DNA from: a virus
IMG/VR virus record: IMGVR_UViG_3300005329_000018
Coordinates: 1-37,768 of that record
DNA: 37,768 nt
Reading direction: 5' to 3' (one strand)
A program made the translations under genes and the position numbers. This document shows positions 1 through 37,768 of the stretch, in pieces. Position 1 is the first letter of the stretch. Every line of letters starts with the position of its first letter. Below the pieces are notes generated by a model that worked only from the letters and a program-made list of their open reading frames with translations, was not told the origin of the DNA and searched no databases.

Positions 1-91
1 CTGTGATAGGAACTATATTCGTCTCTACCACGTCCTTTTCAATTAATTTCAACGCTTCCTTCATCTGAAATCCAATCCATTTATTGCTCAT
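1..91 (-). CDS. Hypothetical protein, N-terminal part only
   Basis: Thirty codons are visible before the window edge, starting MSNKWIGFQMKEALKLI. The ATG at 91-89 is preceded by an AGGGG ribosome-binding site at good spacing and by the repeated element at 108-132, so this looks like a true gene start. It follows the HTH gene on the same strand with a 56-nt gap. The visible part is amphipathic and charged and has no motif I recognise. No function can be given from this fragment. Confidence 0.6.
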   Translation of the reverse strand, partial: MSNKWIGFQMKEALKLIEKDVVETNIVPIT

Positions 92-107
92 AGAATGCCC
101 CTAGGAT

Positions 108-132
108 GCGTTTTAAGCCTCGCTGGTGCGTT
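108..132 (-). repeat. 25-bp element, copy 1 (partner at 12524-12548)
   Basis: On the minus strand this reads AACGCACCAG, C, GAGGCTTA, A, AA, C, GC. Copy 2 at 12524-12548 has the same orientation and matches 22 of 25 positions; all three differences are transitions. Both copies sit just after the stop of one leftward gene and 15-20 nt before the start codon of the next. That shared placement suggests a leader, promoter or protein-binding element rather than chance. Its function is unknown. Confidence 0.6.
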
Positions 133-147
133 ATTCTGGGTGGCCCG

Positions 148-399
148 CTACCCTAGTAGCCTACGACTTTCCTCTGTAGAAAGATCGGTGTGGTTCCAGA
201 GGGAAATTCCGTAGAAGAGGGCCAAGTTCAAGATCGTATCCACCTTGGGGTTTTTGACCTTCCCGTGTTCGAACTTATGGACGATGTAGTCCGGGAGACC
301 ACATTTTTCGTGGACCTTACGGTAGGTCAACTTCCGATCCTTCCGCCGCTTGATACACTCAGCGCGAAAGGAGGCCATGTTGAAGTTGATGGCTTTCAT
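148..399 (-). CDS. Small XRE-like helix-turn-helix protein
   Basis: This is an 83-aa protein whose residues about 8-68 fit a lambda-repressor/XRE-type HTH: a helix with RAECIKRRKDRKLTYRKV, a turn with CGLP, a recognition-helix stretch YIVHKFEHGKV, then NPKVDTILNLALFYGISL, which is the typical last helix of the fold. No dimerisation or protease domain follows, so it is a minimal DNA-binding protein. The ATG overlaps the upstream stop as ATGA (396-399) with GGTGAG as ribosome-binding site. A second in-frame ATG eight codons later is an alternative start. A role in controlling this operon is inference only. The fold call is fairly sure; the targets are unknown. Confidence 0.65.
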   Translation of the reverse strand: MKAINFNMASFRAECIKRRKDRKLTYRKVHEKCGLPDYIVHKFEHGKVKNPKVDTILNLALFYGISLWNHTDLSTEESRRLLG

Positions 400-596
400 A
401 GCTCACCCGCCTTGTAGTCGATCTTGGGGAGGATCTTCAACGTCTGATCGGTACTACGATCCGTATAGGCGACGCTGTTGAGGAAGTCCTTCGGATTGAA
501 GTTCAGCGAGAACACGTGGCAGGTACAACACCGAAAGATGTAGTGGTGGACCAGCGCATCATAGCAGAGGAAGAAGTCTCCGTCGTGTTTACACAT
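396..596 (-). CDS. Small Cys/His-rich hypothetical protein
   Basis: A 66-aa protein rich in Cys and His in its first third (MCKHDGDFFLCYDALVHHYI, then FRCCTCHVF). The spacing could bind a metal, but it matches no zinc-finger family I know. I chose the ATG at 596, which overlaps the upstream stop by 8 nt in a different frame; a start at 617 would add seven residues and enlarge the overlap. Its stop shares ATGA with the HTH gene. Translational coupling with both neighbours is likely because its own ribosome-binding site is poor. Confidence 0.55.
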   Translation of the reverse strand: MCKHDGDFFLCYDALVHHYIFRCCTCHVFSLNFNPKDFLNSVAYTDRSTDQTLKILPKIDYKAGEL

Positions 597-930
597 ATTC
601 ACGATCCCAAGGGGCATAGTGCTTCTCCCAACGTTGGACGTTGTTCAGACTCAGGCGCTTCCACGAAGGAACCTTCGGGATGGGCTTCTTCAGTGGGCCC
701 TGGTATTGTTCGTGGATACTGTGCTTCTTCAGACCCAGGACATTCAGCCGTTTGACCATAGCCTTGGCTGCTTCGTTCACGGCCAGCTTGTGAACCCGTT
801 GGTTCATCTGTTCAGCCAGCACGCGCTGGGTAGCTTCTTCGTAGCTCTCACCCTGGAACAACCAGTGCAGCGGACGGTACCGCTTGCTCAGCCGATGTTC
901 CTTCCAGATTGGCCCTTTCAGGCATTCCAT
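589..930 (-). CDS. Basic hypothetical protein
   Basis: A 113-aa strongly basic protein with a mid-section of probable helices (ATQRVLAEQMNQRVHKLAVN) and a Trp/Lys-rich C-terminus. I chose the ATG at 930 (MECLKG) because it lies 1 nt beyond the stop of the 39-aa gene upstream; the frame is open for 11 more codons, but those lie inside that gene. No catalytic motif is visible. The basic charge and its place in a replication/repair operon would fit nucleic-acid binding, which is inference. Confidence 0.6.
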   Translation of the reverse strand: MECLKGPIWKEHRLSKRYRPLHWLFQGESYEEATQRVLAEQMNQRVHKLAVNEAAKAMVKRLNVLGLKKHSIHEQYQGPLKKPIPKVPSWKRLSLNNVQRWEKHYAPWDREYV

Positions 931-931
931 G

Positions 932-1051
932 TCACTTCCCCTGTGCTGCCCGCACCCTGGCACGGCTAGCCAGCCGGCGTTCGTGATTGATCATCCTCCG
1001 CTCGAACATACGATCGAGGGAATAGTGGACATACGTGGTCTTCGTGGCCAT
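932..1051 (-). CDS. 39-aa basic protein
   Basis: A short reading frame, MATKTTYVHYSLDRMFERRM then an Arg-rich tail ending RVRAAQGK. The start ATG is 1 nt past the HAD gene stop, and a near-perfect GGAGGT ribosome-binding site lies inside the last codons of that gene. Its stop is 1 nt before the next start. This exact fit between two genes is the main support. About one third of the residues are basic. No family was recognised. Confidence 0.55.
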   Translation of the reverse strand: MATKTTYVHYSLDRMFERRMINHERRLASRARVRAAQGK

Positions 1052-1052
1052 T

Positions 1053-1472
1053 CTAACCTCCGAGGATTTTGTCCAGGCGCTTTAAGTCCTTCAGACGTAA
1101 ACCGTGGACGGGTGAAGTCTGTACGAAGAAAGGTAACTGATGTGCCGCAAATTCTGCGGTATCATCTAAGATTGCATAACGTTCTGGCTGATACTGTGCA
1201 GTCCAATTTGCAATCTCATCTCCACGCTTTCTTCTTGGAAATACCGGAGTATGATCTACAAAAGGAATGCCCGCCGCAGCAACTTCGGCTGCCATGATCG
1301 GGTCCGTCCGCCACGTCGAAGAGAGAACAATATTTAGACCTTCTTTCTGAACAAACCAGTCCTTAAATAACTTAACCAACCGCAAGTCCAAACCTCTAAA
1401 TCCCGTTACTGAAAGTTCTTTAGTGTGTTCATTATTCAGAACACCGTCAATATCCAGAAACAAAATGTTCAT
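1053..1472 (-). CDS. HAD-superfamily phosphatase
   Basis: A 139-aa protein with the HAD signature at its N-terminus, LFLDIDGVLN (nucleophile D7, acid D9), a motif II Ser/Thr in VLSSTWR (51-55), and an acidic motif IV pair in AILDDTAEF (D103, D104). This minimal layout without a cap domain resembles the HAD domains of polynucleotide 3'-phosphatase and RNA-repair proteins. A phosphatase acting on a nucleic-acid end or nucleotide would fit its place next to uracil-DNA glycosylase, but the substrate is inferred. Its ATG overlaps the glycosylase stop (ATGA), so the two are translationally coupled. The HAD fold is firm; the substrate is open. Confidence 0.8.
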   Translation of the reverse strand: MNILFLDIDGVLNNEHTKELSVTGFRGLDLRLVKLFKDWFVQKEGLNIVLSSTWRTDPIMAAEVAAAGIPFVDHTPVFPRRKRGDEIANWTAQYQPERYAILDDTAEFAAHQLPFFVQTSPVHGLRLKDLKRLDKILGG

Positions 1473-2116
1473 GGCAGCCTCCAGTCGATGGGTTCCTTCA
1501 GATGTTGGTTAATCGTACTAAACATACGACTACCTAAAAATGGATGAGCTGATAAACGATTAGCCCTAGGAGAGGGGTGACTAAAGTACAGGCTACTATG
1601 GCCATCAACCAAGTGCTGATATCGTCGCGCGACTGTTCCCAGGAATACGAAGACGATGTCTTGCTTTGCATTGAGGACATGGATCATCTCCTTGTTTAGC
1701 TCTTCCCATTCAACCCAATCATGACTAAGAGAACTGAAAGCAGTACAGCTAGGAATGACATTCCATAATAGAACACCTCGTCGACACCATTCTCCAAGAT
1801 CACCGTTCCCGGGGGCTGGATAGTGAAGATCATCGTGATATTCCGTCAGGAGGTTAACCAGAGTAGGAGGGTATTTATTAACCGGTACATCTGCTGGAAT
1901 ACTAAAAGCCACACCAGTGCTGTAACCAGGGCTAGGATAAGGGTCTTGGCCACAGACAATGACTCTGGTGTCTTCATAGGGAGTCTCCTTCAATGCTCTA
2001 AATACTTCCTTACGAACAGGGTTAATCATCTGCCCTGACTTCTTCAGGTCATTCCAACGTTCTTTAATTACTTGATATTCTCCTGTCTGCCAGAAGTTCA
2101 GTTCAGTCCATTTCAT
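1469..2116 (-). CDS. ung: Uracil-DNA glycosylase (family 1)
   Basis: A 215-aa protein of usual Ung length. Family-1 motifs are in order: water-activating loop GQDPY (56-60, catalytic D58, Y60), GVAFS (F71, uracil stacking), LLWN (N119, uracil recognition), HPSP (180-183, catalytic H180) and a C-terminal EPIDW matching the cellular enzyme. It would cut uracil from DNA to start base excision. One difference: GQDPY is followed by Pro (61) where bacterial Ung has His. The start overlaps the previous stop (ATGA). Finding it in a phage argues against a uracil-containing phage genome. Confidence 0.92.
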   Translation of the reverse strand: MKWTELNFWQTGEYQVIKERWNDLKKSGQMINPVRKEVFRALKETPYEDTRVIVCGQDPYPSPGYSTGVAFSIPADVPVNKYPPTLVNLLTEYHDDLHYPAPGNGDLGEWCRRGVLLWNVIPSCTAFSSLSHDWVEWEELNKEMIHVLNAKQDIVFVFLGTVARRYQHLVDGHSSLYFSHPSPRANRLSAHPFLGSRMFSTINQHLKEPIDWRLP

Positions 2117-2379
2117 TCAGTCTTTCTTTCGTGTTTCTTATGGGCAATGAAGTACAGAGAATTAATCTGTGCTCCCTTAACGATAAAGTAATGATCCTTG
2201 TAGGTATGAAGGCGGTAGACTTCGATGGTTACGGTCGTACCATCCGGAAGACGATCTGATCTAGAGTTGTGGATTGTTCCGTACACTAAGCCATTGACGA
2301 ACCTGAAGTTACGCAGCTCGGCTGTAGGGTTCTCCTCTGACCACTTCCTTTGACTCCATTGCTTGCGGTTCCCGGTCAT
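2113..2379 (-). CDS. Hypothetical protein, 88 aa
   Basis: An 88-aa basic protein starting MTGNRKQWSQRKWSEENP and ending in a Lys/Arg-rich tail. The middle (DGTTVTIEVYRLHTYKDHYF) reads as beta strands, so a small OB- or Sm-like barrel is possible but not shown. The start has a good GAGGAAG ribosome-binding site and lies inside the 3' end of the primase-helicase gene, overlapping it by 71 nt in another frame. The stop shares ATGA with ung. No function was recognised. Confidence 0.65.
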   Translation of the reverse strand: MTGNRKQWSQRKWSEENPTAELRNFRFVNGLVYGTIHNSRSDRLPDGTTVTIEVYRLHTYKDHYFIVKGAQINSLYFIAHKKHERKTE

Positions 2380-3913
2380 TTGCTGCTTCCTCTTTGAACG
2401 TGTAGGTATCTCGATCGAAGATCAAGCTACCCACGTTACCAGTGATACCAGGGTAACGACTAATGGGAATAGCCAAACGAATTGTGTTTCTCTCTACCGC
2501 ACTCTCGGACATCATGTCTCTGGTTGCATTGATTTGCAAATCACAGACCTTAGTTAACCAACGTGAGCCGCGTGTCTGACCTAGGTCATTGACGTGGCTC
2601 ACCATGATCAACGCGAAATCCAACTGCTTGACCATCATCTCCAATCGAGTGGAGAGGTAGTCAATTAGTTTTCTCTCGTCGTTACCGCCAAGAATTCCGC
2701 TAACAACCATACTGATGTGATCCACAAGAACATACCGACAACCACGGGCCGTAACGAGAAACCGAACAAGATCGAGGAAATCTCCGGGATCATCGCTCCC
2801 AAAGTGAGAATAAACATGCAGCCGGCCATCCACCTTAACCACGTTCTTGAGGGCACCAATGATTTCATCGCGGGGACGATCCGTCTGCGGTAGGTGGATC
2901 GGAACCCGCATCTCAATGCCAGCCAGAGCCTGAAGATGACGTTGCGGAGGTTCTTCGAGGAAGATTGATCCGACATTGTCGTTAGTCTCCTTCAAGATTT
3001 GATGTTCGATGAAGTGCATCAATTCAGTCTTACCCACCTTTTCCTGTGCGGTGATTAAGACTGTCTCACCTGTGCGTATTCCATAAGTGAAATCATTTAG
3101 TATCTTGAATGGATAAGGCAAACCAATCTTCTTGGGATTATCTAAGATCGTCTCGAACTCCGAGAAATCCGAGACGATGTCTTCGGGTAAATACTGCTTG
3201 GAATTCCACCACACCTTCTTCAGTTGTTCAGCTTCTCCAGCCACGAGGCAAGCATTTGCATCCTTGTGTCGAGTAAAGCGTACAACGAAGACTTTGTGGT
3301 AATCAAATAGGCTCGCGACGCTTCGGACAGCTTCGCGACCTGCTTGATCACCATCGAAGGCGAGGTAGATCCGTTCGAATGAATTGAGCCAATCATAATC
3401 CACAGTGCAATCCCGCTTGGCAGAAGAACTGCTTTGCACACTGACCACAGGATATTCACCGAGGACCTGATGAAGCGAAAGAGCATCTAGTTCTCCTTCT
3501 GTTATTGTCACGAAGCGTGACTGGCCGGCCGAGAATTTATCACGACCAAATAAACCGACCGGAGGATGATCCTTCTTGGTACGAAAGTCTTTCTTACTTA
3601 AATCCCTAATCTTAAATTCACCGTTAGGATATTTATAACCAATCTCTATGGGCTTACCATCTGTATCGATCTTGGTCTTAACATCGTAGAACGTCATCGT
3701 TTCCTTGGTGACTTCTCTCCAAGGTAAATACTCATAGGTATATTCCAAGTTATCCTCTTGTTTCTTATTTGGTAAATATAAATACTTACAACTAAAACAA
3801 TAACCGTGCCCGTCATCATAGAGGCAATAACCATCGCTACTAGGACAGACGGGACACGGTATGTGTCGTTGAACAATCTTAGACCCAGGGCGGGTCGGGC
3901 GGGTCGTATTCAT
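2309..3913 (-). CDS. T7 gp4-like DNA primase-helicase
   Basis: A 534-aa protein. The N-terminus has a zinc-binding domain with CPVC (C20, C23) and CFSC (C39, C42), spaced as in T7 gp4. A TOPRIM primase core follows, with TITEGELDAL (E139) and AFDGDQAGRE (D187, D189). The C-terminal RecA-like helicase has a Walker A loop EKVGKTE (K295, T296) after GIRTGETVLI, and a Walker B YVLVDHI (D398, H399) followed by NDERKLID, very close to T7 gp4. It would unwind DNA and make lagging-strand primers at the fork. It overlaps both neighbours. The partner DNA polymerase is not in the window. The upstream ribosome-binding site is weak, suggesting coupling to the gene before it. Confidence 0.93.
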   Translation of the reverse strand: MNTTRPTRPGSKIVQRHIPCPVCPSSDGYCLYDDGHGYCFSCKYLYLPNKKQEDNLEYTYEYLPWREVTKETMTFYDVKTKIDTDGKPIEIGYKYPNGEFKIRDLSKKDFRTKKDHPPVGLFGRDKFSAGQSRFVTITEGELDALSLHQVLGEYPVVSVQSSSSAKRDCTVDYDWLNSFERIYLAFDGDQAGREAVRSVASLFDYHKVFVVRFTRHKDANACLVAGEAEQLKKVWWNSKQYLPEDIVSDFSEFETILDNPKKIGLPYPFKILNDFTYGIRTGETVLITAQEKVGKTELMHFIEHQILKETNDNVGSIFLEEPPQRHLQALAGIEMRVPIHLPQTDRPRDEIIGALKNVVKVDGRLHVYSHFGSDDPGDFLDLVRFLVTARGCRYVLVDHISMVVSGILGGNDERKLIDYLSTRLEMMVKQLDFALIMVSHVNDLGQTRGSRWLTKVCDLQINATRDMMSESAVERNTIRLAIPISRYPGITGNVGSLIFDRDTYTFKEEAANDREPQAMESKEVVRGEPYSRAA

Positions 3914-4682
3914 TCTTGGTGAACCGATAATACTTCTTAATCAAACCCTTCTCGTTGTCGAAGGAACGAACCAGGGGATGGTTGTTGGTCAGGGAGATGG
4001 TATCTTCCCAGTAGTTGGGATCGGCAATGTACATCCACGCCATCGATCGGAGAACGCCGGGCTTCTTGACGTAGCTGGAATTGATGATGATGTCTCGCGC
4101 CATGGCCTCGGCCTCGGCACGGGTGAACCTCTTCTTCAGGTAGTGCTTGACCACCTTTGCATTGGGCTTGCTCTCTTTGCCCAAAACGTTGCCGGCGATG
4201 CCCCGGTCCTTGAACAGTAGTCCTTCATAAGGAACCACGACCGAGACCAGATTGCGGTAGCAGGATACGCCGTTGAGCTTGTATTTGTCAAGGTCAACGA
4301 AGAGACCGGGGTGTGCCCTGACTAGCTCACCCTTGATGGGCAGCAAGGCCGGACCGTTCTGGTAGTTCAGGTCAGTGGCGAACGCCAATGCCGTGGACCT
4401 CTTGCCCAGGTCATGGCGCAGTAACATGAACTTGCCCTGTGTATAGGCAACGTCGTTCTCGTACGGCTCACATTCGCGGATCAATTCGTTCTTGTGGTGA
4501 CCGCGTTGCATCTCATCCGGAACGAATAACCACCACCATTGCCGTCGAAACAACTCAGGCAGATCAGGGGTGTATTGAGACCGAGCTTCGACGGCATCAA
4601 AGAAGGCTTGGAAACGTTCCGGCTCCTTGATCTGCGGAGAAGGACGGGCGCGTGTGAACACACGCTTCAACATCTGAAGCAT
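3879..4682 (-). CDS. Hypothetical protein, 267 aa
   Basis: A 267-aa soluble protein, first gene after the terminator at 4721-4765. AGGAG nine bases before the ATG supports the first Met. The N-terminus is basic and Pro-rich, the middle has beta-like segments (VSCYRNLVSVVVPYEGLLF), then a helical part with FTRAEAEAMARDIIINSSYV and a Trp/Tyr-rich C-terminus ending PPDPPWV. I see no nuclease, polymerase or ATPase motif. It precedes the primase-helicase with a 35-nt overlap, so a replication accessory role is plausible but unproven. Confidence 0.7.
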   Translation of the reverse strand: MLQMLKRVFTRARPSPQIKEPERFQAFFDAVEARSQYTPDLPELFRRQWWWLFVPDEMQRGHHKNELIRECEPYENDVAYTQGKFMLLRHDLGKRSTALAFATDLNYQNGPALLPIKGELVRAHPGLFVDLDKYKLNGVSCYRNLVSVVVPYEGLLFKDRGIAGNVLGKESKPNAKVVKHYLKKRFTRAEAEAMARDIIINSSYVKKPGVLRSMAWMYIADPNYWEDTISLTNNHPLVRSFDNEKGLIKKYYRFTKNEYDPPDPPWV

Positions 4683-4707
4683 TTACGTAGGCTCCTAGAT
4701 TGCGAAA

Positions 4708-4765
4708 GGAAAAGGAAATACCCCGACGGCAGCCGGGGTTGGGAGGAGGGAAACTGCCGTCGGGG
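4708..4765 (-). terminator. Leftward hairpin terminator after the 482-aa gene
   Basis: The arms at 4721-4732 and 4754-4765 form a perfect 12-bp GC-rich stem (minus strand CCCCGACGGCAG with its complement). On the minus strand the stem is followed by TATTTCCTTTTCC, a weak pyrimidine tract. A second smaller hairpin with GCGGTA arms lies at about 4774-4791, between the gene stop and this stem. The T-tract is imperfect, so it may only partly stop transcription into the replication operon. Confidence 0.65.
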
Positions 4766-4804
4766 CACTCCGCGCGGTAGGGGGTTACCGCACGAAGCTC
4801 TGGA

Positions 4805-6253
4805 TTACGCCGCCTTCTTCTTGAACTTGTCGAAGGGGTTCGGCTTCTTGCCGCCACTGACGGGCGGCGGAGCCGGCGGAGGATCGACCGGCTTGTCGTC
4901 GAGCGGCGTCTCCGGCGCCACCGGCTGGTCTTCCTCGATCTTGGTATCGGTCGTGGTGTGCGTCGGCTCTTCGACCATGAACTTGGTCAGCTCGGTGCTG
5001 AGTTCCGTGATCAGGAGTCGGATCGGAACCGTATCCTTTTCCTGGATGCACCGGCTGACGAACCAATCAATCACATCGTCGTCCCAACGCAGGACTTCGA
5101 TCAGGTCCCGTCCCATCTGAGCAGACCACGGTGCCGTCTTGGGGCCGTTCTTCAGGTCATCCGGATTCAGGACCTGGGCGCCAGTGATCGCCTTGACCTT
5201 GTCGGACTCCAGAAGCTCGTTCAAGATGTGCCGCGTCTTCTGCGTGATGATAGGGGCAAATCGCTTGTACTTGGGGTTGACCTTCTCCAGCTTCTCCCGC
5301 AGTTCCTTGCCGGCCTCTGCGAGTTTCTGATACTTGCCCGCATTCTTCGCCAGCCATTTGTCGTTCGCCGGAGCATCTGCTCCAGCCATCATCTGTTCCT
5401 TGGTCAGGCCGATCGAAGCCGCGTCGGTGTTCTCGTCGTACCACGCATTGAGCTTCTTCCAGTCCCTTTTCTTCACCAGATCATCCGGTGGATTGATCAG
5501 ATACGGAGGCTTGACCGCCGTCGCGGTCTTCGCGTTCTCCTTGGCAATCGAGGTGACTGCCTTGGTATCCGCGATGACCGGCGGGTTCTCCGCCACCTGC
5601 TTGTTCTTCCGGATCATATTCAGGAACCGGTTGGACAAAGCCTTCTGCTCCGTCGAGACGTCCTTGGACGATTGCTCGACGAAGTCCAGCCTGTTGGAGA
5701 CACGACCCCACGGGAAATCCTGTCCCGCCGGGTTGTGCTTCTCGAACCAGAACGCGCGGCCAGTGATGGTGTACAGGACCAGAGCGCCGCGATGATCGCA
5801 GAAGTTCTCCAGCGTGGCCTTGGTGGTCTTGTCGTCCAGTTCGTCCTCGAACTTTTTCAGGTCACCGCTGCACGTCTTCTCGTAGGTCTTGATCAGGAAC
5901 TCGGCGATGTCCGCCAGGACTTCCTGCTTGTAGTCGCCTTCGATCACGCCGACGACCAACGTATTGTTGTTCTCGTCCGTGATGAACGGATACGGCGGCT
6001 CCGTCTCCTCCGGCAGCTTGTCCTTCAAGGCATAGAAAGCGTAGATGGCGTGGTCGTTCTTGTTGGCTTCGAGGTCCTTCATGAACCCCTCGAAGTCAGG
6101 CAGTGCATCGTTCCAGCCGCAGACCAGTTCGGGCGTGCCGTCGTTGACGGCGGTGGCCGAGGCGATGAGTGAAGAAAATGACTTGTAGACACGTTCCAAG
6201 TATTGCTTGGGCGGAACCTGCCCTGACTTGACCTCGATGATCGTACCTTGCAC
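4805..6253 (-). CDS. Large unknown early protein, GC-rich gene
   Basis: A 482-aa protein with a GTG start at 6253, supported by AGGAG eight bases upstream. Residues 1-150 form a probable globular domain containing CDHRGALVLYTITGRAFWF and FPWGRVSNRL. The middle is Lys/Glu-rich and helical (KLAEAGKELREKLEKVNPKY). The last 60 residues are low-complexity, with PPPAPPPVSGG and a basic end FDKFKKKAA. The FPWGR-type segment faintly recalls class II amidotransferase-like proteins, but no catalytic N-terminal Cys is present. The gene is clearly more GC-rich than the right arm. It stands alone between an RBS motif shared with two other genes and a terminator. Function unknown. Confidence 0.8.
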   Translation of the reverse strand: MQGTIIEVKSGQVPPKQYLERVYKSFSSLIASATAVNDGTPELVCGWNDALPDFEGFMKDLEANKNDHAIYAFYALKDKLPEETEPPYPFITDENNNTLVVGVIEGDYKQEVLADIAEFLIKTYEKTCSGDLKKFEDELDDKTTKATLENFCDHRGALVLYTITGRAFWFEKHNPAGQDFPWGRVSNRLDFVEQSSKDVSTEQKALSNRFLNMIRKNKQVAENPPVIADTKAVTSIAKENAKTATAVKPPYLINPPDDLVKKRDWKKLNAWYDENTDAASIGLTKEQMMAGADAPANDKWLAKNAGKYQKLAEAGKELREKLEKVNPKYKRFAPIITQKTRHILNELLESDKVKAITGAQVLNPDDLKNGPKTAPWSAQMGRDLIEVLRWDDDVIDWFVSRCIQEKDTVPIRLLITELSTELTKFMVEEPTHTTTDTKIEEDQPVAPETPLDDKPVDPPPAPPPVSGGKKPNPFDKFKKKAA

Positions 6254-6262
6254 GGTGTGCTC

Positions 6263-6811
6263 CTATGTGCGCTTGAGTTTCAGTCCACGCGCCATCCCAC
6301 GTTGTCGTGGAACAGTAGCCTTGACGCCCGGCGGTGGACCTGGAATGACGACCGGACGAAACAGCAGGCGGTGCAGCTTGAAGTTGCCCATGCGCTTTGC
6401 GATAGCGTTCTTCACGGTATCGAGATGGCGTTGGGAAACCTTGTCTTTGCTAGGTGTGATCACTTCGACAGTGTTCCAAGCTTCTTGTTCTTTGAGACTG
6501 GGCAGTTTCAACTCATACGCACACTGCCGGTAAATATCGTTCAGTTCGGTATAGCTGATGATGCCTTGCATGTAGTCTCGCATGAAGGCATTGCGGATGC
6601 GATCCGCCTTGTAGTTGACCAGCCACTTCCGTCGTTGGCGCTTGTTCATCCGATGCCTTCCCCGAAGTTTCTTTCCCTGTGCACGCATTTGGATTGCCGC
6701 TGCAATGGCCAACCCCAAGACGATGCAACAGAGGAAGAAGATCAAGATACGCATTGGATCTTCGGCTTGCAGCCAAGCGTAAACTGCAACCCACCAGTCA
6801 GTTAGGTACAT
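6263..6811 (-). CDS. Single-pass membrane protein with basic cytoplasmic part
   Basis: A 182-aa protein with a Trp-rich N-terminus (MYLTDWWVAVYAWLQ) and one membrane segment at about residues 21-40 (ILIFFLCCIVLGLAIAAAI). Next comes a highly basic stretch (KKLRGRHRMNKRQRRKW), consistent with Nin-Cout topology reversed by the positive-inside rule, so that the long C-terminus lies in the cytoplasm. The C-terminus ends in a Pro-rich and Arg/Lys-rich tail. An AAGGAGG ribosome-binding site precedes the ATG. It sits 10 nt before the next gene and after the tRNA. A host-takeover or membrane-tethering role can only be guessed. Confidence 0.7.
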   Translation of the reverse strand: MYLTDWWVAVYAWLQAEDPMRILIFFLCCIVLGLAIAAAIQMRAQGKKLRGRHRMNKRQRRKWLVNYKADRIRNAFMRDYMQGIISYTELNDIYRQCAYELKLPSLKEQEAWNTVEVITPSKDKVSQRHLDTVKNAIAKRMGNFKLHRLLFRPVVIPGPPPGVKATVPRQRGMARGLKLKRT

Positions 6812-6836
6812 AGCCTCCTTCTTTCGGTTGGAGAAG

Positions 6837-6924
6837 TGGTGCCCACCGCCGGACTCGAACCGGCAAGACCGGAATGATCGAGGGATTTTAAGTCCCTTGC
6901 GTCTACCTATTCCGCCAGGTGGGC
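6837..6924 (-). tRNA. tRNA-Leu (anticodon UAA), CCA encoded
   Basis: The minus strand gives a complete class II tRNA of 88 nt: a perfect 7-bp acceptor stem (GCCCACC with GGTGGGC), discriminator A, and encoded CCA. The D arm is GCG/CGC around an AATAGGTAGA-type loop. The anticodon arm is AGGGA-CTTAAAA-TCCCT, with anticodon TAA. There is a long variable arm, and a T arm GCCGG-TTCGAGT-CCGGC. It resembles bacterial tRNA-Leu(UAA). Its first 18 nt are also the last six codons, including the stop, of the NYN gene. Confidence 0.96.
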
Positions 6925-7452
6925 GCTGATCTGACTCTGTACTTCCGGATCAGCTAAGTCAATCACTCGGGCTGCTGCATTCCGCAGCATGGTAGCCAAC
7001 ATGCCACCCTGGCGGGATGCAACAACCGTAACCGGCACACCCTTACTCTGTAATTCGTGGACGAGAGGCGTGAAGTCACCGTCACCAGTGACCAACACGA
7101 TCTCGTCCACGTACTGACACATACGCAATGCATCGATGGCGATCTCAATGTCCATGTTACCCTTGACCTTGCGAACGCCATCGACTTGAACCCAGGACTT
7201 GGCCATCTTGGTGACTACATTGTACCCTCCTTTATCCATCAACCAGTCCAACAGCGGTTGAATACGACGATTGCCATCCGGCGTCTCATCCACAGCGGTG
7301 TAGTAGCCCCACCATACCACCTTCGTATCTCTCCGCATGAACAACTTCTTGAACTTACCGTAATCGATACGGAGTTCAATCTGATTGGCCATGTAGAACA
7401 GGTTCGCGGCATCGATATACACTGCGCATTTGTTCGTTAATCCACCAAACAT
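6907..7452 (-). CDS. NYN-domain (PIN-like) ribonuclease
   Basis: A 181-aa protein of the NYN/LabA (DUF88) type: AVYIDAANLFY near the N-terminus (D14, N17), KGNMDIEIAIDAL in the middle (D101) and LVTGDGDFTPLV (D124, D126). These give the acidic metal-binding site of PIN-like nucleases. Family members cut RNA, so an RNA substrate (tRNA or mRNA) is likely but not shown. The start follows the GGGAGCACACA ribosome-binding site. The 3' end is odd: the last five sense codons and the TAG stop lie inside tRNA-Leu, in frame exactly from the tRNA's first base. A hairpin terminator stands just upstream, so expression may depend on read-through. Confidence 0.85.
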   Translation of the reverse strand: MFGGLTNKCAVYIDAANLFYMANQIELRIDYGKFKKLFMRRDTKVVWWGYYTAVDETPDGNRRIQPLLDWLMDKGGYNVVTKMAKSWVQVDGVRKVKGNMDIEIAIDALRMCQYVDEIVLVTGDGDFTPLVHELQSKGVPVTVVASRQGGMLATMLRNAAARVIDLADPEVQSQISAHLAE

Positions 7453-7470
7453 TGTGTGCTCCCATCAAAC

Positions 7471-7517
7471 AAAAATAGCCCGGCAGCCAGTACACGGAGT
7501 ACTGAACTACCGGGCTA
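7471..7517 (-). terminator. Rho-independent terminator / attenuator before the NYN gene
   Basis: On the minus strand, TAGCCCGG pairs with CCGGGCTA (8 bp). An inner CAGTAC/GTACTG stem (6 bp) closes on a five-base loop, and the hairpin is followed directly by TTTTT. It lies between the basic 194-aa gene and the NYN start, only 19 nt before that start codon. I find no convincing promoter between hairpin and start, so it may act as an attenuator rather than a full stop. Confidence 0.8.
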
Positions 7518-7524
7518 CGAGTTA

Positions 7525-7585
7525 GCCTCCAGTTGGGGAGGCTGCCAGCGCAACCAGTAGCTTCGGGGAGGGAGCTAGGGTTGCG
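7525..7585 (-). other. Tandem hairpins between terminator and upstream gene
   Basis: Two further inverted repeats precede the terminator in the transcript. GCCTCC (7525-7530) pairs with GGAGGC (7537-7542). A larger stem has CGCAACC/GGTTGCG outer arms and TAGCT/AGCTA inner arms (about 7549-7585), reaching into the last codons of the 194-aa gene. Together with the terminator this makes three stems in a row, which could protect the upstream mRNA 3' end or modulate read-through. Confidence 0.45.
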
Positions 7586-8159
7586 AACTTGTGTACACGC
7601 GCTCCGCCTTCCACGTTATTGTTGATTGTCGGAAGACTTCCTTAGCGCGATCGGCACTGCCATATGTGATTGACCCGCGCAGCACGTACTTGTCCTGTTG
7701 CACGAAGAACACGCAGGTCTTTGGACCATTGTAGAACATGCGCGTAATGGAAAAACGCGTACGTTCTACGATCACACTGGCAAAGATATCCTCTACTGCA
7801 ACTGGCGGAAGAATGGCTTCAATAGCCTGTCTCTCCGTGCTGGTAGCCTGCTTGAAGAATGCATTGGCAGTCAAGTCAACTGCTCGTGGCGGCATCTTGG
7901 CGTGACTGTGCACGCCCAAAGTATGGGTGATGTCACCCGTATGACGCTGCGTGCCTAAGCCGCGCATCTCACGGGGAACAATGCCATATGCGGTATTGTC
8001 CCGCACACGGACATTCTCAGCCCAGAACTTGGCCAAGCCATTGGACCGACTATTGAAGTCGGCGTCCACTGTGCTAAGTTGCGAGAATTGTTTGAAGGTT
8101 CCTCGTCTACGCTGAATGCGTTGACGGCGCATCTTGATAACCACCGGGTTCCGTGCCAT
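7575..8159 (-). CDS. Basic hypothetical protein, 194 aa
   Basis: A 194-aa protein with a very basic N-terminus (MARNPVVIKMRRQRIQRRRG), then a mixed alpha/beta body with RFSITRMFYNGPKTCVFF and YVLRGSITYGSADRAKEVF. The C-terminal part could be a small beta-sheet domain. It has its own promoter (8185-8212) about 20 nt upstream of the leader and a GGGGAG ribosome-binding site, and it ends before a terminator, so it forms a single-gene transcription unit. Such units often encode early abundant proteins, but no family was recognised. Confidence 0.7.
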   Translation of the reverse strand: MARNPVVIKMRRQRIQRRRGTFKQFSQLSTVDADFNSRSNGLAKFWAENVRVRDNTAYGIVPREMRGLGTQRHTGDITHTLGVHSHAKMPPRAVDLTANAFFKQATSTERQAIEAILPPVAVEDIFASVIVERTRFSITRMFYNGPKTCVFFVQQDKYVLRGSITYGSADRAKEVFRQSTITWKAERVYTSSQP

Positions 8160-8184
8160 GCCTTAGTCTCCCCATTGTCTAAAT

Positions 8185-8212
8185 AGTATAGCAGGCTTGA
8201 ATTCTTACGCAA
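8185..8212 (-). promoter_or_regulatory. Sigma70-like promoter, copy P1
   Basis: Minus strand: -35 TTGCGT (8212-8207), 16-bp spacer, -10 TATACT (8190-8185), with the ATG of the 194-aa gene 26 nt further on. The block from TTTG through the -10 to ACAAT is closely repeated at 9238-9265, including the spacer words TAAG and AAGC and the motif TGCTATACTAT. Similarity that extends through spacer and start region suggests binding sites beyond the two core boxes. Confidence 0.75.
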
Positions 8213-8219
8213 ACAGAAC

Positions 8220-8393
8220 TCAGATACAGAAATCGTCCGGATCGTGCTTAAGCCAGACCAGTGACGGCAATGGCTTAGTCCGTTTGTAGATTTCGGCCTT
8301 AACTCTGCCGTCCTTCCACACGGTGAATGGTTGACCCGTCTAGTAACACTTAAAGATAGCCTGAGCGCAGGCGATGATGACATCGTCGTCCAC
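8220..8393 (-). pseudogene. Small gene with in-frame amber codon
   Basis: After the stop of the 47-aa gene, a GTG at 8393-8391 with GAGGT eight bases upstream opens a frame reading VDDDVIIACAQAIFKCY. It then meets TAG at 8342-8340 and continues for 39 more codons (TGQPFTVWKDGRVKAEIYKR and on) to TGA at 8222-8220. The post-stop part reads like a real protein and has no good start of its own. Either the gene is broken, the amber is read through, or the sequence has an error at one base. Other genes here end in TAG, so the code is not reassigned. Confidence 0.45.
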
Positions 8394-8399
8394 GACACG

Positions 8400-8543
8400 T
8401 TACCTCATGATTAGGAGATGTTGAGCCATCCAACTGGCATGCGCCAGGTGCTCTGGCGTACCACCTAAATCACAGAATGCCATGGCAACTAGGGCTGCTG
8501 CCCACGCTGCCCCTATAACTGCCTTTAACTGTTCGTATGTCAT
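8400..8543 (-). CDS. 47-aa hypothetical protein
   Basis: MTYEQLKAVIGAAWAAALVA followed by MAFCDLGGTPEHLAHASWMA and QHLLIMR. The ATG at 8543 has AGGAG five bases upstream, which decides it against longer in-frame starts that run through two upstream genes. The first 24 residues are Ala-rich and could form a hydrophobic helix or weak membrane segment. It is part of a run of very small genes downstream of the promoter at 9238-9265. No family was recognised. Confidence 0.55.
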   Translation of the reverse strand: MTYEQLKAVIGAAWAAALVAMAFCDLGGTPEHLAHASWMAQHLLIMR

Positions 8544-8551
8544 AACTACTC

Positions 8552-8677
8552 CTAGCGCACGATGACGTGCGGAAACGTGTTCTTGATGTGGTATTGAATG
8601 CGTGCCAAGTTCAGCCAGTGCAGGCCGATCACGACACACGCCATCATTGAGAAGCTGATGATTGCTTGCTTCAGCAT
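8552..8677 (-). CDS. 41-aa membrane peptide
   Basis: A short frame reading MLKQAIISFSMMACVVIGLH and then WLNLARIQYHIKNTFPHVIVR. Residues 4-22 form a single hydrophobic membrane helix, and the C-terminus is basic, which would keep it on the cytoplasmic side. It starts 2 nt after the stop of the zinc-ribbon gene and ends 8 nt before the 47-aa gene, consistent with an operon of tiny proteins. Its role is unknown. Confidence 0.5.
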   Translation of the reverse strand: MLKQAIISFSMMACVVIGLHWLNLARIQYHIKNTFPHVIVR

Positions 8678-8679
8678 GG

Positions 8680-8844
8680 TCAATACTCGTTCTTACGCGC
8701 GATGCGTTCGCGCTTGCGTTCCTCGTACTCTTCGAGACTATCTTCAAAACAGTCGTAACACAGCTTGTCTTGCAGAAAGCCGTTATCATCATCGCCGATC
8801 CACTCGGCTTTAAACGCGCCACCGCACCGTTGACACTTGAGCAT
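8680..8844 (-). CDS. Small zinc-ribbon protein
   Basis: A 54-aa protein starting MLKCQRCGGAFKAEWIGDDD, with a second pair in LCYDCFED: a CxxC...CxxC ribbon of about 25 residues, followed by a charged helix EEYEERKRERIARKNEY. The ATG at 8844 puts the first Cys pair at residues 4-7; a longer frame upstream lacks a ribosome-binding site. Such ribbons bind zinc and usually contact nucleic acid or protein. It is one of three Cys-pair miniproteins in this window. Confidence 0.65.
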   Translation of the reverse strand: MLKCQRCGGAFKAEWIGDDDNGFLQDKLCYDCFEDSLEEYEERKRERIARKNEY

Positions 8845-8904
8845 TGTTTTCCCCGTTGTTAGAATTGAGAGGTAGTTTATAGTCATACCCCAGGACTACG
8901 CGCA

Positions 8905-9186
8905 CTAGATGCCGGCAGTGACTTTCTTCAGATACCGATCTAAGAGATCGGCGTTGCTGCCCTTGGGCCAGATCACGCGGCCGTCGTAGACGCGGACGCC
9001 GGGGCAATCCAACGCATAGTCAATCACGAAAACACCGTCATCCGTGGTCGAGATGACCACGTTGGAGTTGAGTTGCTGCGTGATCCAACCCGCAACACTC
9101 AGAACGATGGGATAATCCCCACGTTCCAAATCTGCCACATCCAGCTTTTGACCGGACATGTTAATGACTTCCACAGGTTTGGACAT
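8905..9186 (-). CDS. Hypothetical protein, 93 aa
   Basis: A 93-aa acidic/neutral protein, MSKPVEVINMSGQKLDVADL, with a hydrophobic core YPIVLSVAGWITQQL, strands VVISTTDDGVFVIDYAL and VRVYDGRVIW, and a C-terminal helix. I chose ATG 9186, preceded by GGGGAAAGC; the frame opens eight codons earlier without a better site. It is the first gene after promoter P2 (9238-9265), with a leader of about 45 nt, so it is probably expressed early. No family was recognised. Confidence 0.65.
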   Translation of the reverse strand: MSKPVEVINMSGQKLDVADLERGDYPIVLSVAGWITQQLNSNVVISTTDDGVFVIDYALDCPGVRVYDGRVIWPKGSNADLLDRYLKKVTAGI

Positions 9187-9237
9187 CTGTGCTTTCCCCA
9201 GAGCTAGCAATCGAAGACGATCTCCGATTGTATTTAT

Positions 9238-9265
9238 AGTATAGCATGCTTAAGTCCTTATCCAA
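9238..9265 (-). promoter_or_regulatory. Sigma70-like promoter, copy P2
   Basis: Minus strand: -35 TTGGAT (9265-9260), 16-bp spacer, -10 TATACT (9243-9238). It heads the cluster of small genes ending near 8220. It shares TTTG, TAAG, AAGC, TGCTATACTAT and ACAAT at identical positions with P1 at 8185-8212. Confidence 0.75.
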
Positions 9266-9401
9266 AGCTACCAACCCACTGGGAAATCATTTAAACGCAC
9301 GTACGGCCATTTCTGTGGCTTTACGGGGCATTCTATAGGGCATCTTAGATGGCTAAATGCAGGCAAACAAGCGTGCAAAATCGACCTATCATGCTACATG
9401 G

Positions 9402-9442
9402 TGTGGCAAAAATGCCACAACTTCTGTTGCACAGAAGCAACA
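9402..9442. repeat. Cluster of small dyads upstream of P2
   Basis: TGTGGCA (9402-9408) and TGCCACA (9413-9419) flank AAAA as a perfect 7-bp dyad. Immediately after, CTTCTGT (9421-9427) and ACAGAAG (9431-9437) form another. An alternative 6-bp dyad, TGTTGC/GCAACA (9425-9430 and 9437-9442), is mutually exclusive with it. A further TGCAACA lies at 9464-9470. The stretch 9266-9484 shows no gene. These could be operator sites or a switchable RNA leader; I cannot tell which. Confidence 0.45.
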
Positions 9443-9484
9443 CAAAATAAAGTGCGACATAAATGCAACACCACGCAAGGCAAT

Positions 9485-9521
9485 AAAAAACCCCGCACTC
9501 CACAATCAAGTGGAGGCGGGG
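9485..9521 (-). terminator. Strong Rho-independent terminator
   Basis: On the minus strand CCCCGC and CTCCAC pair with GTGGAG and GCGGGG (12 bp with one bulged A) around a six-base loop, followed directly by TTTTTT. It ends the transcript of the 358-aa gene, whose stop is 20 nt upstream. Confidence 0.9.
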
Positions 9522-9540
9522 CTTGGGTAGTTGGGTAGGA

Positions 9541-10617
9541 TCAGGCGGCCGCTTTGGCAGTCTCGGTTCCCATCGTCAGGGCATCCACCTTGACTTTGAC
9601 GTCCTTGTGCTCAAGGATGAGCGAGAGAGCGTCATGCAGGTTGACCAAGGTCTTAACCCGGTCATCCGCACCATTCTCGCTGTAGTACGCGATCAGGGCG
9701 CGGAAGTCTTTCGCGTCCTTGCGGGCCGCTTCGAGGTAGTGCAGTTCCTTCGAGGTAGCCGTCTCGAAGGCAACGGGGCTGTTGACGTGGAATTCCGGCG
9801 GCGTCTCCGGCGGCTTCTCACGCTTGTTGGACGTGATGAAAGTGCCGTAGGTCTTGTCGCCGGCCAGCGTCTTGTCCACGCTGAGCCGCAGGAAGTTCGG
9901 GATTGAGAACAACATGGCTCGCGCCGCGTTGGTCGCATCCTGCACCATGATCAAACGCGGAGACTTGCGGTTGATTTCCGTCTCCGGCCTGCCGTCCTTG
10001 CCGATCACGGCCTTGCCATCGTTACCGATAACCGGGTTCGTGTCGTACCCCACCGTGACAGACGGGAGACGTTCGTGAACGTCGCGCATCTGGTGGTAGA
10101 GTTGGACGGCCATGCGCAGCTTGCCGTAGAACGTGGTGAACTTGCCATCCAAGTCCGCCTTGGCACGCTTGCGCTCGTGCTCCGGCATCGTCGAATATCT
10201 GTTCTTCACGTTCTCTTGCTGAGACTGCGAGACCATGCTGCGCTCATCGAGGATGAGCTTACCCACCGGGTGACGCTCGGCCACCACCCGCCAGAACGAT
10301 CCGTCGGTCTCACGACCTTCGGGGTTCTTGTAGCGGAAGAGATCGAACGGCTTGTTGCCGGTATGTCCCTCGATGCTACCCACTTCCGGCCACATGTCGA
10401 ACGACATCTCCTCGTGCTCGGCCATGTGTTCCATGAGCGAGAAGTGGATCGCGGCCGTGGAAAGCTGGTCCTCGAACTTCACCTCCACGGCGTGTTCGAA
10501 TTGCGCCGTGAGATCGGAAGACTGCGCGAGGAAGCTTGCAGCATTGCCCGCCTTGGCGGAAATCTGTGCAGCTTCGTTCGCGGTGAGGATGCGTTTCACT
10601 TCGAACTTGAGAGGCAT
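9541..10617 (-). CDS. Unknown GC-rich early protein, 358 aa
   Basis: A 358-aa protein with an Ala-rich start (MPLKFEVKRILTANEAAQIS), several helical stretches, and a central segment with a duplicated GNDGKAVIGKDGRPE-like turn. Then come FLRLSVDKTLAGDKTYGTFI and a C-terminal helical region ending TAKAAA. No membrane segment or nucleotide-binding motif is seen. The start follows the GGAGCACAC ribosome-binding site. A small hairpin with CATGGA/TCCATG arms (10638-10663) lies in the leader, and a strong terminator follows. Its base composition matches the 482-aa gene at 4805 rather than the right arm. It looks like an independently transcribed, well-expressed gene of unknown role. Confidence 0.75.
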   Translation of the reverse strand: MPLKFEVKRILTANEAAQISAKAGNAASFLAQSSDLTAQFEHAVEVKFEDQLSTAAIHFSLMEHMAEHEEMSFDMWPEVGSIEGHTGNKPFDLFRYKNPEGRETDGSFWRVVAERHPVGKLILDERSMVSQSQQENVKNRYSTMPEHERKRAKADLDGKFTTFYGKLRMAVQLYHQMRDVHERLPSVTVGYDTNPVIGNDGKAVIGKDGRPETEINRKSPRLIMVQDATNAARAMLFSIPNFLRLSVDKTLAGDKTYGTFITSNKREKPPETPPEFHVNSPVAFETATSKELHYLEAARKDAKDFRALIAYYSENGADDRVKTLVNLHDALSLILEHKDVKVKVDALTMGTETAKAAA

Positions 10618-10729
10618 TGCAGTGTGCTCCAGTTAGGCATGGACAGCACTATTGCCATCCATGTAACGTAGCCTACCACGTTCGAACACCTATACCAAGT
10701 GGCACAGGGAAACAAAACATGATAGGGGC

Positions 10730-10754
10730 GTTATGCACAGCCTGCATCTAACCC
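10730..10754 (+). repeat. 25-bp inverted repeat, arm A
   Basis: Reads GTTATGCACAG, C, CT, G, CA, T, CTAACCC on the plus strand. The reverse complement of 11225-11249 matches 22 of 25 positions; the three differences are transitions. The two arms face each other across the genes at 10764-10997 and 11007-11204, so the unit is bounded like a cassette. No target-site duplication is visible outside the arms. Confidence 0.65.
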
Positions 10755-10763
10755 GCTAGTAGT

Positions 10764-10997
10764 TCAGTGAGTTAACTCCCACAAGCAAATGGCATTCCAC
10801 ATCTCAGTTTCCATGTAGCCATTGATCCACAACCAATCCGTCATCTCCCAAGACACGGGATGAATTGGTGCTGGCACTGGGTAGCGTGGCGGACGAACGC
10901 CCATTAGATAGCCGATACCTTGCTCGGCAATCTCATACGTCGCATCGCTGGTAATAACTGGGAAGTCTAAACCCCAGCCGTGGTCGATTGTGATCAT
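10764..10997 (-). CDS. Hypothetical protein, 77 aa
   Basis: A 77-aa Trp- and Pro-rich protein, MITIDHGWGLDFPVITSDAT, with VRPPRYPVPAPIHP in the middle and a C-terminus WNAICLWELTH. The aromatic and proline content with few charges suggests a compact beta-rich or partly extended fold. GAGGGA before the ATG supports the start. It lies 9 nt after the upstream gene, between the inverted repeats 10730-10754 and 11225-11249. No family was recognised. Confidence 0.6.
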   Translation of the reverse strand: MITIDHGWGLDFPVITSDATYEIAEQGIGYLMGVRPPRYPVPAPIHPVSWEMTDWLWINGYMETEMWNAICLWELTH

Positions 10998-11006
10998 GTC
11001 TATCCC

Positions 11007-11204
11007 TCACCGTGTCGTGAACGTGTAGCCATCCGCGTTCAGCTTAGCCTTGAAGGCTTCGCTCGCTGCGTGCCATGCCTTGTGAGCATGAGCGTAGGCT
11101 TCGCTCTCTGTGTTGAAGAACAGCGGCGTGACATACACGCCATCATCAAACAACACCACGGGTTGAAACGGACCCGTGCCTCTTGTCGTTGGGTAGAACA
11201 TCAT
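11007..11204 (-). CDS. Hypothetical protein, 65 aa
   Basis: A 65-aa protein beginning MMFYPTTRGTGPFQPVVLFD, with a strand-rich first half and a helix SEAYAHAHKAWHAASEAFKA in the second. I chose the tandem ATGATG at 11204 because AAAGGA lies eight bases upstream; the frame is open further, but earlier Met codons fall inside the inverted repeat region and lack a site. Arm B of the repeat ends about 20 nt upstream of the start, so any structure there could affect translation. Confidence 0.6.
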   Translation of the reverse strand: MMFYPTTRGTGPFQPVVLFDDGVYVTPLFFNTESEAYAHAHKAWHAASEAFKAKLNADGYTFTTR

Positions 11205-11224
11205 GTCTGCATCCTTTCCCATGC

Positions 11225-11249
11225 GGGTTAGGTGTAGACTGTGCATAAC
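11225..11249 (-). repeat. 25-bp inverted repeat, arm B
   Basis: Minus strand reads GTTATGCACAG, T, CT, A, CA, C, CTAACCC, the partner of arm A at 10730-10754. It abuts the next repeat (11250-11274) with no spare base, so the 45-bp gap between two gene units is built almost wholly of two repeat arms. Confidence 0.65.
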
Positions 11250-11274
11250 CTAGCTAGTGCCTTTGTCTGTCCCG
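11250..11274 (+). repeat. 25-bp inverted repeat, arm X
   Basis: Plus strand starts CTAGCTAGTG and ends CTGTCCCG. The reverse complement of 11614-11638 matches 21 of 25 positions, and all four differences are C/T transitions. Together with arm Y it encloses the 99-aa gene at 11295-11594. Confidence 0.6.
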
Positions 11275-11294
11275 TAGTTGAAGGGGGTTGTTGT

Positions 11295-11594
11295 TTACGC
11301 GGCCTTCGGGTTCTTGCCCAAGTATTCGTTGAGCAAGTTCTCGATTGCCACGTTCGACATGAACAGGCTCTTGCCCTCGTCTCGCACCATGACACCAGCC
11401 GTGGCATTGTAGGCCACGTCGTGCGTCATGTGCGCGGTATTCGAGAACACATTCATCAGCGCGTCGGCGACATGCTCGGCGTGCTTGGCATCGTAGCACT
11501 GCACCATTCCGCGCGTCACCTTGTGTGACCTCGGGATGTGAGTGTCCGGATCGCGCACCGAAAAGCGCGCGGTAACTTGAACGTTGTGGTCCAT
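11295..11594 (-). CDS. Hypothetical protein, 99 aa
   Basis: A 99-aa His-rich soluble protein: MDHNVQVTARFSVRDPDTHI, then helix-like CYDAKHAEHVADALMNVFSN and a C-terminal VAIENLLNEYLGKNPKAA. A GGAGATAGTCC ribosome-binding site supports the start. It is the most upstream gene of the leftward arm and is directly preceded by the putative structured RNA at 11640-11985, which could be its leader. It is enclosed by repeat arms X and Y. No family was recognised. Confidence 0.65.
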   Translation of the reverse strand: MDHNVQVTARFSVRDPDTHIPRSHKVTRGMVQCYDAKHAEHVADALMNVFSNTAHMTHDVAYNATAGVMVRDEGKSLFMSNVAIENLLNEYLGKNPKAA

Positions 11595-11613
11595 GGACTA
11601 TCTCCGTTGTTCG

Positions 11614-11638
11614 CGGGACAGGCAGGGACACTAGCTAG
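11614..11638 (-). repeat. 25-bp inverted repeat, arm Y
   Basis: Minus strand starts CTAGCTAGTG and ends CTGTCCCG, the partner of 11250-11274. It lies 20 nt upstream of the 99-aa gene's start codon, the same position relative to the gene as arm B has to the 65-aa gene. Confidence 0.6.
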
Positions 11639-11639
11639 T

Positions 11640-11985
11640 CTTGCTACGGACCGTCCACTATTCGGGAGGCGCGCCTATGTCTGTATCGCCGATGCAATCT
11701 GATCGTTGCCACGGTGGGGGCCATGACCAAAAGCTATGGTCAAGCTCGTTAACCCCATGCTTTCTCGAAGTCAGCGTCAACGCTTCGCTACTCAGGCTTT
11801 CGGCCCTTTCATCCTACGTCTTAGCCTTCGGAGATACCATGCCATCCGGCATGACTAACGGCTGTAGCCTTGCGGCTCGCGCCTTGCCCTTGGTATCCCG
11901 CCGGTGGGTTCGTCAAGAGAGGGAAGCCGCAGCTGCCCCGCAACCCATCCGGTATGCCCTTGTCCCATATCCCGATGGTTCCCTC
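11640..11985 (-). ncRNA. Putative structured RNA, family not recognised
   Basis: This GC-rich stretch has no convincing gene but many nested complementary arms: 11919-11925 with 11979-11985 (7 bp), 11965-11968 with 11975-11978, 11833-11839 with 11891-11897 (7 bp, enclosing two hairpins at 11840-11851 and 11860-11883), 11766-11770 with 11783-11787, and 11715-11719 with 11753-11757 around 11725-11729 with 11737-11741. One loop is GCAA (a GNRA tetraloop) only on the minus strand, which favours leftward transcription. It could be a stand-alone RNA or the leader of the leftward arm. It lacks group I intron core words, a group II domain V, and tmRNA or RNase P signatures. Confidence 0.42.
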
Positions 11986-11996
11986 AATCGAATAAT

Positions 11997-12033
11997 TGTA
12001 TCGTTTGTATCGTCCGTGTATCGTCTGTATCGT
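11997..12033 (+). repeat. Iteron-like array, four TGTATCGT copies
   Basis: Exact TGTATCGT copies start at 11997, 12006, 12017 and 12026, spaced 9, 11 and 9 bp, close to one helical turn each. A one-base variant (TGTATCGC) lies at 11682. Helically phased direct repeats next to AT-rich DNA, between the two divergent arms, are typical of initiator- or regulator-binding arrays. I cannot say whether this is an origin. Confidence 0.55.
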
Positions 12034-12284
12034 GTTACATAATTGTCACAGGTTATTTGTTGTGGCTTCTAGGTAACAGTGGTATCCATACAATATACAT
12101 AGTAAAGCATTATGTATTAGGTATACCAGTAGAAGCATAATCAATGCTCTATCAATCGTATTAATGGACTGTTATAACGTTACGAGGAGAGAGCCTAGAC
12201 GTTGTTCAATGGTAAAGGGGTACCAAGGGGGTTGGGGGGTCCAATCAGCCGCATGAATTACACCTAAAATTTATCGGACAATTT
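12034..12284. other. Gene-free AT-rich stretch with G-rich tract
   Basis: No gene is visible here. 12034-12180 is AT-rich. 12217-12239 carries three G runs (four, five and six bases) separated by TACCAA and TT, which might form a two-layer quadruplex on the plus strand. A weak AAAATT/AATTTT dyad follows the zinc-ribbon gene stop near 12270-12284. Confidence 0.4.
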
Positions 12285-12395
12285 TTATTCATCTTCAACA
12301 ATTCTATCTGAATTACAGTATTTACATCTAGTTGTATCTTCATTACCTGTAAATTGCTTCTCACAAGTATAACAATAATACCAAATAGCACTCAT
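12285..12395 (-). CDS. 36-aa zinc-ribbon miniprotein
   Basis: MSAIWYYCYTCEKQFTGNED followed by TTRCKYCNSDRIVEDE: two CxxC pairs 13 residues apart, a complete minimal zinc ribbon. GAGGT seven bases before the ATG is a good ribosome-binding site, and the start overlaps the upstream gene's stop as ATGA. The conserved ribbon and coupling make this a real gene despite its size. It is the last gene of a leftward mini-operon of four. A role in binding nucleic acid or a host factor is inference. Confidence 0.7.
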   Translation of the reverse strand: MSAIWYYCYTCEKQFTGNEDTTRCKYCNSDRIVEDE

Positions 12396-12505
12396 AGCCT
12401 ACACCTCAAAAATATCGAACATATTTTTCTTCTTTGTTCCAATGTGATGAAACGTCTATCTACCGTATTATTGATTAAATCATGAATATTGAATGTTTCT
12501 TCCAT
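12392..12505 (-). CDS. 37-aa hypothetical protein
   Basis: MEETFNIHDLINNTVDRRFI then TLEQRRKICSIFLRCRL. It is acidic at the N-terminus and basic at the C-terminus, probably all helical. A GGGAGG ribosome-binding site 12 bases upstream is somewhat far, and the 25-bp element 12524-12548 precedes it. The stop is coupled to the zinc-ribbon gene. No family was recognised. Confidence 0.5.
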   Translation of the reverse strand: MEETFNIHDLINNTVDRRFITLEQRRKICSIFLRCRL

Positions 12506-12523
12506 TTAAATAGCCTCCCTTTC

Positions 12524-12548
12524 GCATTCTAAGCCTCACTGGTGCGTT
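12524..12548 (-). repeat. 25-bp element, copy 2 (partner at 108-132)
   Basis: Minus strand reads AACGCACCAG, T, GAGGCTTA, G, AA, T, GC. It overlaps the stop codon region of the 52-aa gene and lies 18 nt before the start of the 37-aa gene, mirroring the placement of copy 1. Confidence 0.6.
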
Positions 12549-12706
12549 TATTTAGTTGGGGAGCTAGGGTAGGACCGGACAAAGGGAAAATCGTATGTAT
12601 AAGCCTCCTTTTCGATTTTAGACAACCTCCATTCCAGTTGGTCAATTCTATATGCTAATTCTTGAATATAGGTATCTTTAACTACCCGTTGATGAAAATC
12701 TTCCAT
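12548..12706 (-). CDS. 52-aa coiled-coil-like protein
   Basis: MEDFHQRVVKDTYIQELAYR continues IDQLEWRLSKIEKEAYTYDF, a heptad-like helix (I, L, I, L, L, I at a/d spacing), and ends with a Pro/Ser-rich tail. The start is 3 nt after the stop of the 57-aa gene, with GGAG before the ATG. It could dimerise through the helix. Function unknown. Confidence 0.5.
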   Translation of the reverse strand: MEDFHQRVVKDTYIQELAYRIDQLEWRLSKIEKEAYTYDFPFVRSYPSSPTK

Positions 12707-12709
12707 TAT

Positions 12710-12883
12710 TTAATCTCCAAACCAGTCTTTCAAGGCATAGTATAACCTTGCATAATCTGGTGCACCTAAACTAAATTCTTTTATTACTTCTTCATTTTTA
12801 TTAATTAACTTAAAGATAACCATTGTTTCATCTTGGTTCCAAGATAAGTCCCAATCATTACCAGAGCTATGGTTCTGTCTCAT
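12710..12883 (-). CDS. 57-aa hypothetical protein
   Basis: A 57-aa acidic protein starting MRQNHSSGNDWDLSWNQDET, then strands MVIFKLINKNEEVIKEF and a helix APDYARLYYALKDWF. AGGAGA precedes the ATG by ten bases. It is the first of the four-gene leftward mini-operon and lies directly beside the divergent promoter region, so its leader would be very short. No family was recognised. Confidence 0.55.
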   Translation of the reverse strand: MRQNHSSGNDWDLSWNQDETMVIFKLINKNEEVIKEFSLGAPDYARLYYALKDWFGD

Positions 12884-12887
12884 ATAT

Positions 12888-12917
12888 TTGACTTCTCCTA
12901 TAATAACCTGTTATAAT
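12888..12917 (+). promoter_or_regulatory. Rightward sigma70-like promoter for the structural arm
   Basis: -35 TTGACT (12888-12893), 18-bp spacer, -10 TATAAT (12912-12917). Transcription would start near 12924, giving a leader of under 30 nt to the first rightward gene. This is the best-matching promoter in the window and the only one I find ahead of the late genes. Confidence 0.75.
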
Positions 12918-12939
12918 AATAAACATTATTACAACACAA
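12910..12939 (-). promoter_or_regulatory. Possible leftward promoter, divergent and overlapping
   Basis: Minus strand: TTGTGT (12939-12934), 18-bp spacer, TATAAC (12915-12910). The -35 is a weak match. It would serve the four tiny genes and overlaps the rightward -10, so the two could exclude each other. Confidence 0.35.
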
Positions 12940-12950
12940 TCATTAAGTCA

Positions 12951-13220
12951 ATGCCAGCAATATTAGAAAGATTAGTAAAACAATTACAAGCTAAAGGTAA
13001 AAGTAAAGAAACAGCTTTTGCTATAGCTACTTCTGTTTTACAGAAATCTGGTAACCTTAAGAAAGGTACTCAAGAAGCTACTGCTAAAGGTAAACGTAGA
13101 GGTGCTATGACACCTTCTGAACGTGCTAAAGATAGAGCTTCTAAACTTAGTGGTAAAGCTAAGTCTTCGTATAATTATAACTCTAAAACAAATAGAGCAA
13201 CGCTTAAGAAAAGAGCTTAA
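12951..13220 (+). CDS. Small very basic protein, 89 aa
   Basis: An 89-aa protein starting MPAILERLVKQLQAKGKSKE, with an N-terminal helix (ILERLVKQLQ, AFAIATSVLQKSGNL) and a Lys/Arg/Ser-rich tail. I chose ATG 12951; the frame opens upstream across the promoter and is unlikely to be translated. Short proteins of this type (helix, then a GAMTPSERAKDRASK-like region) recur in phage late operons without a known role. The charge suggests nucleic-acid binding. Leucines here are mostly TTA. Confidence 0.7.
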   Translation: MPAILERLVKQLQAKGKSKETAFAIATSVLQKSGNLKKGTQEATAKGKRRGAMTPSERAKDRASKLSGKAKSSYNYNSKTNRATLKKRA

Positions 13221-13223
13221 TCA

Positions 13224-13523
13224 ATGGCTAAATATAAAAATAGAGATGTTACTATCCTAGGTGAAGAAACATCCAATACAACTGTCCGCATTGCATATAA
13301 CAATCCAGATATGTCAGGACAACAGGATATTGTTCCTGCTAATCAAGTTTGGGTAACAGATTCAGAAAAGAAAGATCTTCTGAAAGACCGTAAAGACCGG
13401 TTAGATACTAGTACCGATTATCCGGTTATTGGTAAAAACGATCAGGTTACAGTTGCTTTAACTCAACAGGAAGCTATTGAACAACGGAATGCTAAACTTC
13501 AAAAAGAAGAGCAACAGAAATGA
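13224..13523 (+). CDS. Hypothetical protein, 99 aa
   Basis: A 99-aa protein, MAKYKNRDVTILGEETSNTT, with a beta-rich first half (VRIAYNNPDMSG, DIVPANQVWVTDSEKKDLL) and a Gln/Glu-rich helical C-terminus. A small beta-barrel fold similar to other phage accessory proteins is possible. The stop overlaps the next start (ATGA). It is the second gene of the rightward operon. No function was recognised. Confidence 0.65.
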   Translation: MAKYKNRDVTILGEETSNTTVRIAYNNPDMSGQQDIVPANQVWVTDSEKKDLLKDRKDRLDTSTDYPVIGKNDQVTVALTQQEAIEQRNAKLQKEEQQK

Positions 13524-13660
13524 ACCAAGTCTTCCACCTAGCTAAAATCATCTGCTCCGTCGTATTCATCGTTGCAGGCACTGTTTGTTTATTCGTTGAT
13601 CTGCCATTAGCCCTACCCCTATTCGTAGGTGGTATTGCTTGGACACAGATTCCGGAGTAA
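13520..13660 (+). CDS. 46-aa two-helix membrane protein
   Basis: MNQVFHLAKIICSVVFIVAG then TVCLFVDLPLALPLFVGGIA and WTQIPE. Two hydrophobic segments (about 8-25 and 27-42) are separated by an acidic turn, giving a small hairpin membrane protein. It is ATGA-coupled to the gene before it and 2 nt from the next. It is far from the lysis genes, so I do not call it a holin. Confidence 0.55.
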   Translation: MNQVFHLAKIICSVVFIVAGTVCLFVDLPLALPLFVGGIAWTQIPE

Positions 13661-13662
13661 CC

Positions 13663-13878
13663 ATGGCTGATGACGTAGAAAGCTATTCCCATCTTCAGGG
13701 TACCGAAATGGATGTAAAAGACCATCCAGATCGTAATATTCCAGAACCCGACACAGGTCCAATGAGATCTCGTGGTAATGACATGATTCGTCAGAGAGCC
13801 TACCCAGGTGCTCAAATTGACTACGGTTATGCACAAGGCGCATTCTCCCGTGGTCTGTCTAAATATGATGGTAAATAA
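13663..13878 (+). CDS. Hypothetical protein, 71 aa
   Basis: A 71-aa polar protein, MADDVESYSHLQGTEMDVKD, with little hydrophobic core and a C-terminus QIDYGYAQGAFSRGLSKYDG. The ATG at 13663 has GGAG at good spacing; an earlier in-frame ATG lies inside the membrane-protein gene. It may be partly disordered. The stop and next start overlap (TAATG). No family was recognised. Confidence 0.6.
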   Translation: MADDVESYSHLQGTEMDVKDHPDRNIPEPDTGPMRSRGNDMIRQRAYPGAQIDYGYAQGAFSRGLSKYDGK

Positions 13879-13991
13879 TGGCCGAAGGTAAATTAAAGAT
13901 GGGTTCTAAGAAGGAAGAAGCTCGTGAGAGTAAATCCTTCGAAGCCCGGGAACGTAAGGCTGGTAAACAGCTCAAGATGAAGAAGAAATGA
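13878..13991 (+). CDS. 37-aa Lys-rich peptide
   Basis: MAEGKLKMGSKKEEARESKS then FEARERKAGKQLKMKKK. Almost half the residues are charged, mainly Lys. It is coupled at both ends (TAATG and ATGA). Such peptides may bind nucleic acid, but nothing specific can be read. Confidence 0.55.
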   Translation: MAEGKLKMGSKKEEARESKSFEARERKAGKQLKMKKK

Positions 13992-14134
13992 GCTTCAAGT
14001 CTGTACAAGCTAAGATAGCTAAGAAGGATGGAGTATCTAAGAAAGCTGCTGGTGCAATACTAGCTAATGCTTCTAGGAAAGCTTCTCCCACTGCTAAGCG
14101 AAAGAACCCGGCCCTTAAGAAAGTTAAGGGTTAA
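13988..14134 (+). CDS. 48-aa Lys/Ala-rich peptide
   Basis: MSFKSVQAKIAKKDGVSKKA then AGAILANASRKASPTAKRKN and PALKKVKG. The composition resembles histone H1-like tails. Its helix (SVQAKIAKKDGVSKKAAGAILANAS) is followed by a Pro/Lys tail. It overlaps both neighbours by a few bases. DNA binding or packaging is a guess from charge and position ahead of terminase. Confidence 0.6.
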   Translation: MSFKSVQAKIAKKDGVSKKAAGAILANASRKASPTAKRKNPALKKVKG

Positions 14135-14367
14135 TGGGCGTCTATACAACCTCTGGTAAGATAAATACAACTACCATCGCCAACAACGTAGCTACCTTCC
14201 AAGGTGTCTCCGCTGCTGACGGCGGTATTAATGTTGTCTTAGATTCTTCTGGTAATGGTATCTACCATAAATCAGGTGCTCTGAGAGTTAACTCAGGTTC
14301 CGGTACGTCTTATTACGATTCTACTGGAGCTGTCTATAGTAACCATCTAATGGGACCCGGAAGATGA
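14134..14367 (+). CDS. Hypothetical protein, 77 aa, beta-rich
   Basis: MGVYTTSGKINTTTIANNVA, then Gly/Ser/Asn-rich strands such as GINVVLDSSGNGIYHKSGAL and a C-terminus SNHLMGPGR. The repetitive polar strands resemble fibre or decoration proteins, so it may be a minor virion component. It starts at a TAATG overlap and ends with ATGA coupling to the coiled-coil gene. Confidence 0.6.
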   Translation: MGVYTTSGKINTTTIANNVATFQGVSAADGGINVVLDSSGNGIYHKSGALRVNSGSGTSYYDSTGAVYSNHLMGPGR

Positions 14368-14549
14368 CCGAACTAGAAACCCGTTTATCAGAAATCGAAG
14401 GCAAGCTAGATTTATTACTATCTGCTTTCGTCACTAACCAGAAATTATATAATGATGTCCTCAAGGGCTTCGACAACGTTGTTAAACAATTAGCAACAGA
14501 AAAACCCAAAGAAAGTAAACTAGCTCTTCCGAAGCTACTCACCGTGTAA
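14364..14549 (+). CDS. 61-aa coiled-coil protein
   Basis: MTELETRLSEIEGKLDLLLS has clear heptads (L, I, L, L), followed by AFVTNQKLYNDVLKGFDNVV and a Lys/Pro-rich tail. In its position just before terminase it might be the small terminase subunit or a helper, but it lacks a DNA-binding domain and is shorter than known small terminases. I keep it as an unknown coiled-coil protein. Confidence 0.6.
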   Translation: MTELETRLSEIEGKLDLLLSAFVTNQKLYNDVLKGFDNVVKQLATEKPKESKLALPKLLTV

Positions 14550-14866
14550 TGGAATCTGTTCACAATGTCTCTGCTGAAGTATACGTAATTGTAGCTGCTG
14601 TCTTAACAGGCGCATTTACTGTAGCAGGAACAACCTGGGGTCTTTCTTGGTCTCTCTCCAGACGCTTCTCTGAAATTAAGGGAGAACTCTTTCAACGTAT
14701 AGAGAAACTCCAAGATAACATCTTAGGTAAATTAGAATATCATGAACGCCACGATGACCGTCGATTCGGTGGACTACGAAACGATCTCTGGGAAATTAGA
14801 CTTCGAAACGCCGCGAAAGACGGCATCACGCTCAAAGACAGGCGTGAAGAAGAAACCTTCACGTAA
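14549..14866 (+). CDS. Membrane-anchored coiled-coil protein
   Basis: A 105-aa protein with one membrane helix at about residues 10-33 (VYVIVAAVLTGAFTVAGTTW) and a long helix after it (FSEIKGELFQRIEKLQDNIL, then Glu/Arg/His-rich). Its last 125 nt overlap the start of the terminase gene in another frame. The topology, short outside and long helical inside, recalls Rz-like or accessory lysis proteins, but it is far from the lysis block. Function open. Confidence 0.6.
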   Translation: MESVHNVSAEVYVIVAAVLTGAFTVAGTTWGLSWSLSRRFSEIKGELFQRIEKLQDNILGKLEYHERHDDRRFGGLRNDLWEIRLRNAAKDGITLKDRREEETFT

Positions 14867-16433
14867 TCTATCTGATGAACACCAGCAACGTAAGTTACTG
14901 GCAGAAGCAGATTTAGAAGAATTTATTAAGTGGGTTCACCCTAAACGTGTACTGGGGGGTATTCACAGAGAAGTAATTAGATGGTGGACACGCTCTGAAG
15001 CGAAGAACCATCAACTATTACTCCTTCCGCGCGACCACATGAAGTCTGCGCTAATCGCTTACCGAGTTGCTTGGGAACTAACTAGAGACCCTACGTTAAG
15101 AATATTGTTTATCTCCAGTACGTCCAACTTAGCCACCAAACAACTCAAGTTTATTAAAGACATCTTAACCTCCGACAACTACCGGGTCTTCTGGCCCGAG
15201 ATGGTAGAAAAAGAAGAAGCTAAACGTGAGAAGTGGACTGAACGCGAAATCTCAGTCGATCACCCTGAACGAAAAGCAGAAGCGATCCGAGATCCTTCTA
15301 TATTCACTGCTGGTCTTACTTCTAACATCGTTGGTCTGCATTGTGACATTAGCATTCTAGATGACGTCGTCGTATCTGGAAATGCCTACACCGAAGATGG
15401 TAGATCTAAAGTCAAAGATCAGTATTCTCTTCTGTCGTCCATCGAAACGGTAAACGCTAGAGAATGGGTAGTTGGTACGCGGTATCACCCCAAAGATTTA
15501 TATAACTCCATCACTGAGATGGAAATAGAAGAATATGATGAACTCGGAAATGTCTGTAAAACAACACCTCTCTTCGAAGTTTTCGGAGATGGTGAAGCGA
15601 GTAAAATCGCTGTGGAGTCCCTGGGAGACGGCACCGGCCAATTCCTGTGGCCTCGACAACAGCGTTCGGACGGTAAATGGTTCGGGTTCGACTCCCAAGT
15701 TCTGGCTCAAAAGAGAGCACAATACCTTAATAAGGTTCAATTCCGGGCGCAATATTATAACGATCCGCACGACATCGATTCCTCCGCAATCAAGAGAAAT
15801 CTCTTCCAATACTACGAAACTTCCCATCTCCACCGTAGAAATGGAAGATGGTTCTTCCAGAATGAAAGGTTGAATGTTGTCGCTGCAATTGACTTCGCTT
15901 ATTCTCTGGGCAAGCGGGCTGATTATACCTCTATTGTTGTGGTTGGTCTCGACGGACGTGGAAATTACTACATCCTCGACATCGATAGATTCAAAACAGA
16001 TCTAATGGCGGAATACTATAACCGTCTACTAAAACTCTATGAAAAGTGGGGGTTTTTAAAAGTAAGAGCTGAAGTCTCTGTCGCCCAACAAGTAATCGTA
16101 AGAGATCTTCGTGAGAACTACATTCGTCGTTACGGACTATCCCTCACAATCGATGAGTATCGTCCCTCTAGATGGCAGGGATCTAAGGACGAGCGTATAC
16201 AAGCAGTTCTAGAGCCACGGTATTATAATCGACAGATTTGGCACTACCCCGGGGGTAATTGTCAGTCTCTAGAAGAAGAACTAATCTTCACCAATCCACC
16301 TCATGATGACATCAAAGATGCCCTCGCTTCCGCAATCGACTTTGCAGTCCCTCCTCTAGATATATTCAAACTAAAGAAAGACAGTGAACCCCATAACTTC
16401 AGCTTCCACAGTAAGTTTGGTGGTACAACATAA
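14742..16433 (+). CDS. terL: Terminase large subunit
   Basis: A 563-aa packaging motor. ATPase domain: an atypical Walker A in LLLLPRDHMKSALIAY (K101, S102) and Walker B ILDDVV (D207, D208), with a coupling motif LFISSTSN between them. RNase H-like nuclease domain: AAIDFAYSLGKRADYTS (D384), VRAEVS (E444) and HDDIKDALASA (D522/D523, D526). It cuts concatemers and pumps DNA through the portal. The start is either Met1 (14742) or Met5 (14754); both lie inside the preceding gene and lack a good ribosome-binding site, so translation is probably coupled. The stop overlaps the portal start (TAATG). Confidence 0.93.
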   Translation: MNATMTVDSVDYETISGKLDFETPRKTASRSKTGVKKKPSRNLSDEHQQRKLLAEADLEEFIKWVHPKRVLGGIHREVIRWWTRSEAKNHQLLLLPRDHMKSALIAYRVAWELTRDPTLRILFISSTSNLATKQLKFIKDILTSDNYRVFWPEMVEKEEAKREKWTEREISVDHPERKAEAIRDPSIFTAGLTSNIVGLHCDISILDDVVVSGNAYTEDGRSKVKDQYSLLSSIETVNAREWVVGTRYHPKDLYNSITEMEIEEYDELGNVCKTTPLFEVFGDGEASKIAVESLGDGTGQFLWPRQQRSDGKWFGFDSQVLAQKRAQYLNKVQFRAQYYNDPHDIDSSAIKRNLFQYYETSHLHRRNGRWFFQNERLNVVAAIDFAYSLGKRADYTSIVVVGLDGRGNYYILDIDRFKTDLMAEYYNRLLKLYEKWGFLKVRAEVSVAQQVIVRDLRENYIRRYGLSLTIDEYRPSRWQGSKDERIQAVLEPRYYNRQIWHYPGGNCQSLEEELIFTNPPHDDIKDALASAIDFAVPPLDIFKLKKDSEPHNFSFHSKFGGTT

Positions 16434-18247
16434 TGCCTGAGACAGTATTAGACCTAGAACAATTTATATCCCCAGATCGCCTGGCCGTAAAAATCACGGA
16501 GCACTGGCTCGACTGGGATATGCGGCGTCAGATCTGGAAGAACGATAAAGAAGAAACTCTTCGTTACATCTATGCAACAGACACTACGAAAACAACCAAT
16601 TCTAAACTTCCTTGGAAGAACAAGACAACAGTTCCTAAGCTCTGTCAGATCATGGACAATCTGTATGCCAACTATACAGCTACCATGTTCCCCCAACGTA
16701 AGTGGCTCATCTGGGAAGCAAATGAAAAGGATGCAGATTCTGTAGCTAAGCGTGATGCAATCACCAACTACATGAATTGGGCAATCTCCCAACCGTCCTT
16801 TAAACATGAACTAGATAAGATCATCTTGGACTACATCCAATTTGGCAACTGTATTGGTACTGTCGATTGGAAGGATGAACGTATTCAGCAACCTGATGGT
16901 TCCACCAAGATGGGATACATCGGTCCGGTTGCTAAACGCATTTCTCCTTTAGACATCGTGATGAACCCCACCGCTGAGGAATTCCCTCGGTCTCCCAAAA
17001 TCGTCCGTTCCATAGTGAACAAGGGCGAGATCAAGAAGATGTTAGAACGGATGTCTCCCGACGGCATGTCGGATGAATGGCAGGCTCTCTGGGATTACCT
17101 CAAAGGAATTCGGAATCTCGCTCAGACTTCCGGTCAGGACTGGGTTCAACGCAATAATCTCTATATGATCGATGGTTTTACATCCTTCCGAGATTACCTC
17201 AAATCTAACTACGTGGAAGTCATGACCTTCTACGGAGACATTTATGACGAAGAGAAAGACGAACTGTTAGAGAACTACGTCATCACCGTCGTCGATAGAC
17301 ACAAATTAATCGGTTGCAAACCTAACCCATCCTGGTTTGGAACCCCGCCCATATTCCATGTACCGTGGAGAAAAAAGCAAGACAATCTCTGGGGCATGGG
17401 TCCTCTAGATAATCTAATTGGTATGCAATACCGAATGGATCATCTAGAGAATATGAAAGCTGACATCATGGATTTGGTCACATATCCCGTGATCAAAGTC
17501 AAAGGATTCGTCGAAGACTTCACTTGGCAACCCGGTGAAAAGATATATACCGATGCTGAGTCGGATGTTGAAGTCGTTCAACCACAAATCAACCTTCAGA
17601 TTACACTCCAGGAAATTATGAACCTAGAGCGTTTAATGGAAGAGATGGCCGGTGCACCAAAAGAAGCCATGGGCTTCAGAACACCCGGTGAGAAGACCAA
17701 ATACGAAGTACAATCTCTAGAAAATGCTGCCGCGCGTGTCTTTCAGAACAAGATCAAACAATTTGAAGAGCAGTTCGTAGAACCCCTCTTGAATGCAATG
17801 CTTGAACTTGCACGTAGAAACTTAACCGGTTCTACAGTGATCAAGGTATTCGATGACGAGTTTAAAGTGGCTACTTTCCAGAGCCTTACCGTGGAAGATA
17901 TTACTGGCATTGGTCGTATTAAACCAGTGGCGGCGAGACACTTCGCAGAACAAGCGGAACTAGTTCAGAACTTAACCAGTCTAGCAGCTTCGGGATTGTG
18001 GCAGGTTGTTCAACCTCACTTCTCCTCTGTCAAGCTAGCTAAGATCTTCGAAAACATATTTAACTTGGAAGATTACGAAGTGGTCCTCCCCTACATCGCT
18101 CTCTCTGAGCAGGCTGAAGCCCAGAAGATGTCCAACACTCTCCAGGAGAATGTTGCCTCCCACGCGCGTACAGCCACCGGTATGGGACACGACTTCGATA
18201 TGATTCCCCCCACTAATCAGGTTAGACCGAACCAACAAGGACAATAA
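16433..18247 (+). CDS. Portal protein
   Basis: A 604-aa protein, right length and position for a podovirus portal. It has an N-terminal segment LPWKNKTTVPKLCQIMDNLY with YANYTATMFPQRKW, a wing-like middle (YIGPVAKRISPLDIVMNPTA, WGMGPLDNLIGMQYRMDHLE), and a C-terminal helical region (NAAARVFQNKIKQFEEQFVE) of the stem/crown type. Twelve copies would form the dodecameric ring at one capsid vertex through which terminase pumps DNA. It ends in a polar Gln-rich tail and is followed directly by the next ATG. Confidence 0.88.
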   Translation: MPETVLDLEQFISPDRLAVKITEHWLDWDMRRQIWKNDKEETLRYIYATDTTKTTNSKLPWKNKTTVPKLCQIMDNLYANYTATMFPQRKWLIWEANEKDADSVAKRDAITNYMNWAISQPSFKHELDKIILDYIQFGNCIGTVDWKDERIQQPDGSTKMGYIGPVAKRISPLDIVMNPTAEEFPRSPKIVRSIVNKGEIKKMLERMSPDGMSDEWQALWDYLKGIRNLAQTSGQDWVQRNNLYMIDGFTSFRDYLKSNYVEVMTFYGDIYDEEKDELLENYVITVVDRHKLIGCKPNPSWFGTPPIFHVPWRKKQDNLWGMGPLDNLIGMQYRMDHLENMKADIMDLVTYPVIKVKGFVEDFTWQPGEKIYTDAESDVEVVQPQINLQITLQEIMNLERLMEEMAGAPKEAMGFRTPGEKTKYEVQSLENAAARVFQNKIKQFEEQFVEPLLNAMLELARRNLTGSTVIKVFDDEFKVATFQSLTVEDITGIGRIKPVAARHFAEQAELVQNLTSLAASGLWQVVQPHFSSVKLAKIFENIFNLEDYEVVLPYIALSEQAEAQKMSNTLQENVASHARTATGMGHDFDMIPPTNQVRPNQQGQ

Positions 18248-18514
18248 ATGTATATAGATTGGACCAAACATCTAGATACCGACAAAGAAAAAGAAGCTTT
18301 CCGCAAACAAATCTCCAGCGCTAAGCCCGTCTTAGATCGTTTAATTGATTTGTTAGCAGAAAGAGAATTAATCCTAGATCGTACCGAAACCAATCCGGAG
18401 AGCTTTAATAATCCCAATTGGGCTTATCTCCAAGCTTATAAGAATGGTTATCGTGCAGCGCTAGGCGCAATGTACAAATTAGTAAATCTGGACCAACAGA
18501 AAGTACCACAATGA
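18248..18514 (+). CDS. Hypothetical protein between portal and scaffold
   Basis: An 88-aa helical protein: MYIDWTKHLDTDKEKEAFRK, then KPVLDRLIDLLAERELILDR and YLQAYKNGYRAALGAMYKLV. Its start immediately follows the portal stop, and its stop overlaps the scaffold start (ATGA). Small helical proteins at this place are common in podovirus head modules; the Tyr/Gly-rich C-terminal helix suggests a protein contact. No specific function is known to me. Confidence 0.7.
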   Translation: MYIDWTKHLDTDKEKEAFRKQISSAKPVLDRLIDLLAERELILDRTETNPESFNNPNWAYLQAYKNGYRAALGAMYKLVNLDQQKVPQ

Positions 18515-19272
18515 CCCAAGACAGTTTACTCTCGGGAGACAATACCGAGACTCCACCTCCCAGTTTCGCAGAAGCTCTAGTCGGCGACAATAAGAAATTC
18601 AAAGACGTCGAATCTTTAGCTAAAGGAAAATGGGAATCTGATAAGTTCATTGAATTCAAGAACAAGGAATTCGACGATCTTAAGGCAGAATACCTCCAAC
18701 TCCGCAAGGAATTGGATTCTAGGGCAAACGTAGAGGAATTGATTGACCGCATGTCAAAGGCCCAACGTAACTCAGATAGCATAAATAACCCTGATGCAAA
18801 CGTAGAGAAACCGCCCCAATTTGATCCTACCCAGTTAGAATCTCTAGTCGAAACTAAAATCGCCCAGCGAGAGACCCAGCGTCGACAATCCGAGAATTTT
18901 AAGGTGGTGCAGGATAAACTTAAGGAAGTGTATGGCAATAATTGGCAGACACACCTTAAGGATCACATGGATCGTTTAGGTCTTGATCCTCAATTCACTG
19001 ATACTCTGGCTCGCCAACATCCCAATGCGTTCATTCGCACTTTTGGATTAGACCGTCAACAGTCCGGTGAAGATTATCAAGCGCCACCTCAATCCGACCA
19101 GTCTTCTGGCTTCAATAAGGACCGTACCAAGCGTACGTGGTCTTATTATCAAGAAATCAAGAAGAGTAAACCGGCTGAGTATTACGATCCTAAAACGCAA
19201 CTTCAACTGATGAGAGATGCCGAAGCCCTTGGAGATGAATTCAAGGACGGCGACTTTCACAAATCATTCTAA
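18511..19272 (+). CDS. Capsid scaffolding protein
   Basis: A 253-aa hydrophilic, mostly helical protein directly upstream of the major capsid gene. It has an acidic, Pro-rich N-terminus (DNTETPPPSFAEALVGDNKK), a coiled-coil middle (FKNKEFDDLKAEYLQLRKEL, KIAQRETQRRQSENFKVVQD) and a basic helical C-terminal region (KRTWSYYQEIKKSKPAEYYD), which in other scaffolds binds the coat protein. There is no protease motif. It would assemble the procapsid and leave before packaging. Assignment is by position and composition. Confidence 0.8.
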   Translation: MTQDSLLSGDNTETPPPSFAEALVGDNKKFKDVESLAKGKWESDKFIEFKNKEFDDLKAEYLQLRKELDSRANVEELIDRMSKAQRNSDSINNPDANVEKPPQFDPTQLESLVETKIAQRETQRRQSENFKVVQDKLKEVYGNNWQTHLKDHMDRLGLDPQFTDTLARQHPNAFIRTFGLDRQQSGEDYQAPPQSDQSSGFNKDRTKRTWSYYQEIKKSKPAEYYDPKTQLQLMRDAEALGDEFKDGDFHKSF

Positions 19273-19283
19273 GGAATAAATAG

Positions 19284-20243
19284 ATGGCTTCTGGTTTTAC
19301 CACTAAAACCAACGAACATCTGATTAGGACAGACATCTGGTCACGCCAGATTAAAGAACTCCTATTAGATGATCTGATGGCCATGCGTTTCGTTCGTACG
19401 ATTACGGACTTCCCCGACGGTACTACGTTGCATATCCCGTCCCTGGGTGAAGCGGAAACTTCCGACTTCTCCGAAGGACAGGCAGTCAAGTACAACAAGA
19501 TGGATACAGGTCAATTTACCTTCACCATCTCACAGTACAAATACTCTGCAAATGCTATCTCTGAGAAGTTTAAGCGCGACAGTTTTTACTCGTCTGAGGT
19601 TATCTCAGCGTTCCTGCCACGCCAACACCGAGCCCTCATGGAAGCGGTGGAAACACGTATTTTCAATCGAGCAAACGCAGGTCAAACTGCCTCGAACCTA
19701 AACACCATCAACGGTGCAAATCACCGTTGGGTTGCTTCTGGTACGAGCAATACAATCGCTCTCAAAGACTTCGCACTCGCGTGGTTCGCCCTTAAAAAGG
19801 CTAACGTGCCTATGCGCAACCTTTGTGCCGTTGTCGATCCTTCCGTTGCCTACCAACTGAAGACCCAGGCCAACTTGGTCAACCTCTTGTCACCGAATCC
19901 TCAGTGGCAGCAGGCTGTCAGCCAAGATCTGGTCTCTGGCTTCCAGTTCCAGTTCAACGTGTATGGCTTCGACGTGTACGTATCGAACTACCTGCCTGAC
20001 GGTATCTCTGAAACCGTCAACAGCGTGTCGGTCACCAATGGTGTCGCGAATCTGTTCTTTGCAGCAGTTCCCGGCGACGTGATGCCCTTAATCTTCGCAT
20101 TCCGTCAACAGCCTACCGTCTACTCGGATTTCAATAAAGATCTCCAGCAGACTGAGTATCTGACCATCATGGAATACGATGCTGCACTGTACCGCCCCGA
20201 AAACATGGTCGTTGTCCTCTCGGACAAGACTGCTGTTTCCTAA
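19284..20243 (+). CDS. Major capsid protein
   Basis: A 319-aa protein after the scaffold gene with a strong ribosome-binding site. The start MASGFTTKTNEHLIRTDIWS leads into LLDDLMAMRFVRTITDFPDG, then RALMEAVETRIFNRANA (spine-like helix) and a beta-rich C-terminal half with AVPGDVMPLIFAF and YLTIMEYDAALYRPENM. The pattern fits HK97-fold coat proteins of podoviruses. Codon choice leans to C-ending codons more than its neighbours, as expected for a highly expressed gene. It would form the icosahedral shell. Confidence 0.88.
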   Translation: MASGFTTKTNEHLIRTDIWSRQIKELLLDDLMAMRFVRTITDFPDGTTLHIPSLGEAETSDFSEGQAVKYNKMDTGQFTFTISQYKYSANAISEKFKRDSFYSSEVISAFLPRQHRALMEAVETRIFNRANAGQTASNLNTINGANHRWVASGTSNTIALKDFALAWFALKKANVPMRNLCAVVDPSVAYQLKTQANLVNLLSPNPQWQQAVSQDLVSGFQFQFNVYGFDVYVSNYLPDGISETVNSVSVTNGVANLFFAAVPGDVMPLIFAFRQQPTVYSDFNKDLQQTEYLTIMEYDAALYRPENMVVVLSDKTAVS

Positions 20244-20259
20244 TTAGGAGAATTAACAC

Positions 20260-20760
20260 ATGGCTAATACATACTTTGATGGCGATGGTCTTCTCCGTAA
20301 GTACGGTACAACGAAGGCTGTCCCTAACTATGCAGGTGAATACAAGACCTATGGTTCGCTGCGTGAAATCGAGGTGAGAATCGATCTGTCTCTTCTGAGT
20401 ACCTCTACTCAGTTGATCCTCTCAGATCAGGTTTTCTTCCCGAAGGAGCGCGTTGAAGAGGTTGTCATCGAAGTCGAAACCGCAGCCGCATCCAGCGGTT
20501 CTGGTACCCTGGACGTTGGTCTGATTCAGACTGACCGTTCTACGGAAATCGATTTCAATGGCTTCATCGCTGCAGAACTCACGTCCGCTCTGAACACGGC
20601 CGGTAAAAAGATCATCTATACCAATGGTGTTTCTAAGGCTGGTGCTCTGATCGGCACGACCACAACTAATGTCGGCTATCTCGTTGCCAACGCTAACACT
20701 GCTGTTTTCCAAAGCGGCATTGTCTACGTTCGCATTCGATATCGTCCGGACACCCAGTAA
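20260..20760 (+). CDS. Probable capsid-associated (decoration) protein
   Basis: A 166-aa beta-rich protein, MANTYFDGDGLLRKYGTTKA, with GSLREIEVRIDLSLLSTS and repeated strand segments (VVIEVETAAASSGSGTLDVG, SGIVYVRIRYRPDTQ). It lies 16 nt after the capsid gene behind a clean AGGAGAA ribosome-binding site and just before a terminator, so it should be made in capsid-like amounts. That supports a head decoration or stabilising role. The beta-sandwich reading is by eye only; a minor head-completion role is an alternative. Confidence 0.65.
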   Translation: MANTYFDGDGLLRKYGTTKAVPNYAGEYKTYGSLREIEVRIDLSLLSTSTQLILSDQVFFPKERVEEVVIEVETAAASSGSGTLDVGLIQTDRSTEIDFNGFIAAELTSALNTAGKKIIYTNGVSKAGALIGTTTTNVGYLVANANTAVFQSGIVYVRIRYRPDTQ

Positions 20761-20767
20761 CAGACGT

Positions 20768-20807
20768 TGAGGGAGATTCCTTACGGGTCTCCCTCATAGT
20801 CCCTTTT
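20768..20807 (+). terminator. Hairpin terminator after the capsid genes
   Basis: A perfect 9-bp stem, TGAGGGAGA (20768-20776) with TCTCCCTCA (20788-20796), is followed after seven bases by TTTT. The T run is short and displaced, so partial termination is likely. T7 has a terminator at the same place, after its capsid gene. Confidence 0.65.
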
Positions 20808-20820
20808 AAGGAGATTAAAT

Positions 20821-21714
20821 ATGGCTGGTATTGGAAAAGATATCGATCTTGGTGGTAGTACAATCATTTGTAATAACATCAAAGTGGGAGCAACAGCACC
20901 GGGTCAAGCGGGTACTGATATTTCCACTACGGAATTAGGCTACATCGATGCAGTTACGGCAGGTACAGTTTCTGCTAGTAAGGCACTCGTTGTGGACGCA
21001 AATAAGTCCATCAGCGGATTGGCAAACGAGACGTTCATCGCAGGTACTGCGACGATCGCTCCGATCAATCTGGTGGCTGGAACTAATTTAACTACACCCA
21101 CAGCAGGCGCTGTTGAGTTTGACGGAAATGCATTTTATGCAACTTCGCAAGCTAGCTCTCGCCAAGTGGTTGATGCTGAACAATACATTATCCAAGCTGC
21201 GGACTCCGCTGCCGATAATAACGCCGGTTTAGACTCTTCCTCTGCTGCGGCTGTTTTTACGACAAATAACGGTGCGATCACTCTCGTAGCCGGTAAGACT
21301 TATCTCTTCGAAGGTCAGTATCTTCTGACGAATACGGGTACCACGTCTCATACGTGGGCATCTGCATTTGGTGGAACGGCTACGTTCAACGCTGCGGGTA
21401 CGTCTTATGTTGTTTTCGGTAACTCCGGAACGACTGCAAATACTCCCGCTACTGGCGGATTGACGGGCTTCTTCACGGGGTCTGCTCTCTCCACGGCAGT
21501 GGTTACAACTGCAGCTTCTACTTCGGCAACGGAACAGGTCCTGATTAACGTTCAGGGTACTATTTCTGTTAACGCAGGTGGTACGCTGATTCCTCAATTG
21601 AAAGCAAGTGTTCGCCCTGGCGCTACTGGTACTCCCGGTGTCGTCCACAAGGCTGGTTCTTTCTTCCGCATCTGGCAGGTCCCGACACTAGGTTCTGTTG
21701 GTAATTGGAGCTAA
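20821..21714 (+). CDS. Fibre-type virion protein, 297 aa
   Basis: A Thr/Ala/Gly-rich protein with the repetitive strand pattern of phage fibres. The N-terminal part holds ELGYIDAVTAGTVSASKALV, a motif shared by many tail-associated and head-fibre proteins. The C-terminal half (about 125-297) reads as a compact jelly-roll-like domain with TYLFEGQYLLTNTGTTSHTW and a final hydrophobic FFRIWQVPTLGSVGNWS. It has its own AAGGAG ribosome-binding site after the terminator. It could be a head fibre or a short tail fibre. Confidence 0.7.
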   Translation: MAGIGKDIDLGGSTIICNNIKVGATAPGQAGTDISTTELGYIDAVTAGTVSASKALVVDANKSISGLANETFIAGTATIAPINLVAGTNLTTPTAGAVEFDGNAFYATSQASSRQVVDAEQYIIQAADSAADNNAGLDSSSAAAVFTTNNGAITLVAGKTYLFEGQYLLTNTGTTSHTWASAFGGTATFNAAGTSYVVFGNSGTTANTPATGGLTGFFTGSALSTAVVTTAASTSATEQVLINVQGTISVNAGGTLIPQLKASVRPGATGTPGVVHKAGSFFRIWQVPTLGSVGNWS

Positions 21715-21719
21715 ACTAA

Positions 21720-22625
21720 ATGACCAATAAAGCCCACGCATCATTAGTTGGCTCTGAACTACACGAGCCCAAAGGGATCGAAACCGCCACAATTGGGCAG
21801 GTTTACGTAGCCAATGGCTCTTCTAGTGGAGCATGGACTACCGTAACAGGTTTAACCTTTACGGGTATGGTCGCAGACTTTCTAACTCCAGTCGCACCTT
21901 CGGGTTGGCTGGAGTTGGATGGTTCCGTAATTTCAACAACCACGTATTCAGCTCTATTCAATGCTGTGTCAATCCAAGGTGCCGGCAACAGAACCGGCGG
22001 CTTAGCAGTAATCACGGGTTTGCCTACTACCACGGGCATGAAGGTGGGTTACAAGATCTTTGGAACAGGCATCACAGCGGGTACTACAATCTTATCTGTC
22101 GATAGTTCGACGCAGGTTACTATGTCTGCGAATGCTACTTCGACAGGCAACGCTACTGTTTTTGTCTCTCCATGGGCAATGGGCTCAGGGACATTCACTC
22201 TTCCTGACGTTACATCATCTGGTCGATATCGACGCTCACGATACTCTGGGGCGAACATTGGTCTAGTTCAGGGGGATCAGCTTCAGGCTCACGCCCACAA
22301 CTACTCAGGTACAACTGGTGGGGATTCCGGACACTACCATGCAGGTACAACTGGCTCGGAAAATCAAGACCATACACACACTGTTCCTAATACGCTAGCG
22401 GGGGGACACAATGCAGCCTTTGGTCCAGGTGTTTCGTCTGGTGAATCTACTACTACAACATCTAATGGACAAAGTAATAATCATAACCACAACTTCCAAA
22501 CAGGTTTAGCTGTTATAGATCACTTTCACGGATACTCAGGTACAACTGGTGCAACCGGAGGATCTGATCACAATGCTGAAAACCGTCCAGTTTCCCTTGT
22601 TCTAATGACTTGTGTGAAAACCTAA
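21720..22625 (+). CDS. Tail fibre protein with tail-collar domain
   Basis: A 301-aa protein. Residues about 40-75 hold the collar-domain signature ([20 protein letters not shown], then [13 protein letters not shown]), also found in T4 gp12-type fibres and MdpB-like proteins. The C-terminal half is His-rich with paired His ([40 protein letters not shown]), which in gp12 bind metal ions along the fibre axis. It ends with [13 protein letters not shown], the usual end of collar fibres. It would form a trimeric fibre or receptor-binding tip. The stop overlaps the next start (TAATG). Confidence 0.85.
22302..22551 (+). repeat. Internal DNA repeats in the collar fibre gene
   Basis: A 19-bp sequence beginning TACTCAGGTACA occurs exactly at 22302-22320 and 22533-22551, and its core CAGGTACAACTGG again at 22342-22354. 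They encode the repeated YSGTTG units flanking the His pairs. Such repeats permit slippage or recombination that changes fibre length. Confidence 0.7.
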
Positions 22626-24799
22626 TGAGTAAAATATCCCTCAGCTCTGTCTCTAATATCTCCAACGAGACGACGTATAATTCCACCATCAATACCAATA
22701 ATGCAACTCTAGTTTCTGCATTTGACAACACTCTATCGAGAGACGGTACAGCTCCAAATCAGATGCTCTCTGATTTTGACATGAACTCTTACCGGATCTT
22801 GAACTTGCCCGATGCTCTCAGTGCACAAGAACCGGTTACCTTCTCACAGTTCGAAGATGCCATTGAAGCTTTGGATGACGGAGGCGTCATTGATGCTTCC
22901 TTTGTTACGTTATCTACTAATGCGACTTTGCAGAACGAACGTGTTCTCGAGGCTGGTCTTAACTTAGGCCTCTCAGATAATGGAGCTGGAAGCACTGTCT
23001 CGATTAGTGTTACTGACCCAGAACTGAATGCTATTGCTAGTGTTACTTCAGCCGCTGACCAAGTTCCTTATTTTACAGGCTCCGGTACGGCCGATGTTAC
23101 TACTCTTTCGTCTTTCGGAAGAACACTTATTGATGATGCCAGTGCCTCAGCTGCGCGTACAACGCTCGGCACTGTGATTGGAACTGACGTTCAAGCCTTC
23201 GATTCTGACTTATCTGCTCTCGCAGCTACAGCTTCGACTGGCTTATATACGATTACTGGAACAGGTACCTCAACAACTAGAACCTTAACTGGTCCTGCGG
23301 CAGGTATTTCTGTGAGCAATGGTAGTGGTGTTTCTGGCAATCCTACGCTTGCTCTTGCTAATGATCTATCTGCTCTTGAAGGTTTGGCATCGACTGGCTT
23401 AGCTGCTAGGACGACCACAGACACTTGGGCACAGAGGACTGTTACGGGGACGTCGAATGAAATCACAGTCACTAATGGGGATGGTGTTAGTGGGAACCCT
23501 ACTCTCTCTATTCCCACATCTGTTACCTTTACTGGTAAGACTGTTACAGGGGGGACATACACATCTCCCACCATAAACACACCTACCCTTACTGTTAATG
23601 ATAATGCGCTGACCATTCAGGATGATGGTGACAGCACTAAAAAGCTTGCCTTCCAAGTATCTGGTGTGACTACCGGTAATACTAGAACTCTTACAGTTCC
23701 GAATGCTTCGGGAACTATTGATCTTCAAGATAATACGGCTACCTTAACCAACAAAACGATCTCTGGCTCAAGCAATACACTTAGTAACGTTGCTCTATCT
23801 TCTCTTGCCACCCAAGGTGCCTACACCTTTGTGGGAAACAATACAGGTTCTTCTGCAGCTCCAACTGCCGTTGATATCGCTGCATTAACTTCTAAAGCAT
23901 CTCCAGCAAGTACGGACTTAATCATGCTTTCAGATCAGGCGGCTTCGGGTGCTTGGAAGAAAGCTACAGTATCTTCGGTTGCATCCGCTGGTTCAGTCTC
24001 GTCTATTGCGGGTAATACTGGAGCTTTTACGCTCTCTAATGGAATTACTAACAGCACTAACGATATCCGATTAGCAACTATTGCTACTGGAAATATGTTG
24101 GCTAATAAATCTGGTTCTACTGCTGTGCCTACTGCAACAGCTTTACCAGTTTTTGCTTCTCAGGCATTTACAGCTTCAGGAACATTTACGACACCTTCTA
24201 ACAGCACTTCAGCTACTGTTTATCACTATCGCGCTCAAGCGGCTGGTGGTGGTGGCGGCGGGTCTAACGCTACAAACGCTACCGCTGGTGGCGGAGGTGC
24301 GGGAGGCTACGATGAAGGTTACTTCTCCGGGTTAGCCGCAAATACAGCAATCACTATTACTTTTAGTGCAGCCGGTGGTGCTGGTGGTAATACCGGTGGT
24401 ACCGGCACTGCAGGAGGCAATATCACCATCGGTTTCTCGGGTGTTGGCATGACCAATGACCGTGTGATCAACGGTGGTGGCGGAGGTCTTGGGTCAGTTT
24501 CTTCGAGTACTCCAAAGTCTGGCGGCACAGGCGGAACGGTTACAGGTACTCCTATAGGCAGCTGGACATCGCTAATTAGCCAGCAAGGAGGTAATGGTGA
24601 AAGCAGCGGTATTGCTACTTTCGGAGGCAACGGCGCGGCATCTTACTATGGTGGAGGCGGTGTATTTGGTGAGATTGGATTAATCGGCCCAGGAACATCA
24701 GCTACTGCACGAGGTGCAGGCGGCGGCGGGGGTGTCGACGTTAACGGTTCCGGAGGTTCTGGTGCAGCCGGCGTCTTAATCTTCGATTGGGTTCTCTGA
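22625..24799 (+). CDS. Large tail fibre with Gly-rich adhesin tip
   Basis: A 724-aa protein starting [20 protein letters not shown] (ATG 22625, TAATG overlap). The N-terminal third has fibre words ([20 protein letters not shown]). The middle has a duplicated module of about 60 residues, each copy ending VSGNPTL, and then [17 protein letters not shown]. The last 200 residues are very Gly-rich ([20 protein letters not shown], then several GG-rich runs) and end [12 protein letters not shown]. Gly-rich tips of this kind form polyglycine helices in T-even gp38 adhesins and recognise the receptor. It is the likely host-range determinant. Confidence 0.83.
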
Positions 24800-25584
24800 T
24801 GAAATATACACTTCTAGATTTAACTCAAAACGTCCTGTCTTCAATGGACTCTGATGAGATCAATAGTATCAACGATACTGTCGAGTCTCAGCAGGTAGTC
24901 AAGATTATTAAGACCGTCTATGATGATATTATCGCCCGTAGTGATTTGCCCTTTCACAAGGCTTTCTTTAATCTGATTCCTTCAGGCGATAGTACAAAAC
25001 CAACTCTAATGACGAAACCAGACAATATTACACATATTGACTGGCTCAAGTATAATACAATTAAGTTAGGCGATACCGTACCTAATTGGCATACTTTGGA
25101 TTACTTATCTCCGGAAGATTTCATCGATCGTGTACAGAATTTTAATACTGTAGATATAACGATCGGAACAATGACGATCACGGCAAACGGTTTTACCGTT
25201 TCTCTGAACTATTACAATAACGCCGGTCCCAATTATTATACAGCTTTCGACGACAATACAATCATCTTCGATGGTTATGATTCCGAGGTAGACAGCACTC
25301 TTCAGAGTATAAAAACAATCGGCTCAGGAACACGCAATCTAGTGTGGAATGAGATTGACGGTTTTGTCCCTGAACTGCAAGCAGATCAATTCGCACTTCT
25401 TTTAAACGAAGCTAAATCTCTAGCCTGGGCGGAACTCAAACAAGCTCAACATCCTAAGGCTGAACGAACAGCTCAGAAGAACTGGGTTCACCTAGCTAAG
25501 AATAGAGTTCACATCCCGCGTGGAGAAGGCTCTTCGGGCAACCACATAATAAACCAACCCCCTCATTTTGGTCGTAAACCTTAA
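24799..25584 (+). CDS. Head-tail adaptor (T7 gp11-like tail tubular protein A)
   Basis: A 261-aa protein beginning [20 protein letters not shown], followed by DTVESQQVVKIIKTVYDDII, a pattern typical of gp11/gp4-like adaptors that bind below the portal. The middle is beta-rich and the C-terminal helix (FALLLNEAKSLAWAELKQAQ) fits the adaptor helical bundle. The start is the ATG overlapping the fibre stop (ATGA); four extra codons upstream lack a site. Its place just before the nozzle gene matches T7 gene 11-12 order. Confidence 0.8.
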   Translation: MKYTLLDLTQNVLSSMDSDEINSINDTVESQQVVKIIKTVYDDIIARSDLPFHKAFFNLIPSGDSTKPTLMTKPDNITHIDWLKYNTIKLGDTVPNWHTLDYLSPEDFIDRVQNFNTVDITIGTMTITANGFTVSLNYYNNAGPNYYTAFDDNTIIFDGYDSEVDSTLQSIKTIGSGTRNLVWNEIDGFVPELQADQFALLLNEAKSLAWAELKQAQHPKAERTAQKNWVHLAKNRVHIPRGEGSSGNHIINQPPHFGRKP

Positions 25585-27746
25585 TGCCGCAACAGCCTCA
25601 ATTTGCAATTGAGAATAATTTCACCCAGGGGCTAATTACCACTGCCACTGGGTTAAATTTTCCCCCTAATGCCTGTACAGAAACGTTCAACTGTGAATTC
25701 GGTTGGGACGGCTCTGTCACTAGACGTTTGGGGTTTGACTTTGAGACTGCGTACCAAACTAAGACGATAGATCGTGCAAATAAGGCTATAAACACCTATC
25801 TATGGAGAAACGTCGCGGGTAACGGTGATACAACTCTCGCAGTTCTTCAAGTTGGTCTGACGATCTACTTCTTCGAAATTATTGCGAACCAAAGTTTTTC
25901 TTCAGGTCAAGTTTCTTCTACCGTAACCCTAACTTCAGTTGGTGGAACTAATCCAGAGATATATGACTGTGATTTCTCCGATGGTAATGGTCTTCTGTTC
26001 ATCACACACCCCTTCTGTGATCCAGTGCGTGTCGCTTATGACATAAGTACTCACACAGCAACGGGAACTTCTATTAGTTTAATGATTCGGGATTTGTCCG
26101 GGTCTAATGCAGATCCGTATGACATTGTCACACGACCCACTTCAACCTTTGCCGGGCTAAACCAAGATCATCTATATAACCTCTATAATCAAGGTTGGAG
26201 CGTCTCCAATCTAACTGCGTGGGATACCGCACAAACGTCCATGCCATCCAATGCAGATGTTATGTGGCAATTTGTAGATAGCTCCAATAACTTCGATGCT
26301 TCTACAGCTTCAATTAATCGAGTTACTGCAGGTAATACCCCAGCTCCTAAAGGGCACTGGATTTATGGATTATTTAGTCAAGATAGAAATGCGATCAGCG
26401 GATTAACTACAGTTACCAATGACATAAATCCAGGAACAGTGCGTCCGGCTACTTCAGCTTTCTTTGCCGGCCGAATATTTTATGCTGGTATTTCAGCGTC
26501 TGGATATAACTCCAACATTTACTTCTCTCAAATTGTAGAAAATGTAAATCAGTACGGGTATTGTTATCAACAAAATGATCCTACTGCTCAAGACTTGTTT
26601 GATCTATTACCAACAGACGGTGGAGTAATTTCCCTACCAGAAGCAGGTACCATTCATAAGATGGTCTCCATACCTGGTGGTTTAACAGTTCACGCCGATA
26701 ATGGTACTTGGTTCATTGCAGGTTCCAGTGGAATTGGTTTCTTAGCGACGGATTATACTGTACAGAAGATTTCCACTTTCCCCACTCTGAGCGCGTCTTC
26801 TTTTGTCATTGTCAATGGAATGCCCGTATGGTGGAATTCTACCGGTATCTATTCCCTTCTACCCGGTGGTAATAATGCACCGTCATCTTCGAATGACATC
26901 ATTTCACAAGGTGGTTTGCCAACAGTTAAATCACTGACAGATAGCACAATATGGGCATTCTTCCAGGAAATACCTCTGGCCTCTAAACGTAAGGCTCGTG
27001 GTATTTACCATTACAACGACCGTCACATACGTTGGATCTACAAAACTACGGATACTAACGACGTTACGGCAGCCCATGAATTTGATGCAGTTCTTAATTT
27101 CAATACCATCACAGGTGCTTTCTATCCCTGGACAGTCGATAATAGTAATGTAACCATTAATGGAATTATCATCTCAGATTTAATCTCGGGTAATGTTTCT
27201 GTTAATAATGTCGTAGACAGCGGTTCTAATAATATAGTGGACAGCTCAGGCAATCAAATCATTGTATTTGAAACAACCGCTACCAATCAAATCCCCTTCG
27301 ATAAGTATATAGTCTCTTATAAGAACGGTGGAACTTATAACTTTACCTTTGCAAGTAAAATTAACGCCAGCTACATTGATTGGTTCACTTACGATCTAGC
27401 TGGGGTAAACTTTGACAGTTTTCTAGTCACAGGATATAAGATAGTTGGTGGTGCTATACGACGTGCCCAGAATAACTGGGTTAGAATATTCACTGCTATG
27501 GATACCGACGATCAAGAATACTTCTTCCAGGGTATTTGGGATTACGCAATAACAGGTGCCGGAACTGGACGTTGGTCTTCTAAACAGCATATAATACACA
27601 CTGATACAAATTACTCCACCGTTAGTAAAAGATTGAAAATTAGAGGTCACGGTTTGGTCTTCCAATATAAACTTTCTTCTATCGATGGAAAACCATTTAC
27701 AATCGTTGGCTGGTCCAGACTGGATACAGTTAACAATCTCCCATAA
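25584..27746 (+). CDS. Tail nozzle (T7 gp12-like tail tubular protein B)
   Basis: A 720-aa beta-rich protein. It begins MPQQPQFAIENNFTQGLITT, then LNFPPNACTETFNCEF and a turn GSVTRRLGFDFE, a start shared by nozzle proteins of many podoviruses. The body has beta-propeller-like repeats and ends with short strands (LVFQYKLSSIDGKPFTIVGW). It would form the six-fold nozzle at the tail tip. The start overlaps the adaptor stop. Length and order agree with T7 gp12-type proteins. Confidence 0.8.
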   Translation: MPQQPQFAIENNFTQGLITTATGLNFPPNACTETFNCEFGWDGSVTRRLGFDFETAYQTKTIDRANKAINTYLWRNVAGNGDTTLAVLQVGLTIYFFEIIANQSFSSGQVSSTVTLTSVGGTNPEIYDCDFSDGNGLLFITHPFCDPVRVAYDISTHTATGTSISLMIRDLSGSNADPYDIVTRPTSTFAGLNQDHLYNLYNQGWSVSNLTAWDTAQTSMPSNADVMWQFVDSSNNFDASTASINRVTAGNTPAPKGHWIYGLFSQDRNAISGLTTVTNDINPGTVRPATSAFFAGRIFYAGISASGYNSNIYFSQIVENVNQYGYCYQQNDPTAQDLFDLLPTDGGVISLPEAGTIHKMVSIPGGLTVHADNGTWFIAGSSGIGFLATDYTVQKISTFPTLSASSFVIVNGMPVWWNSTGIYSLLPGGNNAPSSSNDIISQGGLPTVKSLTDSTIWAFFQEIPLASKRKARGIYHYNDRHIRWIYKTTDTNDVTAAHEFDAVLNFNTITGAFYPWTVDNSNVTINGIIISDLISGNVSVNNVVDSGSNNIVDSSGNQIIVFETTATNQIPFDKYIVSYKNGGTYNFTFASKINASYIDWFTYDLAGVNFDSFLVTGYKIVGGAIRRAQNNWVRIFTAMDTDDQEYFFQGIWDYAITGAGTGRWSSKQHIIHTDTNYSTVSKRLKIRGHGLVFQYKLSSIDGKPFTIVGWSRLDTVNNLP

Positions 27747-27761
27747 CAAGAAAGAAAATAC

Positions 27762-28412
27762 ATGACCGTATTTATACAAAAAGCAATTGATAACATACCA
27801 ATGTTAGTGCAGGATCTTCAGATCACGAAGGCTCAAGCCGCAGGTATCTTTGGAAATATCGGAACAGAAACAGGCGGTTTTTCAGCCCTGCAAGAGCGTT
27901 CCCCAAAAGCAGGTAAAGGCGGCTACGGCTGGTTCCAGTGGACAGGACCCCGTCGTACCAAATACATCAATTGGTGCAAACTCCACAATTACGACCCTGC
28001 TTCAGATATTGCAAATTATAATTACATTGTCTTTGAAACTAAAGGTGACCAAGCAGCTAGTTTGCTTGCTCTACGTAAGACAACTACGGTTGAAGCAGCA
28101 ACCAAGTCTTTCATGCAGACCAATCTTCGTCCTGGTGTTCCCAACTTGAATTCACGCATTGGATATGCCAAACAAGCATTCGCTGCAGTTCAAGGTGACA
28201 GCATCGCCCAGAAGAAAACCTCTACAATTGCAGTAGCAACAGGTGGTGCCATCGCTACTGGCGCAATTGCTGCCGATCACATTTCTACTCACTCCTACCA
28301 AGCGTGGGCGTGGATTGCTGCAGGCGCCCTAGTCGTTATCGCTGCAGGTTGGTGGCTCATTCACAGGTTCCACAAAAATGAAACGACTAATTCTCTGAAA
28401 GGTTCTAAATAA
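27762..28412 (+). CDS. Endolysin: tail-lysozyme-type domain with C-terminal membrane anchor
   Basis: A 216-aa protein. Residues 20-150 match the phage tail lysozyme type: AAGIFGNIGTETGGF with probable catalytic E36, then GGYGWFQWTGPRR (53-65) and a helical C-lobe. After residue 150 come a small hydrophobic Ala/Gly-rich segment (about 155-175) and a clear membrane helix (AWAWIAAGALVVIAAGWWLI, about 181-200) with a basic tail. It would cut peptidoglycan while anchored in the inner membrane, and sits directly before two small membrane proteins. It could also be virion-associated, but the lysis context favours endolysin. Confidence 0.82.
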   Translation: MTVFIQKAIDNIPMLVQDLQITKAQAAGIFGNIGTETGGFSALQERSPKAGKGGYGWFQWTGPRRTKYINWCKLHNYDPASDIANYNYIVFETKGDQAASLLALRKTTTVEAATKSFMQTNLRPGVPNLNSRIGYAKQAFAAVQGDSIAQKKTSTIAVATGGAIATGAIAADHISTHSYQAWAWIAAGALVVIAAGWWLIHRFHKNETTNSLKGSK

Positions 28413-28413
28413 C

Positions 28414-28677
28414 ATGTGGCAATGGATTAAAGACGAATGGATGTCTTTCGAAACCTGGGTTCACTCATGGTTCCCCGGTTTAAAGACACGCATCACATCA
28501 GCCTTAGGCGCTGTTGGTAGCGTAGCTATCGTTCTTCAACAGTTTGTTACCGGCCTCCCAGTTACGAAGTGGATTTCAGCAGAACTCTTGCAAGGAGTTA
28601 CCTTAGCTTTGTTTTGTCTGTCTTTCTGGTTCTCTAACATGGGTACCCGTGTAGAAAACTACGAAAAGCAACAGTAA
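28414..28677 (+). CDS. Small membrane protein, holin or antiholin candidate
   Basis: An 87-aa protein with a Trp-rich amphipathic start (MWQWIKDEWMSFETWVHSWF) and two membrane segments, about 30-48 (ALGAVGSVAIVLQQFVTGL) and 57-75 (LLQGVTLALFCLSFWFSNMG), then a charged tail. It begins 1 nt after the endolysin stop and is TAATG-coupled to the next membrane gene. Two-helix proteins in this position are often class II holins; which of the two neighbours makes the hole cannot be decided by eye. Confidence 0.7.
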   Translation: MWQWIKDEWMSFETWVHSWFPGLKTRITSALGAVGSVAIVLQQFVTGLPVTKWISAELLQGVTLALFCLSFWFSNMGTRVENYEKQQ

Positions 28678-29054
28678 TGGGCTTTCTAACATTCCTTCTC
28701 CAAGGAATACCTGTTGTTGGTAAGTTGGTGGATGCGTTCACCAACTACACCAATAAGAAAATGGATACCGAGTTAGAGAAGTACAAGGTCGATGGACAAG
28801 TCGATCTGGGGGCCATTCAAGCTCGTGCAATTCTAGCAGCCCAGATGAAAGATGACCCCGCCACCAAATTTGGACGCTGGCTATTTATCCTACCGACTGG
28901 TGTACTCTACACCCTAACAATATTAGATTCCATTACGTCTTTCCACGGACACTTCTCAACCTTGGAAATTCCACAGTGGATGCAATACATGCCCTATGCC
29001 GTAGTTGCGTACCTATTCGTAACAGCATGGCGCGGAAACTATAAAGGACAGTGA
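28677..29054 (+). CDS. Holin-like protein of the 3-TM type
   Basis: A 125-aa protein: hydrophobic N-terminal segment (MGFLTFLLQGIPVVGKLVDA), a polar helix (KKMDTELEKYKVDGQVDLGA), then two membrane segments, LFILPTGVLYTLTILDSI (about 74-91) and MPYAVVAYLFVTAW (about 105-118). The helix-DP-helix layout (MKDDPATKFGRWLF) resembles the three-TM holin family of phages and gene transfer agents. It would permeabilise the membrane at lysis. The stop overlaps the next start. Confidence 0.72.
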   Translation: MGFLTFLLQGIPVVGKLVDAFTNYTNKKMDTELEKYKVDGQVDLGAIQARAILAAQMKDDPATKFGRWLFILPTGVLYTLTILDSITSFHGHFSTLEIPQWMQYMPYAVVAYLFVTAWRGNYKGQ

Positions 29055-29368
29055 TGACCGATACTCTGACCCATTTCATTCCCAATGAGACAAACATTCG
29101 GAATGATGAAGTAATTCTAGTGATTAAACCCAGGGATGGAGAGAAGGCTCTCTCATCTACAGGTCTAGTCGATACTCGAATATTTACCGGGAAGAATAAC
29201 GTTAAACTCGTCAAGGACCCGCAGTTTGGTCACTGGCGCATCAAGTATGACTTCGGAGCAGTTCCCCCAGTCTTCAACCAACAGTTTACTAGCTTCCCCA
29301 AAGCCCTGGCATTTGCTAAGGAATACTTTGCTACCCGTAACTGTGAAATAGTAGAGGTGAAAGATTGA
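29054..29368 (+). CDS. Hypothetical protein, 104 aa
   Basis: MTDTLTHFIPNETNIRNDEV, with beta segments (EVILVIKPRDGEKALSSTGL, NNVKLVKDPQFGHWRIKYDF) and a C-terminal helix (FPKALAFAKEYFATRNCEIV). A small alpha/beta fold is likely. I chose ATG 29054, overlapping the holin stop, over a GTG one codon earlier. The stop overlaps the GNAT start (ATGA-type), suggesting that both are made together. No family was recognised. Confidence 0.65.
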   Translation: MTDTLTHFIPNETNIRNDEVILVIKPRDGEKALSSTGLVDTRIFTGKNNVKLVKDPQFGHWRIKYDFGAVPPVFNQQFTSFPKALAFAKEYFATRNCEIVEVKD

Positions 29369-29787
29369 TGGTTAGAATTGCAACCACAGACGACAAAGAC
29401 CTAGTCTACTCTCTAGCAATGAAGTTTGCTGAGAGTTCCCCATATGCCGAATATGTAGATGAAACTAAAATTCGTCGGGTCATTGATCACTATCAAGCAG
29501 ATATGCATTCAATCATCTTTCTTTATGATGATATTGGAATGTTAGCTGCTACCATTACTCCCTTTACCTTTGGTGTAGTGAATATGGGTGTTGAAACTGC
29601 ATGGTGGGTTGAACCTGGCTATCGAGGTAAGCTCGCTGGTAAGGAACTCTTGGATGCTTTTGAACAGTGGGCACAAGCTTGCGGCTGTAGCTTAGCTGTC
29701 GTCTCCTGTTTAGATAAGCAAGTTAGTAAGTACCTAGAAAAACGAGGCTACACCCTCAAAGAAAGTGGATACTTGAAAGTCTTCTGA
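29368..29787 (+). CDS. GNAT-family acetyltransferase
   Basis: A 139-aa protein of GNAT length: N-terminal MVRIATTDDKDLVYSLAMKF, strand pair SIIFLYDDIGMLAATITPF, then the acetyl-CoA-binding motif ETAWWVEPGYRGKLAGKELL (R86-G91) and the following helix and strand (QACGCSLAVVSCLDKQVSKY). GNAT enzymes transfer an acetyl group to an amine of a protein or small molecule; the target here is unknown. Similar short GNATs occur in podovirus structural operons. The ATG at 29368 overlaps the previous stop, and the stop overlaps the next ATG. Confidence 0.83.
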   Translation: MVRIATTDDKDLVYSLAMKFAESSPYAEYVDETKIRRVIDHYQADMHSIIFLYDDIGMLAATITPFTFGVVNMGVETAWWVEPGYRGKLAGKELLDAFEQWAQACGCSLAVVSCLDKQVSKYLEKRGYTLKESGYLKVF

Positions 29788-30608
29788 TGGCTGCAATTAC
29801 CGGTGCTATATTAGCTGCTACTGCTGTTGCCGGCCTAGGCATGCAAGCCTATGGCATGTCTCAACAAAAGGCTGGTTACGATACTCAAGCTGCCGCTGCC
29901 CAAGGACAGGCGCAGGGTGCTGGTATTCAAGCTCAAGGTGCCCAGCAGGAAGCTGCAGGTGCACAGGTACAAGTCCAGGGTGCTGGTCTTCAGAACCAAG
30001 CGACTAAAGCTATTACTCAGCTTCAATTCGCTAATGAGGCCCAGAATCAAACGGCTATGGAGTTGGATGCGAGGCGTCAAGAACTCCAGATAGTTCGCCA
30101 CCAACAGGTAGCCCGTGCAACAGCTTTGGCTACAGGCGTGGGACAAACCGGACAATCAGCTAGAGGCAGTTCTGCAATAGCAGGCGGCTATGGCCAGATT
30201 TCCGGAGAATCCACAACCAATATGTTGGGCGTACAACAAAATCTTGACATCGGACGCGCAATCTTCGGTAACAATGCTGGTATCTCCCAACAGCAATTAA
30301 ACTACGCTGCTGGTGGAGATGTCATCAATCAAGGTCAAGGCATGATCGCCGAAGGTCAGGGTACTATAGCGCGTGGTGCAGGTGTCATTGCTCAATACGG
30401 TGGACAAGCCGCACTAGGTCAAGCCCAAGCTGGTTTAGGTGCAGGTTACATGGGGTTAGGCGGTTCTATTGCCGGCTCCGCAGGAACCTTCGCTAATCTC
30501 TCCACTAATATCTTCGGACGTACCGGACAAACAACCAATACTCTATCTGGTTGGTACGGGGGTTCTACTTCTTCTTACACTAACAACGGAGCCTTTGGTC
30601 TCTACTAA
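29787..30608 (+). CDS. Internal virion (ejection) protein, Ala/Gln/Gly-rich
   Basis: A 273-aa protein of low complexity: a hydrophobic start (AITGAILAATAVAGLGMQAY), then Ala/Gln repeats (AAAAQGQAQGAGIQAQGAQQ), a helical middle (ELDARRQELQIVRHQQVARA) and a Gly-rich end. The composition and order (before two giant internal proteins) match T7 gp14-like proteins, which leave the capsid first and line the channel across the outer membrane. The N-terminal segment could insert into membrane. No enzyme motif is visible. Confidence 0.72.
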   Translation: MAAITGAILAATAVAGLGMQAYGMSQQKAGYDTQAAAAQGQAQGAGIQAQGAQQEAAGAQVQVQGAGLQNQATKAITQLQFANEAQNQTAMELDARRQELQIVRHQQVARATALATGVGQTGQSARGSSAIAGGYGQISGESTTNMLGVQQNLDIGRAIFGNNAGISQQQLNYAAGGDVINQGQGMIAEGQGTIARGAGVIAQYGGQAALGQAQAGLGAGYMGLGGSIAGSAGTFANLSTNIFGRTGQTTNTLSGWYGGSTSSYTNNGAFGLY

Positions 30609-33600
30609 TGGATCCTACCCTATCTTCCACCGAACCTAATCCGGCTCTTAATCAAGCTCCCATCCCCATTGATGCCTCGGTCTCCCCGGGGTTAGACCCC
30701 GTTTCCATTGACACACAAACTTTGGGCAATGCGCCTATGTCCGCTGAACTAGCGGCCGCGCGGGCATTCAAGTATAAATTTGCTATCCCCAATCTCCCTA
30801 AATCCTACGATGATCTATACAACTCTCTAGTCAATGGTGGAGATGCTAACGAACGTGAACAGGCGGCTGCACAGCAGAGTCAACAGGCTGCTGCAGACAA
30901 AGCCAATTCTATTTCCCAAATTGCTGCTGGACCATTAACTCCGCAGAAGCAAATTCAACTAGCAGGTTTGCTAAATAAAGATACTCAAGTAGATCCTAGA
31001 TCTGTCTTCGAAGAGAACTTTGCTAAGCAATTCATGCGCGGTATCTACACAGCTCAAGCGGCTATGCCCGATACCTTCATGGACCAGGCTAGACAAGAGA
31101 TCCCCAACTTTACAGATGATAAAGTTGCCCAAGGTACCGGTCTGGTCGCCAAGAGTCAATTCCTTCTCTCTCAAATTCAAGATGCTCAGGAAGAGTTAAA
31201 GAAACAATCCTGGCCAGGTTTTGGTCTGGACATTGCCAAGACATTCGTCCCCGGGTTCACCAGCGCTAAGATGCGTGGTAACATCCCGGGCGTAGACTTT
31301 CTCTCCGGAACTCTTGGTGATAACTTAGAGAAGCAAGGTTCTACTGCCTTCCACCTTCCGTTCGATCAGTTTAAACAAGCTATTACCAATACTGCCCAGA
31401 ATATGAACCCTTCCATGCGTCTGCAGTGGTTGACCGCTATGTACGGCCAGTCCACCACAGATGCTACGATGAACTCTATTCTAGAGGCCTTTGACTTAGC
31501 CTCTCTCCCCGGAACAGCGAGTTCTGTCTTCAAGGTAACTCGCGTAGGAGCATCCATTGCTGTAGCCGATAATGTTCTGGGAGCAGTTAAGGGGATGATC
31601 AAAGCTACTGCTGCCCCTGAAGTTACTAAAGCTACTGTAGCTGAGGCTGCAGGTGACCTCAAAACAGCGGCGGTTCAAAAAGCTGCGTCTAATATGGTCT
31701 TGCGCCAAAAACCCAGCTATTGGGTGGACCAAACTAGAGAAGGACTAGAAAACCTCCCCATTGCTATGCGGCAAGATCTAGTGGATGTTAAGTCGAGTCC
31801 CGGTTCCCTGGTTCAAGAAGGTGTACGGCGCATTGAAGACCAGGCCCTCCAAACTGAGAATGGTTTGATGGCGCTGTTGCAAAATAAAAACAATATTCAG
31901 ATGCTACCTGAAGATGCTCTGAAAACTATTCAAAGTCAGATCTTAGAGCAAGATTACGCGGGTATTCGTAACTCTCAGGTTAATGGCGAGCTCAAGTATA
32001 ATCAATTAACTAATACTTATGAATGGCGTGCAATCGTTCTAAAACCCGGAAATGAACTATTTAGGAGCCCTGAAGTTGCTAAAAATTATGCCATTCGTAA
32101 TGGTCTTTCTGATCATGTCGTCACACCTTCACGACAAGGCATCGGATGGTATCTTTCAATACAGAAACCTCTCGATCAGTTTTCCGATATTGTCCGGGAC
32201 ACCACTATTGACGCTGATCTGTGGAAGTCTCCTATTTCAGCCGTAGATCGGTTCACCCCTCTGAACTGGATTAGAACTGCCGAAGATACCATGGCGCAAG
32301 CTCAAAAGAGCAATCGCCACGTAGCTACTTATAGTCCGGGTAAACTCTATGAAGTAATGAAACCCCTGTTCGACACTGTTCGTGAGAACGTGGGGCGTAG
32401 AACAGGAAGTACCTCCTATCTAGATAAGAAATCTGGTCAGATGTTGCCGGTCTCTAACAATCAAATTAGGAAGGACTGGAACCGTGTTGTTATGTGGGCC
32501 AGGGATCAAAGAGATGCCGATGGCAAAATGGGGATGTTCTTTAAGAACCCTGAAGAGCTCCAGGCTGGCTACTTGCAAACTGTAAAACGGCTTCCTTCTG
32601 AGAATGAGCAGGTAGCCTATTTCGCTTGGAAACAAGCGGTTGAGTCTGACCGTGTTCTACGCAACGTAGCCGTTCGTAGGAACATGGAACGCTTGGGAAC
32701 CAAACAATATCAAATTACTTCCGTGGGCCCAGATGGCCGTAAGACCACTAAGTGGTTCAACGGAGTAGTCAGAGATGCTAAGGTTCCTGGTGGTGATGGA
32801 AATACCATCGCCGTAGTTGATCCGGAATTAGGGCAGGAATTCACTAAACGTACTGGTGAAATGAACCCTGCTGAATACAAACAACTCGCAGATCGCATTA
32901 AGAATGGTCATCAAGTAATTGAAATCTACGATACTGAGTCGCGTCCTCTGAAGGATTTTGGTTCTCTCAAGAATGAGAAGATCCGCTATGTCTTGGCTAG
33001 GAATGTAGAGTCCAAACCGCTAGATTGGGATCAAGTTCCCCGTCGAGGTGGCGGACACTTTATCTACGATTATGACCATTACCTTAAACAAGCTAATATT
33101 GTTGAAGAGACCATTAACGGTAAAGTTATTCATCATTACGAAGGGGATAATACAATTGCTTCCCTCTTCAATAGAGCTGAAGGGATAAAGTTAGTTAAAC
33201 CTCTGAATCAAATTAGAGAGTTGATTAAAGCTGATAAAATAGCCGAAGCCAAAGCTTTATCTGAATCGACGATGCCCCGAGATGCCCAAGAAATTATTGA
33301 CTGGTTTAAAGGATACCCCAAAGAAGATGGCACCTTCCAACCTCCGCGTCTCAACCTCAATGAAGAAATCAGAGTTGTCCCGCATGACAGATATATCGCA
33401 GACTTGGACAGTTCCCTCCGCGATAAATACCCTAACTCCTTCCGCGACGGAACCAAACAGGGATCCTTGGCACGTCAATTCCAAGTCCAGTTCACGGGGG
33501 AGCGGGATGTCGATCATCTATTTACTGCTCGCGACGTGGGCACTAGAGCTTCTCCTGTCTTTAATTTAGAACCTGCTACTATGCTGGATCCTCTTCCTGC

Positions 33601-35674
33601 TCTGCAACGTGGGTTAAGTAAGGTTATCAATCAGACTTGGATGGACGACTATAAGTTCTTCTCTGTCCAACAGTGGCTGCAAGAAGCTGCGCCTTTCTTG
33701 AAGGTACGTAACCAGAGTGAAATCTGGCACGCTCCCTTCTGGCATTTCCACAATCCTGAATGGTTGAAAGGTGCAGATACCGCTGGTAAGTATGCACGTA
33801 TTTCAGATCAAACCGGAGAAATGCTCCCCGGTACCTTCTCCAATCTAATGGCTAATCGCTTTAAGATTAACCAATTGATTGGTACTCCCAATGCCTTCAA
33901 CAGTTTCATCCACGCAGGTACTCAACTTCTAGCTGACTCCGCCTATAGTAAGTTTGGACCAACCGGGTTAAAACTGACCCCTCCGTGGTTGTTAGGTTGG
34001 TTGAGAGATCCGTTCTCCTTTGTTAGAGCCCTAACCTTCCACGAGAAACTGGGACTATTCAATATCCCTCAATTCTTTGTGCAGAGTCAGACCTACGCCA
34101 ATATCTGGGCTATCGCAGGTGCCAAGCACGCTGCGCCCGGTACCTTTGGAGCCATGCTACACGTTTGGAGTCGTCTGAATAACTCTGAAGAAATATTAGA
34201 TCACCTGGATAATCTAGCCACTAAGTTCGGTTGGAAACCCGGTCAATGGAGAGAAGCTCAGCAATCCTATATCAATAGTGGCTTCCACAAAGTTGGAGGT
34301 GAGAGTATCATGAGAGATGATCCACTCTCGCAACACTTCGTTACGAATGGTGTCCAGAAATTCCTAGACTGGGGTACAACCTTCTTTACACTCGGTGACC
34401 AGAACTCACGTAATGGTGCGTGGTATACAGCCTACCGAGAATTCCGTGCTAAGAACCCCCTGGGTAAACTAGATAATGAAGCTCGTCAGTGGATCTTAGA
34501 TCGCGCAGACCTCTTGAACAATAATATGTCCAGAGCTTCTGCTTCTATGCTTCACACAGGACCTATGTCGTTAACCTCTCAGTTCTTGTCTTATCAAATT
34601 AGAACTGCCGAGGTATTGATGAGCAATCGTTTGACAGCGATTGAGAAAGGTCGCTTGGTTGCCTATAACGCAATGTTATACGGTGTTCCAATGTCTGCCG
34701 CTATGATGCCTCTGGGAGATGATATTCCCGGTTTCCCCGTTGGAAAAATAATTCGTCAGAATATGATGCGTAATGGTTTTGTGGTGGGAGATAACTGGTG
34801 GAAATCAGTTCTAACCTTCGGTATTCCAGCCGCTATATCTGCAATGATATCGGGGACTAGTAAAGATCCAAACTTTGGACAGAACTTAATTGAACGTATG
34901 CGCACAGGATCTTGGCAGAATTTCGGTGGTCGTTACGGCAACGCTGGATTCGACCTAAATCAAAATGGTGATCAACCTTGGTATAAGTTTATCCTGGGTG
35001 CGTCCAGTTCTACCATTTTCAATTTCTGGGATGCTATGTCTCCTTTTCAGAGGTTCATGGCTTATCGAATGGGTGGCGGAGAACCCTTCAAACTTAAAGA
35101 AGAGCACTTCCTAAAACCTCTGGAAGAGGCTACTGCCTTTAAATCTACCCGACGTCTACAGATAGCTCTGGCCACAGGTAACTGGGTCAATTCTAACAAG
35201 CAGATCATGGAAAATGATGTTTCTCCTCTGAGAGCATCTCTCCAATCTCTATTGGGCACTCAAGATCAACGCGTAGCCGATATTCACGACTATCGAGATA
35301 TTAAAAAGGGTGAAGAAGAGAATTTCAAATGGGCTGAGCAGAAGTTCAAGGAAGAGTACAGACAACATCTCCTAACAGCTAAGGATAATCCTGAAGTATC
35401 TTTGGATCACTATAACAATGCTGAATCTTACTTAGCTTCTGTAGGATATCCAAGAGATAAGCTTCCAGCCTTGAAAGCTGCCGCAGATCGGGAGTGGAGA
35501 CCTCTGGTAGAGGCTGTTCCAGACAGTTTCTATAATAAGAATGTTCCCACCAAGAATAAGCTTTTAGGTGTCACCACAAATTCTAATGTGGAAGGAACCA
35601 TGCAAAATGCCTGGGAAAGTTACATGAAAATTCAAGCTGAAAGAAAACAATTAAATGGCCCAGTTCAACCCTAA
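30608..35674 (+). CDS. Giant internal virion (ejection) protein
   Basis: A 1688-aa protein, the longest in the window. It begins MDPTLSSTEPNPALNQAPIP, a Pro-rich disordered start, then is largely helical, with Gln/Ala-rich stretches (EQAAAQQSQQAAADKANSIS). A hydrophobic patch lies near residues 1340-1390 (AYNAMLYGVPMSAAMMPLGD). I see no lysozyme or transglycosylase motif. By size and order it resembles T7 gp15/gp16-class proteins that form the DNA-ejection channel. The start overlaps the previous stop (TAATG), and its 3' end overlaps the next gene by 20 nt. Confidence 0.72.
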   Translation: MDPTLSSTEPNPALNQAPIPIDASVSPGLDPVSIDTQTLGNAPMSAELAAARAFKYKFAIPNLPKSYDDLYNSLVNGGDANEREQAAAQQSQQAAADKANSISQIAAGPLTPQKQIQLAGLLNKDTQVDPRSVFEENFAKQFMRGIYTAQAAMPDTFMDQARQEIPNFTDDKVAQGTGLVAKSQFLLSQIQDAQEELKKQSWPGFGLDIAKTFVPGFTSAKMRGNIPGVDFLSGTLGDNLEKQGSTAFHLPFDQFKQAITNTAQNMNPSMRLQWLTAMYGQSTTDATMNSILEAFDLASLPGTASSVFKVTRVGASIAVADNVLGAVKGMIKATAAPEVTKATVAEAAGDLKTAAVQKAASNMVLRQKPSYWVDQTREGLENLPIAMRQDLVDVKSSPGSLVQEGVRRIEDQALQTENGLMALLQNKNNIQMLPEDALKTIQSQILEQDYAGIRNSQVNGELKYNQLTNTYEWRAIVLKPGNELFRSPEVAKNYAIRNGLSDHVVTPSRQGIGWYLSIQKPLDQFSDIVRDTTIDADLWKSPISAVDRFTPLNWIRTAEDTMAQAQKSNRHVATYSPGKLYEVMKPLFDTVRENVGRRTGSTSYLDKKSGQMLPVSNNQIRKDWNRVVMWARDQRDADGKMGMFFKNPEELQAGYLQTVKRLPSENEQVAYFAWKQAVESDRVLRNVAVRRNMERLGTKQYQITSVGPDGRKTTKWFNGVVRDAKVPGGDGNTIAVVDPELGQEFTKRTGEMNPAEYKQLADRIKNGHQVIEIYDTESRPLKDFGSLKNEKIRYVLARNVESKPLDWDQVPRRGGGHFIYDYDHYLKQANIVEETINGKVIHHYEGDNTIASLFNRAEGIKLVKPLNQIRELIKADKIAEAKALSESTMPRDAQEIIDWFKGYPKEDGTFQPPRLNLNEEIRVVPHDRYIADLDSSLRDKYPNSFRDGTKQGSLARQFQVQFTGERDVDHLFTARDVGTRASPVFNLEPATMLDPLPALQRGLSKVINQTWMDDYKFFSVQQWLQEAAPFLKVRNQSEIWHAPFWHFHNPEWLKGADTAGKYARISDQTGEMLPGTFSNLMANRFKINQLIGTPNAFNSFIHAGTQLLADSAYSKFGPTGLKLTPPWLLGWLRDPFSFVRALTFHEKLGLFNIPQFFVQSQTYANIWAIAGAKHAAPGTFGAMLHVWSRLNNSEEILDHLDNLATKFGWKPGQWREAQQSYINSGFHKVGGESIMRDDPLSQHFVTNGVQKFLDWGTTFFTLGDQNSRNGAWYTAYREFRAKNPLGKLDNEARQWILDRADLLNNNMSRASASMLHTGPMSLTSQFLSYQIRTAEVLMSNRLTAIEKGRLVAYNAMLYGVPMSAAMMPLGDDIPGFPVGKIIRQNMMRNGFVVGDNWWKSVLTFGIPAAISAMISGTSKDPNFGQNLIERMRTGSWQNFGGRYGNAGFDLNQNGDQPWYKFILGASSSTIFNFWDAMSPFQRFMAYRMGGGEPFKLKEEHFLKPLEEATAFKSTRRLQIALATGNWVNSNKQIMENDVSPLRASLQSLLGTQDQRVADIHDYRDIKKGEEENFKWAEQKFKEEYRQHLLTAKDNPEVSLDHYNNAESYLASVGYPRDKLPALKAAADREWRPLVEAVPDSFYNKNVPTKNKLLGVTTNSNVEGTMQNAWESYMKIQAERKQLNGPVQP

Positions 35675-37768
35675 CGTCCCCCAAACGAATGACCCAGACT
35701 ACCGTCGATACTCCCATCCTATAGATAGACCGGAGTCAGACAAGTCTGCTGTCTACCAAGGTGAGGTTGGTAAATTCTCTGGTGAATCTGCTGAATATGC
35801 AGGTAAACAGGTTGGCTATGACTACCAGTCTCAGGCTGCTTCTCTGCAAGGTGAAGGGAAGATGCTCTCCGATGCGGGAGAGATCTTCGGTACTGCTGTC
35901 CGTGCTGGCGATGCCTATGTCAAGAAGAACATCGATGACACTGTCTATGACCGTGCTTCTGCTACCCGTGATTATTACACTGCACAACTGCAGAATAGTC
36001 CGCTCTCTCAAATAGGTCACCCGGGACAACTTCTGCCCCAGAGCCCTACCAATGCTTCTACTGAAGGTGGTGGACAGAGAGATTCTAATACACCTACGTC
36101 TGGACCCTCCGGGGCTCCCATGAGTCTATTGCCTGCGGATGCTCCCATTCCCACGGCAGTAGCCAGTGCTTCCGACGATGCGTCTACCCTTCTAGCTGCC
36201 CGTATGAATGGTAAACTGTCTGAAACAGATTACTGGATGCGTCAGAACAATCTGGCTAAGGATCTACGTAATCAATACCCGGGGTACAAAGAATACATCG
36301 ACCAACAGTTCGAGAAGGTTACTGGAGTTAACCCTGCCAATGCAGTGGTTAAGTCTCTGATCTCCGATATCAACTCCAATTTGATGAATAACCGTTCCCT
36401 TACCCAACACGTAATGAACGAACTCTCTAACTCCAACATTCCCAATGCCGATGTCTATTGGCGAGCTCTCCGTGACGGTAGGATGGACCCAGCCGATGCT
36501 GTGTCTTTCTTGAACAAAAGTAATTTCTTCAAGTATAAACTTGAAGTTATGAAGGCTACTAATGAAACTGAAGCTGCCGGTCAGGCTATGAGTGAGCGTG
36601 AAGCTACCAATGCCTTGAACCATATTGGTCCCAGTGTCATCGATAATTACGTCTCCACAGTTGCTGCTGAGTCTGGCTTAGGTACTACTAAGAACATGGG
36701 CGAACTGGTTAGAAAAGCTATGAGTGGTGAAATCCAAATCACCGATGACCAAGCACACGGCATGATGCAGTCTCTTCAGGCCCGACGTTCCGCCGTTGCT
36801 CAGGCCATGTGGAATTCCGCTGTTCAAGCGGGTATGGTCGAACGTATGGGAGGTGCAGATAAACTGAAGAAACTCATTGAAGATCAGATGGTCCCCTTCG
36901 ACCAAATTGCCTCGCAGATTGGTAATAAAGAATGGGGCTTAATGTACACAAATATGAACCGTGTCAAAGCAATCACTGAAGATACCGGTATGGGTATGTT
37001 TCAAGATAAAGATACTGGACTGTGGAACCGTGTTCTTGCCGCTTCTAATAAAACCTTTGGTAATCAAGTGTCTAATTCGTTTATGACCGCACTTCAGTCT
37101 AAAGGTTACAACAGTGGTATGTACAAGATGCTAGCTGATGAAACCTTCAAGAATATGGCTAACTCTCCTGATATGCGGACATCTAGTGTTCCCGGTCTGA
37201 AATCAGACAATACGCCTTATACCATTGGTGATTCTGTCGATACCATGAGGAAAGCTGGCGTAGCTGGAGACACACCCCAGGGTAAACAAGCTTTTGCCGA
37301 CATTACCAATCTTCCCTTACGAATAATGGATCCCAAGGTTCCTGACGCAGGTAAGATTGCCCTAATCCGATCTGCCTTTGATCCCAGTAATATAGACTTC
37401 ATCGGAAAGATCATGGACTCTGGTGTCGACTCCAAGGGACGTGCCATACGTGGTAAGTATGAGCTGTTCTCCGACTGGACATCTCCCAATATGACTAAGG
37501 AGATTCGTCGTCTGGATCAGCAGAACCCCGGTAAGGGTCTGTGGAATGACTATAAAGATTGGGCCGAGACGACCTTCGGCAGAACCCTCTTCTCTAAACA
37601 GATTAACGATCTAAAGCCCTTACAAGATCGTGAAAACATTCAGATCCGGTATCATCCTGCCAATGGCGATAACCCTCCTCAATTTGAACTAACTAAACTT
37701 CCCTTTGGTGATAAAGGTTTGGATACCATCCACCAGCGTATGTTGGGTGGTGAGATAGCCGGATGGAA
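35655..37768 (+). CDS. Probable internal virion protein, C-terminus beyond window
   Basis: An open frame of 704 codons with no stop before the window end. It starts MAQFNPNVPQTNDPDYRRYS at an ATG inside the last codons of the 1688-aa gene. An early helical Ala/Gly/Tyr-rich part (ESAEYAGKQVGYDYQSQAAS) is followed by a Pro/Ser linker (about 130-175) and a long helical body with SLISDINSNLMNNRSLTQHV. The size, composition and place at the end of the ejection-protein run suggest another capsid-core protein. The missing C-terminus could hold a catalytic domain. Confidence 0.65.
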   Translation, partial: MAQFNPNVPQTNDPDYRRYSHPIDRPESDKSAVYQGEVGKFSGESAEYAGKQVGYDYQSQAASLQGEGKMLSDAGEIFGTAVRAGDAYVKKNIDDTVYDRASATRDYYTAQLQNSPLSQIGHPGQLLPQSPTNASTEGGGQRDSNTPTSGPSGAPMSLLPADAPIPTAVASASDDASTLLAARMNGKLSETDYWMRQNNLAKDLRNQYPGYKEYIDQQFEKVTGVNPANAVVKSLISDINSNLMNNRSLTQHVMNELSNSNIPNADVYWRALRDGRMDPADAVSFLNKSNFFKYKLEVMKATNETEAAGQAMSEREATNALNHIGPSVIDNYVSTVAAESGLGTTKNMGELVRKAMSGEIQITDDQAHGMMQSLQARRSAVAQAMWNSAVQAGMVERMGGADKLKKLIEDQMVPFDQIASQIGNKEWGLMYTNMNRVKAITEDTGMGMFQDKDTGLWNRVLAASNKTFGNQVSNSFMTALQSKGYNSGMYKMLADETFKNMANSPDMRTSSVPGLKSDNTPYTIGDSVDTMRKAGVAGDTPQGKQAFADITNLPLRIMDPKVPDAGKIALIRSAFDPSNIDFIGKIMDSGVDSKGRAIRGKYELFSDWTSPNMTKEIRRLDQQNPGKGLWNDYKDWAETTFGRTLFSKQINDLKPLQDRENIQIRYHPANGDNPPQFELTKLPFGDKGLDTIHQRMLGGEIAGW

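Follow-up and report, generated by a model that had tools for sequence, protein, structure and literature searches.

Overlap of an NYN-domain gene with a phage tRNA-Leu(UAA) appears to belong to the genomic site and not to the nuclease-like gene

What does it mean for a phage gene that its stop codon lies inside a tRNA on the same strand? The window analysed here is a whole IMG/VR record of 37,768 bases, a podovirus-like genome of an uncultured phage whose terminase, connector and capsid matches are all distant, as are its relatives among isolates (Celeribacter P12053L, Lentibacter ICBM, Roseobacter SIO1 and Vibrio ICP2). An NYN-domain gene of this genome runs into a tRNA-Leu (Table 1), and both the coordinates of ORF and tRNA and direct reading give an exact result: the stop and the last five sense codons of the gene are bases 1–18 of the tRNA. 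Positions 6924–6907 of the minus strand read GCC CAC CTG GCG GAA TAG (A H L A E stop) in frame 1 of the mature tRNA, that is, in frame from its first base, and since the last NYN codon ahead of the tRNA is AGC, the predicted RNase P cut falls at a codon boundary. An earlier note on this DNA had suggested that tRNA processing strips the stop from a shared NYN–tRNA transcript and that nuclease, tRNA and ribosome rescue might form a feedback loop; the shared transcript and the stop removal stand as predictions, and the feedback finds no support.

Table 1 Features of the window and of the matching site in relatives (L numbers are labels of phage records).
Feature	Position	Strand	Basis or remark
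Primase/helicase gene	2309..3913	(-)	phrog_239, E 5e-123; handle for finding syntenic relatives
482-aa gene of syntenic block	4805..6253	(-)	weak homologues in L113-L115, L152
Putative membrane protein gene, 182 aa	6263..6811	(-)	positional counterpart in relatives
Shine-Dalgarno AAGGAGG of 182-aa gene	6814..6820	(-)	sequence; between tRNA and ATG
tRNA-Leu, anticodon UAA, complete with CCA	6837..6924	(-)	ARAGORN; RF00005, 56.4 bits
18-nt NYN/tRNA overlap	6907..6924	(-)	direct reading; tRNA bases 1-18
NYN-domain (LabA-like) gene, 181 aa	6907..7452	(-)	PF01936, E 8e-27
Shine-Dalgarno GGGAG of NYN	7459..7463	(-)	sequence; 6 nt upstream of ATG
Terminator-like hairpin, then TTTTGTTTG	7475..7518	(-)	about -32 kcal/mol, z -5.2
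Relatives with tRNA-Leu(UAA) at the site			L286, L318, L331, L337-L339, L343, L354, L355, L357, L359
Frame of the ORF in the tRNA			L286 3, L343 1, L354 2, L355 1, L357 3, L278 1
Distance of ORF stop from tRNA base 1, nt			L286 53, L343 21, L354 37, L355 99, L357 53, L278 93

The protein scores 94.9 bits against PF01936 (cut-off 24.2), and its best structural match is PDB 2QIP (E 6e-12), a match by both sequence and fold. The homologue alignment gives four conserved acidic residues (D14, D101, D124 and D126), which, with the AlphaFold2 model (mean pLDDT 93.6), indicate that the window protein has the acidic active-site residues and the predicted fold of an NYN protein. In that model the last helix extends to residue 175, residues 177–181 are encoded within the tRNA and the final residue has a pLDDT of ~47; the fold is thus predicted to end where the tRNA begins, and truncation at this boundary would leave it intact. 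No close relatives of this NYN protein were found by single-sequence scans of viral and genome contigs or by tblastn on phage isolates.

The hairpin upstream of the gene ends 23 nt 5′ of the NYN ATG, too close for NYN to have its own promoter in the interval. The gene itself contains no sigma-70-like promoter match, although the phage's own promoters may differ from sigma-70. Both observations fit co-transcription, from which we infer that NYN and the tRNA lie on one transcript; a cut at the tRNA 5′ end would then leave the NYN mRNA without a stop. In folds predicted for the co-transcript, the acceptor, anticodon and T stems formed at most of the lengths tested. A fold 1.9 kcal/mol better than the cloverleaf stems appeared at one context length, and the predicted 191-nt fold had no cloverleaf; the alternative fold was rejected, as the cloverleaf stems were optimal at all but one tested length. 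The tRNA itself has a fold z-score of −2.7. Its encoded CCA is followed after 25 nt by the start of the putative membrane-protein gene. With an intact tRNA, and with no integrase found in a scan of window genes, a reading of it as an attachment site was set aside.

Syntenic relatives were sought through the primase. DNA similarity to isolates was confined to other tRNA-Leu genes. The window primase is 45–63% identical to those of the relatives and ~40% identical to the closest isolate primase, while the primase alignment found no match among genome contigs. In the primase tree the sister of the window is L280 (the same record as L156; support 100/99), in which the order of terminator, NYN, membrane-type gene and primase is that of the window and NYN is followed by a 34-nt gap in place of a tRNA. 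The tRNA was therefore gained or lost there. A hairpin matching that of the window precedes NYN in this sister phage. Identity between the two phages is 59% for the primase, 63% for the uracil-DNA-glycosylase (UDG)-like gene and 35% for NYN, and since similarity of the genes between these is weak or absent, their equivalence is positional. Membrane-type ORFs are syntenic in L149, L156 and L276–L278; the 182-aa gene has no significant pairwise similarity to its counterpart in L156, and a search for relatives of this gene after the tRNA found none. At 1053–1472 (−), beside a UDG-like gene, the window also encodes a HAD domain (PF18143, E 5e-22) similar to those found in Swiss Army Knife RNA repair proteins.

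Eleven primase relatives carry a tRNA-Leu(UAA) at the matching site, 2.7–3.8 kb before the primase and between a terminator and the membrane-protein gene, and ~15 others have NYN instead of the tRNA upstream of the primase. Among the primase relatives examined, only the window has both. This co-occurrence is rarer than expected (Fisher p 0.03, from a hand tally uncorrected for ancestry and including some incomplete contigs), and across L280–L359 NYN and tRNA-Leu(UAA) are nearly mutually exclusive in the slot. Such a distribution bears on an NYN-specific feedback, in which the NYN RNase would act on this tRNA or its transcript and so regulate itself. The NYN/PIN-like fold, the conserved acidic residues and the physical overlap speak for that idea, but NYN and tRNA occur together less often, not more often, than expected and are alternatives at the site in other phages; no tRNA was detected beside viral NYN homologues at ~60 loci with flanks of up to 3 kb on each side; and the other ORFs that overlap the tRNA are unrelated to NYN. 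The C-termini of the NYN homologues compared likewise end without any tRNA, in tails of any length, two of them (L102 and L145) earlier than the window protein. A circuit specific to NYN is accordingly very improbable. What is kept in the relatives is the site and its tRNA, with a different gene.

That gene is mostly a small CxC/CxxC protein. In six relatives (L286, L343, L354, L355, L357 and L278; of these, L343, L354, L357 and L278 are the same records as L152, L154, L149 and L151) a small ORF of this type with a Shine-Dalgarno sequence enters the tRNA with no earlier stop, so that in these and in the window a translatable ORF directly before the site tRNA is stop-free up to it. The pairs come from at least four lineages and use all three frames. 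Small CxC/CxxC proteins, ~40–60 aa long up to the tRNA and without a convincing match in Pfam or NCBIfam, are linked to tRNA-Leu in these six and in L331, L337 and L339. In the latter three the small ORF has its own stop further upstream, and they belong with L318 and L359 to five relatives that have a terminator hairpin shortly before the tRNA and no overlap (the hairpin of L339 was read from the sequence, the hairpin scan not having listed it); overlap is therefore not obligatory. The repetition of the overlap at the same position with a different gene suggests that it is a feature of the site and not of the nuclease.

The ORF shared by L343 and L357 allows the coding reading to be examined at the level of substitutions. 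Codon differences between the two are 22 synonymous and 10 non-synonymous, the differences fall 10/6/25 over the three codon positions, and this pattern indicates that the ORF is a real gene, constrained at the protein level as far as the tRNA. The body of the ORF is conserved and the frame of its tRNA-coded tail has changed, which favours genuine translation into the tRNA and a tail whose sequence is unconstrained.

The site can be described as a unit of hairpin, optional ORF and tRNA. Phages with ORF overlap have a strong hairpin 23–47 nt before the ORF in all cases except L343, and since a terminator-like hairpin precedes the slot gene in most relatives, or the tRNA in several without an overlapping ORF, transcription seems to enter the slot by read-through. 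A hairpin before the slot gene was seen in the window, L280, L286, L354, L355, L357 and L278.

How often genes run into phage tRNAs by chance was gauged from 107 unrelated phage tRNAs that have a Shine-Dalgarno-led ORF of ≥40 aa ending within 100 nt. Same-strand overlap occurred in 11 of them and reached ≥12 nt in 7, so it is uncommon but not unique. Its length in the window is set by the tRNA, as the D-arm consensus of tRNA-Leu carries stops: among 101 distinct phage tRNA-Leu, a frame-1 stop ends at base 18 in 20 and a frame-2 stop ends at base 22 in 73. These figures lend something to the view that the overlap is pure accident, a tRNA having landed, by insertion or relocation, in the 3′ end of a gene where the D-arm consensus happened to give a stop, with compaction as the only consequence. 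About 10% of the other phage tRNAs with a nearby ORF are overlapped, often through the tRNA's own UAG (bases 8–10, as in tRNA-Val and tRNA-Thr), and the identical 18-nt overlap recurs in L148/L150 with tRNA-Leu(CAA) and in L194 with tRNA-Leu(UAA). The overlap nevertheless turns up at a single site in four lineages or more, which exceeds the background, and accident is an improbable full account. Elsewhere, a small ORF (KITFNEYC.FHPP) enters tRNA-Leu(UAA) in frame in five phage contigs (L163, L168, L194, L253 and L274), with a spacer before the tRNA that varies in length among them.

At the site, overlap was found for 6 of the 7 tRNAs with a qualifying ORF (window included, L278 lying outside the length filter) against 11/107 in the background (Fisher p=3e-5), and for 4/5 when lineages are counted (p=0.001; the window, L286, L355, L343+L354+L357, and the non-overlapping L318). 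Three of the phages were included in the search alignment on account of their tRNA, many forks of the tree are open, and a single ancestral stop loss may underlie the homologous ORFs. The excess could point to a selected switch, in which stop removal by RNase P feeds ribosome rescue and couples a low protein output to tRNA production whatever gene lies upstream. All seven ORF–tRNA pairs lack a stop before the tRNA, in three frames and with tails of unequal length; for six ORFs, the stretches after the last Cys would all be stop-free with a joint probability of 3e-4 in the absence of constraint; and the tail differs between L343 and L357 over a conserved body. Stop-free stretches are, however, expected if the ORFs are simply coding, as L343 and L357 show, the counts are inflated by shared ancestry, and the relatives with a terminator and no overlap manage without such a device. 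We regard the selected switch as unlikely, and it is doubtful that this podovirus group keeps a site which deprives any gene before tRNA-Leu(UAA) of its own stop as a gene-independent switch between translation and tRNA maturation.

The reading we prefer, with a probability of roughly 0.6, is that a tRNA-Leu(UAA) cassette lies flush against a terminator-preceded gene in a compact phage operon and that the resulting either/or is a by-product of packing which the phage tolerates. The 5′ end of the tRNA also serves as the last codons and stop of the preceding gene, NYN in the window phage. From general ribosome and RNase P biology, a ribosome finishing NYN would cover and melt the 5′ half of the tRNA, so that RNase P could cut only during a pause in translation, and translation and tRNA maturation would exclude each other in time. 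With the stop inside the tRNA, one RNA cannot serve both as complete mRNA and as mature tRNA. The cut mRNA, its last codon complete but no stop left, would pass to tmRNA or another form of ribosome rescue, the truncated protein (176 aa) would keep the whole predicted fold, and this forced either/or would cap late NYN synthesis. The NYN–tRNA pair of the window is a single example; that the either/or is tolerated packing and not an NYN-specific circuit is most likely, and a tolerated effect is also more likely than a selected switch.

The nearest analogue is tRNA punctuation in mitochondria, where mRNAs end at tRNA 5′ ends and nonstop mRNAs arise (PMC9674279, PMC4624183); a bank vole paper contrasts the 2-nt TAG/tRNA overlaps annotated in rodents with stops that, by RNA-Seq, lie upstream or are completed by poly(A). 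As in mitochondria, the window tRNA directly flanks the coding 3′ end on the same strand and RNase P is predicted to set an mRNA end that can leave no stop. The window differs in that 18 coding nt, the complete stop codon among them, lie within the tRNA. No partial stop (T or TA) precedes the predicted cut; as the pre-cut sequence ends in a full codon, poly(A) could not complete the NYN stop. Bacterial mixed mRNA–tRNA operons such as secG-leuU also place a tRNA between coding genes, from which it is released by RNases, and the window would resemble them in its single transcript, but coding genes there end before the tRNA and NYN ends inside it. In arfA, an RNase III cut inside the gene gives a nonstop mRNA and tmRNA tagging; there too RNA processing removes the stop and feeds ribosome rescue, as is predicted from sequence for the window, but the cut is made in a dedicated hairpin with a known purpose, whereas in the window it would be tRNA maturation. 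Among phages, mycobacteriophage Fionnbharth has a tRNA-Lys that, as in the window, overlaps a protein-coding gene (gene 37; PMC10865867). There gene and tRNA lie on opposite strands, and maturation of the tRNA therefore leaves the mRNA uncut, unlike the prediction for the window. Same-strand phage gene/tRNA overlap treated as regulatory was not found in searches of open-licence papers. The synteny, namely recurrent gene-into-tRNA overlap at one site in relatives, is what the sequences point to as new here. Because a coding gene that overlaps a tRNA is suppressed by some annotation pipelines, pairs of this kind may escape notice. A site of repeated overlap offers a natural test of translation against tRNA processing on one bacterial RNA, and it bears on whether phages limit a protein via ribosome rescue.

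The window phage uses UUA for 113 of its 712 Leu codons in a genome of 47.6% GC; the codon is thus not rare there, and its usage by itself decides nothing on the role of tRNA-Leu. Phage tRNAs are treated as counters to tRNA-cutting defence in PMC10264068 and PMC11555353, and this is a plausible role for the tRNA of the window.

Follow-up and report, generated by a model that had tools for sequence, protein, structure and literature searches.

A candidate folded leader element ahead of the leftward genes in a virus record related to SIO1-like podoviruses

Background

Does the gene-free DNA at the head of the leftward arm of a 37,768-nt virus record specify a structured RNA and, if so, how much of it is structured and what could it do? 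The whole record was analysed (referred to here as the window), and the region under study covers positions 11640-11985 (346 nt), which the initial annotation had described as a GC-rich candidate structured RNA with many nested stems. The window was placed near the SIO1-like podoviruses on the basis of its terminase (14742-16433) and its minus-strand primase-helicase (2309-3913). SIO1 is reported to be without an RNA polymerase gene (PMC6775973), and early transcription would thus use the host polymerase; PF00940 gave no match in the 12 records searched, and neither did the search control. The accessible parts of the literature searched made no mention of early leader RNAs in these phages.

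Results

Genomic setting and coding potential

The gene-free leader does lie at the head of the leftward arm, preceding the first leftward ORF (11295-11594, minus strand, 99 aa, no family match). The minus-strand gene at 9541-10617 encodes a 358-aa protein of a divergent family (alignment A1) which in relatives lies first on the leftward arm, with 15-21% identity to the member in the window. It is immediately followed by an intrinsic terminator (9485-9522, minus strand; CCCCGCCTCCAC..GTGGAGTGCGGGG then TTTTTT), read from the sequence and the fold and missed by the automated terminator scan, and an intrinsic terminator follows the same first conserved leftward gene in the relatives' loci L040, L043, L021 and L050. 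By eye, CTAGCTAGT precedes each of two small leftward genes that are neighbours (11626-11645 and 11245-11260), and a similar short stem, AACCC[GNNN]GGG, is seen in the window (11201-11240) and in the matching stretch of L067, where together with a ribosome-binding sequence it immediately precedes a small leftward gene.

No convincing gene was found within 11640-11985, in agreement with the initial annotation. A plus-strand ORF with a TTG start (11641-12042) is the one long frame, and neither tblastn against 50,697 phage records (E 0.1) nor Pfam gave it a match; no conserved reading frame was found across the region, and a coding function was rejected since no homologue was found. Comparison of the whole window with Rfam release 15 at the gathering score left the region without a match, the sole match being a minus-strand tRNA-Leu with anticodon TAA (6837-6924, matched at 6840-6924), while 11500-12300 gave none up to E 5 and ten of the relatives' loci gave none at the gathering score. 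A known RNA family was therefore rejected; the annotation, too, had recognised no intron, riboswitch, tmRNA or RNase P signature. Its contrast in composition was borne out in part: GC content is about 58% at 11501-12000 versus 35% at 12001-12500, but most of the left arm has 52-60% GC and the region equals the left-arm genes, so that the contrast marks the AT-rich neighbour rather than a special RNA.

Folding of the region

At least seven complementary arm pairs had been counted in the region, and while these stems exist, their number is within chance. With arms of 6 nt or more and a loop of up to 80 nt, seven were observed against a shuffled mean of 4.5 (sd 2.2), a count reached by 51/300 shuffles, and the three arms of at least 7 nt were matched in 38/300; 48 left-arm segments of the same length had a mean of 6.5 arms, with at least seven in 20 of them. 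The 346 nt as a whole had an MFE z of 0.41 on the minus strand (66/100 shuffles folding equally well) and 0.06 on the plus strand (48/100). When the minus strand was scanned in 100-nt segments, z fell below -2 at 11541-11640, 11801-11900, 11921-12020 and 12041-12140; the first of these is mostly coding, and within or edging the region only 11801-11900 (z -2.5) and 11921-12020 stand out (z about -2 over 11901-12020). The 100-nt segments inside 11601-11880 had z of about -0.6 to +1.4. A single 345-nt RNA was rejected, since folding is at chance level and 11640-11828 has z near 0 and is unlike any relative. The original observation was real yet overstated, and is partly confirmed: about 125 nt read leftward (11829-11952, minus strand) is supported, as the branched part of it beats shuffles and its layout recurs in L067. 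The rest of the gene-free leader up to the first leftward gene (11595-11828, minus strand) has no supported structure of its own and no similarity to relatives.

Two abutting domains are obtained when positions 11954 to 11825 are folded alone, namely a stem (stem A) and then a branched domain. Stem A (52 nt, 11901-11952, minus strand) was delimited from the sequence, alignment A3 with its pair count, the fold, and models R1 and R3. Its outer helix P1 has ten pairs and a bulged A (CCGG(A)UGGGUU / AACCCACCGG, 11952-11942 with 11910-11901), its inner helix P2 carries a UGCG cap (GGGG-C-AGC[UGCG]GCU-U-CCCU, 11939-11920), and between these lies an asymmetric internal loop with GC on the 5' side (11941-11940) and CUCUUGACG on the 3' side (11919-11911). 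On its own, stem A had a z of -1.5 (37/500 shuffles). Folding of the longer leader gave an MFE structure in which GAGGGAA pairs with UUCCCUC instead, so that stem A is not the sole stable fold.

The abutting branched domain (11829-11900, minus strand) is a 72-nt three-way junction, recognised by its z, its fold and the layout in L067. Such a domain had been noted from the sequence and is indeed present in the fold, with 11900-11892 pairing with 11838-11833 and 11831-11829 in the closing helix. Arm 1 (11877-11866) ends in a GCAA tetraloop (11873-11870), which, as annotated, is a GNRA loop on the minus strand alone, and arm 2 is AUGCC[GGAU]GGCAU (11852-11839). The segment 11826-11900 had a z of -3.36 on the minus strand (2/500 shuffles) and -2.53 on the plus strand (6/500), values which are optimistic because the limits were chosen after the scan. 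The domain reaches -32.1 kcal/mol on the minus strand versus -27.6 kcal/mol on the plus strand, and these energies, together with the minus-strand G-U pairs, favour the leftward direction.

A single homologue

Relatives were collected with the terminase of the window as query (80 loci) and with that of L067 (39 loci); seven duplicate loci and L001 were removed for the first comparison of relatives, and sixteen duplicates and L001 later, leaving 118 records. A counterpart of stem A was found in L067 only, which has a 17-mer in common with the window, about equally far from the element between the two gene arms. Around this 17-mer, P1 is UGGGUU/AACCCA in the window and AAGGGUU/AACCCUU in L067, and P2 is GGGG..CCCU and GGGACU[UACC]AGUCCU, respectively, while the internal loop is identical and a G-U pair is kept in both. 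In the alignment of the two sequences 24/25 cells are paired and two pairs are changed on both sides, and pairing falls to 40-68% when the partners are slid. This is not significant, as 122/500 shuffles reach an equal value, and the covariation between the two sequences is thus suggestive but not decisive.

A branched domain also adjoins the stem in L067; its GCCGGAUGGC hairpin is that of the window, whereas its closing helix differs, so that the two-part layout is kept at the corresponding place while the helices are largely different. With the flanks shuffled around the fixed shared 10-mer, an equally large domain arose in 38/2000 cases for the window and 3/2000 for L067, the domain ends having been chosen after folding. 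A DNA pattern search of 2.9 million viral contigs returned one contig, that of L067. Models R1 (run on 100 and 26 sources) and R3 (95 sources) found only the window and L067 besides weak matches (the best in L022, E 0.2); model R2 was run on 100 sources and 15 records. Three matches in genome_contigs, in unrelated MAGs, were judged by eye to be apparently due to chance, and queries with the neighbouring genes (11295-11594 and 9541-10617) gave no homologues in viral_contigs.

Two further candidate relationships of stem A were rejected. Both were suggested by a common CUUGAC stretch. Kinship with an element in other leaders (element B, below) was discarded because this motif is on opposite strands in the two, and kinship with an intergenic hairpin of L022 because the match had an E of 0.2 over 0.95 Mb; in that hairpin UCUUG is paired inside a 12-bp helix, and control 7-mers yield about one such context each on average, some as many as three.

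The DNA between the arms

The inter-arm element (12210-12293 in the window), defined by comparison of records, consists of G/C runs and TGAATTACACCTAAAA. It is present in 41/118 de-duplicated records, 33 of which have a leader of more than 150 nt, and its C/G runs are either CCCCCCGACCCCC or GGGGG..CCCCC (L041, L046, L078, L052, L042), beside AAATTT..GATATTTTTGAGGTGTAATTCA. In cobaviruses an ORF-free region between two gene modules is described as matching terminal repeats, with a conserved GC-rich end (PMC6775973), and by this analogy the inter-arm element and the AT-rich DNA probably form a genome end or terminal repeat. The contig ends of three 51-kb records overlap by 123, 127 and 90 bases, which we took as assembly joins. 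A proline-rich leader peptide from the inter-arm element was rejected, as neither start codon nor frame is kept across the 41 records. The element is adjoined by a 36-aa zinc-ribbon-like ORF (12285-12395, minus strand; Zn_ribbon_19, E 0.0017, below the curated cut-off), and the border between leader and AT-rich DNA carries four phased copies of a unit of about 9-11 bp (11997-12033; TGTATCGTY on the plus strand, RACGATACA on the minus strand), a possible operator or set of iterons.

Leaders and promoters in relatives

At the corresponding position, ahead of their first leftward gene, relatives also have a gene-free leader, in which other elements are conserved: element B in L022, L041 and L040, and element C in L026 and L086. 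In element B 88.9% of 54 cells are paired and three pairs are changed on both sides (40/500 shuffles as high), and alone it is no stabler than shuffles (z -0.55, -0.50 and -1.28). A 73-bp piece common to L022 and L046 at 94.5% had z of -2.9 and -2.7. Sigma70-like sites with a 17-nt spacer are found on the leftward strand immediately before B or C in L022, L041, L026 and L086 (TTGACN-17-TANNNT in the cases of L022, ahead of B, and L026, ahead of C). These are the top-scoring sites of their leaders, with only that of L022 beating 20/20 shuffles; in L040 a similar site was seen by eye and is not among the four best. Of 33 leaders scanned, four (L022, L050, L059, L117) had a site that beats all 20 shuffles, and L059 and L117 have a good promoter but a leader in which no folded element was recognised. 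The window leader had no leftward sigma70-like promoter above shuffles (best 8.8 versus a shuffled mean of 8.4 and maximum of 11.1), nor had the L067 leader, and the leader status of the element in the window is therefore drawn from position and analogy.

A stronger and unexpected by-product was an RNA element of two helices and an AGY..CG internal loop, located in the gap after the first leftward gene of four relatives, just before the start of the second gene (minus strand; L022:2763-2841, L086:589-668, L041:411-505, L046:2344-2440). It was recognised by covariation, with 10/15 pairs changed on both sides and 0/500 shuffles as high on a structure taken from one of the four sequences, which is stronger than anything in the window; a descriptor search did not find the element there.

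Discussion

We consider it about an even chance that 11829-11952 (minus strand) folds and acts in cis as part of the untranslated 5' leader of the leftward early mRNA. Its position, its gene-free state, its fold and a layout common to one relative are observed, and we infer its transcription, transcript start and function. Such an element would lie between the AT-rich inter-arm DNA, likely a genome-end repeat, and the first early gene, where its 5' stem, whose asymmetric loop is conserved, may stack on the branched domain and so, in cis, provide the early mRNA with a front end that is stable, processed or regulated. As its role, mRNA stabilisation or RNase processing would rank first, ahead of put-like modification of the host RNA polymerase, with translational control last. 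Speaking against a leader are the single homologue, the non-significant covariation and the chance-level folding of the whole region.

Among known systems, the early leader of T7 has an RNase III site before gene 0.3, in an irregular hairpin with an internal loop. As in T7, an irregular internal-loop hairpin of the window follows what is probably the left genome end and precedes the first early gene, but there is also a branched second domain, and the likeness, being drawn from layout, is putative. Antitermination at boxA/nut sites involves a boxA sequence (consensus CGCUCUUUAACA) bound by NusB/NusE and a boxB hairpin, and the window does have a CUCUU-rich unpaired stretch beside a hairpin; however, CUCUUGACG only partly resembles that consensus, departing from it, and sits inside a closed stem, and comparable hairpin contexts arise by chance with control 7-mers, over which its own is not clearly enriched. 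Putative resemblance to a third system, the put sites of HK022, bears on one of the alternatives below.

An ordinary GC-rich untranslated stretch with no function of its own, in which the 17 nt matched by L067 are left over from shared DNA or serve to bind a protein, would explain why the region-wide z is near 0, why the inverted repeats are within chance and why only two sequences have the match in common. It fits less well with colinear shared blocks amid largely different yet compatible helices and with a branched domain that folds above chance in the window, and we regard it as rather unlikely. The proximity of the phased 9-11 bp repeats, of AT-rich DNA and of an element resembling the terminal-repeat region of cobaviruses (PMC6775973) would suit hairpin-rich DNA for replication start or genome-end packaging, as would a branched domain that beats shuffles on both strands. 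That the minus-strand RNA is stabler and uses G-U pairs, and that the inter-arm element begins some 260 bp off, at 12210, and is common to phages with unrelated leaders, makes an element acting as DNA and not RNA the less probable reading, and we hold it to be unlikely.

The put-like role would be a special case of a leader, in which the nascent RNA binds the host RNA polymerase and allows read-through of the leftward-arm terminators without a protein factor; put RNA itself binds the beta' zinc-binding domain and counteracts termination. The putL site of HK022 is described (PMC9378689) as lying just downstream of PL and comprising about 70 nt with two stem-loops with bulges, and the window resembles it in having two adjacent folded domains, proposed to be near the start of an early transcript, in a phage probably dependent on host RNA polymerase. 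The strong intrinsic terminator behind gene 9541-10617, in the operon that the two domains precede, and those behind its counterparts in four relatives make such a role conceivable. Unlike putL, however, the window has a 52-nt stem and a 72-nt three-way junction, and no promoter was located in its leader; R3 found one copy, in a 37.8-kb record which may be a fragment, whereas HK022 has two similar copies (putL and putR). Furthermore, of the carriers of B or C, L022, L041 and L086 have no such terminator after the first gene, although L040 (B) has one. We judge put-like activity to be quite improbable. More speculative again is the idea that fast-evolving, unrelated folded leader RNAs, placed where the leftward early unit begins in T7-like phages without their own RNA polymerase, act put-like and directly on the elongating host polymerase to bring it through the left arm, with the RNA in the window representing a new class of RNA-only antiterminator.

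Conclusions

The cis-acting leader element at 11829-11952 would be a new candidate of a known kind, drawn from two sequences. If confirmed, it would be a folded leader RNA not described before, from soil phages related to the SIO1-like podoviruses, and gene-free starts of early units would be worth searching for cis-acting RNAs in phages which depend on the host polymerase.
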